A DNA stretch of 64,000 nt from Niallia sp. Man26. GTDB lineage: Bacteria > Bacillota > Bacilli > Bacillales > Cytobacillaceae. The stretch is taken from the NCBI RefSeq assembly GCF_022049065.2, contig NZ_CP095743.1:1565001-1629000 (forward strand), in the 5' to 3' direction. The stretch's first letter is position 1. Every line of letters begins with the position of its first letter. Of the stretch, positions 1-64,000 are shown one piece after another. The notes under the pieces are model-generated. The model saw nothing but the letters and a program-made list of their open reading frames with translations, searched no databases and was not told the origin of the DNA. The position numbers and the translations under genes were made by a program.

Positions 1-115
1 AGATGGATTTTAATAAAAATAATAAAAAAATCTAAGTTCCTATATTAAAAACAAGCAGGGGAAGCGGGGGATTAAGCGAACTTAATAAGTTAATAGCAGT
101 ATTTAGGAGGGAAAC

Positions 116-601
116 ATGAGAAACGAACTTGCAGCAGCATTAAAGTGGAGAGAGGACGGGGAGTATTATAAATCAAGCGGTGTGCTGATGGAATTAGTCC
201 AAAGCTATCCGGAGGATTCGTTTATCCTTTATCAATACGCCTGGAGTCTAGATTTATTAGGAGAAGAAAGGAAGGCAGTGTTATTTTATGAAAAAGCTAT
301 TCAGTTAGGACTTCCCGAAGCGGAATTGGAAGGAGCCTTATTGGGGCTTGGCAGCACATACCGAACATTAGGAGATTATGAGAAGGCAAGCGACATTTTT
401 TCACAGGCAATTCAGAAGTATCCGGCCAACAGAGCACTCCAAGTGTTTTACGCGATGACTTTATACAATCTGGAGAATCACGCAAAGGCGATGGAGTTCC
501 TGCTTACTGCCTTAGTGGAGACAACAATGGATGAAAGTATATTACAGTACAAGAAAGCAATTACCTTTTATTCAGATAAATTGAACGAAACGTGGAAGTA
601 G
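116..601 (+). CDS. Tetratricopeptide repeat protein
   Basis: Soluble 161-residue protein made of helix pairs with TPR spacing. Repeats are seen around residues 35-70 (YQYAWSLDLLGEERKAVLFY) and 75-110 (GLGSTYRTLGDYEKASDIF), each with the Gly/Ala and Pro positions typical of TPRs. There is no signal peptide and no membrane segment. Such proteins act as protein-protein adaptors; the partner is not evident from the sequence. The ATG at 116 has a good ribosome binding site (TAGGAGGGAAAC). The next gene follows 38 bases later on the same strand and may be co-transcribed. Confidence 0.85.
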   Translation: MRNELAAALKWREDGEYYKSSGVLMELVQSYPEDSFILYQYAWSLDLLGEERKAVLFYEKAIQLGLPEAELEGALLGLGSTYRTLGDYEKASDIFSQAIQKYPANRALQVFYAMTLYNLENHAKAMEFLLTALVETTMDESILQYKKAITFYSDKLNETWK

Positions 602-639
602 GGATTTATTAGCTAACTTTTAAGAGGTGTTACTAATAT

Positions 640-1386
640 ATGAAACTATATGGAGACTTTACGGAAGAAGATTGGCTTCATGCTGTTGGCATCCAAAAAC
701 ACCATGTTCCTGATGCTTTAATTGTTCATGGGGAATGGAATCATGCAGATAATATCAATAAGTGGAAGGGAATCTTGAGCCAGGAAATGCTTTTGCCAAA
801 GTGGAATACAGTCATTGGGAGAAATAAGGCTGTCTTAACAGGATTTGCTAATGTATACGGAGGAGCAATGGCTGCAGCAGTTTCCCACCAGTTCGCAGCA
901 ATGGGCACTGACATATTTATCCAAACAGGCTATTTTGGCGGTTTGTCAGCTAAAGTCAACTATGGTGATATTTTGATAGTGACTGAGGCAAAAATGGACG
1001 ATGGAGTTTCAGCTGCTTATTTGCCAGGCTGTGAAACGGTAACATCCGATGAGGAACTGGCAATGAGGGCCATTGAATTTTGCCAGAAAAAAAACTACAA
1101 GTATGTTACAGGCAGTGTTTTGTCTGTGAGCACTCCGTATTTAGAGACAGAAAAGATGGTTCTAGCCTGGTCAACAGCTGGGCATTTAGGTGTTGATATG
1201 GAGTCAGCCGTTACACTTGCTGTTGCGAACAAATTTAACAAAAAAGCAGTCAGTTTATTAAATTTATCGGACCATTTGCTTAAAGGTGATACTTTTTATT
1301 CCTATAGTAAGGAAAGGGAAGCAAAAGAAGCGGAAATAGATGAAAGGATACGAGACATTGCCTTATATTTAGGGAGATCTTTTTAA
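640..1386 (+). CDS. Nucleoside phosphorylase superfamily protein
   Basis: A 248-residue protein of the PNP/UDP phosphorylase superfamily. The Gly-rich stretch FIQTGYFGGLSAKVNYGDI near residue 95 and the GVDMESA motif near residue 190 (the Met-Glu that contacts ribose in uridine/purine phosphorylases) support this. Expected chemistry is phosphorolysis of an N-glycosidic bond in nucleotide salvage, in the cytosol; the exact nucleoside is not predictable. The start has an AGAGGTG ribosome binding site. It lies between the TPR gene and a convergent SMR pair. Confidence 0.8.
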   Translation: MKLYGDFTEEDWLHAVGIQKHHVPDALIVHGEWNHADNINKWKGILSQEMLLPKWNTVIGRNKAVLTGFANVYGGAMAAAVSHQFAAMGTDIFIQTGYFGGLSAKVNYGDILIVTEAKMDDGVSAAYLPGCETVTSDEELAMRAIEFCQKKNYKYVTGSVLSVSTPYLETEKMVLAWSTAGHLGVDMESAVTLAVANKFNKKAVSLLNLSDHLLKGDTFYSYSKEREAKEAEIDERIRDIALYLGRSF

Positions 1387-1392
1387 GAAAAA

Positions 1393-1424
1393 CGAAGAAG
1401 CTCATTAGTTAGCAGGCTTCTTCG
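1393..1424. terminator. Bidirectional hairpin between converging genes
   Basis: Inverted repeat CGAAGAAGC (1393-1401) and GCTTCTTCG (1416-1424). It lies at the 3' end of the phosphorylase gene and overlaps the last codons of the convergent SMR gene. The flanking T-richness is modest. Confidence 0.5.
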
Positions 1425-1752
1425 CTGTTTCTGTCTTTTCTGACCCGTTCAGAAGAAAAACACCGCCAATAATAAGCACAATTCCGCACAGCATGACTGT
1501 GTTCATCAGCTCATCCCATAAAATGACGCCTATTATCGCAGTCGCAGCGGTCCCAACACCTGACCATATTGCATAGGCTAAGCTTAGCGGCAGTGTTTGG
1601 AGCGCTTTTGAAATGAAATAAAAGGCAAGTACATAGCCGATAATTACACCGACAGACGGGAGCATAACGGTAAAGCCTTCTGACAATTTAAGCATTGTTG
1701 TGGCAAATACTTCAGCTATAATCGAGATTGTTAAATAAATATATCCTTTCAC
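1405..1752 (-). CDS. SMR family efflux subunit (EbrB-like)
   Basis: A 115-residue small multidrug resistance protein with four membrane helices. The essential membrane-embedded Glu is visible in the first helix (SIIAEVFATTMLK, residue about 14), and the family motif AYAIWSGVG sits in helix 3. SMR proteins export cationic compounds by proton antiport, often as heterodimers of antiparallel topology. Its partner is the SMR gene just upstream, 19 bases away. It is probably an EbrAB-type pair controlled by the TetR gene at the head of the operon. The C-terminal tail is charged. Confidence 0.9.
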   Translation of the reverse strand: MKGYIYLTISIIAEVFATTMLKLSEGFTVMLPSVGVIIGYVLAFYFISKALQTLPLSLAYAIWSGVGTAATAIIGVILWDELMNTVMLCGIVLIIGGVFLLNGSEKTETAKKPAN

Positions 1753-1771
1753 AATGGAAGTCTCCTTTCAA

Positions 1772-2095
1772 TTAATGAGCTCCGCCAAAATTCAATAAGA
1801 TTACCCCGCCGATGACAAGTAAGAGGCCGATTACTTTTTTGCTGTTGAAGCTTTCTTTATAAAGTACGGCTCCAGCCACCGCCGTCAGTGCTGTGCCAAC
1901 ACCTGCCCAAATTGCATAGGCTGTTCCAATCGGCATGGTCTTTAATGTCAACGATAAAGCATAAAAGGCAATTCCATATCCTAAAGCGACACCAACAGAC
2001 GGTAGCAGCCTTTTGAAGCCCTCTGTTGCTTTCAGCATCGAGCTTGCAAACACTTCACTTATAATGGAAACTACAAGTAGTAAATATGGATTCAT
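1772..2095 (-). CDS. SMR family efflux subunit (EbrA-like)
   Basis: A 107-residue SMR protein with four membrane helices, Glu about residue 13 in SIISEVFASSMLK and the AYAIWAGVG motif. It pairs with the downstream SMR gene. Its start codon overlaps the stop codon of the upstream TetR gene (TAATG arrangement at 2095-2098), so the two are translationally coupled. Paired unequal SMR subunits plus a regulator suggest heterodimeric export of quaternary ammonium-like or other cationic compounds; the substrate is not predictable. Confidence 0.9.
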   Translation of the reverse strand: MNPYLLLVVSIISEVFASSMLKATEGFKRLLPSVGVALGYGIAFYALSLTLKTMPIGTAYAIWAGVGTALTAVAGAVLYKESFNSKKVIGLLLVIGGVILLNFGGAH

Positions 2096-2646
2096 TACAC
2101 ATCCTCCTTCCTTGTCATGAGTGTGAGCTGATCAAGCACTGCTGTTTGCATTTTTTTATCCAATGGAGCAACATGGAGCATTTGCGAGTAGTACAGTCCA
2201 TCAAGGGCGAGACGGATAACTGAAGCTGTCACAGGAGAAATGCCGTCGTTTTCCAATTTTGTTAAAGCTCTTTGATAGCTGTTTGAAATACCTTCAGCTA
2301 CATCCTTATCCAATAACGAGGAAGCCATCACTGCAACATTTAGCTCGGCACGGTTGTATAAATCATCCTTTGTCACTTCAATCATTGCCCTTGTCCACTT
2401 GCCTGTTTCAACGGGGTCTTTTTTTGCGTATTCCGTTAAAGCTGTATCCAAGTCTTCAAATATAGACAAAGCAATCCCCTTTATTAAAGCCTCTTTGCTC
2501 GAATAATGATACAAAAGACCGCCTTTGCTGATATTAGCTTGTTTGGCAACAGCATCCAGGGTTAAGGAGGTAATGCCACTCTCATGAATAATTTGTTTCG
2601 CTGTATCAATAATAAGCCGGCGTTTAACATCAGCTTTTGAATCCAT
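2095..2646 (-). CDS. TetR family repressor of the SMR pair
   Basis: A 183-residue TetR-type regulator. The N-terminal helix-turn-helix is clear (residues about 10-55, ISKGGLLYHYSSKEALIKG), and the C-terminal half is a variable ligand-binding domain. It is the first gene of an operon with the two SMR genes and overlaps the next gene by one base. A palindrome just upstream (2680-2693) is a plausible autoregulatory operator. It would be released by the exported compound. Confidence 0.9.
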   Translation of the reverse strand: MDSKADVKRRLIIDTAKQIIHESGITSLTLDAVAKQANISKGGLLYHYSSKEALIKGIALSIFEDLDTALTEYAKKDPVETGKWTRAMIEVTKDDLYNRAELNVAVMASSLLDKDVAEGISNSYQRALTKLENDGISPVTASVIRLALDGLYYSQMLHVAPLDKKMQTAVLDQLTLMTRKEDV

Positions 2647-2679
2647 TGTAATGTCTCCTTCCTGTTTTTTTATTATTGT

Positions 2680-2693
2680 ACCGTCTGGACGGT
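2680..2693. promoter_or_regulatory. Candidate TetR operator
   Basis: ACCGTC and GACGGT are perfect inverted half-sites separated by TG. The site lies 34 bases upstream of the TetR start on the minus strand, where the promoter should be. Its location and symmetry fit TetR operators; binding by this protein is inferred. Confidence 0.5.
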
Positions 2694-2716
2694 TTTTTGG
2701 TCAATAAAAGAATTTG

Positions 2717-2745
2717 TTGACACTGCTAAGAAAACCTTTTATGTT
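2717..2745 (+). promoter_or_regulatory. Sigma-A-type promoter
   Basis: TTGACA at 2717-2722, a 17-base spacer and TATGTT at 2740-2745. It lies 36 bases upstream of the small Cys-containing gene at 2782. Confidence 0.6.
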
Positions 2746-2781
2746 TTTCCATATATATCTATTCTTATAGGAGGGAAGGAT

Positions 2782-3225
2782 ATGAAAATACGGACATATA
2801 ATGGCTGGATATTGGAAATAGATGTGGAAAAAACAAATAAATTTTACAAAACAGATATAGAGGTGTGTGATTGTCTCTATTGCTGTAATTATGCAGAGGC
2901 GGTCAAAAGTGCCGATGCTTCTGTCACCTCATTTTTTGCTGAGCTTGGCATCATACCAGAAAAACCGGCAGAAGTTTCAGAGTTTGCAATGGAAAACGCA
3001 GAGCTGCATCATTATATAGGCTTTTATCATATTGTCGGCAAGGTTTTGAAGGGCAACACATGTACAATGTCTGATTGGCAGGATCATCATACATACCAGC
3101 TCGGCCCTTTTGAGTTTTGTCTAGCACAGGAAGCAGAACAGGTACAAGCAAATTTTCCTGAGCCCATTCTTCAGCTGAATTTTGAAGTTTTTCTTCCATG
3201 GGTGTTGGAGGAATATCCAGATTGA
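2782..3225 (+). CDS. Uncharacterised protein with CDCLYCCNY motif
   Basis: A 147-residue soluble protein that I cannot assign. Around residues 29-37 it carries a tight Cys cluster (CDCLYCCNY) that could bind a metal or form disulfides. The remainder is acidic and aromatic-rich (LHHYIGFYHIVGKV, FEVFLPWVLEEYPD). There is no signal peptide. It has a good ribosome binding site (TAGGAGGGAAGG) and its own promoter at 2717. The neighbours give no functional hint. Confidence 0.7.
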   Translation: MKIRTYNGWILEIDVEKTNKFYKTDIEVCDCLYCCNYAEAVKSADASVTSFFAELGIIPEKPAEVSEFAMENAELHHYIGFYHIVGKVLKGNTCTMSDWQDHHTYQLGPFEFCLAQEAEQVQANFPEPILQLNFEVFLPWVLEEYPD

Positions 3226-3310
3226 CTGGAAAAATACAAAAAAGTTTACAAATAATGTATAGTTTGAGATAGTGGATTAGCAGTTTAATGAATGTTTTTG
3301 GTGGTGTACG

Positions 3311-3700
3311 ATGGTAAAAAATTATGTTTGGTTTAACTGGCTCATGCTTGCAGTGTTCGGATTATCTACCGTTTTAGCTATTTTTATTGTTTATTTTCAT
3401 AATGGTCTTGCCTTTGCAGAAAATTTTATTTATGGATATATAGTATTTATTTTGCTGTATGCTTTGTACCTCGGTGGTAGTGCTTTAAAATATTGGAGAA
3501 AGGCAAATCGGACAGAAATTAAAAAGAGAATGCTAAAATTCCTCTCTTGGTTTGTTGTGCTTGCCATTATTTCTTTTTTTATTAATAATGTTCTCAAGCA
3601 AGATAATAACGGTGCATACTCTTATTTATTTATCCCGTTGGGCTGCTCATTCGGTATAGTATTTTTGGATGTTCTATTTATGAAGAATAAAGCAAAATAG
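3311..3700 (+). CDS. Small four-helix membrane protein
   Basis: A 129-residue integral membrane protein. Four hydrophobic helices are visible at about residues 9-30, 37-57, 78-94 and 104-122, with a basic cytoplasmic loop (YWRKANRTEIKKRM) between helices 2 and 3. No family is recognised. It sits between the Cys-cluster protein and an ArsR-type regulator on the same strand. Confidence 0.7.
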   Translation: MVKNYVWFNWLMLAVFGLSTVLAIFIVYFHNGLAFAENFIYGYIVFILLYALYLGGSALKYWRKANRTEIKKRMLKFLSWFVVLAIISFFINNVLKQDNNGAYSYLFIPLGCSFGIVFLDVLFMKNKAK

Positions 3701-3774
3701 GTAATTAGAAGTAGCATATCCTTGCAGACATTAGAAAACGGCATTATTATATAATTATAATTTAATGGAAATGG

Positions 3775-4125
3775 ATGATTATAATGTCTAATGAAGAGTT
3801 GGAAGAAACAGCAGCCATTTTAAAGTTATTAGGTGATAAGACTAGGTTGTCCATAATCGGGATGCTGAATATCCATGATTGCTGTGTATGTGAATTTGTT
3901 GACATTTTTCAAATGTCTCAACCGGCAGTCAGTCAGCATTTAAGAAAGTTAAAGGATGCAGGACTTGTGAAGGAACAAAGACGAGGGCAATGGATGATAT
4001 ACTCTCTTGAACGCAATACGAAGTATTTTCCGATGATTGAAGATGTGCTCCGGTATATCCCTGACCAAACGGAAAGATTTACTTGGCTAGAGGAAAATGG
4101 ACTGAGAATTTCATGTGATGCATAA
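3775..4125 (+). CDS. ArsR/SmtB family metal-responsive regulator
   Basis: A 116-residue winged-helix repressor. The family core is evident: LKLLGDKTRLSIIGML, then HDCCVCEFVDIFQMSQPAVSQHLRKLKDAGLV. The Cys-x-Cys in the helix before the recognition helix (DCCVCEF) matches the As/Sb/Cd site of ArsR/CadC-type proteins, so metal or metalloid sensing is likely. No cognate efflux gene is adjacent. A second in-frame ATG at 3784 is possible. The unit ends at the hairpin at 4153. Confidence 0.85.
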   Translation: MIIMSNEELEETAAILKLLGDKTRLSIIGMLNIHDCCVCEFVDIFQMSQPAVSQHLRKLKDAGLVKEQRRGQWMIYSLERNTKYFPMIEDVLRYIPDQTERFTWLEENGLRISCDA

Positions 4126-4152
4126 CTTCATTAAAAAATATAGGTAGCGGGG

Positions 4153-4204
4153 CTCACCGCATATAGCAGAATTTGCAATTGTTATATGCGGTGAGTCTTT
4201 TTTA
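4153..4204 (+). terminator. Rho-independent terminator of arsR-like gene
   Basis: A 13-bp perfect stem (CTCACCGCATATA, 4153-4165, with its complement at 4183-4195) followed by TCTTTTTT. It lies immediately before the ribosome binding site of the DUF418 gene. Confidence 0.85.
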
Positions 4205-4220
4205 TGAAAGAAGGGATGAT

Positions 4221-5336
4221 ATGAATAGCTTAGAGAGAATTCATGAAATAGATATAGTAAGAGGTTTTGCTGTTTTAGGGCTTGCTTTTGCGAATATTGT
4301 GCCGTTAAGCAGTCCCGTATTATATGACAGCTTTCCAAGCAGTCTTTGGACAGGACAAGTTGATTTATTAATACAACAATTATTATTTATTTTCGTACAA
4401 GGAAATTTTTATCCTTTATTTGCTCTTCTGTTCGGATTCAGTTTTATGCTGTTTATGGACAAGGCAGCGGCAAGGGGAAAAAATCCGTACATACTATTTT
4501 CCAGAAGGCAATTCGTTCTACTTTGCATTGGGGCAGTGCATGCTATTTTCATTTGGTACGGAGACATCCTAACCACCTATGCTCTGTTTGGCTTTTTGTT
4601 GCTGCCACTCTATAAGGCGTCTAGTAAGACAATTAGCATTCTGCTAATACTGTTATATTTGCCAAATATGTTGCTGCTTTTTTTATTTATTCATTTTCCG
4701 TATAATCCGGCTGAGTACTTTGATTACGATTACTTACTAACCGTTATTGAAAATTATCAGACAAGTGGAATCACAGCTTTTTTACAAAATTTTTATGATT
4801 GGCTGTCAACCTTTGAGTTTTTTTCTATTGTATATTTATTTCTAAGCATTTTTCCGATGTTTTTAATCGGGGTTTTACTAGCGAAAAATAAATCAACTAT
4901 TATACATATAACGAAGAAGCATGTGTTTGTATGGATTTTGTTTGGAGGACTAGGGTTAGGCTTGAAAATATTGGCTGTGCTGCACCCTGATTCCTTGCTG
5001 TTTATTCAAGCATCTGATGCATTTGGTAATCCGCTTATGTCATTGTTTTATGGGTTAAGTATTTTACTGTTTTTGCAGCTAAGCAAAATGAGTCTAATCT
5101 ATTTCCGTTATGTTGGCAGATTGGCGATTACTAATTATTTAATGCAAAACATTATTGGGTTACTCATTTTTAGAATTTTTTCTTTGTATGCAACAATACC
5201 GCCGTCAAAGTTAATACTCATCTCTTTTGTACTTGCTGTCTGCCAAATTGGCTTAAGCTATCTTTGGTTACAACGTTTTAAACAAGGCCCAGTTGAATTT
5301 TTGTGGAGAAAGTTAACCTACTTTAAAATTTATTAA
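4221..5336 (+). CDS. DUF418/YeiB-type membrane protein
   Basis: A polytopic membrane protein of about 371 residues. The N-terminus EIDIVRGFAVLGLAFANI is the hallmark of the DUF418 family (E. coli YeiB, B. subtilis YrkO/YxaH type). About ten hydrophobic segments follow, and the C-terminal part has the VGRLAITNYLMQ segment of the family. The function is unknown, possibly acyl or small-molecule transfer at the membrane by analogy with related acyltransferases. ATG 4221 is preferred over 4173, which lies inside the upstream terminator, and has an AAGAAGGG ribosome binding site. Confidence 0.85.
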   Translation: MNSLERIHEIDIVRGFAVLGLAFANIVPLSSPVLYDSFPSSLWTGQVDLLIQQLLFIFVQGNFYPLFALLFGFSFMLFMDKAAARGKNPYILFSRRQFVLLCIGAVHAIFIWYGDILTTYALFGFLLLPLYKASSKTISILLILLYLPNMLLLFLFIHFPYNPAEYFDYDYLLTVIENYQTSGITAFLQNFYDWLSTFEFFSIVYLFLSIFPMFLIGVLLAKNKSTIIHITKKHVFVWILFGGLGLGLKILAVLHPDSLLFIQASDAFGNPLMSLFYGLSILLFLQLSKMSLIYFRYVGRLAITNYLMQNIIGLLIFRIFSLYATIPPSKLILISFVLAVCQIGLSYLWLQRFKQGPVEFLWRKLTYFKIY

Positions 5337-5501
5337 AATCTATAGGAAATTCGAATTTGTAGCATTGAATTACACAATAGTCGAAAAGTTTGATTTTTTG
5401 GATTTTTATTTAATATTTTACTAGTTTAGTTGCAAAACCATAGGAAATAAGTACAATGAAGTAGTTGATAAAAATTAGATTATAAAAGGAGTTGAATTTT
5501 T

Positions 5502-5615
5502 ATGAGTAGTCATTATTGCAGTGAACCAGAGCCCGAGTCGACCAAGGGGGAAGTCAATAAGGAGTCATTCCTTCAAATATTGAATGCAAGTAAAATTCAA
5601 CTTGTTTATGGCTAA
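5502..5615 (+). CDS. 37-residue leader peptide upstream of corA
   Basis: A short ORF with a strong ribosome binding site (AAAGGAG, 10 bases upstream) that begins MSSHYCSEPEPESTKGE and ends ASKIQLVYG. It stops 38 bases before the corA start. The alternating Glu-Pro run (residues 8-12) resembles the acidic/proline nascent segments that destabilise ribosomes at low Mg2+ in the Salmonella/E. coli MgtL leader. It is followed by a hairpin that masks the corA ribosome binding site. I infer a Mg-sensing leader, not a functional secreted peptide. The translation start is well supported; the role is inferred. Confidence 0.6.
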   Translation: MSSHYCSEPEPESTKGEVNKESFLQILNASKIQLVYG

Positions 5616-5646
5616 GTTTTGGCTTCCTCATAATTTTTAGAGGAGG
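5546..5646 (+). promoter_or_regulatory. Competing RNA pairings controlling corA translation
   Basis: CTTCCTC (5623-5629) can pair over 7 bp (one G-U) with GAGGAGG (5640-5646), which contains the corA Shine-Dalgarno. The same CTTCCTC can instead pair over 7 bp (one G-U) with GGGGAAG (5547-5553) inside the leader ORF, just downstream of its Glu-Pro codons. The two pairings are mutually exclusive. Ribosome occupancy of the leader would therefore decide whether the corA start is exposed. Confidence 0.5.
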
Positions 5647-5653
5647 TTTTATC

Positions 5654-6592
5654 ATGTTAAACATTTATCTTTCTAACGAAGAAGGAGTACTTAAAGAAAC
5701 GAATACGATTACGAGCGGGTGCTGGATCAACATGGTTGCCCCAACGGAACAAGAGATACAGTTTATTGCCCAGAAGCTTGAACTACCGAATGGATTTTTG
5801 AAAGACTCTTTGGATGAGGGGGAGCGTTCAAGAATTGAAAAAGACGGTGAAGATATTTTGATCATTGTCAACGTTCCAAATGTTACGATGAATGAAAAAA
5901 AGAAACCGGAGTATGATACGATTCCATTAGGAATTATCATTGCGAAAAACTGTTTCGTCACCATTTGTTTACAGGATAATCCGATTTTTCAAGCTTTTTC
6001 TCAAGGGAAAGTCAAGGATTTCTTTACATATAAAAGAACGAGATTCGCTTTTCAAATCCTGTATTCTATGTCTAATGCGTATTTAAAGTATTTAAAACAA
6101 ATCAGCAAAAAGATAGATACGATTGAGGGTCAACTTCTGCAGTCGATGCGAAACAAGGAGTTATTTTCTCTGCTGCATCTTCAGAAGAGCCTTGTTTATT
6201 TTACAACATCACTCAAAACAAATGATATTGTTATGCATAAAATGATGAAAAGCAGATTTTTAAAAATGTATGAAGACGATCAGGATCTCCTTGAGGATGT
6301 TATTATAGAGAACCAGCAAGCGATTGAGATGGCTGAAACACATGCATCTATTTTAAGCAGCATGATGGATGCATTTGCTTCAATTATTTCTAACAATGTA
6401 AGCATGGTAATGAAGTTCTTAACTTCCTTTACGATTGTTCTTTCCTTTCCGACAATGGTTGCGAGCTTTTATGGAATGAATGTAGACATTCCTTATCAAG
6501 AATATAAATATGCCTTTTTTGTCGCTATTTTAATTTCAACAATCTTATCTAGTATTACAGCGGTTGTTTTTTGGCGAAAGAGGTTCTTTTAA
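5654..6592 (+). CDS. corA: CorA-family magnesium transporter
   Basis: A 312-residue CorA-type divalent cation channel. It has a long, charged cytoplasmic N-terminal domain with helices (residues about 1-240), then two C-terminal membrane helices. The first ends in the diagnostic YGMN motif (ASFYGMNVDIPYQEYKY) and a short basic tail (FWRKRFF) follows the second. CorA proteins are homopentamers that carry Mg2+ (also Co2+, Ni2+) into the cell. The ribosome binding site AGGAGG at 5641-5646 is perfect but can be sequestered by the upstream hairpin. The gene ends at a strong terminator. Confidence 0.92.
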   Translation: MLNIYLSNEEGVLKETNTITSGCWINMVAPTEQEIQFIAQKLELPNGFLKDSLDEGERSRIEKDGEDILIIVNVPNVTMNEKKKPEYDTIPLGIIIAKNCFVTICLQDNPIFQAFSQGKVKDFFTYKRTRFAFQILYSMSNAYLKYLKQISKKIDTIEGQLLQSMRNKELFSLLHLQKSLVYFTTSLKTNDIVMHKMMKSRFLKMYEDDQDLLEDVIIENQQAIEMAETHASILSSMMDAFASIISNNVSMVMKFLTSFTIVLSFPTMVASFYGMNVDIPYQEYKYAFFVAILISTILSSITAVVFWRKRFF

Positions 6593-6600
6593 AGTAGACA

Positions 6601-6629
6601 GAGTGCATAATAAGATGCACTCTTTTTTA
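6601..6629 (+). terminator. Rho-independent terminator of corA
   Basis: GAGTGCAT (6601-6608) pairs with ATGCACTC (6615-6622), followed by TTTTTTAT. Confidence 0.88.
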
Positions 6630-6846
6630 TTTTATCCAATAAATTCAAGTAGAGTTACGGATATTTTTAAGGAGAGATTTTCTTACAAAACACATTGACT
6701 GAAAAATCTGAATATAATATACTCCAATTATCGGAAAATTTTTTTTGCTTAAATATTTAAGTGTCACTTCAATTTTTTAAACGGATATGAAGTGGTAACA
6801 AAATATTTGATATTAGGTTAAAAGGGGAGTGGGGAGGAGAAAACAT

Positions 6847-6891
6847 ATGATTACCTCATCTAGGGCAGGCAGAGCAGATAAAAAAATGTGA
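6847..6891 (+). CDS. Possible 14-residue leader peptide
   Basis: An ATG 7 to 8 bases after an unusually strong ribosome binding site (GGGGAGGAG, 6831-6839) opens MITSSRAGRADKKM and then a stop. The transporter start follows 19 bases later. Such a strong initiation site on so short an ORF suggests a leader or a translational coupling device; no conserved motif is recognised. Confidence 0.3.
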   Translation: MITSSRAGRADKKM

Positions 6892-6910
6892 AGATGGAGT
6901 GATATGGATA

Positions 6911-8221
6911 ATGGAGACACAGCCAATACAAGTTCAGCCGGCAGTGACAAAAAAGATTGCCAGTAAAGCATTAATTGCTAGTTTAATAGGCAGTTCCATT
7001 GAATGGTTTGATTATTTTCTATATGGCACAGTTGCTTCCTTAGTATTTACAACCTTGTTTTTTCCAAATCATGATCCTGTTGTCGGATTGCTGTTATCTT
7101 ATGTGTCCTTTGCATTGCCTTTTTTCATTCGACCTCTTGGAGGAATTATCTTTAGCCATATTGGTGATAGAGTCGGGCGAAAAACAACGCTAGTAATGAC
7201 ATTGTCGCTGATGGGCGGCGCAACAGTCTTAATCGGCTGTTTGCCAGATTATGATGCAATTGGTGTTTGGGCACCAATCCTGCTTATTACATTAAGATGT
7301 ATTCAAGGCCTTGGCATTGGCGGGGAATGGGGCGGTGCTTTGCTGCTAGCAGTCGAGTATTCAAACAAAAACAGCCGCGGTTTTTTTGGAAGTATCCCGC
7401 AAATCGGCGTAACAATTGGGATGCTGTTAGGAACATTATCCATTACTATTTTGACTACTGTGTTAAGTGATGCTCAATTTATGTCATGGGGCTGGAGAAT
7501 ACCGTTTATTTTAAGCGCTTTATTAGTATTTCTAGGCCTTTGGATTAGAAAGGGGCTTGATGAAACACCTGCATTTAAAGAAGCTAAAGAAAGTGGAAAC
7601 GTTGCAAAGGTGCCGATTATTGAGACAGTGCGCTATCACTGGAGAGCAGTGTTAATAGCTGTCGGCGCAAAAGTGGTGGAAACAGGACCATTTTATATTT
7701 TTGGAACCTTCATCATTGCCTATGCCACTGAATACCAAGGTTATGAGCGGACTGTTGCTTTGAATGCAGTTACAATCTCGGTCTTAGTTGCAACTGTCAT
7801 GATTCCCTTGATGGGAAAATTATCAGACAAGGTAGGGAGAAAACCGCTCTACATTGGCGGAACGGTTGCGATTCTTCTTTATGCCTTTCCGTACTTCTAT
7901 CTTGTATCCTTACAATCAGATTTCTTGCTGATTATAGCAACTGTTATTGGCCTTGGCATTCTGTGGGCACCAGTTACAGCTGTACTTGGCACGATGTTTA
8001 CTGAAATATTCACTACAAATGTCCGTTATACAGGTGTCACACTAGGCTATCAGCTTGGAGCTGCACTTGCCGGCGGGACAGCACCGCTCATTGCAACAGC
8101 ATTGTTAAGCGCATACAGTAATTCGTGGATTCCTGTTGCATTATATATTGTTGCTACAAGTGTCATATCTTTAATTGCCATTTACTTTGCGAAAGATAAA
8201 AGCAACGAAGAACTGGATTGA
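6911..8221 (+). CDS. MHS-family metabolite:proton symporter (MFS)
   Basis: A 12-helix major facilitator of about 436 residues, of the metabolite:H+ symporter group. The signature start GSSIEWFDYFLYG, the helix 2-3 loop GDRVGRKTTLV, and the second-half repeat LSDKVGRKPLYIGG are all present. MHS members import organic acids, proline/betaine or shikimate. The next gene encodes an ornithine cyclodeaminase-like enzyme and the one after that an XRE-cupin regulator, so an amino-acid-derived substrate is likely. ATG 6911 is preferred; an in-frame GTG at 6899 is the alternative. Confidence 0.88.
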   Translation: METQPIQVQPAVTKKIASKALIASLIGSSIEWFDYFLYGTVASLVFTTLFFPNHDPVVGLLLSYVSFALPFFIRPLGGIIFSHIGDRVGRKTTLVMTLSLMGGATVLIGCLPDYDAIGVWAPILLITLRCIQGLGIGGEWGGALLLAVEYSNKNSRGFFGSIPQIGVTIGMLLGTLSITILTTVLSDAQFMSWGWRIPFILSALLVFLGLWIRKGLDETPAFKEAKESGNVAKVPIIETVRYHWRAVLIAVGAKVVETGPFYIFGTFIIAYATEYQGYERTVALNAVTISVLVATVMIPLMGKLSDKVGRKPLYIGGTVAILLYAFPYFYLVSLQSDFLLIIATVIGLGILWAPVTAVLGTMFTEIFTTNVRYTGVTLGYQLGAALAGGTAPLIATALLSAYSNSWIPVALYIVATSVISLIAIYFAKDKSNEELD

Positions 8222-8278
8222 TGGGGATGGGGGCTATAGATCTGCTCCCAGAAAAATTTTTTAAGGGGAGGTAAAAAG

Positions 8279-9265
8279 ATGCTGATATTATCACAGAAGC
8301 AGATTCGCGCCATTTATCCTATGGAAGATTGTTTAGAAGATGTGCGCAAAGCCTTTTTATATGATGCACAAGGAGAGACAATTACTCCTGTCAGGACAGC
8401 AGTGGAGCATGAAAAGGCAGGTGGAACTTCCCTTATAATGCCTTCATATTTAAAGCCGCTCGACTATGCAGCGGTTAAGGTTATCACAATTTTTCCGAAT
8501 AACGAACAAGGCAATCCTGCCTTAAAAAGCGTCATTTTGTTAACTGAAACACAAACCGGCAAGCAAACAGCCCTTATGGATGCCAGTTTCTTAACTGTAT
8601 TACGAACAGGTGCGGCAAGTGGTGTCGCAACAGACCATCTCGCAAGGAAGAATGCTAGGAGTGCTGCCATACTGGGTTGCGGAGCTCAAGCTCTCGGACA
8701 AGTACAAGCTGTGATGGCAGTTCGTAATCTAGAACAGCTGGTTTTGTATAACCGGACGACGGAAAAAGCAGTCGAGTTTGCTGAAGTAATCTCCTCCCTC
8801 TATCCAGACTGGAATGGTGAGATAAAGATTGCAAAAACAGGCAATGATGCGGTGAAAGAAGCAGACATTATTGTCTGTAGCACTAAATCGACTGAGCCGC
8901 TTTTTGATGGCAGCCATATACGGCCTGGCACACATATTAATGCAATCGGCGCCTTTAAGCCGCAGATGAGGGAAGTTGATTTAGTGACATTAAAACGCTG
9001 CAGCAAGATTGTTGTCGATACAATCGAAGGTGCTCGTGATGAAGCAGGAGACTTACTCATACCAGAAAAAGCAGGGCAGTGGAGCTTTGACATGCTTTAC
9101 GGGGAATTAGGAGAGCTTGTAGCTGGCAGAAAGGCCGGCCGTACTTCGGAGGATGAAATCACTCTATATAAATCTGTCGGTGTTGCTTATTTAGATACTG
9201 CCGTTGCAGCTGCAGTCTTTATGAAGGCAGTTGAAAATGGGGTGGGTTACGAAGTTGCATTATAA
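8279..9265 (+). CDS. Ornithine cyclodeaminase / mu-crystallin family enzyme
   Basis: A 328-residue NAD(P)-dependent enzyme. The fold is seen as an N-terminal substrate domain (TSLIMPSYLKPLDYAAVKVITIFPNN, with the Lys of the family near residue 69), the alanine dehydrogenase-like segment MDASFLTVLRTGAASGVATDHLAR, and the Rossmann motif ILGCGAQALGQ near residue 132. Members deaminate ornithine to proline or act as alanine dehydrogenases or ketimine reductases. The ribosome binding site is AGGGGAGG. It is in an operon with the MHS transporter, 57 bases apart, which supports uptake plus catabolism of an amino acid or imino acid. Confidence 0.87.
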   Translation: MLILSQKQIRAIYPMEDCLEDVRKAFLYDAQGETITPVRTAVEHEKAGGTSLIMPSYLKPLDYAAVKVITIFPNNEQGNPALKSVILLTETQTGKQTALMDASFLTVLRTGAASGVATDHLARKNARSAAILGCGAQALGQVQAVMAVRNLEQLVLYNRTTEKAVEFAEVISSLYPDWNGEIKIAKTGNDAVKEADIIVCSTKSTEPLFDGSHIRPGTHINAIGAFKPQMREVDLVTLKRCSKIVVDTIEGARDEAGDLLIPEKAGQWSFDMLYGELGELVAGRKAGRTSEDEITLYKSVGVAYLDTAVAAAVFMKAVENGVGYEVAL

Positions 9266-9291
9266 AAAAATCCCCATCTTATGATGGAGAT
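9263..9291 (-). terminator. Terminator of the XRE-cupin gene
   Basis: On the minus strand ATCTCCATC and GATGGGGAT form a 9-bp stem with a TAA-type loop, followed by seven T residues. It lies between the converging OCD and XRE genes. Confidence 0.75.
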
Positions 9292-9294
9292 ACT

Positions 9295-9837
9295 TTAAGT
9301 TACGCTTGAGCGCACATATAGTATTTTAACTAATTTATCCGTTCTGTTATACCAGTTATGAGGATTGGTAGATTCTACATGAAAGCTGTCTCCAGGATGA
9401 AGCTCGTATTCATCCTCCTCATAGAGGACCGTAAGTATTCCTTCTAGTACATACAGAAACTCCTGTCCTGAATGAGTGAATGTTGTTACTTTTTGATTGC
9501 GCGGCAACAATGTGACAATCATCGGTTCAAACACAGGGTTGTTTACATCACCTGTGATGCTTTCATAAATGAATTGGGACGCTTGAATGGTTACCGCATC
9601 TTTAACACTGCGATGAACAAATTTTTTCTCTTTGTTTTTATCTGTGAAAAAATAGCTTGGGCTGACATTAAGAGCTTCAGCAATTTTTGTGAGCGACTCA
9701 ATCGTAATGGAAGACTTAGATCGTTCCACCTGAGATATAAAACTGATAGATAAGCCAGTTTTTTCTGCAATCTGTTTCAATGTTTGTTTTTTGCCGCGCC
9801 GAAGCTCATAAATTAATCTGCCGATGTTTTGCTCCAT
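9295..9837 (-). CDS. XRE-family regulator with cupin sensor domain
   Basis: A 180-residue regulator. Residues 1-65 form a Cro/CI helix-turn-helix (RGKKQTLKQIAEKTGLSISFISQVERSKS), and residues about 105-178 form a small cupin barrel (HSGQEFLYVLEGILTVLYEEDEYELHPGD...STNPHNWYN). Proteins of this architecture commonly control amine or amino-acid utilisation genes and bind the small ligand in the cupin. It converges on the MHS/OCD operon and is the obvious candidate regulator. Confidence 0.9.
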   Translation of the reverse strand: MEQNIGRLIYELRRGKKQTLKQIAEKTGLSISFISQVERSKSSITIESLTKIAEALNVSPSYFFTDKNKEKKFVHRSVKDAVTIQASQFIYESITGDVNNPVFEPMIVTLLPRNQKVTTFTHSGQEFLYVLEGILTVLYEEDEYELHPGDSFHVESTNPHNWYNRTDKLVKILYVRSSVT

Positions 9838-10006
9838 AACTGCTCCTTTATAGACAAAAAGAATAATAATTTTTAAAGCTGTATGTACTGGTCATTTTAT
9901 TATATACAAGTATTAGAATATTGCAAAAGGTTTGCGTTTTTAAGGAACATACATGAAATCCTCCGGTAATGGGCAAACTCATAAAAAAATACGTGGAGGA
10001 CTTACT

Positions 10007-10993
10007 GTGTCAAAAAAAGACTCACATCTATTATCTTCAGCAGAAGTGTCCCAGCTATGGGGATCTTATATGGGAGAAAGCTCTCAAGTATGCATGTTCA
10101 GTTATTTTTTGAAAATTGCCGAAGATAAGCAAACAAAGGATATTGTGGAGTTTGCTTATCACACATCGGTTCGCCAGCTGGATGAAATAAAAAAGATCTT
10201 TAAGTCTGAGGGTAGGGCAATACCTCATGGTTTTCATGTAGAAGAGGATATATCTCCAACAGCAAAAAAGGTGTATACAGACGATTTTATACTGGAGTAT
10301 ATTCACCAGTTTGCCAGAATGGGTTTACGGGCGCATGGGATAAATTTATCTGTTGTTCAAAGACAAGATTGTATGGACTATTATAAGAAGTGTCTAACAG
10401 ATGCTATGAAGCTTTATGAAATGCTGGTGGAACTTCTTACACTTAAAGGAAAATACCAGAGCTTACCGGAGGTTCCGCCAGCAAAGGAAGTCGATTATAT
10501 CCAGCGCCAGAGCTTTCTGTCTGGATTCCTAGGAGATAAGAGACCGCTCACTGCTCCAGAGATTACAAATTTATATGCCAATTTCCACCGAAATGCTTTA
10601 GGTGCTGGATTAATGATTGGCTTCCTTCCATCAACACGTTCAGAGGAAGTAAAAAAATATTTAATTCGCGGAAAAGAAATTGCTGAGAAGCATTGCGAGA
10701 TTTTCCAAGCATATTTGAAAGATAATGATTTGTACGCTAGCCTTCATTGGGATAAAGAGGTCATACCACAGGATTTGAAAGTATTCTCTGAAAAGCTGAT
10801 GATGTTCATTGCAAGCGCACTTACATCAGCAGGCATAGGCTTTTACGGATTAGGGTTAGGCACAAGCTATCGTCGGGATTTAGGCGTCTCTTATAACCGT
10901 CTGTTAGGAGAAATTGAACTGTATGCAGAGGACGGAACTAATATTATGATTGATAAAGGCTGGCTGGAGTCACCACCGAAAATGAGAGTTTAG
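10007..10993 (+). CDS. DUF3231 protein, paralogue 1
   Basis: About 328 residues, with two tandem DUF3231 units. Each unit starts with a similar helix: LLSSAEVSQLWGSYMGESSQ near residue 8 and PLTAPEITNLYANFHRNALG near residue 180. It is all-helical, without a signal peptide. The family is common in endospore-forming Bacilli and its role is unknown; a ferritin-like four-helix fold is plausible. GTG 10007 is chosen because GGAGGA lies 7 bases upstream; an ATG at 9953 lacks a site. Two paralogues occur at 16173 and 31298. Confidence 0.85.
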   Translation: MSKKDSHLLSSAEVSQLWGSYMGESSQVCMFSYFLKIAEDKQTKDIVEFAYHTSVRQLDEIKKIFKSEGRAIPHGFHVEEDISPTAKKVYTDDFILEYIHQFARMGLRAHGINLSVVQRQDCMDYYKKCLTDAMKLYEMLVELLTLKGKYQSLPEVPPAKEVDYIQRQSFLSGFLGDKRPLTAPEITNLYANFHRNALGAGLMIGFLPSTRSEEVKKYLIRGKEIAEKHCEIFQAYLKDNDLYASLHWDKEVIPQDLKVFSEKLMMFIASALTSAGIGFYGLGLGTSYRRDLGVSYNRLLGEIELYAEDGTNIMIDKGWLESPPKMRV

Positions 10994-11000
10994 CTGTACA

Positions 11001-11040
11001 AGAAGGTGGATACTGATAGAACAGTATCCACCTTCTTTGT
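11001..11040 (+). terminator. Terminator after DUF3231 gene
   Basis: A 15-bp perfect stem (AGAAGGTGGATACTG, 11001-11015, with 11022-11036) and a short TTTGTT tail. Confidence 0.65.
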
Positions 11041-11138
11041 TAAAGATAAGCTAATTATGTAAACTATCGCATTGCTCCGTTTAGGTACCGTATCCTCCTA
11101 TGATAGAATAGAATAATATAAAAAAGGGGGCATTATAG

Positions 11139-11582
11139 TTGGTAACAGAAGTAACTGTTAAACTGCAAATAAACAAGCCTGTTGAAAATGTATTCGCAGC
11201 GATTGTAGAGCGAGAAAAAATCGGCAATTTTTGGTTTTCATCCAGTTCAGAAAATTGGGCGCAAGGTCATACTGTCATCCTTAAATATAACGAGTATAAG
11301 GCAGAAGCAGCAATTCGTCTGCTGGAAATTCTGAATAACGAAAAAATTGTGTTTGCTTGGGGCGCTGAACGGGAGGAAACAATCGTTACCATTAAATTAA
11401 GGGAGCACGAACAAACAAATACAATAATGGAAGTGCGGGAATCGGGCTTCAAGCCCGAAGATCCCCTGCTTGTTGAAAAACTGCTCGGCCAAAAGGAAGG
11501 CTGGGTTTACACCCTTACCTGCTTAAAAGGTTACTTAGAACATAACATCTGTGATTTGAGGGCGGCGCTAGTGTTTGATTAA
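11139..11582 (+). CDS. SRPBCC (AHSA1/START-like) domain protein
   Basis: A 147-residue single-domain protein of the Bet v1-like superfamily. The typical start EVTVKLQINKPVENVFAAIVEREKIGNFWF, the central strand IVFAWGAEREETIVTIKL and the C-terminal long helix VEKLLGQKEGWVYTLTCLKGYLEH match AHSA1-type proteins. These bind hydrophobic ligands in a deep cavity; the role here is unknown. The start is TTG with an AAGGGGG ribosome binding site. A terminator follows. Confidence 0.82.
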   Translation: MVTEVTVKLQINKPVENVFAAIVEREKIGNFWFSSSSENWAQGHTVILKYNEYKAEAAIRLLEILNNEKIVFAWGAEREETIVTIKLREHEQTNTIMEVRESGFKPEDPLLVEKLLGQKEGWVYTLTCLKGYLEHNICDLRAALVFD

Positions 11583-11612
11583 GAAGGTGCAATATTGTTT
11601 TTATTCAGGAAG

Positions 11613-11638
11613 ACTGCTGCTTAACTAGCAGTTTTTTC
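11613..11638 (+). terminator. Terminator after SRPBCC gene
   Basis: ACTGCT (11613-11618) pairs with AGCAGT (11627-11632), then TTTTTCTTTTTT. Confidence 0.7.
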
Positions 11639-11717
11639 TTTTTTAGGACAATGTGGGTATTCATTGAATTTGAATATGGTAAAATGAGGTAGTTTACAAG
11701 CAGAAAGGGATGTTGGA

Positions 11718-12932
11718 ATGAAAACATATAAAGTCATACTATTTGATTTGGATGGAACACTTTCAGATCCTAAGGAAGGAATCACGAAATCTGTTCAACA
11801 TGCTTTCGCAAAGCTTAATAAACAAGTACCAACATTGGATGAATTAGAATGCTATATCGGACCGCCATTGCATGTTTCTTTTGCAGAATATGCTGGATTT
11901 GATGAGGAAACAATTCCAAAGGCAATTGGATTTTATCGGGAGAGATTTAAAAAATACGGAATGTATGAAAATGAACTCTTTGAAGAGATACCAAAATTGT
12001 TAAGCCGGTTAAAAGCGAACGGCTGTATTTTGGCAATCGCAACCTCAAAACTGACGGTTTTTGCTGAAAAAATTGCCGAGCATTTTGCAATTGATTCTTA
12101 TTTTGATATGATTGTCGGCAGCAATCTCGATGGAACTAGATCAGCGAAAACAGACATCATTCAATATTTGCTTGATTATTACAAAGAATATGAACCTAGT
12201 GATTTTATCATGATTGGGGATAGAAAATATGACTTAATTGGAGCAAATAATACTGGCATAGACTCTGTCGGTGTTACATATGGATATGGGTCCCGGGAAG
12301 AGCTGGCTTTATCCAAGCCTACCTATCTAGCAGACACTATTCAAGAGGTTGAGAATATTTTCTTTGGCGGACAAAGCTCGATTATTCCAAGCATGTATGC
12401 AGAAGATAACATCATCATTAGACCGTTGATAGAGGCTGATCTTTATCCGCTTTGGGAACAGGCATATAAAGAAGAGGCACCTGAATGGAAAAACTGGGAT
12501 GCGCCTTATTATGAACATAAGGCTGTTCCGTGGGCCGAATTTATGAAGCGCAAGAATGAAATAATCGGTCAAGGCGATTATTGGGGGATTGAGGTAGACG
12601 GAAAGCTTATTGGTACGGTTAGCTACTACTGGGAGCATAAACCTTCCAATTGGTTGGAAATGGGTATCGTTATTTTCAATCCTCAGTATTGGAGCGGAGG
12701 ATACGGAACAAAAGTACTAAAGCTGTGGACAAGTCATTTGTTTCAAACACTCCCGCTAGTAAGAGTTGGCTTTACAACATGGTCTGGCAATCATCGCATG
12801 ATGAAGGTAGGAGAAAAGCTCGGGATGCAGCTAGAAGCACGGCTTAGGAAATGCCGTTATTATAATGGTGTTTATTATGATTCCATCCGCATGGGAATAT
12901 TGCGGGAGGAATGGGAAACGAGCGCGATTTAG
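11718..12932 (+). CDS. HAD hydrolase-GNAT acetyltransferase fusion
   Basis: A 404-residue two-domain protein. Residues 1-215 are a HAD phosphatase of the phosphoglycolate phosphatase group: VILFDLDGTLSDP (motif I), AIATSKL (motif II) and IGDRKYDLIGANN (motif IV). Residues about 222-404 are a RimJ/RimL-like GNAT domain: DNIIIRPLIEADLYPLWEQ, then PQYWSGGYGTKVLKLW as the acetyl-CoA loop. Both active sites look intact. The reading frame is continuous across the junction. Substrates are unknown; the fusion suggests dephosphorylation and acetylation in one pathway. Confidence 0.9.
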   Translation: MKTYKVILFDLDGTLSDPKEGITKSVQHAFAKLNKQVPTLDELECYIGPPLHVSFAEYAGFDEETIPKAIGFYRERFKKYGMYENELFEEIPKLLSRLKANGCILAIATSKLTVFAEKIAEHFAIDSYFDMIVGSNLDGTRSAKTDIIQYLLDYYKEYEPSDFIMIGDRKYDLIGANNTGIDSVGVTYGYGSREELALSKPTYLADTIQEVENIFFGGQSSIIPSMYAEDNIIIRPLIEADLYPLWEQAYKEEAPEWKNWDAPYYEHKAVPWAEFMKRKNEIIGQGDYWGIEVDGKLIGTVSYYWEHKPSNWLEMGIVIFNPQYWSGGYGTKVLKLWTSHLFQTLPLVRVGFTTWSGNHRMMKVGEKLGMQLEARLRKCRYYNGVYYDSIRMGILREEWETSAI

Positions 12933-12977
12933 CATATAAGCCGATTCCTTTTTTTGTCATTTATAGTTTGTAAACCA

Positions 12978-13006
12978 TTGCATTGAAAAAAGAGTTTTGT
13001 TACACT
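12978..13006 (+). promoter_or_regulatory. Promoter of the ABC-F leader transcript
   Basis: TTGCAT at 12978-12983, a 17-base spacer and TACACT at 13001-13006. It gives a leader of roughly 235 nt before the ABC-F start. Confidence 0.55.
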
Positions 13007-13042
13007 GTTAGTAACAAAGCAGAAAGGGATGATGGGTGGACG

Positions 13043-13218
13043 ATGATTATCTAATCTTATTTTATTTAGCCTGAAATGCATATTTGCAAATCAAACTAAA
13101 ATAGGATTAGTCTGCCCATTTTCTATCTATACGTATCAATAAGTCTTACAAGGCTTATTTGGTCATGCTTAAAATGTTCGGCTAATCCTTCCAAAATTAC
13201 TTTTGGGAGGATTTTTTT
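13043..13218 (+). promoter_or_regulatory. Ribosome-sensing transcription attenuator
   Basis: A mini-ORF (ATG ATT ATC TAA, 13043-13054) overlaps the first arm of a 14-bp hairpin, 13051-13064 with 13097-13110. The second arm's AGGATTAG (13103-13110) can instead pair with CTAATCCT (13182-13189), which overlaps the 5' arm of a terminator (13186-13196 with 13201-13211, then seven T). A ribosome arrested on the mini-ORF would block the first hairpin, free AGGATTAG to invade the terminator and allow read-through. This is the logic reported for vmlR-type and Listeria lmo0919-type ABC-F genes. The exact mini-ORF start is uncertain. Confidence 0.75.
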
Positions 13219-13248
13219 GTCCTCCCTATTTAAGAGAGGGATTAATTA

Positions 13249-14877
13249 ATGAAAGAATTATTGAAATTGCATCATATTAGTTATGAAATCAAGGACCATC
13301 TTGTATTCGAAGAAGTGACAGCATCGGTGCAGCAAGGGGATATAATCGGCATTATCGGTAATAATGGTGCTGGCAAATCGACACTTTTGCATCTGTTGAA
13401 TGAAGACATAACTCCTTCTAACGGTGAGCTCCAATGGCTTGTTCCCTTAACTTCTTGGCTTGTTGTTCAGGAATCAGCGACGCATCTGTCTGCAGATAAA
13501 TCAGTCGCTGAAGTAAAGCTATTAGAAAAATGGCAAGTGCCTGACTCTCCATATGAATACTTAAGCGGTGGCGAAAAACTAAAGGCCAGACTTGCTGAAG
13601 GATTCGCACAAGATGCTGATATGTTATTGCTGGATGAGCCGACAAATCATCTTGATGACAAGGGTCTACAGATGCTTCAAAAGCAGGTAAAGGAATATAA
13701 AGGCACCATTGTGTTAGTGTCACATGACCGCTATTTTCTTGATGAAGTGGCCACAAAAATTTGGGCTATTGAAGGCAAGAAGCTTGTGGAGCATAAGGGG
13801 AACTATACTGCTTATATGGAGGCTCGCAAACAAAAAAGACTTGTGCAGCAGAGGGAATATGAAAAACAGCAAAAGCTGACAGAACGAATAGAAGGTCAGA
13901 TTAAGGAATTGAATTCCTGGTCAAAAAAAGCTCACGCCGAATCCACGAAAAAGGAAGGGGTAAAGGAGTACTACCGAGTTAAAGCAAAGCGCATGGATGC
14001 CCAAGTAAAATCAAAACAAAAGCGGCTTGAAAAGGAGCTGGAGAAGAATAAGGTGGAACCTGTTGAAGGCGAGCACTCCGTTTATTTTTCCCTTCAATCC
14101 AACAGTAAGGTCGGCAAACGGTTTCTCGAAGTGAAGGGTTTGGCGAAAGCATATGGAAAGCGGACATTGTTTAAGGATGTGCATTTTACCATTAAACACG
14201 GCGAAAGAGTAGCTCTAACAGGTCCAAATGGATCCGGCAAAACGACTCTTTTGAAAATGATTGTTGGTAGTGAGCAAGGAATTGGCGAGATATGGGTATC
14301 TCCTACAGCTAAGATTGGCTATTTATCGCAGGAGGTTTTTGATCTTCCCCTTGAACAGACACCCTCACAGCTTTTTCATCGCGAGACGTTTGCAGAACGA
14401 GGCAATGTACAAACTTTAATGAAGCAGTTAGGTTTTATTGCGTCTCAATGGAGGGAACCAATCGGCTCGATGAGTATGGGCGAGCGCGTTAAATGCAAGC
14501 TGATGGCATATATATTAGAGGATAAAGATGTGCTTTTACTAGATGAACCAACCAACCATCTGGACCTTGCATCCCGTGAGCAGCTGGAGGAAACACTGGC
14601 ACAATATAATGGAACATTAATTGTTGTTTCACATGACCGCTATTTCCTGGAGAAAACGACAACAAGCTCGCTTTTAATCACGAATAATGGAGTTCGCAAA
14701 CAATGGCAATCACCTGCTGCAGCTAGAGATGATGTGGAAGAACTGCGGCTGAAGCTTGAAACAGAAAGGCAGGAAATACTAGGAAGGTTAAGTTTCATGA
14801 TGCCGCATGATAAGGAATATTCTAAGCTTGATGCGGAATTCAACGAGCTAACGAAAAAGCTGAAAGAGCTGTCATAA
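13249..14877 (+). CDS. ABC-F ribosome protection ATPase (VmlR/Vga-like)
   Basis: A 542-residue ABC-F protein: two ATPase domains and no membrane segment. Domain 1 has Walker A GNNGAGKST (about residue 37), signature LSGGEK and Walker B LLLDEPTNHLDD. A charged, helical P-site tRNA interaction linker occupies about residues 190-270 (KQKRLVQQREYEKQQKLTER). Domain 2 has GPNGSGKTT, signature SMGERVK and LLLDEPTNHLDLA. The length and leader attenuator match the group that dislodges lincosamides, streptogramin A and pleuromutilins from the ribosome. Expression is likely drug-induced through the attenuator. Confidence 0.88.
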   Translation: MKELLKLHHISYEIKDHLVFEEVTASVQQGDIIGIIGNNGAGKSTLLHLLNEDITPSNGELQWLVPLTSWLVVQESATHLSADKSVAEVKLLEKWQVPDSPYEYLSGGEKLKARLAEGFAQDADMLLLDEPTNHLDDKGLQMLQKQVKEYKGTIVLVSHDRYFLDEVATKIWAIEGKKLVEHKGNYTAYMEARKQKRLVQQREYEKQQKLTERIEGQIKELNSWSKKAHAESTKKEGVKEYYRVKAKRMDAQVKSKQKRLEKELEKNKVEPVEGEHSVYFSLQSNSKVGKRFLEVKGLAKAYGKRTLFKDVHFTIKHGERVALTGPNGSGKTTLLKMIVGSEQGIGEIWVSPTAKIGYLSQEVFDLPLEQTPSQLFHRETFAERGNVQTLMKQLGFIASQWREPIGSMSMGERVKCKLMAYILEDKDVLLLDEPTNHLDLASREQLEETLAQYNGTLIVVSHDRYFLEKTTTSSLLITNNGVRKQWQSPAAARDDVEELRLKLETERQEILGRLSFMMPHDKEYSKLDAEFNELTKKLKELS

Positions 14878-14891
14878 GGATTACAAGAATA

Positions 14892-14918
14892 AGCACTTTT
14901 CTGTGAAGGAAAAGTGCT
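14892..14918 (+). terminator. Hairpin after ABC-F gene
   Basis: AGCACTTTT (14892-14900) pairs with AAAAGTGCT (14910-14918). The T-tract is poor, so termination may be weak. Confidence 0.4.
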
Positions 14919-14979
14919 GTTTGCTGTAGAAAGAATATTAATGGCAATGATATCTACAAATACAAAGGGGACATGATTA

Positions 14980-15285
14980 ATGCAATTTGTTGTTACGGCA
15001 TATGATGGTACGGATGAGCAGGCATTGGAACGGAGAATGTTTGCAAGAAAAGAGCATTTAAGTTCCGTAGAAATGCGGTTTAAGGAAGGAAAGCATTTAT
15101 ATGGTGCAGCCTTATTGGATGATCACGGAAAAATGATTGGTTCGATGATGGTCGTTGAATATCCGACAAGAGAAGCTGTTGACGAATGGTTAAAGGTAGA
15201 ACCCTATGTAACAGGCAATGTGTGGCAAAAAATTGATGTTAAGCCATGTATGGTGGCAGGGACGTTTATGGAATTGTATAAATAA
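14980..15285 (+). CDS. YciI-family protein
   Basis: A 101-residue YciI-like alpha/beta barrel protein. Visible features are the starting strand QFVVTAYDGTDEQAL, the central His (REHL-type, here ARKEHLSS), GAALLDDHGKMIGSMMVVEYPTREAVDEWLKVEPYVTGNVW, and a C-terminal strand. The family includes muconolactone isomerase-like and dehydrochlorinase-like enzymes, but most members are of unknown function. It is 14 bases upstream of a GNAT gene, so probably an operon. Confidence 0.85.
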   Translation: MQFVVTAYDGTDEQALERRMFARKEHLSSVEMRFKEGKHLYGAALLDDHGKMIGSMMVVEYPTREAVDEWLKVEPYVTGNVWQKIDVKPCMVAGTFMELYK

Positions 15286-15299
15286 ATGGAGGTAAATAC

Positions 15300-15857
15300 A
15301 TGTGCCTCAAGCATAAAGATTTCCCACTGCTTGCAACAGATCGCTTACATTTAAGAAAAATAACGAAGGAAGATGCAGCAGATATTTATCGTTATCTTTC
15401 TGACAAAGCTGTAATGAAATATTATGGAATGGAGCCTTTTCAGTCAGTGGAGGAAACAGTCGAGGAGATCGATTGGTATAGCAAAATCCACATGCAGCAG
15501 ACTGGAATAAGATGGGGCATTACATTAAAAGGCGAAGACAAAGTAATTGGCAGCTGCGGTTTTTTAAATTGGGAGAAGCGCCATTTTCGCTCAGAAGTTG
15601 GCTTTGAGCTTCATCAACAGTATTGGGGACAAGGACTTGTCAGTGAGGCTCTTCACGCTGTCGTTGATTATGGCTTTGACCAAATGAAACTAGTGCGGAT
15701 TCAAGCACTTGTAGAGCCTCCAAACCGCCAATCACAAAGAGTGCTGGAAAAGAATAACTTTTTACAGGAGGGACTGTTAAGAAGCTATGAATACAGCTGC
15801 GGAAAAATGGATGATCTTTATATGTATTCCCTATTAAAGACTGATTTTAAGAGCTAA
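15300..15857 (+). CDS. GNAT acetyltransferase, RimJ/RimL type
   Basis: A 185-residue N-acetyltransferase. The family opening LATDRLHLRKITKEDAADIYRYL, the acetyl-CoA loop QYWGQGLVSEALHAVVDYGF and the final VLEKNNFLQEGLLRSYEYSCGKMDDLYMYSLL are characteristic. Members acetylate protein N-termini, amino acids or antibiotics; the substrate is unknown. The ribosome binding site is ATGGAGG. It is co-directional with the YciI gene. Confidence 0.88.
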   Translation: MCLKHKDFPLLATDRLHLRKITKEDAADIYRYLSDKAVMKYYGMEPFQSVEETVEEIDWYSKIHMQQTGIRWGITLKGEDKVIGSCGFLNWEKRHFRSEVGFELHQQYWGQGLVSEALHAVVDYGFDQMKLVRIQALVEPPNRQSQRVLEKNNFLQEGLLRSYEYSCGKMDDLYMYSLLKTDFKS

Positions 15858-15984
15858 TACTATTTACTCCTATAAAAAATTTATTAAAATGGTAAAAAGC
15901 ACGAGACATTCTCTATAAAGAACGTTACAATAGAAATGTAATGCTATCACCAATGCCTAGAGTAGTAGCACTTACATTTTTAAA

Positions 15985-16026
15985 AGCCATGAAAAATGGG
16001 GACTAACATTTTTCATGGCTATTTTT
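15985..16026. terminator. Bidirectional terminator
   Basis: A 14-bp stem (AGCCATGAAAAATG, 15985-15998, with 16007-16020) flanked by T-rich sequence on both strands. It serves the GNAT unit and the convergent small-ORF/DUF3231 unit. Confidence 0.75.
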
Positions 16027-16144
16027 AACCTCTATTTTCTTCTTCATTACTGTCTTTTTTATCATCCCATCCATATATTTCATTAATTTCCTCGACGAGA
16101 TGATCTAAAAATTCATCTGAGATAACTTCTTGCTCTTTTTTCAT
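16025..16144 (-). CDS. 39-residue acidic protein downstream of DUF3231
   Basis: A small ORF that starts MKKEQEVISDEFLDHL and ends DSNEEENRG, with a clear ribosome binding site (AAAGGAGCC) 7 bases upstream. It begins 28 bases after the DUF3231 stop and ends at a terminator, so it is the second gene of that unit. The helix DEFLDHLVEEINEIYGW is amphipathic and the tail is acidic. I do not recognise a family. Confidence 0.6.
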   Translation of the reverse strand: MKKEQEVISDEFLDHLVEEINEIYGWDDKKDSNEEENRG

Positions 16145-16172
16145 CTATCAAGGCTCCTTTAAGCAAAATATA

Positions 16173-17186
16173 TTATTTTTGTTTTTTTGCAAGTAAATTA
16201 CGGTCGATGTTATGCGGTGGCTTGTCCATCCAATTGTGCTCGATTAATAGATTTCCGCCGTCCTCTGCATAGTTTGAAGTTTCCACCATTAGCCGAAGAT
16301 AGATAGAACCAAGGTCATGGCGCGGACTAACTGCAATAGAATCACCAAAATTTCGTAATTTTGCAGAAGACAGATTGCTGATATGAAAAAGCATCAGTTT
16401 TTCAGAGTAGGGCGCTGTTTGGGATGTGGTGATATTAAATTGACTTGGCATTGTCAATGGCAAGTCTTCTGACTTTAGTACATTGGAAAATACGGAATTT
16501 TGTTTAATATTTATATGCTTGCCTCTTATAAAATAGTTGCTGATATCCTCTGATTTTGCGACTTGGCTGAAACCGAGCAGCAGCACGGTTTTCATCGTGT
16601 TGAACTGGATATTAGCAAATAATTGTGAAATTTCAATACCTGTTAATGGCCTTTTATCACCAAAAAAGCCATTAAAAAAGCTTTGCCGTTGAACCATTTC
16701 AGCAGCATCCATCGCAGGTATATTCGGAGGCCGCACATGAATCCCCATTTCGTGCATTAACTCTGTCACCTGATTGGAAAGAGTAGCAGCGTCCCTCATG
16801 ATTTCGACAATAAATTGACGTATATCTAATCTTGATGTATTAGGCAAGGTAATGCTGTAAAAGATAATTCCCAACTTATACATCATGTCTATGTACTCAA
16901 GATAAAACTCATCAGAAAACAGCCGTGGTGCGGAAAGATTTACATCTTTTTCTGCTGAAAAACCGACAGGAAGAGGGATATTATCTGCTTGGAATAAAAT
17001 GGTAACACGATTAATGATTCTTTGGCTTAAAACATCACTGTCTTTAATAATTGCCTTGATTCTTTTATCCTCCACATTTGTTAAAAAAGGCTGGAACATA
17101 CAGTGAGACATCGTGTTTGCTATATAAAAGTTCCATAAATTTCCCTGTTCAGCACTTGTTAGCGGTGGTTTGTTAAGTTTCGTCAT
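16173..17186 (-). CDS. DUF3231 protein, paralogue 2
   Basis: 337 residues, with two DUF3231 units: PLTSAEQGNLWNFYIANTMS near residue 7 and PLTGIEISQLFANIQFNTMK near residue 180. The segment SFFNGFFGDKRPLTG between units is nearly identical to paralogue 1. It has no signal peptide and is helical throughout. Its role is unknown. A 39-residue acidic protein follows in the same unit. Confidence 0.85.
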   Translation of the reverse strand: MTKLNKPPLTSAEQGNLWNFYIANTMSHCMFQPFLTNVEDKRIKAIIKDSDVLSQRIINRVTILFQADNIPLPVGFSAEKDVNLSAPRLFSDEFYLEYIDMMYKLGIIFYSITLPNTSRLDIRQFIVEIMRDAATLSNQVTELMHEMGIHVRPPNIPAMDAAEMVQRQSFFNGFFGDKRPLTGIEISQLFANIQFNTMKTVLLLGFSQVAKSEDISNYFIRGKHINIKQNSVFSNVLKSEDLPLTMPSQFNITTSQTAPYSEKLMLFHISNLSSAKLRNFGDSIAVSPRHDLGSIYLRLMVETSNYAEDGGNLLIEHNWMDKPPHNIDRNLLAKKQK

Positions 17187-17399
17187 ATATGATTTGCTCC
17201 CATCAGAACGATAACGGTCTATATTGTCTAAAAAAAAGTTTTCCCATATGTCTGATTTTCATTCATTGCTGGCTGTAATTGTTTTCTATTATTTTACAAA
17301 ATAAGCAGGATTATATACACTATTAAGCGAACTGGACTAAAAACGGCAGCACATTCCCAGTTGTGAAACTGCTGTTATAAGTGTAAGAGGAGGGATTTT

Positions 17400-18850
17400 A
17401 TGATTGAAGTGCAAGGGAGATTTAACAGCGCCAAAGTTTTTACAGATAAAGTCGAAGAAACAGCATTGTCGCAAATTCAAGAGCTTTGCGATCAGGACTT
17501 TACAGAAGGAACCAAAATCCGGATTATGCCTGATACTCATGCAGGCGCAGGCTGTACAATCGGAACAACGATGACTATAACAGATAAAATTGTTCCAAAC
17601 TTAGTCGGGGTTGCTTGATGTTGGCCCAGACGTTAAACCACTCGCTCAATTGCTGGAACCCCTATTAGGGCAATCAGCAGCCAGAGGCTGTGGCAACATA
17701 GTCAAATGGTTCAGAGACTTGCACGCTAGTGGCAGATTTACGTGCAGAATTATTACCAAACCTTATAAATGATGGGATAATTAATACGGCGAGCCTGCGA
17801 TAGGAGCTGCCTAACTCCGATAACCGCAGAGAAGGTATAGTCCAAACTCTTAAGTAATTAGGAGAAAAATGTGATATCGGCTGCGGCATGGAAGTTGCCG
17901 TTATAAATAAAAATAAAACAGAAGTTAATTTCGATAAGCTCGATGAAATAATCCGCAAACATATTCCAAGCGGCTTTGCCACAAGGGAAAGCAGTCAATT
18001 CCATCCGTATTCCAAAAAAATTGATTTTCGTAATGTGGTCGCGCCTTTTAACTTGAAAAGAGCTAAATCATCAGTTGGAACTTTAGGTGGAGGTAACCAT
18101 TTTGTTGAGTTGAACGAATTAGACGATAAAATTGTGATTGTCATCCACTCTGGTTCAAGAAATTTAGGCAAGGTAATTGCAGAGCATTATCAAAACTTAG
18201 CATATAATGAGCTGTTAAGTTTGCAGGAAGAACGCCAAACGCTGATTAATGAATTGAAAGCAGAAGGCAGGGAAAGGGAAATTGAAGAAGCGTTAAAAAG
18301 CCTTAAAAGTCCTTTCATTAAAAAGGATCTTGCTTATCTTCAAGGAAAAAGCTTTGATCATTATATGAATGATATGAAAATCGCGCAGCATTATGCACTT
18401 TTGAATCGTAAAGCAATGGCAGAAGAAATTGTCTCCCGTATGGGCTGGGAAATAGCGGACAGCTTTACAACGATTCACAATTATATTGATATGGAACAAA
18501 TGATTCTCAGAAAAGGGGCAATCTCTGCCAAAAAAGGGGAAAAAGTAATCATTCCAATCAATATGCGTGATGGCAGCTTAATTGCAATCGGTAAAGGTAA
18601 TGCAGAATGGAATGAATCGGCTCCTCATGGTGCAGGCAGATTAATGTCAAGAACGAAAGCAAAAGAGATGGTGTCATTGACAGAATTCCAGGATTCAATG
18701 AAGGAAGTATGGACGACTTCTGTTAATGAAAGCACATTAGATGAGAGCCCGATGGCATACAAGCCAATGGAGGATATTATTAGACATAGTGTTGATACCA
18801 TTGAAATTATGAAGGTTATTAAGCCTTTGTATAATTTTAAGGCCAATTAA
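17400..18850 (+). CDS. rtcB: RNA-splicing ligase RtcB, interrupted by a group I intron
   Basis: The gene is join(17400-17611, 17872-18850), 396 residues after splicing. RtcB joins 2',3'-cyclic phosphate and 5'-OH RNA ends using GTP and Mn2+. Exon 1 carries MPDTHAGAGCTIGTT and PNLVGV. Exon 2 continues DIGCGMEVAV with the Asp/Cys metal ligands, GGGNHFVEL, VIHSGSRNLGK and the guanylylated His in APHGAGRLMSR. Unspliced mRNA would give a 72-residue fragment ending at a TGA just inside the intron. Exon lengths (212 and 979 nt) restore the frame exactly. The ribosome binding site GAGGAGGG precedes ATG 17400. No rtcA or archease gene is adjacent. Confidence 0.9.
17612..17871 (+). ncRNA. Self-splicing group I intron in rtcB
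   Basis: A 260-nt intron with all four conserved core elements in order: P CAATTGCTGGAAC (17647-17659), Q AATCAGCAGCC (17672-17682), R GGTTCAGAGACT (17708-17719) and S GAAGGTATAGTCC (17831-17843). P7 is GACT 17716-17719 with AGTC 17839-17842. P3 is CCACT 17638-17642 with AGTGG 17728-17732. P5 is CCCT/AGGG. GCACG/CGTGC at 17721-17745 makes a peripheral helix. Exon GGGU (17608-17611) pairs with the guide GCCC (17624-17627) with a U-G wobble at the 5' splice site, and the intron ends in G17871. There is no homing endonuclease ORF. Confidence 0.92.
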
Positions 18851-18898
18851 AACCAAAGAAAAAGAAGGATTGCGCTTGTAATCCTTCCTTTTCTTTGG
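18849..18898 (-). terminator. Terminator of the 17-residue peptide gene
   Basis: Long imperfect inverted repeat, 18853-18871 with 18880-18898 (CCAAAGAAAA...TTCTTTGG), followed on the minus strand by TTTT. On the plus strand no T-tract follows, so it mainly terminates minus-strand transcripts. Confidence 0.55.
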
Positions 18899-18910
18899 AG
18901 AAGATGACCT

Positions 18911-18964
18911 TCAAAAAAACACATCTACAAGCAATATGCCTAACCCGATCAAAAAGATAATCAT
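18911..18964 (-). CDS. Possible 17-residue hydrophobic peptide
   Basis: ATG with a GAGGGGAG ribosome binding site opens MIIFLIGLGILLVDVFF and then stops, directly before a minus-strand terminator. The peptide is one membrane helix. It resembles in size and character small regulatory membrane peptides such as KdpF or CydX, but no family is recognised and the reality of expression is uncertain. Confidence 0.4.
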   Translation of the reverse strand: MIIFLIGLGILLVDVFF

Positions 18965-19085
18965 TTAATCAGCTCCCCTCTTTAAAAGGAATACTACATC
19001 ATATGACAAAAGGGAAAAAACTAATGTAACGAGAGTGGAAATTTTACTAAAAATACATAATTCTTTTGATAAAAAAGCAAAGTGT

Positions 19086-19139
19086 CCCTTATGTTTATCG
19101 CCATGATTTAAGCTCTTCATACATAAGGGGAAGGAAAAA
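19086..19139. repeat. Inverted repeat of unknown role
   Basis: CCCTTATGT (19086-19094) and ACATAAGGG (19131-19139) are perfect complements, separated by 36 bases. It lies in a 300-base gene-poor stretch that contains no recognisable gene other than the small peptide at 18911. Confidence 0.35.
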
Positions 19140-19170
19140 GGGGAGTCTAGCTGGATTCATAGGAGGTTAC

Positions 19171-19218
19171 GCTTAAGCATGCACCCCAAAAAAGGTGCTT
19201 GCTTAAGCATGTTTTTTA
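19171..19218. terminator. Terminator of ykuS-like gene
   Basis: GCTTAAGCATGCACC (19171-19185) pairs with GGTGCTTGCTTAAGC (19194-19208) with one mismatch. Minus-strand transcripts enter it right after the YkuS stop codon; a T-run is also present on the plus strand. Confidence 0.6.
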
Positions 19219-19461
19219 TTTGTTTGTTCTTTGTGCTACTTGCTGACATACTTCATCAGCAGAAAGGCCGTTTGCCTCAATAACAGAGCCTTGTATTTGT
19301 GTGTCCTGCATGCCCATTACGTTAGAATCAATTCCTGAGACAACACAGCAATCACAGTTTTGTGCATCAGACTCTTGCTTTAAATCAATCACCTCATGCC
19401 CTTGTTCACGGAGAGCCTCTGAAATATTTGTTAGTGATTGTTCTACACCAATTCTTGCCAT
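19216..19461 (-). CDS. ykuS: UPF0180 family protein YkuS
   Basis: An 81-residue protein matching the YkuS/UPF0180 family: [29 protein letters not shown], then the paired Cys in [20 protein letters not shown] and the C-terminal [16 protein letters not shown]. The function is unknown; the Cys pair suggests redox or metal chemistry. The start at 19461 is chosen over 19479 because GGAGGAGGTGATAC stands directly upstream. Confidence 0.88.
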
Positions 19462-19619
19462 ATGTATCACCTCCTCCAAAAAGTAAGTTGTCCTAAAACA
19501 ACAGAATTATTCTAAGTGAAACTAAACTGAAAAATCTGATATTTAAAAGGAGGAATTTAACAGGATAAACAGAATAAAGAGATATTGGCATGAAAAATAA
19601 TTTTTGGTGGTGGCAATAG

Positions 19620-20123
19620 TTGAACAAACCAATTGTGGAACTATTTCGGCAAAAGCATCAAGCTGAAGTGGTTGACTTGATATTAACGATTCAGCAAACA
19701 GAATATAATATCCCTATTACAAAAGAAGACCAGCCTGATTTATTGATGATAGAAACATTTTATCAAAGAGGAAAAGGCAACTTTTGGGTTGCTCGTAGTG
19801 AGGAGAAGGTAGTTGGTACCATTGCTTTACTTGATATCGGCAACAGCCAAGCTGCCTTAAGAAAAATGTTCGTGCATAAAGATTATCGCGGCGCAGGCTA
19901 TAATACAGCGAGACTTTTGTTGGAAAATGCCCTTGCTTGGGCAAAGGAAGTCGATATTTTAGAAGTTTACCTTGGCACTACGCCTCAGTTTTTAGCAGCT
20001 CATCGCTTTTATGAGAAAAACCAGTTTACAAGTATTGAGCTGGCCGAACTGCCTAAGGCCTTTCCGCTTATGGAGGTTGATAAGAAGTTTTATAAGTATA
20101 AGGTAGAAGAGCACGCAATATAA
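19620..20123 (+). CDS. GNAT family acetyltransferase
   Basis: A 167-residue N-acetyltransferase. The acetyl-CoA motif is visible as ALRKMFVHKDYRGAGYNTARLLLENALAWA, with the preceding strand VVGTIALLD and the C-terminal TTPQFLAAHRFYEKNQF. The substrate is unknown. The start is TTG with a weak site (GGTGG). A strong bidirectional terminator follows the stop codon. Confidence 0.87.
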   Translation: MNKPIVELFRQKHQAEVVDLILTIQQTEYNIPITKEDQPDLLMIETFYQRGKGNFWVARSEEKVVGTIALLDIGNSQAALRKMFVHKDYRGAGYNTARLLLENALAWAKEVDILEVYLGTTPQFLAAHRFYEKNQFTSIELAELPKAFPLMEVDKKFYKYKVEEHAI

Positions 20124-20161
20124 GAAGCTGCCGATTTTTTGACGGCAGCTTCTCTTTTTTT
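20124..20161. terminator. Bidirectional terminator
   Basis: GAAGCTGCCG (20124-20133) pairs with CGGCAGCTTC (20143-20152), then TCTTTTTTT on the plus strand. It lies between converging genes. Confidence 0.85.
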
Positions 20162-21074
20162 ATAGTTGGACAGATTGAGCGTTCTGCCGTTTAAAAGCAG
20201 ATAGAAGCAGAATGACACCGATAATGCAGGCTGCGCCAAGCCATTGAAATAAGCCAAATGGCATGTTGAGCCAAAAGACCGTCGTCAACACAGCCGCAAG
20301 CGGCTCAATGCTGCCTAACAAGCTGGATTCTTTCGGCAATAGTGACTCTAAACTTTTTATATAAAACCAAAAGGCTATCATTGTGCCAAACACAATCACA
20401 AACAATAAATAACCAATGGCTGCACTAGGCAGTTCAGCAGGTGCTGTCTTCCACACAGGTTCTAACGTATTTAAGCAAAGTCCCCCGATTATCATCGCCC
20501 AGCCGACAATTACCATAGAATCAAACTTTTCCAGCAAGCGTCCAGCACTTAAAGTATAAAAAGCAGCCGCTATTCCAGAAAGCACACCCCATACAACAGC
20601 TTGAACAGGAACAGAAAGCTCGGAAAAAGAACCATTTGTCAGCAGAAGAAAGCAGCCGCCTAATGCAAGTGCGGCAGAATATCCGTCTAGTTTAGACAGC
20701 CGCGCTTTTTTGGTTAAAAGATAATATATCATAATCATGATTGGTGCTAAATACTGCAGCAACGTAGCAACAGCTGCATTGCCATGATTGATGGCTGCCA
20801 TATAAGTATACTGAACGGCCAGCATCCCAAAAAGGGAAAAGGCAATCAATCGGAAAGCGGATTGAGGACTCTTCCAAACAGCAATAATTTGACTGCGCTT
20901 TTTGCTAAAGGCTGTCAGCAAAAGCAGCATTAAGCCAGAAAGCAGCAGCCTTACGACAACTAGCCAATTTACATCGATTTGATAGGTTTGAAAGAGCTTC
21001 TGGGCAACTGTGCCGCCGACTCCCCAAAAAGCAGCACCTGTAATTACAAAAAACAAACCTCTATTTCTAGTCAT
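20160..21074 (-). CDS. EamA/DMT family transporter
   Basis: A 304-residue protein with ten membrane helices as two EamA repeats: [19 protein letters not shown] at the start of repeat 1 and [24 protein letters not shown] at repeat 2, the latter ending in [19 protein letters not shown], a DMT hallmark. Members export amino acids or other metabolites. It is divergent from an AraC regulator (99 bases between starts), which is the probable controller. Confidence 0.9.
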
Positions 21075-21173
21075 TATGTCTCCGCCTTTTATAAAGATAT
21101 TGTTATAATAAAGGAATAATCAGCGGAAAAATACGATAATAGACGGAAAAAATATAAATATATGGAGGTTGTT

Positions 21174-22055
21174 ATGCAAAACCGTCCTTTTCCTATCGGT
21201 GATGATCTAAAAGAGCTGACAGAGCATTATACTGTATTATTGCCTGTAGCCTGCTACGAAACAACCATTAATAAAAACATGTATGGGCACATCCCGCTGC
21301 ATTGGCATGATGAACTGCAGTTTGTGTACATGCATAAAGGAGAAGCGAATTTCTCGGTAAATGGAGACGATATTTTACTGAAAGAAGACAGCGGCCTATT
21401 TATAAACAGCGGTTTACTGCATATGGCAGCGGAGGTCACAAAGGACGCATCCTATATTTGCCTTAACGTCGCACCTTCCTTTATGCTCACACAAGAACTT
21501 TTTTCTCAGTATGTTTATCCATATATGCAAGCAAGCAATCTTCCATATGTTCCTCTTGATGGTCATAAAGAATGGGGCAGAATTATATTGGACGCTATCC
21601 TAGCCATTAACGAACTCCTTCAAAAAAAGGAGCCGTATTTTGAAATTGATATTAGCATACAGCTTTCCTTATTATGGAAAAGCTTTATGAAAAATGGACT
21701 TCCACCTGCCTTTAACAAAGCAGAGTCAGTTAAAAATGAAAGAATGAAACAGATGCTCGACTGGATTCATCATCATTATGAGGAGAAAATAAAGCTTGTC
21801 GATATTGCTGCAGCAGGCCATTTGAGTCGATCGGAATGCTGCCGCTATTTTCAAAGGATCTTAAACCGTTCGCCCTTTAATTATTTGGAGCATTATCGCA
21901 TTCAGAAAAGCTTAATTTTGCTTCAAGAAGAGGATGCCAATATTACGGAGGTCGCTTATCGGGTTGGCTTCAGCAGCACAAGCTACTTTATTCAAAAGTT
22001 TCGTAAGGAAATGAAGATAACGCCTTTAGCCTACAAAAAACAGAAGCAGTTGTAA
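21174..22055 (+). CDS. AraC family regulator with cupin sensor
   Basis: About 293 residues. The N-terminal cupin-type arm HIPLHWHDELQFVYMHKGEANFSVNGDDILLKEDSGLFINSGLLH is followed by two helix-turn-helix motifs in the C-terminal 100 residues (VDIAAAGHLSRSECCRYFQRILNRSPFNYLEHYRIQKS and ITEVAYRVGFSSTSYFIQKFRKEM). ATG 21174 is preferred over 21162 because TGGAGG lies in between. It is divergent to the EamA transporter and likely activates or represses it. Confidence 0.9.
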   Translation: MQNRPFPIGDDLKELTEHYTVLLPVACYETTINKNMYGHIPLHWHDELQFVYMHKGEANFSVNGDDILLKEDSGLFINSGLLHMAAEVTKDASYICLNVAPSFMLTQELFSQYVYPYMQASNLPYVPLDGHKEWGRIILDAILAINELLQKKEPYFEIDISIQLSLLWKSFMKNGLPPAFNKAESVKNERMKQMLDWIHHHYEEKIKLVDIAAAGHLSRSECCRYFQRILNRSPFNYLEHYRIQKSLILLQEEDANITEVAYRVGFSSTSYFIQKFRKEMKITPLAYKKQKQL

Positions 22056-22121
22056 CAGCTTTTCCTAGAGACCTTAAATAAATGTATGCGATAATAAGAT
22101 GGCGAACAAGGAGGTATTTAA

Positions 22122-22460
22122 ATGAAGGAAATAATGTCATTTAATAAGCTTACAGGCAAGGCCATCAGCAATTATAATTCCGTAGCTGCTTATTACACGA
22201 ATTTAATGCGAACAAATGAACCTGTTAGTATCGGTATAATTCATGTCGAGCCTGGGGGAATGGTAGGTTATCATGATGCTCCGGTTAAACAGGCCTTCAT
22301 CATAATGGAAGGGCAAGGCTGGATTAAAGGAGCGGACGGACAAATACAGACACTGCAAACAGGTGAGGGAGTGCTGTGGGACAAGGGAGAAGGCCATGAA
22401 TCAGGCAGTGAGCAAGGCATGACAGTCCTTGTCCTTCAAGGAGAGAATCTTTTTATATAG
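22122..22460 (+). CDS. Cupin domain protein
   Basis: A 112-residue single cupin. The two conserved motifs are partly visible: VGYHDAPVKQAFIIMEGQGWIKGADG and the second GEGVLWDKGEGHESGSEQGMTVLVLQG. The first His is retained (GYHD), though the usual second His of motif 1 is replaced. The function is unknown. The ribosome binding site is AAGGAGG. It is followed 15 bases later by the NAT gene, so they form an operon. Confidence 0.8.
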   Translation: MKEIMSFNKLTGKAISNYNSVAAYYTNLMRTNEPVSIGIIHVEPGGMVGYHDAPVKQAFIIMEGQGWIKGADGQIQTLQTGEGVLWDKGEGHESGSEQGMTVLVLQGENLFI

Positions 22461-22475
22461 TTAGGAGGATGACAA

Positions 22476-23258
22476 ATGCATGAATTAAATGAACGCTTTC
22501 GGCAGCGAATTGGCTTCCCTCTTGCAGAAGCAATAACGTTGCAAAATCTAGAAATTGTATTGGAAAAGGTGGCAAAAACAGTCCCTTTTGAAAATATGGC
22601 TATAATCGGAGGGAAAACGGGCGAGATATCTCCCGCTTATTTACAAGATAAGATCATTGAGCGAAAAGAAGGCGGGCTTTGCTATGATATAAATTCCCTT
22701 CTTTACTTGTTTTTACGTGAAAACGGGTTAAATGTCGCCCTAATTAAGGGGATTACCTATGATCCTGCCAATCAAGCTTGGAGCAAGACAGGAGCTACCC
22801 ACGCTTGTATATTGCTTGAGGATAATGGACGCCAATATGTGGTGGATTCAGGATATGGCGCCAATCTGCCATTAAAGCCTGTGCCCCTTGATGGAGAGCT
22901 AATAGTTTCAGATAATGGAGAATTTAAGATAGAGCAGAAGCCGAGTGAGTATGGAGATTATATGTTATATGTCAAGCTGAAGGATAAAGATGAGGACTGG
23001 AGGATTGGTTATGCCTTTTGCTCAACTAAAGTTTTCGATGATGTCAAAGAGTTAAATGAAATGCAAGGAATTATCGTTAATCATCCTGCGTCGCGTTTTA
23101 ATAAAGATCCTCTGCTTAGCTTGTTAACAGATAAGGGAAGTATAGTTTTGACTAATCATTCATTTACAGAATGGTCGGACGGAACTAAACAAAAGGAAGA
23201 CATAGATTCGCAAGAATTTATATTAAAGGCGAAAGAAAGATTTGGTATTAGGAGCTAA
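22476..23258 (+). CDS. Arylamine N-acetyltransferase (NAT)
   Basis: A 260-residue NAT that transfers acetyl from acetyl-CoA to arylamines or hydrazines. The papain-like triad is intact: Cys69 in EGGLCYDIN, His109 in GATHACI and Asp124 in VVDSGYG. The N-terminal helix bundle, with VPFENMAI, is typical. It resembles B. subtilis YvcN-type enzymes. It is the second gene of a cupin-NAT operon that ends in a strong terminator. Confidence 0.92.
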   Translation: MHELNERFRQRIGFPLAEAITLQNLEIVLEKVAKTVPFENMAIIGGKTGEISPAYLQDKIIERKEGGLCYDINSLLYLFLRENGLNVALIKGITYDPANQAWSKTGATHACILLEDNGRQYVVDSGYGANLPLKPVPLDGELIVSDNGEFKIEQKPSEYGDYMLYVKLKDKDEDWRIGYAFCSTKVFDDVKELNEMQGIIVNHPASRFNKDPLLSLLTDKGSIVLTNHSFTEWSDGTKQKEDIDSQEFILKAKERFGIRS

Positions 23259-23259
23259 A

Positions 23260-23288
23260 CAGGATGCTTTTGCATCCTGTTTTTTTTA
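23260..23288 (+). terminator. Terminator of the cupin-NAT operon
   Basis: CAGGATGC (23260-23267) pairs with GCATCCTG (23272-23279), followed by eight T. The converging minus gene ends just inside it. Confidence 0.85.
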
Positions 23289-23612
23289 TTTAGGAAAGGC
23301 ATTATCTATCGTATCGCTGAATTGCTGCATATCAGCATCTGCTTTCAGTGATTGAACATGGAAGGCATTTGCCTTTTTATGTCCAGCTTCTGTTCTAATC
23401 CCCATCTGATTACTGTTTCCACTTGGGATGACTCCTTCTCTTGGACCATCCTTATGAGATTCTGTTTCCACATGAATATTGTCTGCATCTCTAGGCATTT
23501 TGTGATTCCCTCCCATTGCTTGATGTATCTCTTCCTTATTGTTAGATGAAAAAGCGGTTTTTATGTTGCCATTCGTATTCGGAACGTAATAGATATTTTT
23601 TTGTTTTGTCAT
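23286..23612 (-). CDS. Hydrophilic protein of unknown function
   Basis: A 108-residue protein rich in Asn, Lys, His and Gly with no hydrophobic core, membrane segment or signal. It starts MTKQKNIYYVPNTNGNIKTA and contains PREGVIPSGNSNQMG. Such low-complexity hydrophilic composition is common among small Bacillus spore-associated or disordered proteins, but no family is recognised. It converges on the NAT terminator. Confidence 0.6.
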   Translation of the reverse strand: MTKQKNIYYVPNTNGNIKTAFSSNNKEEIHQAMGGNHKMPRDADNIHVETESHKDGPREGVIPSGNSNQMGIRTEAGHKKANAFHVQSLKADADMQQFSDTIDNAFPK

Positions 23613-23733
23613 TTTTTTGTAATGGTATTGTCGACAAACACTTCTATAATGTTAATATTCCCTTATAATAATGAAGGTAGAAGGAAAGAAATACATAAAA
23701 TGGACTACTGAGCAAGAGAAGAAAGGTGACAAC

Positions 23734-24516
23734 ATGAAAAAAATAATTACGACTGCAGCTATTGCTTTTATTTTGAGCGGCTGCAGTACGACACAACAAG
23801 AGAGTCAGCCAAAAGAGGAAAACACGAACCAAACTTCCCAGCAGCAGGCAGAAAATCAAGAAACAAAGGAATGGACCATACCAAGTGAAAATCTAAATAA
23901 AGTAAAGGAAGAAGACGGACATAATGTCATTTTGAATCCTGAAAATATATTAGCGTTAGTTAATAAAGAATATTATTTGCCAAGTGATTATGAACCAAAG
24001 GATCTTATCAGACCAGAAGTTTCCTTTTCCTTTGGGAATGAGGATATTGAGAAAAGCTATATGAGGAAGGAAGCAGGAGAAGCGCTTGCTGAAATGTTTA
24101 ATGGAGCTAAATCAGAAGGTATGATTCTTTATGCCTCTTCAGGATACAGGTCATATGAACGACAATCTGCAGTTTTTGACCAAGAGGTTGCAAATGTAGG
24201 GGAAGAACAAGCAGAGCAGGCAGTAGCTATTCCCGGCTCTAGTGAACATCAAAGCGGGTTAGCAATGGATATCACTTCAGAGGGTCAGAATTTCTTATTA
24301 ACGGAAGAGTTCGGAGAAGATAAAGAAGGCAAATGGTTAATGGACAATGCTTATAAATATGGATTTATTCTGCGCTATCCGAAAGATAAGGTTGACATAA
24401 CCCAATATGAATATGAACCATGGCATTATCGCTATGTTGGCAAGGAAGCAGCTAAATTAATAAAAGAGAAGAATTGGACATTGGAAGAGTTTTTTGCCAA
24501 TGTAGAGGATAATTAA
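23734..24516 (+). CDS. LdcB/VanY-type D,D- or L,D-carboxypeptidase lipoprotein
   Basis: About 260 residues. The N-terminus is a lipoprotein signal with lipobox LSGC (Cys at about residue 18), so it is anchored outside the membrane. A Gln/Glu-rich linker precedes the VanY peptidase domain. The zinc site is visible as SSEHQSGLAMDI and EPWHYRYVG, with YASSGYRSYERQ upstream. It trims stem peptides of peptidoglycan. ATG 23734, with AAAGGTGAC, is the start that gives the signal peptide. Confidence 0.9.
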   Translation: MKKIITTAAIAFILSGCSTTQQESQPKEENTNQTSQQQAENQETKEWTIPSENLNKVKEEDGHNVILNPENILALVNKEYYLPSDYEPKDLIRPEVSFSFGNEDIEKSYMRKEAGEALAEMFNGAKSEGMILYASSGYRSYERQSAVFDQEVANVGEEQAEQAVAIPGSSEHQSGLAMDITSEGQNFLLTEEFGEDKEGKWLMDNAYKYGFILRYPKDKVDITQYEYEPWHYRYVGKEAAKLIKEKNWTLEEFFANVEDN

Positions 24517-24673
24517 GCGGGTTCCAACGCTGTTTTCATTCCTTCCTTTTGGGTATAAACGAAAAAGGGTACAACGATGATATAACAGATTTGCTAGAAA
24601 TGTAAAATGGCACTAAAACTAAACTGTTTCGTGTCGATATTAAGGATAATCAAGACGAACAAAAGGTGATAAA

Positions 24674-24910
24674 ATGCCACATACATTTACGAGAGAACAA
24701 GATGCTTTACTGGCAGAAACGGTATTGAATCATATTCGTGAGGGCAGTACAGCAATTGCTGCCTTTGAAGAGGTTGCCGTTGTATTAAATAAAACGGCGG
24801 CAACCTGCGGGTATCGCTGGAACAATACAGTCAGGCACAATTATCGCGGCGCTTTCAGGCTTGCAAAAAAAGAGAGATATGAACTGAAATACGCAAATAA
24901 TGAGGATTGA
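24674..24910 (+). CDS. Short RsfA-like (Myb-type) DNA-binding protein
   Basis: A 78-residue protein that consists of one SANT/Myb-like helix-turn-helix: [47 protein letters not shown]. It matches the N-terminal half of RsfA/YlbO prespore regulators but lacks their long coiled-coil C-terminus (usual length near 180-200). It ends naturally with a stop and a terminator, so it is probably a stand-alone short form. Confidence 0.75.
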
Positions 24911-24933
24911 GGAAAGCTTGAATTACTTTTTAG

Positions 24934-24959
24934 AAAGGCATCGAAAACTCGATGCCTTT
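24934..24959. terminator. Bidirectional terminator
   Basis: AAAGGCATCGA (24934-24944) pairs with TCGATGCCTTT (24949-24959). It lies between the RsfA-like gene and the convergent small lipoprotein gene. Confidence 0.7.
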
Positions 24960-25095
24960 ATTCTTCGTCATTAATTTCATTATCGCCGATTTCATCTTCT
25001 CCTGGCTGGTCTGTGCCTGGATTAATTTCATCACAGCCAGTCATCGTTGAGCCAAGAAATACAGCGAGGAGCAGTGCAAGCATTGTTTTACGCAT
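24958..25095 (-). CDS. Small 45-residue lipoprotein
   Basis: A short ORF with a GGAGG ribosome binding site that encodes a lipoprotein signal (MRKTMLALLLAVFLGSTMTG then Cys21) and a 24-residue, strongly acidic mature tail (DEINPGTDQPGEDEIG...). The mature peptide would be tethered to the outer face of the membrane. No family is recognised. It lies upstream of a terminator and alone in its unit. Confidence 0.7.
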   Translation of the reverse strand: MRKTMLALLLAVFLGSTMTGCDEINPGTDQPGEDEIGDNEINDEE

Positions 25096-25198
25096 AGCTA
25101 GAAAACCTCCTATAAAAGAAATGAAGTCTAGTATAGCATGTTACTTTGGCAGCTCCTATATGTACATTGAATAATGGTATATGCAGGAAAAAGGGATT

Positions 25199-25444
25199 CT
25201 ATTTTCTGATTGGTTTTTCCAATATTAAAATTTCATCTTCAATAGCAGAGAATTGCTCTTCCACTAAATTTTTGACATCCATAACGCCAGCATTATAAAA
25301 ATGAGGAGCAATCGTGTCCTTAAAGAACTCAAGCACGCTTTCCGCTGCGAATTCTGATATTTCCTCGTCCCGTTCAGCTGCAAAAAACGTTTGTATTTCC
25401 GAAACCATTAGCTGCTGCTGTTCTTTTGTTAATTTATAAAACAA
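25199..25444 (-). CDS. DUF2164 family protein
   Basis: About 81 residues. The body KLTKEQQQLMVSEIQTFFAAERDEEISEFAAESVLEFFKDTIAPHFYNAGVMDVK matches DUF2164, a small helical cytosolic family of unknown role. TTG 25444 is chosen because AAAGGA stands 9 bases upstream and the family normally begins near KLTKEQ; an ATG at 25462 would add six residues but overlaps that site. Confidence 0.8.
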   Translation of the reverse strand: MFYKLTKEQQQLMVSEIQTFFAAERDEEISEFAAESVLEFFKDTIAPHFYNAGVMDVKNLVEEQFSAIEDEILILEKPIRK

Positions 25445-25542
25445 GTAAAACATTCCTTTCATAAGAAGATAGTTGTACTATACATGGAACTAGAACGATT
25501 TACCAGTCTTGCTTTTTTTATAAATTTTTGTCAAATAGCATG

Positions 25543-25578
25543 AAAAAAGGAGACTGACAATTGCGTCAGTCTCCTTTT
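25543..25578. terminator. Bidirectional terminator of brnQ
   Basis: A 15-bp stem (AAAAAGGAGACTGAC with GTCAGTCTCCTTTTT) flanked by A-run and T-run, so functional on either strand. It follows brnQ on the minus strand. Confidence 0.85.
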
Positions 25579-25592
25579 TTCTTTAGTTTGAT

Positions 25593-26927
25593 CTATTTAT
25601 TTAAAGTAGCAACACTCTCTTTGTTAAGCTGCACTACATAGCCGATTATAGCGCCGACTATAGCAGGAAAAATCCATCCTAAACCAATGCCGTACATTGG
25701 CAGGAAACTTGCAAAGAACGAATCAAGTGCTGAAATTTTTAATACAGTTCCTTGCAAACTGTCCACTAGGCTGACGATAAATGTAAACAATAGGCTTATT
25801 TGATATACTGCTGGTCTTCCTTTAAAAAGTGGATGAAGGAAAGTCAGGAATATAAGCACAATCGCCAGTGGATAAATAATAGTCAACACAGGCACAGAAA
25901 TCGTAATTAACTCAGTCAAACCGACATTGGCAATTACTGCACTAAATACGGATAAACTGATTGCAATTGCTTTATACGAAATAGACGGGAACAGCTTATG
26001 GAAGTAGGAAGAACAAGATGTGATTAGTCCGACGCTAGTTGTTAAACAAGCGACTGTAATCATCAAGCCAAGCAATACTCCGCCGTATGTTCCAAAATAG
26101 TAGTCAGAAACACGAGCTAAAACTTCTCCGCCATTGTCTAAATAACCGAGCTTTTCCACACTAGATGCACCCATAAAGGAAAGTGCTGAATAAATAGCAG
26201 CAAGGATGACAGCCGCAATTGCTGTTGCCATTAAACAAACCTTCATGATTTGGCCTCTAGTAGTAGCACCTTTTTCACGAATAGCATTGATAATAATTAT
26301 TCCAAACACAAAGGACGCAAGTGTGTCCATTGTTAAATATCCTTCTTGGAACCCGTTGAAAAACGAGTTTGTCATATAATGCTCTGTTGGAGCTTGAAAC
26401 TTACCAATAGGGAAAATGACGGAAACAACAACCAAAATCCCGATAAATGTTAACTTGATTGGCGTTAAGAATCTGCCGACTATGTCTACTATTTTAGCTG
26501 GGTTAAGAGACAAGAAACAAGTAATAGCAAAAAAGATAATAGTGAAAATAAGAAGGGCAATACCGGCAGAACTTTCTGTCACAAATGGCTTAACACCAAT
26601 CTCAAAAGATACATTGCCTGTACGCGGTATAGCGAATAATGGGCCAATTGCTAAATAAAGAACCGTTGTAAAGATAATCCCGAAAAGTGGGTGTACACGG
26701 CTCGCTAATGACTGCAAGTCTTCTTTCCCGGAAAAGCCGAAAGCTAGTACACCGAGAAGTGGCAAGCCAACACCAGTAACAAGGAACCCAGCATTAGCTG
26801 ACCAGATTTCACTGCCTGCTGATTGGCCAAGCATGGCCGGGAAAATAAGGTTTCCTGCACCAAAAAACAGTGCAAATAACATCAGGCCAATAATAATAAT
26901 AAAGGAAAATGGTACTTTAGTTGACAC
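25593..26927 (-). CDS. brnQ: Branched-chain amino acid permease BrnQ
   Basis: A 444-residue LIVCS-family sodium or proton symporter for Leu, Ile and Val, with 12 membrane helices. Family features include the start FSFIIIIGLMLFALFFGAGNLIFPAMLG, the DTLASFVFGIIIINAI segment, and LTTSVGLITSCSSYF. The start is GTG at 26927 with GGAGG upstream. A CodY-type box lies 238 bases upstream, which fits nutritional repression as known for BCAA transport genes in B. subtilis. Confidence 0.95.
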   Translation of the reverse strand: MSTKVPFSFIIIIGLMLFALFFGAGNLIFPAMLGQSAGSEIWSANAGFLVTGVGLPLLGVLAFGFSGKEDLQSLASRVHPLFGIIFTTVLYLAIGPLFAIPRTGNVSFEIGVKPFVTESSAGIALLIFTIIFFAITCFLSLNPAKIVDIVGRFLTPIKLTFIGILVVVSVIFPIGKFQAPTEHYMTNSFFNGFQEGYLTMDTLASFVFGIIIINAIREKGATTRGQIMKVCLMATAIAAVILAAIYSALSFMGASSVEKLGYLDNGGEVLARVSDYYFGTYGGVLLGLMITVACLTTSVGLITSCSSYFHKLFPSISYKAIAISLSVFSAVIANVGLTELITISVPVLTIIYPLAIVLIFLTFLHPLFKGRPAVYQISLLFTFIVSLVDSLQGTVLKISALDSFFASFLPMYGIGLGWIFPAIVGAIIGYVVQLNKESVATLNK

Positions 26928-27520
26928 GATAAAACCTCCAGAACTTAGATCAAATATAAAAGTTAACTACTTTTCGAAAATACTCTTCACGATTATTGAA
27001 TGGCGAAATCGTAAAGATAGCAATTTTCAAAAAATAATAGCCAAATGAAAAAATCACCAGATGCTGCCACTTCGTAAGTCTCAATGCTGTTCATTAACAA
27101 ATGTCTAACTTTTAAAGAATGATTTGTCTTTAGGGGCCTTGCCGGTCCTTATTAGTATTTCTAAAAATTTCTGAAAATAATCGGAGACATCAAATCTATA
27201 AATCATACATTAAGCAGTGGAACATCATGCTGACTAAGTAAGGCTAAAAAAGCCAAAGATTTTGTTTTTTCTGTTAACTATCTATTGTATTTTTTATAAA
27301 CAACGTTCACTATGTTATAATATTAAAATTAAAATTTCAAGCATTTCTATAGAACTTTCGGTTCTCGGAAGAATCCAGTTAGAGGGGCTGAAAGCAGTTC
27401 TGCCCATATTGCAAGGCGTTTGGACAGTTATAAAATAAGTAGTTGGAAATTGATAGTTTTATTGGATATTTTTTTTTATTCTATGATAAGATTTGAGAGA
27501 GTGAAAGGAGGGGGAAAAGT
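26928..27520. other. Intergenic region between brnQ and yisL-type gene
   Basis: 593 bases without a gene. The brnQ-proximal part holds the CodY box. On the plus strand an extended -10 (TGTTATAAT, TATAAT at 27316-27321) would give a leader of about 190 nt before 27521. The leader contains a hairpin AGAAC/GTTCT (27351-27365) and a GC-richer block around 27370-27430 that could fold. It does not match any riboswitch I know. Confidence 0.4.
27165..27179. promoter_or_regulatory. CodY-type box upstream of brnQ
   Basis: The 15-mer matches the CodY consensus AATTTTCWGAAAATT at 13 of 15 positions (core TTTCTGAAAAT). It lies in the 593-base intergenic region shared by brnQ (minus) and the yisL-type gene (plus). 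CodY binding is inferred from the motif and the brnQ context. Confidence 0.55.
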
Positions 27521-27853
27521 TTGGGACATATACATATAACGGCATGGTCGGTTGCCTTGATTCTTTTTGTGGTATCTTTGCTTCTGCATAAGAGCGGCAA
27601 AGACAAAGGAAGTAAAATTGTGCATATGGTTTTAAGACTGATGTACTTAGCCATCATTGGCACAGGTGTGACGATGCTTACCTACACTGGCCTTGATGTT
27701 ATGCATACATTAAAAACATTAGTAGGATTATGGGTAATTGCAATGCTTGAGATGATTGTAATTCGCACTAAAAAGGGAAGAAAAACATCTATTTTATGGA
27801 TTCAGTTTGTTGTCGCCCTTATTATCGTACTATATTTAGGTTTTACGCTATAA
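27521..27853 (+). CDS. yisL: UPF0344/DUF1516 membrane protein YisL
   Basis: A 110-residue protein with four membrane helices, matching the YisL family: HIHITAWSVALILFVVSLLLH, HMVLRLMYLAIIGTGVTML, HTLKTLVGLWVIAMLEMIVI and ILWIQFVVALIIVLYLGF. The function is unknown. The start is TTG at 27521 after AAGGAGGGGG. It has a long leader and ends in a 23-bp perfect hairpin. Confidence 0.9.
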   Translation: MGHIHITAWSVALILFVVSLLLHKSGKDKGSKIVHMVLRLMYLAIIGTGVTMLTYTGLDVMHTLKTLVGLWVIAMLEMIVIRTKKGRKTSILWIQFVVALIIVLYLGFTL

Positions 27854-27903
27854 GACAGAACAAAGCCTGCAGCAAAGATTTGCTGCAGGCTTTGTTCTGT
27901 CTT
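27852..27903. terminator. 23-bp perfect stem between converging genes
   Basis: Arms at 27852-27874 and 27881-27903 are perfect complements with a 6-base loop. It sits exactly between the yisL-type stop and the DUF1275 stop. T-rich sequence follows on the plus strand (TTATTAATTTT). Confidence 0.8.
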
Positions 27904-27904
27904 A

Positions 27905-28606
27905 TTAATTTTGTGCCCCTTTCCTATAATATCCTTTATCACGGTGATACAAAATAATAGCAATCATTAATATGCCTGCAGCAATCCAAATCGAAGTTTT
28001 TCCAAAATAAGTTGTAGAAAACGTTCCAAGCAAAGCACCAGCAAAAAAAGATAGAATGATTACACCGAAATCAATAAACTGCCGCTTAGCTTCCTCATCG
28101 TGTCCGACAATAGCCGCATAGGCAGCCTGTGTTGCTGTTCGCAAGTTTCCTGTCGTAATAGTCGAGTTATAGGCCCATTTGTCCACTTTATTGAATGTGG
28201 AAATCTGTAAGGAAGAGACAAAAGCGATGCTGACAGTCACAAGCATGTTTGGCACACTTAATGGCAAAAAGCCGACAAACACAAGAACAAAAAACTCCAA
28301 TATTAGAATAGAGCGTCGGTAGCTGTATAAAACATGCCGTACATGCGGTATTTTCACTATTTCAGAAACAAGTACACCTAATATAAAGGCAATGATTGGC
28401 GGGATATACAAAAGAGCCCCTTTCCATTCGCCGTTTGCTGCCTTAACAGCTAAAAGCACCATATTTCCTGTTTGGGCATTAGCAAACACTCCGTCTCTGC
28501 TGACAAAAGTATAAGCATCAAGAAAGCCCCCCACAATGGCGAGTATAAGACCCATATAAATAGAATTCGAAGAAAGGGAGGGAATGGTTTTTAGTTTTTC
28601 ATGCAT
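27905..28606 (-). CDS. YoaK/DUF1275 family membrane protein
   Basis: A 233-residue protein with six membrane helices. The start LILAIVGGFLDAYTFVSRDGVFANAQTGNMVLLAV is the family signature (GGxxDAxxF and AxTGN), followed by VSEIV and TTGNLRTATQAAYAAI. The family is widespread and uncharacterised, with predicted transporter character. The 407-base region upstream is gene-free. Confidence 0.88.
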   Translation of the reverse strand: MHEKLKTIPSLSSNSIYMGLILAIVGGFLDAYTFVSRDGVFANAQTGNMVLLAVKAANGEWKGALLYIPPIIAFILGVLVSEIVKIPHVRHVLYSYRRSILILEFFVLVFVGFLPLSVPNMLVTVSIAFVSSLQISTFNKVDKWAYNSTITTGNLRTATQAAYAAIVGHDEEAKRQFIDFGVIILSFFAGALLGTFSTTYFGKTSIWIAAGILMIAIILYHRDKGYYRKGAQN

Positions 28607-29013
28607 GTAAATTTCTCCTTCTCCATTAAAAATAATTTCTTGCCATAATAATAAAAAGCATGAATTGCAAATTATAGTTTATCATAATCAGTTTGTTACA
28701 ACCGAAAAACATCCGAAAACTTTGTGTCTGTTTATTCTTTTTCTTTACAAAGCTTAGGCAGGAAAAGAGCAAACCATCAAGAATTTAATATTCTAGATGT
28801 GTTTAACTGATTCTAGGGAGAGTTGGTCATATTTTTAGGTGCTGACTAATATAAAAACATTATCTAAATTCAGCAAACAGGAGGGAAAAGGACAATAATC
28901 GAATTGGAATTAATCGATAAAACTTTGCTTTTTAGCATAGACCTCTAGTAGTTGACACAAGAGTTCTTTGCAAAATACATATTGAACAGAACCGACTAAA
29001 GAAAGGAAAGTCT
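28607..29013 (+). other. 407-base gap with promoter of MFS gene
   Basis: No gene or RNA family is recognised. A TTGACA at 28952-28957 with a -10-like TACATA about 18 bases downstream would drive the MFS gene at 29014. The rest is AT-rich and featureless. Confidence 0.4.
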
Positions 29014-30300
29014 ATGGCTAATTTAAATTACAAACAAGACGATACAGCAAGCGCTGTGCTGCAAAAAAATCCGTTGGATCGTAAATGGAATCACTATCTG
29101 CTCATAAGTATAGTTTTCGGCGGTTTTTTGATTTTTGGTTTTTCGGAAAATATAAAAGGTCCGGCTATTCCGCTTATTCAACAAGACTTTCGTGCTAGTC
29201 AGACGCAGATTGGTTTGCTTTTAGCCTTAAACTCATTCGGCTATCTTCTTGCATGCTCCTATACATCCTGGATGTCTGACAGAATCGGAGTGAAATGGAC
29301 AGGAATCTCTGCATTCCTACTTATGACCTTTTCAGGAGTATTCATTTATCTGTCAGCAAGTTTTCCTTCGCTGTCTGCTGCCTTTTTTGTTTTATATTTA
29401 GGGAATGGCATGCTAGAGATTGCCCTTGGCATTATGGCAGCCAGAATTTTTACAAAAAATACAGGTACCATGCTGAATATCTCTCATTTCTTTTATGGAT
29501 TAAGCTCCACTGTCGCACCAATTTTCGCTGCCTCTGTGATGGATTGGCATTGGGGAGAAGGAGATGTCGGATGGCGCGGCATGTATTTTTTGTTTTTAGC
29601 TTTATCCTTACTGCCGATTCTACCGTCTCTTTTTAGTAAATTTCCGGCTGAAAGTAAAAGTGACGGCGACGGTGCTTCCTTTAAGTCTTTGATTAAGGAC
29701 AGGGTTGCATGGCTGATTGTCGCTGTTCTTTCGTTAGGAGTCGTCTCAGAAATGGCAGTAGGCGGCTGGCTGATCAATTTCTTAGTGCAGGCATATAGCT
29801 GGGATATAAAGGAAGCATCCAATATGCTGTCATTATTCTTTCTGTTTTTTATGCTTGCACGGCTTTTGCTAGGTCCTGTAACAGACAAGATTGGCTTTGC
29901 TCGGTCCATCATGTACTTTTCGGCTTTTTCTGGTATTTGCACCATTGCAGGAATTCTTATCGGAGAAAAAGGCGCCATCTTCTTTTGCATTTCTGGCATA
30001 GGCATAGCCCTGGTATATCCAACGATTATGGCATTGCTCGCCAAAAGATACCCGATTGGAACGGGAGCTGCGATCACTTTTACCGTTACTTTAATGGGAA
30101 TAGCGAGTGTGATCGGAAATTTCTTAATTGGCTTTATCATTGATACAGCTCGTATAGCTGCAAATAGCCTTGGTGCAGCGAACAGTGAAATCATTGGTTT
30201 GAAATTTGGTTATGGATTTATAGGACTGCTTGCTCTCTTATGCTCGGTATGCTGTTATTTTCTGTATAGGTCAACAGAAAAAAACAAAGAAATAATATGA
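29014..30300 (+). CDS. MFS transporter, FucP-like group
   Basis: A 428-residue major facilitator with 12 helices. Helix 1 FGGFLIFGFSENIKGPAIPLIQQDF and helix 2 QIGLLLALNSFGYLLACSYTSWMSDRIGVKW give the MFS loop motif. The second half repeats it (LARLLLGPVTDKIGF). Overall it resembles sugar permease-like MFS proteins of Bacilli; the substrate is unknown. The ribosome binding site is AAAGGAAAG. It forms a single-gene unit. Confidence 0.85.
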   Translation: MANLNYKQDDTASAVLQKNPLDRKWNHYLLISIVFGGFLIFGFSENIKGPAIPLIQQDFRASQTQIGLLLALNSFGYLLACSYTSWMSDRIGVKWTGISAFLLMTFSGVFIYLSASFPSLSAAFFVLYLGNGMLEIALGIMAARIFTKNTGTMLNISHFFYGLSSTVAPIFAASVMDWHWGEGDVGWRGMYFLFLALSLLPILPSLFSKFPAESKSDGDGASFKSLIKDRVAWLIVAVLSLGVVSEMAVGGWLINFLVQAYSWDIKEASNMLSLFFLFFMLARLLLGPVTDKIGFARSIMYFSAFSGICTIAGILIGEKGAIFFCISGIGIALVYPTIMALLAKRYPIGTGAAITFTVTLMGIASVIGNFLIGFIIDTARIAANSLGAANSEIIGLKFGYGFIGLLALLCSVCCYFLYRSTEKNKEII

Positions 30301-30444
30301 TTTAATGCGTTTACACAATTAATAATTGACCTGAAATGCGTTTCATACCGTAAACTAAATGAAAATTAAGCTGTTACTTCAAGTAATAGACATAACAGCG
30401 GAGTATTTTTACAGCAGGATTACTAATAGAAAGCAGGGAATGAA

Positions 30445-31224
30445 ATGAACGAGAAAAGCATTATATTTTTTGATATAGATGGGACTTTGCTTACACATGA
30501 AAAGCAATTGCCTCAGTCTGCCAAAGAAGCAATTTTCCAATTAAAAGAAAAAGGCCATGAGGTAGCGATTGCTACAGGAAGAGCGCCGTTTATGTTCGAA
30601 GATTTACGCAAGGAGCTTGAAATCGATTCGTATGTCAGCTACAACGGACAGTATGTCGTGTTAAATGGCGAGGTTATATATAAGAACCCATTAAATATTC
30701 AATCATTGGAAAAGCTTGCCGAAGCCGCATTGCTAAATGACCATCCGGTAGTGTATATGGACCATGAGGATATGAGAGCAAATGTTCCGGAGCATATCTT
30801 TATACAAGAAAGCATCCAAACACTGAAAATAGCCCATTTTCCAACACATGATCCTCTTTATTATAAAGACAGAGACCTGTTCCAGTCGCTATTATTCTGC
30901 CAGGAGGGGGAAGAAAAGCAGTATGAACAAGTCTCTGAAGACTTCGACTTTGTCAGATGGCATCCTGTATCTGTCGATATTTTGCCTAAAGGCGGCTCAA
31001 AAGCTCGAGGTATTGCCAAAATGACCGAAAAGCTCGGCATTGCTAAAGAGAACCAATATGCCTTTGGCGATGGTGAAAACGATTTGGAAATGCTGACAGC
31101 TATTGTTAACAGTGTTGCAATGGGCAATGCAGAGGAGCATATAAAGGCTTGTGCCAAATATGTAACGAAATCGGTGGAAGAAGACGGAATTGTTCATGGT
31201 CTTCAGTTGGTAGGTCTGCTGTAA
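30445..31224 (+). CDS. Cof-type HAD-IIB phosphatase (YkrA-like)
   Basis: A 259-residue HAD hydrolase. Motif I is FFDIDGTLLTHEKQLP, the mid-domain has VAIATGRAPFMFEDL, and motif IV is YAFGDGENDLEMLTAI with GNAEEHIKACAKYVT. The C2-type cap matches Cof/YkrA sugar phosphatases, which dephosphorylate sugar phosphates or related metabolites. It is likely monocistronic, and the DUF3231 gene follows 73 bases later. Confidence 0.9.
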   Translation: MNEKSIIFFDIDGTLLTHEKQLPQSAKEAIFQLKEKGHEVAIATGRAPFMFEDLRKELEIDSYVSYNGQYVVLNGEVIYKNPLNIQSLEKLAEAALLNDHPVVYMDHEDMRANVPEHIFIQESIQTLKIAHFPTHDPLYYKDRDLFQSLLFCQEGEEKQYEQVSEDFDFVRWHPVSVDILPKGGSKARGIAKMTEKLGIAKENQYAFGDGENDLEMLTAIVNSVAMGNAEEHIKACAKYVTKSVEEDGIVHGLQLVGLL

Positions 31225-31297
31225 GAGTAACTAATCCTTTGTATAATCTGATTCCTTCACGGAAAAAATAAGCAAAACCGACGTGGAGGAATATGCC

Positions 31298-32332
31298 TTG
31301 AATACAATCAAACCGATTAAAATAGGCTCACATAAATCAAGTCCGAATGAACCACTTACTTCGGCAGAAGTGGCAAAGCTGTGGGCAACCTATATGGGAA
31401 ACAGCATGTCGAGATGCATACTGAGCTATTATTTACAGCATGTGGAGGATGAGGATATTAAAGCATTATTAAAGAATGCTTTACACTTATCGGATGTTTT
31501 CCTGGAAACGACGAAGGAAATATTTAAAAAAGATAAGATTCCATTTCCTGTCGGCTTCACAGAAAAGGATGTTAATTTAAATGCTCCTAAGCTATTTGAA
31601 GATGAATTCTATGTTCATTATTTAAAATACGCAGCCAAAGCAGGTTTGAGCATCTATCAAATAGCCATTCCCCTCGTCTATCGTGAGGATGTTCGTGATT
31701 TTTTCGTTTATTGTATGGATGCAACGATGCAATTGATGGAGCAAATTAAAATGATTCTATTAAGGAAGGGCTTTATTAAGAAGCCGCCGCTTATTCCAGT
31801 GCAAGACAGGCCTGAATTTGCCAACGAAAATTTTCTGAATGGATATATTGGGAAAGTTCGCCCTCTTCATGCGATGGAGATTACCCATCTTTACGACAAT
31901 ATCGAAAACAATGTCACAAGCAAAGCGCTAATACTGGCTTTCGGTCAAGTTGCAAGACAGGAAAAAGTGAAAAGCTTATTTATAAGAGGGAAAGAGATGA
32001 CGCATAAGAATGTGGAACGGTACAAGCTTTTACTTCATGAGGAAAACTTGCCGTCTCCCGAATACTTAGACCATTTAATAACAACTTCGACGTTTGCGCC
32101 CTTTTCTGATAAGCTGATGCTTTTTCATAAAGTTGACATGTTTTCCATGAAAATAAGAGCGTTCGGAAATTCTCTTGCTGTAAATGGCAGACATGATATC
32201 GGAGTTATGTATACGAAATCGCTTATGAATATTATGATGTTTGTGACAAACGGGGCAAAAATAATGATGGAAAACGGCTGGATGGAAGAACCGCCGCATG
32301 CAGTTAACCGGGATGATCTTGCCAAACCTTAA
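31298..32332 (+). CDS. DUF3231 protein, paralogue 3
   Basis: 344 residues with two DUF3231 units: PLTSAEVAKLWATYMGNSMS near residue 21 and PLHAMEITHLYDNIENNVTS near residue 193. TTG 31298 is chosen because TGGAGGA lies 7 bases upstream; the ATG/GTG at 31283 is part of that site. It is the most basic of the three paralogues and shares the KDVNLNAPKLFEDEFYVHYL segment with paralogue 2. Role unknown. Confidence 0.85.
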   Translation: MNTIKPIKIGSHKSSPNEPLTSAEVAKLWATYMGNSMSRCILSYYLQHVEDEDIKALLKNALHLSDVFLETTKEIFKKDKIPFPVGFTEKDVNLNAPKLFEDEFYVHYLKYAAKAGLSIYQIAIPLVYREDVRDFFVYCMDATMQLMEQIKMILLRKGFIKKPPLIPVQDRPEFANENFLNGYIGKVRPLHAMEITHLYDNIENNVTSKALILAFGQVARQEKVKSLFIRGKEMTHKNVERYKLLLHEENLPSPEYLDHLITTSTFAPFSDKLMLFHKVDMFSMKIRAFGNSLAVNGRHDIGVMYTKSLMNIMMFVTNGAKIMMENGWMEEPPHAVNRDDLAKP

Positions 32333-32343
32333 ATAGTAAGTGG

Positions 32344-32385
32344 AAAGAGCAAAAGAAGGGTAAACCTTCTTTTGCTCTTTATTTG
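32344..32385. terminator. Bidirectional terminator
   Basis: A 16-bp stem (AAAGAGCAAAAGAAGG, 32344-32359, with 32365-32380). It overlaps the end of the convergent haemoglobin gene. Confidence 0.8.
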
Positions 32386-32741
32386 TACAAAATATCGTCC
32401 TTTAAGCCGCCAACCTTTTCTAAAGCGGTCTGGATATCGTTCTCCTCTACACCGTAATGAGCAAGTGCATCATGCAAATGCTTGACGATTGCATTAAAGT
32501 GTTCCGGCTGGATATTCATTCCTTCATGCGCTTTTGCCATTGCCTTTCCTGTATATTGCTTCGGTCCGCCTAATGCAAAACTGATAAATTTAGTCTGATG
32601 ACTGCGTTGTTTTTCCATATTTGTATGCTCAAAAAAATGACTTACTGATTCATCCTTTAATACTAACTCATTATAGAAATAATCAACTACTTTAGAAATT
32701 GCTTCTTCTCCGCCAACTTTTTCATATAAAGATTGCTCCAT
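32379..32741 (-). CDS. Group I truncated haemoglobin
   Basis: A 120-residue 2-on-2 globin. SLYEKVGGEEAISKVVDYFYNELVLKD opens the fold with the B-helix Tyr. FISFALGGPKQYTGKAMAKAHEGMNI contains the proximal His72 and the Gly-Gly and Tyr-Thr-Gly motifs of group I. Members bind O2 or NO and detoxify NO. It is monocistronic. Confidence 0.92.
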   Translation of the reverse strand: MEQSLYEKVGGEEAISKVVDYFYNELVLKDESVSHFFEHTNMEKQRSHQTKFISFALGGPKQYTGKAMAKAHEGMNIQPEHFNAIVKHLHDALAHYGVEENDIQTALEKVGGLKDDILYK

Positions 32742-32917
32742 AACTATTCCTCCTTTTATTCACTATGTATAGATTAACCATTCTTACTACTTTTATCCTT
32801 TTTATAAAAAAAACAGGAGATTAGAAATAAGCACAGAAATATTAAATGAAAATGAAAGGCAGGATGTGAGCAGGTTGGTTAAAAAGGGGACAGTTAGAGT
32901 TAATTCATTTATTAGAG

Positions 32918-33214
32918 TTGACAAAGGGTAAGGCAGAATACAGTAATTTTATAGTAAGTGAGGTAAATGATCACGCTCTTCGGATAGCTGTCATTGAAGG
33001 AGAATATCATTGGCATAAGCATGAGGATTGTGATGAGCTGTTTATTGTGATCGAAGGGGAGCTGTTTATTGATTTGGAAAATAACCAAACAGTAAGCTTA
33101 AAGCCAGGTGACATGTATACTGTGCCGGCAAATGTGATGCATCGAACCCGCTCATTAGAACGAACGGTTAATTTGTGCTTTGAAAAGGCAAGTAATGATA
33201 TATCTGGCACATGA
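32918..33214 (+). CDS. Small cupin protein
   Basis: A 98-residue single-domain cupin with intact motif 1 (YHWHKHEDCDELFIVIEGE: His, His, Glu metal ligands) and motif 2 (LKPGDMYTVPANVMHRT). It probably binds a metal and a small ligand; the role is unknown. No ATG or GTG is in frame; TTG 32918 is the only conventional start after an upstream stop, and its ribosome binding site is poor. It ends in a terminator that abuts the next gene. Confidence 0.75.
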   Translation: MTKGKAEYSNFIVSEVNDHALRIAVIEGEYHWHKHEDCDELFIVIEGELFIDLENNQTVSLKPGDMYTVPANVMHRTRSLERTVNLCFEKASNDISGT

Positions 33215-33232
33215 GCTGCATAGACATAGCTA

Positions 33233-33264
33233 AAAATGCTTTCCTAGTGGAAAGCATTTTTTAT
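33233..33264 (+). terminator. Terminator after cupin gene
   Basis: AAAATGCTTT (33233-33242) pairs with AAAGCATTTT (33251-33260), followed by TTAT. Confidence 0.75.
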
Positions 33265-33282
33265 AGGAGGGAGAAAAACAAG

Positions 33283-33852
33283 ATGAAACTGGGATTAATT
33301 CGCCATGGCAGTACAGCTTGGAATAGAGAGGGAAGGGCACAAGGGAGCAGCAATATTCCTTTAGATAAAGAGGGAGTAGATGGAGCTCGTTTGCTTGCAG
33401 ACCGTCTTTGCCAAGATAATTGGGATGTAATCTACACAAGTGACTTAATGAGAGCGAAACAAACCGCTGAAATCATGGCAGAAAGACTGCAAATAAAGGT
33501 TATTTTTGATTCAAGGCTGCGCGAAACAGGCGGAGGAATGATAGAAGGAACAACAGAACGAGAAAGAATAGCAAGATGGGGCGAGGATTGGCGTGAGCTA
33601 GACTTAGGGATAGAGTCTGTTGAAAGTGTCAAAGCACGCACACAAGCCTTTAGAAGTGAAAGATTAGACAAAGCAATACATCAAAATATATTGATAGTCA
33701 GTCATGGTGCACTTCTAACTATGCTTATAGCTGAGCTTGACCCGCAAGTTAGTGTGGAACATCCGCTGAAAAATACATCCTTTACAAATTTTTCATTTAT
33801 TGATAACAGCTGGAAATGCAGCTTGTATAATTGTACAACACATCTAACTTGA
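33283..33852 (+). CDS. Histidine phosphatase (PGAM-like) family protein
   Basis: A 189-residue phosphoglycerate mutase-like phosphatase. The catalytic RHG motif is LIRHGSTAWNREGRAQG. The second Arg/His set is YTSDLMRAKQTAE and the C-terminal VSHGALLTMLI. Substrates of such enzymes are phosphorylated sugars or nucleotides. ATG 33283 has TAGGAGGGAG upstream; an earlier ATG at 33211 lies within the preceding gene's end. Confidence 0.9.
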   Translation: MKLGLIRHGSTAWNREGRAQGSSNIPLDKEGVDGARLLADRLCQDNWDVIYTSDLMRAKQTAEIMAERLQIKVIFDSRLRETGGGMIEGTTERERIARWGEDWRELDLGIESVESVKARTQAFRSERLDKAIHQNILIVSHGALLTMLIAELDPQVSVEHPLKNTSFTNFSFIDNSWKCSLYNCTTHLT

Positions 33853-33983
33853 TGAGGGTTTATAGGTATATAAAACTAGGTAAATACAAATAATTGGTTA
33901 TATTTACCTTTCTTTAATAGTTCTAAAATACTAGACGGAGGGAAAAAAATATACTAAAATAATCTCGTACATGAGAAGATAAG

Positions 33984-34120
33984 CCTTCGATACTAGCAAA
34001 CTTATTGAAAAATAAGGACGCAAAGCTATGGGTCTAAAGCAGTGGTTAAGCTGCAATGATTGCCAGGTTGCCGAAAAGGAGACAGATACCAATCCATCCT
34101 TTTTCGGGTGGATTTTTTTT
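33984..34120 (+). promoter_or_regulatory. Cyclic di-GMP-I (GEMM-I) riboswitch and terminator
   Basis: The conserved GEMM-I aptamer elements appear in order: TAGCAAAC (33994-34001), stem CTTATT-GAAA-AATAAG with a GNRA loop (34001-34016), GGACGCAAAGC (34016-34026), GGGTCTAA (34030-34037) and TGCCAGGTTGCCGAA (34061-34075). An expression platform follows: an 8-bp terminator stem at 34092-34113 with eight T (34113-34120). Ligand binding would set read-through into the ketoacyl synthase-like operon. Confidence 0.93.
34092..34120 (+). terminator. Riboswitch-controlled terminator
   Basis: ATCCATCC (34092-34099) pairs with GGGTGGAT (34106-34113, one G-U), followed by a T8 tract. It lies between the c-di-GMP aptamer and the gene at 34147. 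Confidence 0.85.
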
Positions 34121-34146
34121 ATGAAATTTGGGGGAGTGTGAGCAAG

Positions 34147-35142
34147 TTGGCTAATCAAGTCAAAATTAAGGGTGTTAGCATTGCCCACCCAGAAACAAAA
34201 TATGATAATCAGTTTTTTATAGACCATTTTCACGCATTAGGCCTAGAAGCAGAAGGATTGATGAACCATCTTGGCAGGAAAGAACGATATTTAGTTAATC
34301 CGGAGAAAGAAAACACCATTACGATGGCAAGCGAAGCAGCAGTAAAAGCACTTGATAGTACTAATACTAAAGCAGAAGAACTGGATATGATTGTTTTTGT
34401 CTCTGACACACCTGAATACACTTATCCAAGCAACGCACTTCTCCTTAATCGTATATTAGGGGCGAAAAATGCTCATATTGTCTATGATATGAATGCTAAC
34501 TGTATTGGAATGCTGTCAGCTATTGATCAAGTGAATGCATTTTTGAAGAGCCGTGCAGACCTTCAGAGAGCACTTATTATCGGCAGTGTGTATGTAAGCA
34601 ATATCGCCAGAAAAGATGATACTGTTATGTATCCTAACTTTGCAGACGGCGCATGTGCTGTAGTTCTGGAAAAAACAGAAGAGCCTATTGGACTTATAGC
34701 AAGCAATTATCACACAGATGCAAGTCTTGCAGACTTCGTCATGTATCCAGCTGTAGGATTTTCTCAACTGTTTAATGAGAACATCCCTGCTGCAAGTAAA
34801 AAACTTCGGTTTGATCCCCATGATGTCAGCTTTTTCTCTGACGAATGGAAAAAGCTGATTACTGCCATGCTCTCTCGGCATAATGTGCAGCCAGCGGAGA
34901 TTGACCACTGGATTTTTTCTCAGTTTTCCAGACCAGAAGTGGAAGAAGCATTGCAGAAACTTAAGGTTGGTCTAGACAACTATACATTTGTAGGTGAAAA
35001 GTTTGGTTATACAGGCGTAACCAGCCCGATATTTGCGCTCCATGATGCTCTTGAACGAAAAAGAATAAAAGACGGAGATAAGGTAGTTTTTTGCTCTGTA
35101 GCTGTCGGCTATAGTATGTCATCACTTTTATATCAATTTTAG
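34147..35142 (+). CDS. Ketoacyl-ACP synthase III-like protein under c-di-GMP control
   Basis: 331 residues, thiolase superfamily, FabH/HMG-CoA synthase-like. The nucleophilic Cys is kept (Cys119 in MNANCIGML). The FabH His position is changed (IFSQFSRPEV, Ser258 for His) and the Asn is Tyr (FGYTGVTSP, Tyr288). Condensing activity may therefore be altered or lost. TTG 34147 lies 10 bases after GGGGGAG; earlier starts would lie in the riboswitch. It forms an operon with the STAS-like gene 12 bases downstream. The product may be an acyl-derived compound made in a c-di-GMP-dependent lifestyle; this is inference. Confidence 0.85.
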   Translation: MANQVKIKGVSIAHPETKYDNQFFIDHFHALGLEAEGLMNHLGRKERYLVNPEKENTITMASEAAVKALDSTNTKAEELDMIVFVSDTPEYTYPSNALLLNRILGAKNAHIVYDMNANCIGMLSAIDQVNAFLKSRADLQRALIIGSVYVSNIARKDDTVMYPNFADGACAVVLEKTEEPIGLIASNYHTDASLADFVMYPAVGFSQLFNENIPAASKKLRFDPHDVSFFSDEWKKLITAMLSRHNVQPAEIDHWIFSQFSRPEVEEALQKLKVGLDNYTFVGEKFGYTGVTSPIFALHDALERKRIKDGDKVVFCSVAVGYSMSSLLYQF

Positions 35143-35154
35143 GAGGAAATTATT

Positions 35155-35505
35155 ATGTTTACATTTGAAAAAAAGGAAGCAACAAAGGAATTATTTATTA
35201 CTGTCAGCGGATTTATGAAAGAAGAAGATGGTCAGTCGTTTCTTGCTGAGTATAATAAGCATGTTAAATCAATCGTTCCAGCAACATATACATTAGTTAT
35301 TGATTCAACCAATCTTGCTGCATCTAAGCCTGATATGCTCCCAGTTTTAGAAGGATGCTTCAAGCTGTATATGTCTAACGGCTTCAAAAAAATCATCATG
35401 ATTAATCCATCATCTGCTATTTCCAAAATGCAAATGAAGAAGCTTGCAGCAAGCATCAACTATACAGGAATTTTTGTTGATAAATTAGAAGAAGCAGTAA
35501 GATAA
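35155..35505 (+). CDS. STAS-like protein, second gene of the c-di-GMP operon
   Basis: A 116-residue soluble alpha/beta protein. Its alternating strands and helices (ELFITVSGFMKEEDGQSFLAEY, TYTLVIDSTNLAASKPDMLPVLEGCFKLYMSNGFKKIIMINP, ISKMQMKKLAASINYTG) look like an SpoIIAA/STAS fold, though the usual phosphorylatable Ser-containing loop is not clearly seen. The perfect ribosome binding site AGGAGG and tight spacing link it to the ketoacyl synthase-like gene. It could be a partner or scaffold for that enzyme. Confidence 0.75.
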   Translation: MFTFEKKEATKELFITVSGFMKEEDGQSFLAEYNKHVKSIVPATYTLVIDSTNLAASKPDMLPVLEGCFKLYMSNGFKKIIMINPSSAISKMQMKKLAASINYTGIFVDKLEEAVR

Positions 35506-35514
35506 ATGAATGTA

Positions 35515-35549
35515 AGCCTGATAAGCCTTTGCTTATCAGGCTTTTTTTG
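35515..35549 (+). terminator. Terminator of the c-di-GMP operon
   Basis: A 12-bp stem (AGCCTGATAAGC, 35515-35526, with 35531-35542) and a T7 tract. Confidence 0.9.
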
Positions 35550-35608
35550 TTAGGAAGGTTTTTTTAAAGTTTAGAAAGAATTATTTATGGATAAAGGAGA
35601 GATTTGAG

Positions 35609-36058
35609 ATGAATATACGTAAACTGTCAGTAAATGAAACACCTCCGTTAACACTGCTGCTGTCTGCAGATCCTTCTTCTAGTCATATCCATGATTATTT
35701 AAGCAGAGGACAATGTTTTGTGGCAGACAGTAATAACACAATAGCAGGTGTATATGTTCTTCTGCCAACACGACCTAAAGTTGTGGAATTAGTGAATATT
35801 GCAGTCGCTGAAGCGATGCAAGGACGCGGTATCGGAAAGCTGCTTGTGCATGATGCCATTAATTGGGCAAGACAGCAAGGATTCAGGCAGATAGACGTTG
35901 GCACAGGCAACTCGAGTATCGGTCAGCTGGCATTTTATCAGAAATGCAGGTTCCGTATTGTTGGTATCGATTTTGATTTCTTTAAAGATTATGAGGAAGA
36001 AATCATTGAAAACGGGATTATATGCAGAGACATGATTCGGCTTTCGCTGGAACTGTAG
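35609..36058 (+). CDS. GNAT family acetyltransferase
   Basis: A 149-residue N-acetyltransferase. The acetyl-CoA motif is VNIAVAEAMQGRGIGKLLVHDAINWARQQGFRQIDVGTGNSSIGQLAFYQKCRF, with the Q/RxxGxG/A core intact. The closing IDFDFFKDYEEEIIENGI is typical of a Bacillus subgroup of unknown substrate. It is monocistronic. Confidence 0.9.
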   Translation: MNIRKLSVNETPPLTLLLSADPSSSHIHDYLSRGQCFVADSNNTIAGVYVLLPTRPKVVELVNIAVAEAMQGRGIGKLLVHDAINWARQQGFRQIDVGTGNSSIGQLAFYQKCRFRIVGIDFDFFKDYEEEIIENGIICRDMIRLSLEL

Positions 36059-36248
36059 CAAAAACATACTTGCAAGAAAATTAAGTTGTTCGTCTAGAAA
36101 ATCTCCTGTTGTTCGGCACATTTGCCCTCCATTTTCATACAATGAATTAGGCTTAAGCTTTAATTTATCAGCTTCAAAAATTATCGCACACTAGTCTCCT
36201 ATCCCGCATAGGATGAAATGAAAATGAATGAGGAGGTTTCGCTCGAAA

Positions 36249-36797
36249 ATGGGAGAATATAGAGAGATTATTACAAAGGCAGTCGTTGCGAAAGGACGTA
36301 AATTTACAAAATCCAACCATACGATCTGCCCAGACAACAGCCCTTCCAGCATTTTAGGGTGCTGGATCATCAACCATACGTACGAAGCGGAAAAGAATGG
36401 CAAGACAGTAGAAATAAGCGGTTACTACGATATCAACGTTTGGTATTCCTATAACGACAACACACAAACAGAAGTCGTAACTGAACGGGTTGAATATACA
36501 GATATCGTGAAATTAAAATATCGTGATCCAGATTGCCTTGATGATCATGATGTGATTGCACGTGTGCTTCAGCAACCGAACTGCATTGAAGCAGTTATCT
36601 CACCAAACGGCAACAAAATCATCGTTCATGTGGAAAGAGAATTTTTAGTGGAAGTAATCGGGGAAACAAAAGTAGTTGTTGAAGTGTTCCCAGAGCATAA
36701 AGAACATGATGGCGATGATGTATGGGGCTTGGATGTTGAGGATGAAGAGTTTGAAGATTTGAACCCTGATTTCCTTGTAGGCTCAGAAGAAGAATAG
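36249..36797 (+). CDS. cotE: Spore outer coat morphogenetic protein CotE
   Basis: A 182-residue protein that matches Cot[40 protein letters not shown], and a very acidic C-terminal tail ([22 protein letters not shown]). It assembles the outer coat on the forespore surface in the mother cell. Start 36249 follows GAGGAGG at 11 bases. Position just upstream of mutS-mutL is conserved among Bacillaceae. Two tandem terminators separate it from mutS. Confidence 0.95.
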
Positions 36798-36877
36798 AAC
36801 TAGGAGGTTCTCCTAGTTCTTATTTTTTAAAAAACAGTCTGCTTTAAGCAATTGCTTAAAGCAGACTGCTTTTTTTC
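36797..36877 (+). terminator. Two tandem terminators after cotE
   Basis: Hairpin 1: GAACTAGGA (36797-36805) with TCCTAGTTC (36811-36819), then TTATTTTTT. Hairpin 2: a perfect 15-bp stem (36835-36849 with 36854-36868), then eight T. Together they insulate mutS from cotE transcription. Confidence 0.88.
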
Positions 36878-36894
36878 TGGCAGAAGGAACCACC

Positions 36895-36923
36895 TGAAAC
36901 AAAGTGTCCCGATATGCTATAAT
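36895..36923 (+). promoter_or_regulatory. mutSL promoter
   Basis: TGAAAC at 36895-36900, a 17-base spacer and perfect TATAAT at 36918-36923 with an extended TGC element. It lies about 50 bases upstream of the mutS start. Confidence 0.7.
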
Positions 36924-36975
36924 GGTAGAATAATAAATTTGAATTAATGTGAGCAACATCTTTTTGGAGGATTTT

Positions 36976-39591
36976 ATGACAACGTACACGCCCATGATAC
37001 AACAATATTTACAAGTAAAGGCAGATTATCAGGATGCCTTTTTATTTTTCCGTTTAGGCGATTTTTACGAAATGTTTTTTGATGATGCAATTAAAGCATC
37101 ACAAGAATTGGAAATCACGCTGACGAGCAGGGAAGGCGGGGGAAATGAACGGATTCCAATGTGCGGAGTTCCCCACCATTCAGCGAAGAACTATATCGAG
37201 CAGCTCGTTGAGCGCGGCTATAAGGTGGCAATATGCGAGCAGACAGAAGACCCGAAGCAGGCAAAGGGAGTTGTCCGCAGGGAAGTTGTTCAGCTGATTA
37301 CACCTGGAACGATGATGGAAGGGCGAAACCTTTCCGATAAGGAAAATAACTATATTGCCACAATCACGGTATTGGATAACCATACATATGGTTTTGCCTA
37401 TAGTGATCTGTCAACAGGTGAGTGTAAAGCGACTAAAACAACGGGTTTTGATGCAGCTTTAAATGAATTGTCCTTGTCAGGAGCAAAGGAGGTCATCATC
37501 AGCCCAGATTTTCCAGAAGACAGCAAAAAACGCATGCAGGAGCGTGCTCATTTAACTTTGTCCTATGAAAACGATGCTGCTGTTTTCGAGCAGTATGGTG
37601 TGTTGTTGGCTGAAGTCCATGATGAAGCACTGCAATCTACTGTGAGCCGATTGTTTGCTTATCTTTACCGTACACAAAAACGAAGCCTTGATCACTTGCA
37701 GCCCGTGTCTGTATATGTGATTGATGACTTTATGAAAATTGATTATTTCTCAAAACGCAATCTTGAACTGACAGAAACAATCCGCTCGAAAGGGAAAAAA
37801 GGCTCTTTGCTGTGGCTGTTGGATGAGACGAAAACAGCAATGGGAGGCAGGCTCTTAAAGCAATGGATTGACCGTCCGCTCTTGAACAGAGATAAAATCG
37901 CTGAAAGACAAAACATGGTAGAGGTCATGATCAGCCATTATTTCGAAAGAATGGACTTGCGCGAAAAGCTGAAGGAAGTGTACGACCTAGAAAGACTTGC
38001 CGGAAGAGTTGCTTTCGGGAATGTGAATGCACGGGATCTTGTGCAGTTGAAGAAATCGCTGCAGCAAATTCCGGCAATTCAAGAGCTTGTCGCTCAATTC
38101 GGCACTAATGAAGCAAACTTGCTTGCAAGTGAACTGGACCCTTGTGAAGAGGTTACAGATTTGCTGGAAACAGCGATTGTGGAAAATCCGCCGCTATCTG
38201 TCAAGGAAGGCAATATCATTCTTGATGGTTATAATGAAGAGCTTGACAAATACAGAGATGCGAGCCGCAACGGTAAAACCTGGATTGCCCAGCTAGAACG
38301 GCAAGAGCGGGAAAAAACAGGGATTAAGTCGTTAAAAATCGGTTATAACCGTGTGTTTGGCTACTATATAGAAGTGACGAGAGCAAATGTGCATTTGCTG
38401 CAGGAAGGCCAATACGAGCGAAAACAAACATTGGCAAATGCAGAACGTTATATAACACCAGAGCTGAAGGAAAAAGAGAGCCTGATTTTACAGGCAGAAG
38501 AAAAAATAGTAGAGCTGGAATACGACTTGTTCACAATCATCCGTGAAACGGTGAAAGACTATATTCCAAGACTGCAGATGTTAGCGAAAACCGTCAGCGC
38601 ACTAGATGTGCTCCAATGCTTCGCAACCGTCAGCGAAGACCGCCGTTATGTGAAACCTGCTTTTTCTTCTGAAAGAGTGCTGCACATTCAAAATGGACGC
38701 CATCCTGTTGTCGAGAAGGTGATGAATTCACAAAGCTATGTGGCTAATGGCTGTTTAATGGATGCTGACAGAGAGCTGCTGCTCATTACAGGTCCGAATA
38801 TGTCTGGTAAAAGCACGTATATGAGGCAAGTGGCTTTAACTAGCATTCTTGCACAAATCGGCTGCTTTGTCCCGGCAGAGGAAGCGACATTGCCAATCTT
38901 TGACCAAGTATTCACTAGAATCGGGGCAGCAGATGATTTGATTTCTGGACAAAGTACCTTTATGGTAGAAATGCTAGAAGCTCGCAATGCCTTGCTGCAT
39001 GCAACAAAGGACAGTTTGATTTTATTTGATGAAATTGGCCGGGGGACAAGCACCTATGATGGCATGGCCCTTGCTCAAGCAATAATTGAGCATATTCATG
39101 ATATAGTCGGTGCGAAAACATTATTCTCTACCCATTATCATGAGCTCACAGTGCTCGATCAAGAGCTTGCCCGCCTAAGCAATGTTCATGTAAGTGCCAT
39201 GGAGCAAAACGGCAAAGTCGTCTTCCTTCATAAGATTAAAGAAGGAGCGGCAGACAAGAGCTACGGAATTCATGTCGCACAATTGGCAGAGCTTCCGCCA
39301 GAGCTGATTGACAGGGCACAGGAGCTTCTGTTGTCACTTGAGCAGAAAGAAGATGGCAAGCAAGCTGCTGCACAAGTGATTGTGAAGGAGGAAACTCCAG
39401 CAGTTGAGAGTAATGGAGATGCCCAGCTGTCATTCTTTGATGAAATGCAAAACCAAAAACCTGCTGCTAAATTGGCAGGAAAGGAAAAACAAATTCTTCA
39501 GAAAATCAAATCACTCGATATTTTAGATATGACACCAATGCAGGCATTAAACACATTATATGAACTGCATAAAAAGATAAAAAACGATTAA
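36976..39591 (+). CDS. mutS: DNA mismatch repair protein MutS
   Basis: 871 residues. The mismatch-recognition domain begins with [35 protein letters not shown], including the Phe-x-Glu mismatch wedge. The ATPase has Walker [14 protein letters not shown] near residue 608 and Walker [19 protein letters not shown]-terminal tail with ...[10 protein letters not shown] resembles a beta-clamp binding motif. It detects mismatches and recruits MutL. ATG 36976 with TGGAGGA is preferred over GTG 36949. mutL follows 27 bases downstream. Confidence 0.97.
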
Positions 39592-39618
39592 GTTCACATA
39601 AAAGAAGAGGTGAAGACA

Positions 39619-41520
39619 GTGGCAAAGATATTTCAACTCGATGATGCACTTTCCAATAAAATCGCTGCAGGAGAAGTAGTCGAAAGGCCAGCCTCTGTTG
39701 TTAAAGAATTAGTAGAGAACAGCATTGATGCAAACAGCACCAATATCGAAATCTTTATCGAGGAAGCAGGCCTGCAAAGCATCCGCATTCTCGATAATGG
39801 CGCAGGCATTGAGGAAGAGGATGTGCTGACTGCCTTCTCCCGTCATGCTACAAGTAAAATTAAGGATGAAAACGATCTTTTCCGCATCCGCACATTAGGT
39901 TTCAGAGGCGAGGCTTTGCCAAGTATCGCTTCTGTCTCCCATGTAGTACTGACAACATCAACTGGAGAAAAAGGTACAATGGTCGAGCTTGAAGGCGGTC
40001 ATCTTAAGAAGCAAGAGAGCGCTCCAGGGCGAAAAGGCACGGAAATCACTGTTTCTAATCTGTTCTTTAATACACCGGCACGTTTGAAATACATGAAATC
40101 CATTCATACAGAGCTTGGCAATATCACAGATATCGTTAACAGGCTTGCATTATCGCACCCTGAGATCAGCTTCCGCCTTGTTCATAATGACAGGAAGCTG
40201 CTTCATACGAACGGAAACGGCGATGTTAGGCAAGTTTTGGCAAGTATTTATGGGTTAAATATAGCGAAAAAGATGATTCCGATAACAGGAAAGTCACTGG
40301 ACTTTACCCTTTCAGGCTTTATGGCGCTCCCTGAAATAACGAGAGCCTCCCGCAATTATATTTCAACGATGATTAACGGCAGGTTTATTAAGAACTACTC
40401 CCTTGTGCGCAGTATTCAAGAAGGCTATCATACATTGCTGCCAATTGGCCGATTTCCAATCGTTCTTTTGAATGTGGAAATGGACCCGATGCTAGTCGAT
40501 GTTAACGTCCATCCATCTAAAATGGAGGTTCGCTTCAGCAAGGAGCAAGAGCTCAATGAACTGGTGAGTGAGAGTATTAAAGCAGCGTTCAAGAAGAAGG
40601 AATTAATTCCAGCCGGCTTTATCCGTGAAAAAGCGAAAGCACCGAAGGACGAGCAAACAGCGTTCTCCTTTGACCAAGCCAGGGAAAATCGTCAGGAAAT
40701 GCCGAAACAGCAGGCACAGCCATTTGCTTTCTCCAATACAAGCATTGATTATGCACCAGTAGACACAGCTCCGCTCCTAAATGCAGAGCTGCCAGAACTG
40801 TTTTCAATGAAAGAGCCTCCGGTTGAGGAGCCACTATACACAGAAGAAACTGCTTTTCCAAATGTTCCAGAACCAGTAGTGGATACCAGCGAAGACACGT
40901 GGGAAGAGGAAGTGCTCGAAGATGTGGCAGCGGAAAACCGCGTTCCGCCATTATACCCAATTGGGCAAATGCATGGCACCTATATTTTCGCTCAAAACGA
41001 AAGAGGCTTGTACATTATCGACCAGCATGCCGCCCAAGAGCGCATCAAATACGAATTTTACCGCGAAAAAGTCGGTGAAGTTCATAACGAGCTGCAAGAG
41101 CTGCTGATTCCACTTACATTGGAATACTCATTAGATGAATGGATGAAGATAGAGGAAAACAAAGCAGAACTAGAAAAAGTCGGCGTTTTCCTCGAGCCAT
41201 TCGGCCAGCAAAGCTATCTCGTCCGCTCCCATCCGCAATGGTTTCCAAAGGACGAAGAAATAGAAACAATTGAAGAAATGATCGAACAAGTCCTTGCCAT
41301 GAAAAAAGTCGACATCAAGCTGCTCCGGGAAGAAGCAGCCATCATGATGAGCTGCAAAGGCTCCATCAAAGCAAACCGCCATCTCCGCAATGACGAGATT
41401 GAAAGTTTGCTTGAAGAGCTCCGCCACACATCAGATCCTTTCACTTGCCCACATGGCAGGCCGATTATTGTTCATTATTCTTCTTATGAGATGGAGAAGA
41501 TGTTTAAGAGGGTGATGTAG
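39619..41520 (+). CDS. mutL: DNA mismatch repair endonuclease MutL
   Basis: 633 residues. The GHKL ATPase start is [35 protein letters not shown], with LDNGAGI and the [12 protein letters not shown] lid. A variable Pro/Glu-rich linker spans about residues 340-445. The C-terminal endonuclease domain keeps the [12 protein letters not shown] metal motif and the CPHGRP zinc site, so it nicks DNA as in other non-Dam bacteria. GTG 39619 fits the family N-terminus (MAK...). It is co-transcribed with mutS. Confidence 0.97.
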
Positions 41521-41645
41521 GAGAACCCCTTGTTAAATATTTAAAAAAAGCCTTTAGTAAAATTCTATTTATAGGTCTTTTTACTTGGAATTAGGAATTT
41601 TTTACTATATAATAAATATTGCTGATTAAGTTCAAGTATTATTGC

Positions 41646-41727
41646 AGACCTTATTCTTATGTAAACTTTACGGGTAAGGTCTTTTTTTTACTTAGTATGT
41701 TAAAAGCCCCTAATTAGAGGGGCTTTT
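41646..41727 (+). terminator. Two hairpins downstream of mutL
   Basis: GACCTTA and TAAGGTC with a T8 tail (41647-41693), then AAAAGCCCCT with AGGGGCTTTTT (41704-41728). Both look like Rho-independent terminators; the first is long-looped. Confidence 0.65.
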
Positions 41728-42006
41728 TGCAATTACATATCCTATTGATTTAAGGGGAAATACTCAGGCGGAGTTGGCCGGGACTTCGTTATCAAGTGAT
41801 GGCTAAACCTTGCTGTAAGTAGGGGGTTATATTTCTTTTTTATAAGGGGATATCTTTAAAAAGGAAAGCCAGTTATAGCTTTCTTTACTATTTAATAGAA
41901 ATAATCTTTATGTGAGTAATAAGATATTAATTTCTGTGTGTTATTCTTCAGATTAGCAAAAAAATTGATGAGCTTTATAACCTTCATTTTCATCCTTCTT
42001 TATTCA

Positions 42007-42120
42007 TCACTTATCTTCTTCAAATCTATCGGGACTTTTAGCATAGCGTGCTCCATTAAATTTAAATATCTTTAATGCAGTTACTTCAGTAATTTTCCGG
42101 TCATATTCCAGTACAGATAG
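42007..42120 (-). pseudogene. Possible 3' remnant of a lost gene
   Basis: One minus-strand frame reads LSVLEYDRKITEVTALKIF...NGARYAKSPDRFEEDK and a stop, with protein-like composition, yet has no start codon and no upstream body. It may be the degraded C-terminus of a gene cut off by a past rearrangement. The family is not recognised. Confidence 0.25.
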
Positions 42121-42133
42121 TAAAAATAAACTC

Positions 42134-42161
42134 AAAGAAGAATCTATATAGATTCTTCTTT
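42134..42161. terminator. Terminator of the MATE gene
   Basis: AAAGAAGAATC (42134-42144) pairs with GATTCTTCTTT (42151-42161), followed on the minus strand by TTTGAGTTTATTTTT. Confidence 0.65.
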
Positions 42162-42191
42162 TGAATACAGCTGTTAATGAGATTACTTTGG

Positions 42192-43550
42192 TTATATGTT
42201 TTCTACTAAACTATCCAATTCCGGCTGCAATTTATTACGCAGAACATACAGCATAAAGGCACCAACAAGAAATGCGACGGCATCTGCAATGACAATCGAC
42301 CAAACGACCCCTTCAAATCCATATAAATGATTGGCAATAAACAATACAGGAATCAGCGTAATTCCTTGAATAATGGACATAATAAATGCGGCAGTTCCTT
42401 GTGCTGTTGCTTGGAAGATGCCTGTAAATAGTGTGGTCATTCCTGTAATGAACAAGGATAGAAACGTTACATGTAAAATATAGCTGCCCATTTCAATTAA
42501 TTGCGGGTCAGTTGTAAATAAACCGATTAAGTGGTCGGATACAAAGTAAACTGCGATGCCGAACACGACTGCTAACGTCACAATTGCTTTAATCGTAAAT
42601 CCAATCGTAGTTTTCATACGTAATTTATTTGCTGTGAAAGCGAAGGCAATTAATGGCACGACTCCTTCACATAAGCCCATTACAATAAACTCAGGAAATT
42701 GCAATAAACGAGATGAAATTCCGTATGCCGCTACAGCCTGTTCCCCGTAATCGACAAGAAAATGGTTAAAGATAAGCGACATTGCACCTAAAAAGATGCT
42801 CATGATAAAGATTGGAATTCCAACTTTACTTACATTGCTCAAAATCTCTTTGGAGGCTTTAAACCATTTTAAAGAGATCGTTAAAAATGGGCTCTTTTTT
42901 CCTATATGGTAGGCGAAATAGGCACTCGCAGCCAAGTTAGAAATAACTGTAGCAGTTGCAACACCAATCACGTCCCAATGGAATACGAAGATGACTAAAG
43001 CATCAAGAATAATATTTAAAACAACACTGAGAATCATCCCAATCATCGATGTAATTGCTGCACCCTCTGAGCGTACGATATTCTCCAGTGTGAAAAACAA
43101 TATAACGAATGGGGAACCAATAATCATAACTGTTACATATTCTTTTGTGAATATAAAGGAGTCTGACATTGCTCCCAAGCCATGAACAATTGAATCAATC
43201 AACGGAAGACCTACGACTATCATAATAAGACCGAGAATTAAACTGCTGTAAAAGGCAAATGAAGACACATGCAAGACATCATTATATTTTTTCTCTCCTA
43301 GCAAACGGGAAATAAATGTACCGCTGCCCATGCCCACTAAATTGCCAAATGCCATTATGATTGCGAATAACGGCAATGTTAATGCGAGTGCAGTTAACAT
43401 GGCAGTATTATGGAGTGTTCCAAGGAAATAAGCATTAAGAAGGGAATATATAACATTCATTGATGAACCAATCATCATTGGTACTGCAAAGTGAGCTACA
43501 GCTTTTGCGACAGGTGCTTTTTCAAAATAATAGAGGTTTTCTGCATCCAT
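42192..43550 (-). CDS. MATE family efflux transporter
   Basis: A 452-residue, 12-helix exporter with two MatE repeats: VAHFAVPMMIGSSMNVIYSLLNAYFLG (repeat 1) and VGIPIFIMSIFLGAMSLIFNHFLVDYGEQAVAAYGISSRL (repeat 2), plus GMGSGTFISRLLGEKKYNDVL. MATE proteins expel drugs or metabolites by Na+ or H+ antiport. It is divergent from a TetR gene across a 200-base region with three operator-like palindromes. Confidence 0.93.
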   Translation of the reverse strand: MDAENLYYFEKAPVAKAVAHFAVPMMIGSSMNVIYSLLNAYFLGTLHNTAMLTALALTLPLFAIIMAFGNLVGMGSGTFISRLLGEKKYNDVLHVSSFAFYSSLILGLIMIVVGLPLIDSIVHGLGAMSDSFIFTKEYVTVMIIGSPFVILFFTLENIVRSEGAAITSMIGMILSVVLNIILDALVIFVFHWDVIGVATATVISNLAASAYFAYHIGKKSPFLTISLKWFKASKEILSNVSKVGIPIFIMSIFLGAMSLIFNHFLVDYGEQAVAAYGISSRLLQFPEFIVMGLCEGVVPLIAFAFTANKLRMKTTIGFTIKAIVTLAVVFGIAVYFVSDHLIGLFTTDPQLIEMGSYILHVTFLSLFITGMTTLFTGIFQATAQGTAAFIMSIIQGITLIPVLFIANHLYGFEGVVWSIVIADAVAFLVGAFMLYVLRNKLQPELDSLVENI

Positions 43551-43653
43551 GTTTAATCACTACTTTCTTTATAATTAATAAAAAAATTTAAATACTATAC
43601 AATGACAACTTTTATCCAACAATTTAATAAACGCGTTTTAGTAGGGTTTCTAT

Positions 43654-43735
43654 CTAACAGTGTAAGGTTGCCTCTTACAGTGTTAGATGATATCATCCTT
43701 TTATGAACCTGTAAAGCATAAACTTACACTGTTAG
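43654..43735. promoter_or_regulatory. Three TetR-type operators between MATE and tetR
   Basis: Imperfect 13-bp palindromes of form CTWACASTGTWAG occur at 43654-43666 (CTAACAGTGTAAG), 43674-43686 (CTTACAGTGTTAG) and 43723-43735 (CTTACACTGTTAG). They flank both promoters; the last lies just upstream of the tetR ribosome binding site. They very likely bind the adjacent regulator. Confidence 0.75.
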
Positions 43736-43750
43736 ATAAAAGGGTGGATA

Positions 43751-44434
43751 ATGATGAAAAAGCAGCAGCCTCAGATTTCAGAGGATAAAATTATAGAAAC
43801 GTCGTGGGAGCTTCTTGGAGAGGATGGGATAGAAAAATTTAGTATGAGACGCTTGGCCAACCGGCTTGGGATACAGGCTCCATCACTGTATTGGTATTTT
43901 AAAAGCAAGCAGAAACTCTATCAACGGCTAGCAAACCATGTATCGAAGGTAATTATGGAAGAGTTCCACTCCGATGGAGACTGGAAGGAGCAACTGACAG
44001 CACTTGCGGTAACAACACGGAGCGTGCTCAGCAGATATCCATGTTCCACACAGATGATGATGATGACACTGCCCCATGAACCGGATATCATTCGCTTCAC
44101 TAACCGCATGCTGCTCTGTGTTGAATCGACGCCACTTGAGCAAGGGCAGAAAATGCAAGTCGTTACGACGCTTGTAAACTATGTTTTTTACTTTGTCCTA
44201 GATGATTATCAGCATGAGCGGAATGTTTCCGTTGCCCTTAAGGAACAGGAAACACTTCCAGGTGATGAGCTGATACAACTTCTGGACAGTATGAGCGAAA
44301 CAGACGCTGGATTGTTTAAGAGAATGTTCACTGGCGGGCTGTTCGAGTTGATGGGAACCGACGGAGCTTTTGAGTTCGGCGTGAAGGTGATAATATTGGG
44401 AATTGAGCAAGTAATAAAGGAACAGGAAAAATAA
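43751..44434 (+). CDS. TetR family repressor of the MATE exporter
   Basis: 227 residues. The DNA-binding domain is IIETSWELLGEDGIEKFSMRRLANRLGIQAPSLYWYFKSKQKLYQRL, close to classical TetR of tetracycline resistance, including the SLYWYF recognition helix, and a TetR_C-like ligand domain follows. It divergently controls the MATE gene and itself through the three palindromes. A second ATG at 43754 is equally possible. Confidence 0.92.
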   Translation: MMKKQQPQISEDKIIETSWELLGEDGIEKFSMRRLANRLGIQAPSLYWYFKSKQKLYQRLANHVSKVIMEEFHSDGDWKEQLTALAVTTRSVLSRYPCSTQMMMMTLPHEPDIIRFTNRMLLCVESTPLEQGQKMQVVTTLVNYVFYFVLDDYQHERNVSVALKEQETLPGDELIQLLDSMSETDAGLFKRMFTGGLFELMGTDGAFEFGVKVIILGIEQVIKEQEK

Positions 44435-44440
44435 TAGGCA

Positions 44441-44475
44441 AAACCCGCTCATCAGTTATCACGATGGGCGGGTTT
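44441..44475 (+). terminator. Terminator of tetR
   Basis: AAACCCGCTCATC (44441-44453) pairs with GATGGGCGGGTTT (44463-44475, one G-U). Confidence 0.65.
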
Positions 44476-44564
44476 AGTTAGGTTTACCATTTATGGGGGA
44501 GAAGAATAGCCTTGTTCTTTTCTGTCTAAGACAAGGACTTGCTTTGTCTTAAACTTTGTTGTTA

Positions 44565-45776
44565 TTAATCTAACACTCGTTCATAATAATGTCTTTTTGA
44601 CTTCACAGTTACAATAAAATGTATGATGATCCCCAATACTAAAAAACTGAAGGATCCTATTATATATACACCACGAAGTTCAAATATTTCAGCAAATAAG
44701 CCGATTGTTATCGTAAATAATAGGATTAAACCAGCTTCGAAAATCCTTAAGATACTAGAGAATCTTCCCATAATATCTACGGGTACATTGTTTTGATAGA
44801 AAGATAAAAATCCTATATTGGCGAATGATAAGAAAAAAGTTAATGTAAAGAACCCAATAGATGCCCATATGAAATTAGGTGAAAAAGCAAAGATTATGTA
44901 GCCAATAGGGGTAAAGATGGCACCAAGTCCAATTAGAATGTTTAGATTCAATTTGTTGGCAAATAACGCATTTACTAGTGAACCACCAATAATCCCAACT
45001 CCTGCAATACTGACTAGAAATCCATATTTGCTTTCAGATAGCGCTAATACTTCTGTGGCAAAAGCTGCTTCTAAGGAATCTAAGGCAGTCATAAACACTG
45101 TAATCATACTAAATAGAACATAAACTAGCGTCACATAAATATTTTTTCTACTGAAATTAATGATATTTTTCCAGTCATTTAAGATTAATGTTATATTAAT
45201 CCGCTGAATTATGATTTCCTCATTCTTTATCTCCACATTTGGAAGTAGCAAAATGACGATTGCTGATAAGGCTAATGCAAAGGAATTCGCAAATATAGCT
45301 AGGTAAGGTGACCCAACAATAAAAAGGAACCCAGCAACAGATGGCCCGATTATAAATCCACATGAATGGATGAAGTTTCTCATTGCATTAAATTTCTGCC
45401 TACTTGTTTTAGGAATTAACTTTGTCATGTAAACCATTGAAGTAGGTTCAAAGATTGAACTGGCTATATTAATCATAAAGACTGCCACATAAATCAGAAA
45501 AAGAGAATCTACAAAAGGCAAGGTGAAAATTAATATGGCTCTAATTAAGTCTAAAATAATCATTAGATTCCTTTTGTTAAAGCGGTCAATGACAGTTCCA
45601 GACCAAAAATTTGTAACTAAGGTGGCAAGAGGTAGAAGTATATATAGTATTGATACGGCTAACGGTGACTTCGTCATATTTAAAATAATTAAGTTTAAAG
45701 CGATTAAATAAACCCATGCACCTATATTAGAAATTCCAATACCAAATAACAGTAAACTCGGGTTTTTCCATTTCAT
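44565..45776 (-). CDS. MFS transporter under T-box control
   Basis: A 403-residue major facilitator with 12 helices. It resembles macrolide-efflux-like (MefA-type, MFS_3) proteins: the start SLLLFGIGISNIGAWVYLIALNLIILNM, then FWSGTVIDRFNKRNLMI and the FEPTSMVYMTKLIPKTSRQKFNAMRNFIHSCGFIIGPSVAGFLF block. It is preceded by a complete T-box leader, so it is expressed when a specific tRNA is uncharged. That points to import or export of an amino acid or peptide, although the subfamily is usually linked with drug efflux. Confidence 0.88.
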   Translation of the reverse strand: MKWKNPSLLLFGIGISNIGAWVYLIALNLIILNMTKSPLAVSILYILLPLATLVTNFWSGTVIDRFNKRNLMIILDLIRAILIFTLPFVDSLFLIYVAVFMINIASSIFEPTSMVYMTKLIPKTSRQKFNAMRNFIHSCGFIIGPSVAGFLFIVGSPYLAIFANSFALALSAIVILLLPNVEIKNEEIIIQRINITLILNDWKNIINFSRKNIYVTLVYVLFSMITVFMTALDSLEAAFATEVLALSESKYGFLVSIAGVGIIGGSLVNALFANKLNLNILIGLGAIFTPIGYIIFAFSPNFIWASIGFFTLTFFLSFANIGFLSFYQNNVPVDIMGRFSSILRIFEAGLILLFTITIGLFAEIFELRGVYIIGSFSFLVLGIIIHFIVTVKSKRHYYERVLD

Positions 45777-45808
45777 TTCAGTAACTCCTAAATATAAGAT
45801 TAATAAAT

Positions 45809-46110
45809 AAAAAAAATCTCACCTCCAAGGATAATATCCTTGGGGACGAGACTCCTTACAAGTTTAGAAGTTCGTGGTACCACCCCAGTTTATTTCTGTG
45901 TTACCACAGAAACCTTTCAAGTACAACACAGCCATTAAATGGAATGTTTATACTATTCTCTTTAACGGGAGAAAACCGGCACATAATCAATATCAGAACG
46001 AAATATCCTATATGCTGCTCTAAGGCTTGTTTCAGTGTACCATTACATCCTCCATTTCCAGCAACTGGAGTTCTCTGTTATGCTTTTGCACACTTACTCT
46101 TCTCTTCAAT
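45809..46110 (-). promoter_or_regulatory. T-box riboswitch (probable Thr specifier)
   Basis: On the minus strand the order is: stem I with loop-E AGTAA (46093-46099 region), distal loop AGAGAACTCCAGTTGCTGGAAATGGAG, the specifier strand CTGAAACAAGCC, the T-box TGGGGTGGTACCACG (45873-45887) and a terminator (45809-45850, T8). The variable UGGU expects a tRNA with discriminator A, which speaks against Asn (AAC). ACA followed by A, as at other specifier loops, suggests threonine. Assignment of the amino acid is tentative; the T-box itself is clear. Confidence 0.92.
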
Positions 46111-46143
46111 GCATTTATTAATGGAGATTATACATTAATTAAC

Positions 46144-46172
46144 AGTATAAAAAAAGTAATTCTTGAAAACAA
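46144..46172 (-). promoter_or_regulatory. Promoter of the T-box transcript
   Basis: On the minus strand TTGTTT, a 17-base spacer and TATACT, about 35 bases upstream of the T-box stem I. Confidence 0.65.
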
Positions 46173-46275
46173 TGGAATTTTTTTTGTTTGAATAAGGAAA
46201 GAGTATTTCTAGTAACAAACCGTGCTGGATAGCTAGCGGTAAAAACTTATTGGAGATCCTGCGGAGAGTTTGGCA

Positions 46276-46300
46276 TAAAAATAGCTGCCAAAGGGCAGCC
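46276..46300 (-). terminator. Terminator of csbD
   Basis: On the minus strand GGCTGCC-CTTT-GGCAGC, then TATTTTTA, 10 bases after the CsbD stop. Confidence 0.65.
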
Positions 46301-46310
46301 AAAATTGGTA

Positions 46311-46505
46311 TTAATACTTACTGTCGTCATCTTCTTTTAATTTACCTGTTGTTTCCTGTAATTTACCTTTGACTTTATCTTTTTTACCATCAGCTTGCAT
46401 ACTCTTATCGCCTTTCGCGTTACCTATCTGATCCTTCGCTTCCCCTTTAACTTTAGATACACCACTTTTTACTTTATCTGCTATACTTTGTTTATTTTCT
46501 GCCAT
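46311..46505 (-). CDS. csbD: CsbD family stress protein
   Basis: A 64-residue hydrophilic protein with CsbD repeats (ADKVKSGVSKVKGEAKDQIGNAKGD and KKDKVKGKLQETTGKLKEDDD). In B. subtilis csbD is a general stress gene of the sigma-B regulon. Here a sigma-B promoter stands upstream. The ribosome binding site is AAAAGGAG. Its molecular role is unknown. Confidence 0.92.
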   Translation of the reverse strand: MAENKQSIADKVKSGVSKVKGEAKDQIGNAKGDKSMQADGKKDKVKGKLQETTGKLKEDDDSKY

Positions 46506-46547
46506 GATTATGCACTCCTTTTTAGTACTTTTTAGTTATATTATTTA

Positions 46548-46573
46548 GTACCCAGTTCATATTTTTGTTAAAC
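46548..46573 (-). promoter_or_regulatory. Sigma-B promoter of csbD
   Basis: On the minus strand GTTTAA, exactly 14 bases, GGGTAC, compared with the B. subtilis consensus GTTTAA-N12-15-GGGTAT. It lies 43 bases upstream of the CsbD start. Confidence 0.85.
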
Positions 46574-46833
46574 GTTACTATAATCGAATGAGCTATAACG
46601 GGTAGTTTACATAGAATTTCTTACTATGTATAACTTATATTAAAATATTGATGCATTCTAATAAGGCGATGAAAGATAGTTTTACCGCTCTGGTACAATA
46701 GTAGTAGCTTTCATAGAATAGATTTAAAATAAATGGATAAGGAACAAATCGGGCAGGATTGTCCAAGAAGGTTTTTATCTAATTGGTGAAGAATTCTTTT
46801 ATTCATATAGTGCAATATATGGGAGGACTAATC

Positions 46834-47289
46834 ATGATTAAAGGAATATATGAAGCACATTTACCTGTCAGTAATTTAATAACATCTATTGAGTTTTATA
46901 AAAAATTAGACTTAGAAATAGCCTATCAAAAAGAAAAATTAGCATTTTTTTGGATTGAGAAGGGAAGAAGCTGGTTAGGATTATGGGAAACAGATATGGT
47001 AAATACACCTTACCATCCTTCTTTAAGGCATATTGCTTTCCAAATTGATAGAGATAATATGCAGGATATTAAAGAATGGTTAAAAGAAAGAAACATAGAT
47101 GTCTCAACAAATTTTGGCTTTCCACCTGAAAAACAGCCATTAGTATTACCAAATAATCCACAAGCACATGCCGCAATCTATTTTAAAGATCCAGATGGAA
47201 ATAGTATTGAATTGATTTCTCCGTTAAGATTGGATTATGAAGAAGAGTTTAAAATGATGACATTAGAAGAATGGTATAAATTCAAATAA
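46834..47289 (+). CDS. VOC (glyoxalase/bleomycin resistance) family protein
   Basis: A 151-residue two-module VOC protein. The first module is YEAHLPVSNLITSIEFYKKLDLEIAYQ, and the second is LRHIAFQIDRDNMQDIKEWL... ending YFKDPDGNSIELISP, the usual metal-ligand Glu strand. His in AHLPV and His in LRHIAF are the other likely ligands. The substrate is unknown (FosB-like thiol transfer, glyoxalase or drug binding are all possible). ATG 46834 with GGGAGGA is preferred over GTG 46783. Confidence 0.87.
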   Translation: MIKGIYEAHLPVSNLITSIEFYKKLDLEIAYQKEKLAFFWIEKGRSWLGLWETDMVNTPYHPSLRHIAFQIDRDNMQDIKEWLKERNIDVSTNFGFPPEKQPLVLPNNPQAHAAIYFKDPDGNSIELISPLRLDYEEEFKMMTLEEWYKFK

Positions 47290-47442
47290 ATTATCCTTTT
47301 TTAATAGTCGAATCTAATAACAGAGATTAAAGCTGAGATTGAATAATAAATTGAGAAGATGTGGAATAATTCTAATAGATATAAACAGAAAGTTAGTAGG
47401 ATAAACGATTTATGAATGAATACCTCGCTTTTAATAATGAAA

Positions 47443-47490
47443 TACGCAGCAATACTTAATTTTCACTTAGTTATTGCTACGTATTTTTTT
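47443..47490 (+). terminator. Terminator downstream of VOC gene
   Basis: TACGCAGCAATA (47443-47454) pairs with TATTGCTACGTA (47472-47483) with one mismatch, then seven T. Confidence 0.7.
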
Positions 47491-47643
47491 GAAGATTGAG
47501 GAGAAATTTATTTCTCAAATTCGCAAATAGCATTATTAACTTGTACTAAAAGACGTATAAGATTGTATGTGTTCTAGAATGTTTGAGCGAATAGAAAATA
47601 GGAATTTAAAATGATTATTACCCTCATCTGAAAAGATATGGTA

Positions 47644-47693
47644 TATTAAGAACAAAACTTATTAAACATGTTTAATAAGTTTTGTTCTTAATA
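47644..47693. repeat. 50-bp perfect palindrome
   Basis: Two 25-base arms (47644-47668 and 47669-47693) are exact reverse complements with no spacer; the arm starts TATTAAGAACAAAACTTATT. No T-tract follows, and it stands 68 bases upstream of the HAD gene. It could be a dimeric operator or a cruciform-forming element. Confidence 0.7.
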
Positions 47694-47761
47694 GAGAGAT
47701 TTAACTTCTACAAGGACCCGTACTTTAATGGTGGAAGGATAAAACTACTGGAGGTCAAAGT

Positions 47762-48577
47762 ATGACTATTAAGCTCATAGCAGTTGATATGGATGGTACT
47801 TTTCTAAATAATCAAATGGAATATGATAAAGAGCGATTTTTTAAGCAATATAAAAAGATGAAAGAGCTAGGAATACGATTTGTTGTTGCAAGTGGAAATC
47901 AATATTACCAGTTGAAATCATTTTTTGATGATATACAAGATGAAATTAGTTATGTTTCCGAAAATGGTGCTTTTATAGTCGATCAAGGTGAAGAAGTATT
48001 CTCTGTTGACATTCCAAAAAGCCACGTGAAGGTAATCCTAGAAGAATTGGGGTCACATAATAAATTTACAACTGTGTTATGTGGCAAAGAAAGTGCCTAT
48101 GTTCTAGAAGAGGTTTCTGATACGTTTTTTAATACGATGAATAAGTATTATCACCGCTTGAAGAGGATTCCAAGTTTTGATAATGTAAATGATCAAATTT
48201 TAAAATTTGCCTTATCTTGTCCAGAGGATGAGACGCTTCCGTTAAGAGACTTGCTTCATAGTAGCATTGGGAATTTAGTATCACCTGTTTCTAGTGGGCA
48301 TGGAAGCATTGACTTAATTGTGCCTGCTTTTCATAAAGCCTCTGGAATTCAATTGTTACAAGAAAAGTGGAATATAAAAGACAATGAAACGATGGCTTTT
48401 GGTGATGGTGGAAATGATATGGAAATGTTAAAGCATGTAGAGTATGGGTTTGCTATGGAAAACGGAAGCGCTGAGGTAAAACATATAGCAAAATATTTAG
48501 CGCCATCTAATAATAATAATGGGGTATTGGATATCATAGATCAATACTTCGCTAAGCAAGGGCCATTTACATCATAA
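47762..48577 (+). CDS. Cof-type HAD-IIB phosphatase
   Basis: A 271-residue HAD hydrolase with motif I LIAVDMDGTFLNNQ, motif II FVVASGNQYYQ and motif IV MAFGDGGNDMEMLKHVEYGFAMENGSAEVK. This Cof/YidA branch, with the ASGNQYYQL variant, often neighbours PTS operons and is thought to dephosphorylate sugar phosphates. It precedes the beta-glucoside operon but has its own terminator. The ribosome binding site is CTGGAGG. Confidence 0.9.
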   Translation: MTIKLIAVDMDGTFLNNQMEYDKERFFKQYKKMKELGIRFVVASGNQYYQLKSFFDDIQDEISYVSENGAFIVDQGEEVFSVDIPKSHVKVILEELGSHNKFTTVLCGKESAYVLEEVSDTFFNTMNKYYHRLKRIPSFDNVNDQILKFALSCPEDETLPLRDLLHSSIGNLVSPVSSGHGSIDLIVPAFHKASGIQLLQEKWNIKDNETMAFGDGGNDMEMLKHVEYGFAMENGSAEVKHIAKYLAPSNNNNGVLDIIDQYFAKQGPFTS

Positions 48578-48599
48578 ATATTGTATCGACACTATAGTG

Positions 48600-48632
48600 G
48601 AGCACTTTCTTTAGAAGGAATGCTCTTTTTTG
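48600..48632 (+). terminator. Terminator of the HAD gene
   Basis: GAGCA (48600-48604) pairs with TGCTC (48621-48625) with an imperfect inner stem, followed by TTTTTTG. Confidence 0.55.
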
Positions 48633-48853
48633 TCTCAACTGTAGTATATTCAGTTTCAATTATTCCATTTAACCATCCAATTTCATATAACGTGTCTTTT
48701 TCTGATAAGCCTGAAAGGATTTGTAGATTTGAAAATAAAACTAATCATCGTGAAGAATCGACGATTTTGATAGAATAATATCCAATTTTTATGGAATCTA
48801 CTAGTACTAAGCTATACAATTTTAATAGGCAAGTAATACTGGTAAATATTAAA

Positions 48854-48883
48854 TTGACAACAAGAAATTACCTATGCTAGACT
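48854..48883 (+). promoter_or_regulatory. Promoter of the bgl operon
   Basis: TTGACA at 48854-48859, an 18-base spacer and TAGACT at 48878-48883 preceded by an extended TGC. The RAT site begins 8 bases further on. Confidence 0.65.
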
Positions 48884-48890
48884 TACCTCA

Positions 48891-48924
48891 AGGATTGTTA
48901 CCGCTTTATTGTGGGCTATACCTA
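48891..48924 (+). promoter_or_regulatory. RAT antiterminator site 1
   Basis: AGGATTGTTACCGC and GTGGGCTATACCTA flank a short loop, matching the ribonucleic antiterminator recognised by LicT/BglG CAT domains. No clear terminator with a T-tract overlaps its 3' arm, unlike RAT site 2. Confidence 0.8.
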
Positions 48925-48986
48925 ATGTTTGCTTTGATTAATGAATGGCTTTAATTAATGAATTTTAAGATGAATAGGGACTATCG

Positions 48987-49823
48987 ATGAATGTTTATAA
49001 AGTAATTAATAATAATATCGTATTGTCAAGAAATCATGATAATCATGAAATTGTCGTAATGGGAAGCGGTATCGGCTTTAAGAAAAAAGTCGGCGACGGT
49101 ATTGATGAAACTCGAATTGAGAATATCTATCTCAGTTCAAAGGAGTGGAGTGTCAATAAGTTAACCCAGTTGCTTTCTTCCATCCCACTCGAACATATTC
49201 AGGTTGCCAATGAAATCATTAGCTTTGCGAAGGTTTCACTTGGAAAAAAATTAAGTGAAAACATCTTCTTAACATTGACTGATCATATTAGTTATGCAAT
49301 TGAGCGCTATGAGAATGGGATGGAAATTAAAAATGCTCTTCTTTGGGAGATTAAGAGGTTTTATAACCATGAGTTCTTAATTGGTAAAGAAGCGTTATCA
49401 ATTGTAAGAAACCGGCTTGGGGTTGATTTACCGGAAGATGAAGCTGGATTTATTGCCTTACATATTGTAAATGCAGAACTGGATATGGGACAAATAAGTC
49501 GCGTTTCAGAAATAGCGAAGGTTATCCAAAATATTCTAAGTATTATAAAGTTTCACTTCAAAATTGAGTTGGACGAGTATTCCCTTTATTACGAACGATT
49601 TATCACGCACTTGAAATTTTTCTTTCAACGTTTGTATAGTGATGTGAAATTGGATGATGCAGGGACAACGAGTTTTATTTTTATGTTGAAGGAAAAATAT
49701 ACAAACGAGTATGCCTGTGCATTGAAAATTAGGGAATATATAAAAAAGGAACTTGGGAAAGATTTAGAAGAAGATGAGTTAATCTATTTAACGATACACA
49801 TAAAAAGAATAACAAATGACTAG
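48987..49823 (+). CDS. licT: LicT/BglG-type transcription antiterminator
   Basis: 278 residues. The CAT RNA-binding domain spans residues 1-56 (VYKVINNNIVLSRNHDNHEIVVMGSGIGFKKKVGD). PRD1 spans about 65-170 (LTDHISYAIERYENGMEIKNALLWEIKRFY) and PRD2 about 172-278 (GFIALHIVNAE and YLTIHIKR with the regulatory His residues). It binds RAT RNA and prevents termination when the PTS permease is transporting substrate. It is the first gene of the operon and overlaps RAT site 2 at its stop codon. Confidence 0.93.
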   Translation: MNVYKVINNNIVLSRNHDNHEIVVMGSGIGFKKKVGDGIDETRIENIYLSSKEWSVNKLTQLLSSIPLEHIQVANEIISFAKVSLGKKLSENIFLTLTDHISYAIERYENGMEIKNALLWEIKRFYNHEFLIGKEALSIVRNRLGVDLPEDEAGFIALHIVNAELDMGQISRVSEIAKVIQNILSIIKFHFKIELDEYSLYYERFITHLKFFFQRLYSDVKLDDAGTTSFIFMLKEKYTNEYACALKIREYIKKELGKDLEEDELIYLTIHIKRITND

Positions 49824-49894
49824 GATTGTTACTGTTTGCAGGCTATACCTAAATGGACCCTCTTGTTTTGAGGAATTCATTTAGGTATTTTTTT
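49822..49894 (+). promoter_or_regulatory. RAT site 2 and overlapping terminator
   Basis: AGGATTGTTACTG and GCAGGCTATACCT (49822-49850) form the RAT. Its 3' arm overlaps a terminator: TACCTAAATG (49846-49855) with CATTTAGGTA (49878-49887), then TTTTTTT. The two structures exclude one another, the classical LicT-controlled switch. It governs the permease and glucosidase genes. Confidence 0.92.
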
Positions 49895-49926
49895 ATTCAT
49901 TTTTTCTAAAACGGAGGATGATAGAG

Positions 49927-53249
<3,323 letters not shown>

Positions 53250-53292
53250 AAGTATGATTAAATGGTAAATGAGAATAGATAGTAATATTTGC

Positions 53293-53323
53293 AGAAGGAG
53301 CTACTTAAAAAGTACCTCCTTCT
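53293..53323 (+). terminator. Terminator of the bgl operon
   Basis: AGAAGGAGCTACT (53293-53305) pairs with AGTACCTCCTTCT (53311-53323) with one mismatch, then TTATG. Confidence 0.6.
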
Positions 53324-53375
53324 TTATGTTTCCATCAAAAATACTCCGAATTAATCCATACTAACAGCATATTTA

Positions 53376-53930
53376 TTATCCAAAAAAATCCCACTCATTA
53401 ACAATACCCAATTTGCTCATTAAAGTCTCTAAATCAATAGACATATTGTTTTCTAGCCACCAATTTAACACCCCGAGTATGGCTCCAATATAGGCTTCTG
53501 TTCTAATGTGAAGTTCAATCGAATTTTCTTCCATAGCATAGTTTTCAACCAAGTATTTTCTTATCCCTTCTCCCATATCTCTTCGTAAAATATTGCTTAG
53601 AGAATCCCTCTCTTTATTTAAAAGTTGCGAAAATAACTTATGATGTTTAGTTGCTACCGACAATATCTCTTGAAAGCTTTCAGATGGGGAAAGAGTTTTA
53701 CCAGCAAGAGGTAACTCTTCTTCGGCAATCTGTCTTATAGTACTGGAAAGTAAATCATATTTATCCTGAAAATGAGTATAGAAAGTGGTTCGATGAACCA
53801 TGGCTAAATCACATATCTGCTTAACTGAAATAGTTTCAAAGGCTTGTTTTTCCATAAGCTCTAATAAAGCATGGAACAGTAGCTTGCGGGTTCTTCTTAT
53901 TCGGAGGTCATCTTGTTTCATTTTATCCAT
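53376..53930 (-). CDS. TetR family regulator divergent to a monooxygenase
   Basis: A 184-residue regulator. The helix-turn-helix is IRRTRKLLFHALLELMEKQAFETISVKQICDLAMVHRTTFYTHFQDKYDLLSS, and a helical ligand domain follows. ATG 53930 with AGAGGAAA is preferred over 53972. It is divergent to a two-gene flavin monooxygenase operon and presumably represses it until a substrate arrives. Confidence 0.9.
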   Translation of the reverse strand: MDKMKQDDLRIRRTRKLLFHALLELMEKQAFETISVKQICDLAMVHRTTFYTHFQDKYDLLSSTIRQIAEEELPLAGKTLSPSESFQEILSVATKHHKLFSQLLNKERDSLSNILRRDMGEGIRKYLVENYAMEENSIELHIRTEAYIGAILGVLNWWLENNMSIDLETLMSKLGIVNEWDFFG

Positions 53931-54062
53931 ACAATTTCCTCTTTCTGTATAGTTATTCAACAGAACGATCATTTCATCGGTTGATGTCTTTAATTATACA
54001 ACTTAACATATAAACTACAAACGGAAATTAAATATACATGTGTAGAAAAAGGGGAGATATTA

Positions 54063-55328
54063 ATGGTCCATTTAATGACAAATAAAAAGCTCACAGCAAT
54101 GGAACAGCAGCTATTGGAGAATGCAACGGAGTTAGTTCCGTATCTTCAGCAATTTGGCAGAAGAATCGATGAGGAGAGACATATTCCGGATGAGGTCATT
54201 AAAAAAGTATCAGATGCTGGATTATTTAAGCTAGGGACACTAAAAAAATACGGAGGTTATGAAGTTAGTATCCGTGCCATGGTGGAAATTATCTCTGAAG
54301 TGGCTAAGGGGAATGGTTCAGTCGGCTGGGTGGTTCAAATAATAAACGGAAATAATTATACAGCTTCTCTGTCTTTACCCACTGAAGTATTAAATACAGT
54401 CTTTAATCAAGAAGAGGAAGTGCGTTTTTGTTCTGTCTTGCAAGCAAGAAAGGCAGATGTAAAAAAAGTAGAGGGAGGCTATTTAGTAGAGAACGGATTT
54501 TGGGGATTTGGTTCAGGATCTAAGCATGCCACTCATGCATTATTAAATTTAAACGACATTAGGACCATACAGCAAGGCAAGGCAATGCAAATGAAGTTGG
54601 CAGTTGTTCCGATGAATGACATTAAAATAGTAGATGATTGGTATACGATGAGCCTAAAAGGTTCAGCAAGTAATAGTTTAGAGATGAAAAATGTATTCAT
54701 ACCTGAAAAATACGTCACCGTCCAGGATATGTCCCAAATTATTTCTATAGAAAACCTAGAAGGACGCGACAAATATAGACCTTATGTACAAGTTATCACT
54801 AGTATAACTACAGGAATCAGCGCAATCCTTGGACTTGCAAGAGGGGCTATTGAATATTTTGTTGAAAAAGCGCCTAATAAGCCAATTACCATGACAGTTC
54901 ACACTTCTCAGGCAGAAGTAGGCCATATTCAGTATAAAGTAGGGCTTGCAGCTATGAAGGTTGAATCTGCTCATCTTCATATCAGTCGTACGATTGATAA
55001 TTTAGAGAATAAAGTACAAACAGGAGAAAAATTCAGTATAAAAGAATTGGCACAACTTCAAACAGATATGACATATGCTTCGATGTTGTGCTGGGAGGCA
55101 GTGGATATGCTAATGGCAGAAAGCGGTGGTGGAGTCATAGCTGATTCGAATCGACTGTCGCAGATATTCCGAGATATCCGAGGCGGTTCTAATCATGCGC
55201 TTACTACTGCATCCACTGGTCTTGAACTTTACGGAAGGGTCCTTATGGGTTTACCTCCACAGCATATCATGACATTAGGTGCAGCATCCATTTTAAAAAA
55301 AGATGAATTGATTGGAAATCATTCGTAA
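54063..55328 (+). CDS. Acyl-CoA dehydrogenase-fold flavin monooxygenase
   Basis: 421 residues, ACAD fold. The N-terminal helices (IPDEVIKKVSDAGLFKLGTLKKYGGYE), a middle strand domain (NGFWGFGSGSKHATHALL) and the C-terminal four-helix bundle (IFRDIRGGSNHALTTASTGLELYGRVLMG) resemble group D monooxygenases such as HsaA, which use reduced FMN or FAD to hydroxylate aromatics. The acyl-CoA dehydrogenase catalytic Glu is not evident. The partner reductase lies 36 bases downstream, which supports a two-component system. The ribosome binding site is AAGGGGAG. Confidence 0.85.
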   Translation: MVHLMTNKKLTAMEQQLLENATELVPYLQQFGRRIDEERHIPDEVIKKVSDAGLFKLGTLKKYGGYEVSIRAMVEIISEVAKGNGSVGWVVQIINGNNYTASLSLPTEVLNTVFNQEEEVRFCSVLQARKADVKKVEGGYLVENGFWGFGSGSKHATHALLNLNDIRTIQQGKAMQMKLAVVPMNDIKIVDDWYTMSLKGSASNSLEMKNVFIPEKYVTVQDMSQIISIENLEGRDKYRPYVQVITSITTGISAILGLARGAIEYFVEKAPNKPITMTVHTSQAEVGHIQYKVGLAAMKVESAHLHISRTIDNLENKVQTGEKFSIKELAQLQTDMTYASMLCWEAVDMLMAESGGGVIADSNRLSQIFRDIRGGSNHALTTASTGLELYGRVLMGLPPQHIMTLGAASILKKDELIGNHS

Positions 55329-55364
55329 AAGGTAGCAAGAATATATCATAAAAAAGAGGGAGCA

Positions 55365-55844
55365 ATGTTTAAAATGGATGATAAACAATTTCGCACAGCA
55401 ATGGGGAAATTTGCTACAGGGGTAACAGTTATTGCTACAGAAGTAGAGGGCGAAGTACACGGAATGACAGCTAATGCTTTTATGTCAGTATCTCTTGATC
55501 AAAAATTGATTGTTATTTCTGTACGGAAACAAGCAAGTATTCTAGCAAAATTGCAATCGAGTCAAACCTTTTCAGTGAATATTTTGGGCGAAGATCAGCA
55601 GGAAGTATCCATGATTTTTGCAGGACAACTAAAGGACAAACAAGTTGATTTTAACCGTCTTGATGGGAAACCAGTAATTCCAGGATCAATTGCGCAGATT
55701 GCCTGTGAAGTCAGTGGAGAGCATATCGAGGGAGATCATATATTATTCATTGGTAAAGTAACCGATATTTATGTAGAAGATAAGGCGCCGCTTATTTACT
55801 ATAACGGGAAGTACGGTTCTTTGAAAGAAGAGATGATAGATTAA
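55365..55844 (+). CDS. Flavin reductase (HpaC/HsaB-like)
   Basis: A 159-residue flavin reductase domain protein: FRTAMGKFATGVTVIATEVEGEVHGMTANAFMSVSLDQKLIVISV is the family signature, with FSVNILGEDQQEVSMIFAG and the final PLIYYNGKYGSL. It supplies reduced flavin from NAD(P)H to the preceding monooxygenase. Both belong to one operon under the divergent TetR gene. Confidence 0.9.
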   Translation: MFKMDDKQFRTAMGKFATGVTVIATEVEGEVHGMTANAFMSVSLDQKLIVISVRKQASILAKLQSSQTFSVNILGEDQQEVSMIFAGQLKDKQVDFNRLDGKPVIPGSIAQIACEVSGEHIEGDHILFIGKVTDIYVEDKAPLIYYNGKYGSLKEEMID

Positions 55845-55886
55845 CGGAAAATTGATATACGGATATCATTTAACTTTTTTATTCTA

Positions 55887-55939
55887 ATCACATAAGAAAT
55901 GCTCTCCCTCTATTAAAGGGAGAGCATTTCTTATGTGAT
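55887..55939. terminator. 23-bp perfect stem after flavin reductase
   Basis: Arms at 55887-55909 and 55917-55939 are perfect complements with a 7-base loop. It lies between converging genes and lacks a T-tract on either side, so termination may be Rho-independent by stem strength only, or it may protect RNA ends. Confidence 0.55.
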
Positions 55940-55972
55940 GAACATGGCAGCTTTTTTATTCAAAAAGAATAT

Positions 55973-56650
55973 TTAAAAATACCAGTTAATAAACGTTTTT
56001 TGGTCACATATAACAGCTTCACCATTCATCGTTTGAACAATTTGTTCGATATTTTTATCTTTCGTAAAGAACAAGGTTGTAAAGGATTCATACAAGCTCA
56101 TAAAAGCGAAATCCATATTTTCATCCGTCACAATTAACTCTTTATCACATAGATTGCATATATCTAAAGGGGTAGCATCATTTATATTTAATATCCCCCT
56201 GTTTTCTAAGATTGGGTCTAAATAATATAGTTTGCTAGCACCTCTTGAGCCAAGAACTTTCAGTAAGCTATGTAACAAGAATACAGATGTACTATCATCT
56301 GTTGGAAAATAAAGATCTGATTTTAGGTTTGAATTTAACTTGTTAGATAAGTCCACTTCTTTATATTCTTTTTTAAGAGCATAAATAGAGGTTAACAAAG
56401 CTAAGGCTAAAGCATTATAAGAATCTAGCCCGCTATAAGACATAATTTCCCGCCAAGAAACAGGCTTTCCAATAGTAAGGGCGTCATTATTACTTGGATA
56501 GATGTGTTCGCAAGGGGTTTTTCTCATAGATTCCTCCCACCCTAAAGGCATTTGGACAAAAGGGTGTAGTAATATGGCAGCAGATTTAAAGTTGCTTGGA
56601 AGTTGTTTTAGAACAGGTGATTGGTCATCAAACCAAATATAATCTAACAA
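55973..56650 (-). CDS. Uncharacterised protein (possibly DUF2711)
   Basis: About 225 residues, soluble. The segment ILLHPFVQMPLGWEESMRKTPCEHIYP and the later SWREIMSYSGLDSYNALALALLTSIYALKKEY suggest a small Bacillus family, perhaps DUF2711; I am not sure. TTG 56650 is chosen because AAAGGAGGAG lies 5 to 6 bases upstream; the GTG at 56671 precedes that site. No function can be proposed. It is monocistronic. Confidence 0.65.
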   Translation of the reverse strand: MLDYIWFDDQSPVLKQLPSNFKSAAILLHPFVQMPLGWEESMRKTPCEHIYPSNNDALTIGKPVSWREIMSYSGLDSYNALALALLTSIYALKKEYKEVDLSNKLNSNLKSDLYFPTDDSTSVFLLHSLLKVLGSRGASKLYYLDPILENRGILNINDATPLDICNLCDKELIVTDENMDFAFMSLYESFTTLFFTKDKNIEQIVQTMNGEAVICDQKTFINWYF

Positions 56651-56877
56651 GTATTCTCCTCCTTTAAGCACTAAATTTAGACAAACATTGTCTTTTTACA
56701 GAATATATTTACACAGCTGCAGATGATGATAATAAAAGGTAGAATCAATCCTTACTTCAAGGATTTTCATAGAGTATATATAACTATTAGTTTAAAGTTA
56801 ATGTATACTATTGGAAAGTAATTCATTCTAAAAAAACATTTTTAGAAATTACATAAACAGTAAAAGGGGATTTTGCA

Positions 56878-57573
56878 GTGAATCAAAAAGTATTGCTTGT
56901 TGAAGATGAAGAGGATATTTCTAATTTATTGGAAATTTATTTGAAGGATCAAGGATATGCAGTAGATACTTTTCATAATGGGCAGGATGCGTTAGAGCGT
57001 ATAAAAACAACAGAATATGATTTAGCGATCTTGGATGTTATGTTACCGGGCATAAATGGATTTGAATTATGCAAAAAAATTCGGGAGCAATATTTTTATC
57101 CAATTATTATGGTAACAGCTAAGATTGAGGATATTGATAAAATTACTGGATTAACAATTGGAGCAGATGATTATATAACAAAGCCTTTTAATCCACTTGA
57201 GGTAGTGGCAAGAGTGAAAACTCAATTGCGCAGATATAAACGTTACAACGAACAGGCAGGAAGTGTAAAGGATGTAGAGGAGTACGATATTAGAGGATTA
57301 AAAATTAATAAATCCACACATCGCTGTTCCTTATTTGAGGAACCAATCGAGTTAACGCCGATCGAGTTCTCTATTTTATGGCACTTATCTGAAAACCAAG
57401 GAAAAGTTATTTCAGCTGAGGAGCTATTTGAGAAGGTATGGGGAGAAAAATATATTGAGAATAACAATACAGTGATGGCTCATATTGCTAGATTGCGTGA
57501 AAAGCTGAAGGAACCTGTGAAAAAGCCGAGGTTTATTAAAACTGTTTGGGGAGTGGGGTATAAGATTGAATAA
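56878..57573 (+). CDS. OmpR-family response regulator (VanR-like)
   Basis: 231 residues. The receiver domain has phospho-acceptor Asp53 (LAILDVMLPGINGFE), the acidic pair near residue 10 and Lys102 (YITKPF). The C-terminal winged helix includes LTPIEFSILWHLSENQGKVISAEELFEKVW and MAHIARLREKLKEPVKKPRFIKTVWGVGYKIE. It resembles VanR. The start is GTG 56878. It overlaps the sensor kinase gene by 8 bases. A probable target is the ABC operon, which has tandem TCGTAAGA repeats. Confidence 0.92.
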   Translation: MNQKVLLVEDEEDISNLLEIYLKDQGYAVDTFHNGQDALERIKTTEYDLAILDVMLPGINGFELCKKIREQYFYPIIMVTAKIEDIDKITGLTIGADDYITKPFNPLEVVARVKTQLRRYKRYNEQAGSVKDVEEYDIRGLKINKSTHRCSLFEEPIELTPIEFSILWHLSENQGKVISAEELFEKVWGEKYIENNNTVMAHIARLREKLKEPVKKPRFIKTVWGVGYKIE

Positions 57574-58642
57574 GAAAGCTAAGCAAATCTCCAACTATTT
57601 AGCACTGCGCTTTTTCATCATGACCTTATCTTGTTTTGTTATTATTTTTCTTTTGTCTTTTATTCTAGTAAGTGTTAATGATTCACAAGCGTTATCGGGT
57701 GTTATAGGAGATGCTGTTAAATGGACAAGTAACCGTTTATTGTTGCTGGCACCAAGTGTATTTATTGCTTGCGTATTTATTATTTTAATCATTCAACGAA
57801 GACAGCTGATAACGTATTTAGCTGCATTATCAGCAAACCTAGAAACGATCACGATTGAAGAGAAACACGACTTACAGCTTCCGCCTATCTTAAAGGATGC
57901 AGAGGAGGGGATGGAAAGACTGCGGTATGAGCTGAAGGAAAAAGAGCGTGCAGCAAAGGAAGCGGAGCAGCGGAAAAATGATTTAATTGTGTATTTGGCA
58001 CATGATTTGAAAACACCGATTTCCTCGATTATCGGTTACTTAACATTACTGCGAGATGAGAAAAATCTCTCAGACGAGATGTATCAAAAATTTATCCATG
58101 TAACAATGTCTAATGCAGAGCGCTTAGATGATTTAATTAATGAGTTTTTTGAGATAACGCGCTTTAATTTATCGGCCATCTCCTTACATTACAGCAAAGT
58201 GAATCTGTCATTTATGCTGGAGCAGCTCTTGTTTGAGTTTCAGCCCATATTAAAAGCTAAAAATTTAACATATCGTATCGAAGACTCGCAACATATCGAA
58301 ATTGCTTGTGATGCAGAGAAAATTCAAAGAGTATTTGATAACTTAGTTAGCAATGCTGTGCATTATAGCTTTGAGGATAGTGAAATTGTTATTTCTATTA
58401 CGCAGGATGAGGACAGTGCGGTGATTCAATTCAGTAATGAAGGATATCCGATTGAACGTGACAAGCTGGATCGCCTGTTTGAACAATTTTATCGCTTAGA
58501 TGCAGCGAGATCGACTCGAAGCGGCGGTGCTGGAATTGGATTGGCTATTGCTAAGCAAATTATGGAACAGCATCATGGCACGATAACAGCGAGTTCAAAT
58601 GGGCAAAAGATTAACTTTACTGTGAAGCTGCCGTTATCGTAA
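57566..58642 (+). CDS. VanS-like sensor histidine kinase
   Basis: 358 residues. Two membrane helices (about 13-36 and 58-78) enclose a short loop of about 20 residues, so sensing is either in the membrane or through the transporter. The DHp domain has His146 in VYLAHDLKTPISSIIGYL, and the HATPase has NLVSNAVHYS and GAGIGLAIAKQIMEQHHG. The overall layout resembles VanS. It starts at TTG 57566. The gene is followed by a terminator and then the ABC transporter genes. Confidence 0.92.
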   Translation: MNKKAKQISNYLALRFFIMTLSCFVIIFLLSFILVSVNDSQALSGVIGDAVKWTSNRLLLLAPSVFIACVFIILIIQRRQLITYLAALSANLETITIEEKHDLQLPPILKDAEEGMERLRYELKEKERAAKEAEQRKNDLIVYLAHDLKTPISSIIGYLTLLRDEKNLSDEMYQKFIHVTMSNAERLDDLINEFFEITRFNLSAISLHYSKVNLSFMLEQLLFEFQPILKAKNLTYRIEDSQHIEIACDAEKIQRVFDNLVSNAVHYSFEDSEIVISITQDEDSAVIQFSNEGYPIERDKLDRLFEQFYRLDAARSTRSGGAGIGLAIAKQIMEQHHGTITASSNGQKINFTVKLPLS

Positions 58643-58658
58643 GAATTTCGTAAGATTT
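58637..58658 (+). promoter_or_regulatory. VanR-box-like direct repeats
   Basis: TCGTAAGAATT (58637-58647) and TCGTAAGATTT (58648-58658) are tandem 11-bp repeats overlapping the kinase stop codon. They resemble the TCGTANGAAANTT box described for VanR. A -10-like TATAGA follows at 58685-58690, with no good -35, as for activated promoters. Confidence 0.65.
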
Positions 58659-58702
58659 TACGCAGAAAAAAAGCAGATAATTGTTATAGAACGCAAATAA
58701 AG

Positions 58703-58759
58703 AAAGCTTTTGGTTTCAGTATGATTAAAGTACTGAAAGCAAAGGCTTTTTTTATTTTT
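58703..58759 (+). terminator. Terminator/attenuator between kinase and ABC genes
   Basis: AAAGCTTTTGGTTTCAGTA (58703-58721) pairs with the segment 58731-58748 over about 18 bp, with a few G-U or mismatched pairs, then TTTTTTATTTTT. It would end kinase transcripts, and it lies downstream of the predicted regulated promoter, so it may also attenuate the ABC operon. Confidence 0.7.
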
Positions 58760-58772
58760 CGGAGGGATAAGT

Positions 58773-59534
58773 ATGGAAATTTTAAAGGTGCAAAATGTAA
58801 AAAAGGTTTATCAGTCTCACAAAGGTGCAAAGGTTGAGGCATTGGTTGATATTAACTTCACTGTAAATAAAGGAGAATATATTGCCATTATGGGAGAGTC
58901 AGGCTCAGGCAAATCAACACTCTTAAATATTTTAGCTTCTTTAGATGACGTTACAAGAGGGGAAGTACTGCTGGAGGGTGTGAACTACAAACAAATTCAA
59001 AATGATGAATTGGCAGCATTTCGCCGGCAGCATTTAGGGTTTGTGTTTCAGGATTTTAACTTATTAGATCAATTCACCTTAAAGGATAATATTTTTTTAC
59101 CGCTAGTCCTTGCTGATCACTCTGTAAAAGAGATGAATGCAAAAATAAAGGATTTAGCAAGCATATTGGAAATTGATCATCTTTTAGAAAAATATCCGTA
59201 CGAAGTTTCAGGAGGCCAGCAGCAGCGAGCTGCAGTTGCACGGGCGTTAATCACAGCCCCGAGCTTAATTTTAGCTGATGAACCGACTGGCGCACTCGAT
59301 TCTCGTTCTGCACAGGAGCTGTTGAATTTGTTTGCAAGATTTCATCAAGCGGGCCAAACCATCATTATGGTGACACATAGTGTGTATGCAGCAAGTAAAG
59401 CAAGCCGTGTGCTGTTTATTAAAGACGGAAAAATCAACAGTGAGATCCATAAAAGAGATAAGAATGAAGATATAACCCAACAAATTTTTGACATGCAATC
59501 AGCAGCAATTGCACAAAGGAGCCGCAGCCTATGA
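58773..59534 (+). CDS. BceA-type ABC transporter ATPase
   Basis: A 253-residue ATPase with Walker [10 protein letters not shown] near residue 41, signature [15 protein letters not shown], and Walker [14 protein letters not shown]. It is typical of the MacB/BceA subgroup that powers mechanotransmission-type transporters. It resists peptide antibiotics and senses them together with its permease. Its 3' end overlaps the permease by 4 bases. The ribosome binding site is CGGAGGGA. Confidence 0.94.
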
Positions 59535-61450
59535 ATAAAAAATGGTATGTGAAATTAGCGGTAACGAACATCAAAACCAATGGCTTAATGTTTCGGCCCT
59601 ATCTATTTACTTGCATGGTCATTATAGCCCTGTTTTATACCATTAACAGCCTGGTCAATGCTCATGCGCTGAAATCCATTTCAGGCGGGAACTTTACCAT
59701 CGACGTGATGAAGTTTGGCAGTTTATTGTTTACCGTACTATCTCTGTTCTTTTTGATGTATGCCAACAGCTTTATATTTAAGAAACGAAAGAAGGAAATG
59801 GGTTTATATAATTTATTAGGTTTGGAGAAAAAGCATATTCGAAAAATATTAATACTAGAAACTGCGCTTATTGCACTATTCACAATGATAGGTGGTATTG
59901 CAGTTGGTCTAGTATTAAATCAAGCTGTCGGCATAGCTATGTCCGCCATGATGAAGGTCCCGTTAACAGTCAGTATGATTTCTATACCTGCCTTATTAAA
60001 AACGATTGGCATATTTATAATGGTCTTTTCCATTATCCTGGTCTTTAACTTAAAGCAGATTCACTCTGTTTCAGTGATTGAATTAATGAAAGGGGCCCAA
60101 ATAGGGGAGCGGGAACCGAAGGCGAAGCTTGTGCTGGCAGTGCTTGGTGGTGTCCTCTTATTCTCAGGATATCTTCTATCATTTACTGTTAAAGACCCAA
60201 AATTAGATATAAGTGCGATGATTACAGCAATAGTCCTTGTTGTGGCAGCAACGTACTTGCTTTTTATTGCGGCAAGTATTGTTCTCCTTAAAATGCTGCG
60301 CAAAAAGAATAGCATTTATTATAACAAAAACAATTTTACCCTCATTTCAACCATGATTTTTCGGATGAAACAAAATGCGGTCGGATTAGCAAATATTGCT
60401 GTGTTAAGCACGGCGACCTTAATTGTTATGACAACTACCATTTCCTTATATTTAGGTGTTAATACGATGCTGAACAATAGCTTTCAGTTCGATGTATCCA
60501 TTACAAATCCGGCAGAAAACATCCCTGAGCAGCAGCAGCTGCAAACATTTATCGATAACAATAAAAATCGTTATGATGTTGACACTACATCTGCTGCATC
60601 ATACCGCGGAGGACAGTTTGCTGCTGATTTAACAGGAGATGGAAAGGAAGACTTCTTTCTTATTTTGCCGTTAGAAGATTTTAATACACTAACAAACGAG
60701 GATATTTCGCTAGCTGCAGATGAAGTAATGCTTTTAAAAGATAAAGAGACTGCAGGATTACAAAGCATCAACCTAAACGAAGAATCATTTAAAGTGAAAA
60801 GTATGGTTGAAGATTTGCCAATTGATACAGCCCTTGCTGACAGTGTTGATCGCAATTGGATTTACGTCATTGCTCCGTTAACTGGTGAATTTGCGCAAAC
60901 ACTAGATTTGGAAAACTCACTTACTATGTATCAAGACTTTAACTTACAGGGGGATGCAGACGCAGTGAATGATTTTTCCCATGCGATTGCAGAGGAGGCC
61001 GACAAAATTGGCTATTTGGATGTAGAAGCAAAGTCAATTTACAAAGAATCACTGTTAGTTCGTTTTGGCGGATTGCTGTTTTTAGGAATTTTTATTAGTG
61101 CGATTTTAGTTGCCGAGACAGCGTTAATGATTTTCTATAAGCAAATTTCAGAAGGCTATGACGATCGAAATCGCTTTGCCATTATGAAAAAAGTAGGCAT
61201 GAGTGAAGCAGAAATTATGAAAACCATTAGAAAGCAAACACTGATTATGTTTTTTGCCCCACTCACCGTAGCACTACTTCATTTAGGAGCCGGTTTGCCG
61301 CTTGTAACAAAAATCATTGGTATCGCTGCAATGGATAATTGGCTTGTTGTGTTAGGCAGCGGATTATTTGCAGCAATCATTTTTACAGTCATTTATGGTG
61401 CAACCTATCTATTCACCGAAAAAAGCTATAAAAAAATCATTAAGCACTAA
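59531..61450 (+). CDS. BceB-type ABC permease (FtsX-like)
   Basis: 639 residues with the ten-helix BceB layout: helix 1, an early FtsX-like domain (SFIFKKRKKEMGLYNLLGLEKKHIRKILILE), a large extracellular domain of roughly 200 residues (about 310-500) after helix 7-8, and a second FtsX domain (NRFAIMKKVGMSEAEIMKTIRKQTLIMFF) at the C-terminus. BceAB modules free lipid II cycle intermediates from antimicrobial peptides. Here the partner kinase is VanS-like rather than the short BceS type. Confidence 0.93.
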   Translation: MNKKWYVKLAVTNIKTNGLMFRPYLFTCMVIIALFYTINSLVNAHALKSISGGNFTIDVMKFGSLLFTVLSLFFLMYANSFIFKKRKKEMGLYNLLGLEKKHIRKILILETALIALFTMIGGIAVGLVLNQAVGIAMSAMMKVPLTVSMISIPALLKTIGIFIMVFSIILVFNLKQIHSVSVIELMKGAQIGEREPKAKLVLAVLGGVLLFSGYLLSFTVKDPKLDISAMITAIVLVVAATYLLFIAASIVLLKMLRKKNSIYYNKNNFTLISTMIFRMKQNAVGLANIAVLSTATLIVMTTTISLYLGVNTMLNNSFQFDVSITNPAENIPEQQQLQTFIDNNKNRYDVDTTSAASYRGGQFAADLTGDGKEDFFLILPLEDFNTLTNEDISLAADEVMLLKDKETAGLQSINLNEESFKVKSMVEDLPIDTALADSVDRNWIYVIAPLTGEFAQTLDLENSLTMYQDFNLQGDADAVNDFSHAIAEEADKIGYLDVEAKSIYKESLLVRFGGLLFLGIFISAILVAETALMIFYKQISEGYDDRNRFAIMKKVGMSEAEIMKTIRKQTLIMFFAPLTVALLHLGAGLPLVTKIIGIAAMDNWLVVLGSGLFAAIIFTVIYGATYLFTEKSYKKIIKH

Positions 61451-61462
61451 AGGAGAATGAAA

Positions 61463-62395
61463 GTGAAAAAAATAAAAACAGCTTGGATTATTATTGGTGT
61501 AATTATTCTATTCCTACTTGGCACTATCTGGAGCAATTCACATGTAACTGTAGACAAAGTGACAATTGCTCATAATCGTTTACCAGCAGCATTTGATAAC
61601 TTTAAAATTTTGCAGATTTCTGATTTAAAAGGAAAGGAATTTGGAAACAATCAAAAAAAACTAGTGAATGTAATAAAAAAACAGCAATATGATGCAGTTG
61701 TTTTCACAGGAGACTATATTTCCGAAGAAGAAGAGAATTTGCAGCCGCTTGAAAGCTTATTAAAGGGAATGCCGAAAAATAACGACATGTATTATATTTT
61801 AGGTGATAAGGATGGAGATAACAGTACGGCTGCATTGAAAAAGGGTGACCGTTTTTATGATTTGTTTACAAAATATAATGTCAAGCCACTCTATCCAGGG
61901 ATGGAGATTAAGAAGGGAGGAGACTCGATTTGGTTAAAAACAAATCCGTATGTTGGCATGAATGAAGTAGGAGCAGGTGATATTTCAAGTCAATTGTTAG
62001 AAGAAAAAGAAGCGTTTGAAGCTCGACTTAAGGAGCAGCAAGACCCCTTTACGGTTGAAATATCCCACCGTGCCACAGAAATTGATTATGAAGATCCGTA
62101 TCTGCATGAATATCGGACAACAACATTAAATGATGCAGACAAAGAATGGAGACAATGGGATGTCAGTCTTAACGGTCATACGCTTGGAGGACAATTCAAA
62201 TTGCCGATTATCGGTCCGCTGTATGCTCCGAATTTTGGCTTATTTCCTGGTAAAGTGAACGTAACAGGTGTGCATACGGTTGATAATCATACCCAATATA
62301 TAAATAACGGATTAGGTGTAAGTGGACCTTGGTTTGCACAATTTCGTCTGTTTAATACACCGAGCATTGGGTTAATCACTTTAAAAGCAAAGTAA
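61463..62395 (+). CDS. Degenerate YkuE-type metallophosphoesterase
   Basis: About 310 residues. An N-terminal membrane anchor (WIIIGVIILFLLGTIW) is followed by a calcineurin-like domain outside the membrane. Motifs are altered: ISDLKG for ISDLHG, GDKD for GNHD, SHRA in place of the usual HxP-type block, and NGHTLGGQ for GHTHGGQ, while VFTGDYI is retained. Several metal ligands are therefore missing. It likely binds a ligand such as a lipid phosphate without hydrolysis. GTG 61463 gives better spacing from AGGAG than ATG 61457. It is the last gene of the ABC operon. Confidence 0.82.
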   Translation: MKKIKTAWIIIGVIILFLLGTIWSNSHVTVDKVTIAHNRLPAAFDNFKILQISDLKGKEFGNNQKKLVNVIKKQQYDAVVFTGDYISEEEENLQPLESLLKGMPKNNDMYYILGDKDGDNSTAALKKGDRFYDLFTKYNVKPLYPGMEIKKGGDSIWLKTNPYVGMNEVGAGDISSQLLEEKEAFEARLKEQQDPFTVEISHRATEIDYEDPYLHEYRTTTLNDADKEWRQWDVSLNGHTLGGQFKLPIIGPLYAPNFGLFPGKVNVTGVHTVDNHTQYINNGLGVSGPWFAQFRLFNTPSIGLITLKAK

Positions 62396-62440
62396 CCTAT
62401 AAAAGCTGGTAATTTGGAGTGCAAAGTCCATCTTTTCATT

Positions 62441-62476
62441 AAAAAAAATAAGAGGGAAACTCCTCTTATTTTTTTA
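62441..62476. terminator. Bidirectional terminator
   Basis: AAAAAATAAGAGG pairs with CCTCTTATTTTTT around a short loop, with A- and T-runs on both sides. It lies between the ABC operon and the convergent small membrane genes. Confidence 0.85.
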
Positions 62477-62728
62477 TTTTTTCCAGGGCTTAAATATGAG
62501 TGCCAGGATGATAATAAGCAAAATCAAAAAATACAGCAAGTTTGGCAGGAATTTTAACAGCCAAATACTAACCATTAATGTCGAAAATGTTAACAGCTCT
62601 AAGTACCGTTTTCTGCCTAATTTTTTCTTATTAGCCATTACAATGAAATAGGCAATTGGCGGTAATATAAAGCACAGCACAAACAATACTTTTTCTTTCA
62701 GATACCAAGGCAGTTTATTATCAGTCAT
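62474..62728 (-). CDS. Small membrane protein
   Basis: An 84-residue protein that begins MTDNKLPWYLKEKVLFVLCFILPPIAYFIV with two or three further hydrophobic segments (LLTFSTLMVSIWLLKFL, LLYFLILLIIILALIF). No family is recognised. ATG 62728 lies 10 bases after the stop of the 33-residue ORF and has no strong ribosome binding site, which suggests translational coupling. Confidence 0.65.
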   Translation of the reverse strand: MTDNKLPWYLKEKVLFVLCFILPPIAYFIVMANKKKLGRKRYLELLTFSTLMVSIWLLKFLPNLLYFLILLIIILALIFKPWKK

Positions 62729-62738
62729 CTTTGTATGA

Positions 62739-62840
62739 TTAGTTTCTTTTCCATTTTTCCTCATAATGTGCCCAAGCACTCATCGCAATAGCTGCGATGA
62801 TCTCCCCCACAAACCGAAACAAACTGAGTGCTAATTCCAT
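62739..62840 (-). CDS. 33-residue peptide upstream of small membrane protein
   Basis: ATG 62840 follows a strong AAAGGAG ribosome binding site. The peptide reads MELALSLFRFVGEIIAAIAM and then SAWAHYEEKWKRN, an amphipathic or membrane helix with a charged end. It is the first gene of a two-gene unit. No family is recognised, but spacing, codon quality and initiation signals favour a real gene. Confidence 0.6.
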   Translation of the reverse strand: MELALSLFRFVGEIIAAIAMSAWAHYEEKWKRN

Positions 62841-62970
62841 TAATATCCACTCCTTTGATTTTAATATTACAAAAAATAGGAACTTATCACAAGTTATATT
62901 ATTGTCCTATTTATATGCATGAAGAAAAGGATTACACTAGAAAAAACAGGCATAATGGGGAGGAATAAAG

Positions 62971-63513
62971 ATGCATTTAATAGAAATAAGACGGCCGCTC
63001 GAGACAGACCGAAAAGAACTGCAGCATTTTTTTGATATCATGCTCAAAAGCACGTTTGATAAGAATGGTATTGCCAATCTTGTCGAGGACAGACAAATGG
63101 AGCTTCAGGAAAAGCAGGACCAGCTTAACGAAGATTTTGCGAGCGGCGGAAAGAAGCGATATTTTTTATTGGCAACTGATAAAGCTACTGGAGACTTGCT
63201 CGGCTGCATTGCATATGGCCCTGTAAGTGCATTAATAGTAAGAGAAACAAAGGGAGAATTCACTGATATGTTGGAGGTGGGCACAGCGTTTGTTCATCCA
63301 GACCATCAGAACAAAGGGATTGGCACACTGCTTTTGCAGGCAATCCTCGAAGTCTTAAAAAGCAAGGGAATAAAAGAATATTGCTTGGACAGCGGCTATC
63401 AGCTCGCTCAAAAAGTATGGACGAAAAAACTTGGCAGTCCATACTTATTGTTAGAAGATTATTGGGGAGAGGGAGCGCATCATATGATTTGGCGCAGGCA
63501 AATGGATAAGTGA
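62971..63513 (+). CDS. GNAT family acetyltransferase
   Basis: A 180-residue N-acetyltransferase: RPLETDRKELQHFFDIMLKSTF, GCIAYGPV, and the acetyl-CoA motif VGTAFVHPDHQNKGIGTLLLQAILEVLKSKGIKEYCLDSGY, closing with KKLGSPYLLLEDYWGEGAHHMIWRR. The substrate is unknown. It lies 49 bases upstream of the RpiR-like gene. Confidence 0.88.
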   Translation: MHLIEIRRPLETDRKELQHFFDIMLKSTFDKNGIANLVEDRQMELQEKQDQLNEDFASGGKKRYFLLATDKATGDLLGCIAYGPVSALIVRETKGEFTDMLEVGTAFVHPDHQNKGIGTLLLQAILEVLKSKGIKEYCLDSGYQLAQKVWTKKLGSPYLLLEDYWGEGAHHMIWRRQMDK

Positions 63514-63562
63514 ATGGTCTTTTCTTTCTATTTACTAAAATTATCATTAGGTGTGAGTTTAG

Positions 63563-63937
63563 ATGAACTTTGAAGAGCGAGTACATATGTTTGAGTATAA
63601 GCTTAATGATACGGATGACCAAATAATAGAGTATATTCTTCAGCATAAAAAAGATTTTATCCATCATTCAATTCAAACCTCTGCAGCTGCTTTGTACACT
63701 GTTCCTAATACGATTACACGGTTATCTAAAAAGCTTGGCTATGACAGCTTTTCTCATATGAAAAACAGCATGAAGGATGAGCTGCAAGCGGCACAGTCAG
63801 AGGAGCATCTTTCATTCGCTTTTATAAAAAAGACATATGATCTTCTTGATGCAGAGTTGCTTGGAAAACTGGCGCGGAATAGTTTCTCTCTCTCTATCCG
63901 TTCTAACCAAGCTAAAACTGTATTAATAGAAAAATAA
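63563..63937 (+). pseudogene. RpiR/MurR-type regulator, apparently frameshifted
   Basis: 124 residues in the open frame. Residues 1-80 form the RpiR helix-turn-helix (DDQIIEYILQHKKDFIHHSIQTSAAALYTVPNTITRLSKKLGYDSFSHMKNSM). Family members are about 250-290 residues with a SIS sugar-phosphate domain, which is absent. After an A-run at 63933 a shift of one base opens NLKSLADFPGNGAIVGN to the window end, so a single indel is likely. The gene may also be a natural short form; it runs to the window border. Confidence 0.5.
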
Positions 63938-64000
63938 TCTGAAAAGTCTTGCAGATTTCCCGGGCAATGGCGCAATCGTAGGAAATACACAAAAAAAACG

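Follow-up and report, generated by a model that had tools for sequence, protein, structure and literature searches.

The rtcB locus and its insertion

The window, a stretch of 64,000 nucleotides from the chromosome of Niallia sp. Man26, carries an rtcB gene on its forward strand at 17400-18850 that is split within codon 71 by a 260-nt insertion (17612-17871). The 5' exon (17400-17611) runs through codon 70 and two bases into codon 71, while the 3' exon (17872-18850) begins with the last base of that codon and, by translation, Pfam match and motif alignment, continues into Asp72 and Cys75. Joining the exons gave a stop-free translation of 396 residues that matched the Pfam RtcB family (PF01139) in two stretches with 229 bits (cut-off 27; 1.7e-67). 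Asp72 and Cys75, which we take to be metal ligands of RtcB, lie within the motif GVDIGCG, which aligns with GYDINCG of PH1602. Left unspliced, the 5' exon reads into an in-frame TGA at 17616-17618, the second codon of the insertion, and both residues are lost. Downstream of the gene, a terminator-like hairpin (18864-18887, forward strand) was called by pattern match only.

Intronless rtcB genes from three congeners (G002, G005 and G006) occupy the same chromosomal locus, as judged from flanking DNA, and align to bases 1-212 and 474-1449 of the window gene with a single base between the two blocks. Because the blocks lie one base apart, the window gene has exactly 260 nt extra. The boundaries were placed at 17612-17871 since the 5' splice site must follow a U and the intron must close with a G, and since this placement gives a P10 of nine pairs. 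These are the limits that the earlier note had proposed for a group I intron in rtcB, and its statement that removal joins the exons in frame was borne out. A prophage location for the window gene was considered and judged unlikely, as the flanks at 16173-17171 and 17873-20313 are common to intronless congeners.

Both exons are under strong purifying selection. By the NG86 method, dN/dS was 0.054 between the window gene and that of RL56, its nearest relative and also intron-bearing. Comparisons to the three intronless congeners gave 0.044-0.059, and values were low in each exon; dS is about 1-2 and near saturation, so these ratios are rough. With dN/dS around 0.05 in both exons, splicing is very likely. 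Across 40 rtcB loci stitched from tblastn matches, no stop was found within the exons, and 386-396 of the 396 positions were covered in all but two; L044 (257 positions) is cut by the end of its locus, L054 is frameshifted, and the outgroup-like L017 fell within the range. Not all members of this set are distinct, intronless loci are included, and the known broken genes of G001 and G004 were left out.

Structure of the intron RNA

The insertion matched the Rfam group I intron model (Intron_gpI, RF00028) with 48.4 bits; the E-value was 3.2e-11 when 701 bases were searched and 6.2e-11 for the genome as a whole. The curated gathering cut-off of this model is 50 bits, and a default Rfam scan misses the rtcB intron because its score is 1.6 bits under that value. 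The earlier note had suggested this covariance search and had named a score below threshold as grounds for dropping the claim; the match was found, but the score, taken literally, falls on the wrong side. In our view, the E-value together with the comparative evidence counts for more than the 1.6-bit shortfall.

Free folding of the RNA recovered P1 with its U-G pair, P3, P4, P5, P6, P6a, P7.1, P7.2, P8 and P9, although the fold energy by itself was unremarkable (z -1.73; 12 of 200 shuffles folded equally well). A structural alignment of 12 sequences, one of them the window's, had 92.3% of 936 cells paired under the structure drawn from the window. Both sides had changed in 20 of 79 pairs, compared to a mean of 8.9 in 500 shuffles and to 4-9 for structures slid by 1-3 columns, a control that favours the structure because it was taken from the window. 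The covariation score was 0.221 versus 0.141, while the number of further pair types in this alignment was not above that of shuffles (50 versus 47.8).

P1 (17604-17631) pairs exon bases 17604-17606 and 17608-17611 with an internal guide at 17624-17627 and 17629-17631; all of its cells are paired in the 12 sequences, with UA/CG covariation at one pair. The U17611-G17624 wobble that marks the 5' splice site is present in 12 of 12, and the TGA described above lies in the P1 loop. P3 joins 17641-17646 to 17788-17793, with a both-side change from GC to AU in 2 of 12 sequences. P4 (17651-17656 with 17674-17679) is invariant, the last pair of P5 (17660-17663 with 17667-17670) forms in just two sequences, and P6 and P6a follow at 17680-17710. 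The P7 pseudoknot, which holds the guanosine-binding site, pairs 17714 and 17716-17719 with 17839-17843 and is formed and invariant in all 12. Since P4 and P7 never vary, they are silent on covariation either way.

Between P7 and P3 lie two hairpins that are both present and covarying: P7.1 (17721-17745), with both-side changes in three of five pairs and an inner extension that is not conserved (58.3% paired), and P7.2 (17748-17782). Two such hairpins in this position are the mark of subgroup IA, and we describe the rtcB intron as IA-like. P8 (17795-17829) shows both-side changes in six of nine pairs, and the P9 hairpin (17847-17864) aligns poorly among relatives (67.5% of cells paired). At the 3' splice site, a P10 guide strand at 17617-17623 fits 3' exon bases 17872-17878, giving nine contiguous pairs with wobbles included, while only one of the two P9.0 pairs forms in the window copy. 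The P3-P8 core with its guanosine site is thus present, P3, P5, P6a and P8 covary, and the insertion is confirmed as a group I intron by its structure. The conserved core with P7 and P3 pairings, the U-G pair in P1, the terminal G (G17871) and the lack of an endonuclease ORF had all been noted beforehand, and each held up.

Distribution in bacteria and viruses

A pattern search for the intron across genomes of 84,980 species, a set that may leave out the window's own genome, returned 10 loci, all in rtcB at the same site, and two viral contigs (L054 and L055) carried it at that site as well. The records of all 12 loci bear the names Niallia, Gottfriedia or Bacillus, and the one from N. nealsonii is truncated. 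The earlier note could recall no group I intron in rtcB; the same intron interrupts the gene in genomes of 10 other species (one copy truncated) and in phages. Among 397 genomes of the order, 13 gave a DNA match and nine, including the window's, a long intron match; the other eight long matches were confirmed as rtcB, and the remaining ones (G041, G121, G131 and G152) were weak, at 32-41 bases. One distant search of PLSDB returned no plasmid copies.

Within the genus, the intron is patchy and not fixed, contrary to what the earlier note had entertained. An intact copy was present in three of 13 genomes (the window genome G000, G010 and G011), while G004 holds a truncated copy that is missing everything from mid-intron to near the end of the gene. 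Seven genomes have an intact intronless rtcB, G001 has an intronless gene with a broken frame, and G003 gave no match, so that three of the 13 have a broken rtcB or lack the gene.

The two viral contigs are each 40 kb long. In L054, rtcB is frameshifted and sits at the end of the stretch near tail- and lysis-type genes, as read from ORFs only; from this context, a prophage may be a carrier of the intron-containing gene.

Phage copies and the HNH endonuclease

We found 640 phage records with RtcB matches. Six of the 60 listed have a split gene: three at the site used in the window (Bacillus phages CM1, Goe20 and Goe27) and five at a second site, with two phages split at both. The second insertion lies near codon 145 in five Bacillus phages (L035, L036, L037, L038 and L039), and its ORF in BSP36 matches LAGLIDADG_3.

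The introns of CM1, Goe20 and Goe27 share with the window copy the site after GTYGGGGT, the core, P7.1 and P7.2, and the early in-frame stop. They are 825-841 nt long, with the P7.2 loop enlarged by an ORF, whereas the window copy is 260 nt without one. By PHROGs, the ORF product is an HNH protein in CM1 (164 residues; 1.9e-22) and in Goe20 (170 residues; 8.7e-21); neither protein had a Pfam match at or above its cut-off. In a search of seven sequences, the intron of the congener B1-b2 retained the last 20-odd HNH residues (E 1e-6 and 4e-5), while the window intron had no recognisable HNH remnant. No copy examined outside phages had a full endonuclease gene. Relatives of the CM1 HNH protein occur at nine viral loci, none of them shown inside an rtcB intron. 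At two of these nine, a distant RtcB match lies beside the HNH relative (L092:3007-3498 and L093:3001-3447), and in L092 the HNH gene is free-standing, just upstream of that match.

In the stretches viewed, the records of CM1, Goe20 and Goe27 have split genes with no intron annotated. Goe20 and Goe27 belong to the Bastillevirinae, whose group I introns, according to a survey of that group, are mostly IA-like, often contain HNH genes and were spliced in 8 of 9 genes tested (PMC11878797). The host genes named in the survey's main text are those of DNA polymerase, terminase, thymidylate synthase and ribonucleotide reductase and not rtcB, and the word "ligase" is absent from it.

Evidence bearing on possible past homing

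A tree of rtcB with 38 rows required eight changes of intron state, at least five of them forced by well-supported branches; its deep forks are weak, and intron state is clustered. The comparison tree of introns was built from the 18 distinct copies less G388 and G286, whose cores were not matched by the pattern, with the truncated G004 piece added. The intron of B1-b2 is the nearest to the window's after that of RL56, yet the rtcB gene of B1-b2 groups with intronless Niallia genes. Around the insertion site, a 60-nt tract is 95.0% identical between the window and RL56 compared to 84.8% overall, with 12 of 1129 sliding segments as high; this tract was picked after the mismatches had been inspected, and the segment of best identity begins five bases further upstream. 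Compared with intronless G002, the window and RL56 show nothing unusual over this tract (0.833 and 0.817). The tree, the B1-b2 conflict and the conserved tract are consistent with past homing accompanied by co-conversion.

These observations bear on whether the intron could instead have been inherited vertically, from rtcB of a Bacillaceae ancestor with repeated precise loss, phages having taken the intron along with the gene. The window and RL56 do have the intron at the same locus, and it occurs in all 10 Gottfriedia-like rows of the rtcB tree, although it was the intron that led to those rows, which are thus a biased sample. Vertical descent accounts poorly for full endonuclease genes being found solely in phages among the copies examined, for the disagreement between gene and intron in B1-b2, and for the conserved tract around the site, and we regard it as rather unlikely. 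On the most plausible reading, the window intron descends from a mobile intron linked to phages, has no endonuclease and is lodged in a conserved motif suited to homing; homing into such a motif would explain the insertion site.

Proposed splicing and the function of the intron

The natural reading of this structure would be that splicing is initiated by guosine, as it is in group I introns elsewhere. The RNA would adopt the usual group I core, a guanosine cofactor would attack after U17611, and the freed 5' exon would attack after G17871, joining the exons and restoring Val71 before Asp72 and Cys75. The stop codon in the P1 loop may keep ribosomes off the core. A stop at this second intron codon occurs in 17 of 18 distinct introns, which fits a proposal, reported in PMC3984707, that ribosome stalling lets the intron core fold. 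The P7.2 loop of the ancestor would have encoded an HNH homing endonuclease, as it still does in Bacillus phages; in the bacterial copies examined, where the endonuclease gene is gone or reduced to scrap, the intron would be a passenger that the cell tolerates, we propose, because it splices. We place the probability at about 0.92 that the intron is spliced to restore RtcB and descends from a phage-linked HNH homing intron, a joint reading in which both splicing and past homing are inferred.

The intron might instead have been kept as a regulatory switch. If splicing efficiency, set by GTP level, translation, temperature or RtcB itself, determined the amount of ligase, then preservation of the ribozyme core in many species and in a window copy without an endonuclease gene would be accounted for, as would the widely shared early stop, and GTP-sensing has been discussed for phage introns in PMC11878797. 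A preserved core is nonetheless expected of any intron that needs to splice, and a switch of value to the cell sits badly with seven congeners that have an intact intronless gene and with the broken or absent gene in others of the genus. We therefore consider a regulatory role very unlikely. That the insertion is instead a dead relic in a pseudogene is scarcely credible: decay does occur among relatives, as in the G004 deletion and the frameshifts of G001 and viral contig L054, but the window gene has two intact exons under strong purifying selection, and the structural elements are complete.

The earlier note had also raised a feedback link between the ligase and the splicing of its own message. 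The transesterifications of group I splicing act through a 3'-OH, but the ends that RtcB seals are a 2',3'-cyclic phosphate or a 3'-phosphate on one side and a 5'-OH on the other (compare PMC3400036). The substrates of RtcB are therefore chemically unlike group I splicing intermediates, which also speaks against a switch governed by RtcB. We saw no evidence for such feedback, and with mismatched chemistries the idea was set aside. RtcB (PF01139) is the host gene and is unrelated to the mechanism of the intron.

Introns that may end in A

A terminal G is near-universal in group I introns. Parsed in frame with the conserved valine kept, however, 13 of the 18 distinct copies have a final A (GUA/C-GAY; L009, L033, L044-L048, L053-L055, L063, L065 and L069), while five, including the window copy, end in G. 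With the A-ending parse, both P9.0 pairs and two to four P10 pairs form in all 13, the U-G pair at the 5' site is retained, and P7 keeps its guanosine site without change. The alternative G-ending parse, which adds one tyrosine, forms none of these P9.0 or P10 pairs in the same copies. PH1602 has a tyrosine at the valine position, so the 3' junction in the 13 copies may lie elsewhere. On this comparison of parses, we would only tentatively suggest that the rtcB family includes natural group I introns with a final A, and we lean towards doubting it. If true, the second splicing step would tolerate A or have help, and the family would let the choice of 3' splice site be tested on naturally occurring introns.

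Other elements in the genome and window

The same genome holds a second group I intron of about 264 nt (57.3 bits; L001:1501-1772, corresponding to G000:C1:1709154-1709425 on the minus strand), which splits queF directly after the Cys of the FTSLC motif. Joining the queF exons gave an intact frame of 166 residues, with a Pfam QueF match in its 3' part. Less strong is a third group I match (25.2 bits; L003:1501-2014, G000:C2:188907-189420), which has part of a gene for the large subunit of ribonucleotide reductase on either side, a position that resembles known nrdE introns. An Rfam scan of the window also identified a c-di-GMP-I riboswitch (33985-34075, forward strand), a T-box leader (45839-46118, reverse strand) and the Bacillus sRNA ncr1575 (13011-13218, forward strand).

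Significance

The rtcB intron belongs to a well-known kind of element and is not unique to the window genome. Bacterial protein genes with group I introns include flagellin in a thermophilic Bacillus and recA and nrdE of Bacillus, as described in PMC3984707, whose main text does not contain "rtcB". These are likewise phage-like introns in chromosomal protein genes, though the host genes differ from rtcB. Full-text searches of the open-licence literature returned no title or abstract reporting an rtcB intron. With the present locus, rtcB joins the short list of chromosomal protein genes with group I introns. It also serves as a warning that annotation splits intron-bearing genes such as this one. 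At one site, shared by phages and bacteria, intron-plus, intron-minus, endonuclease-bearing, endonuclease-scrap and decayed copies together make a compact case of the mobile-intron life cycle.
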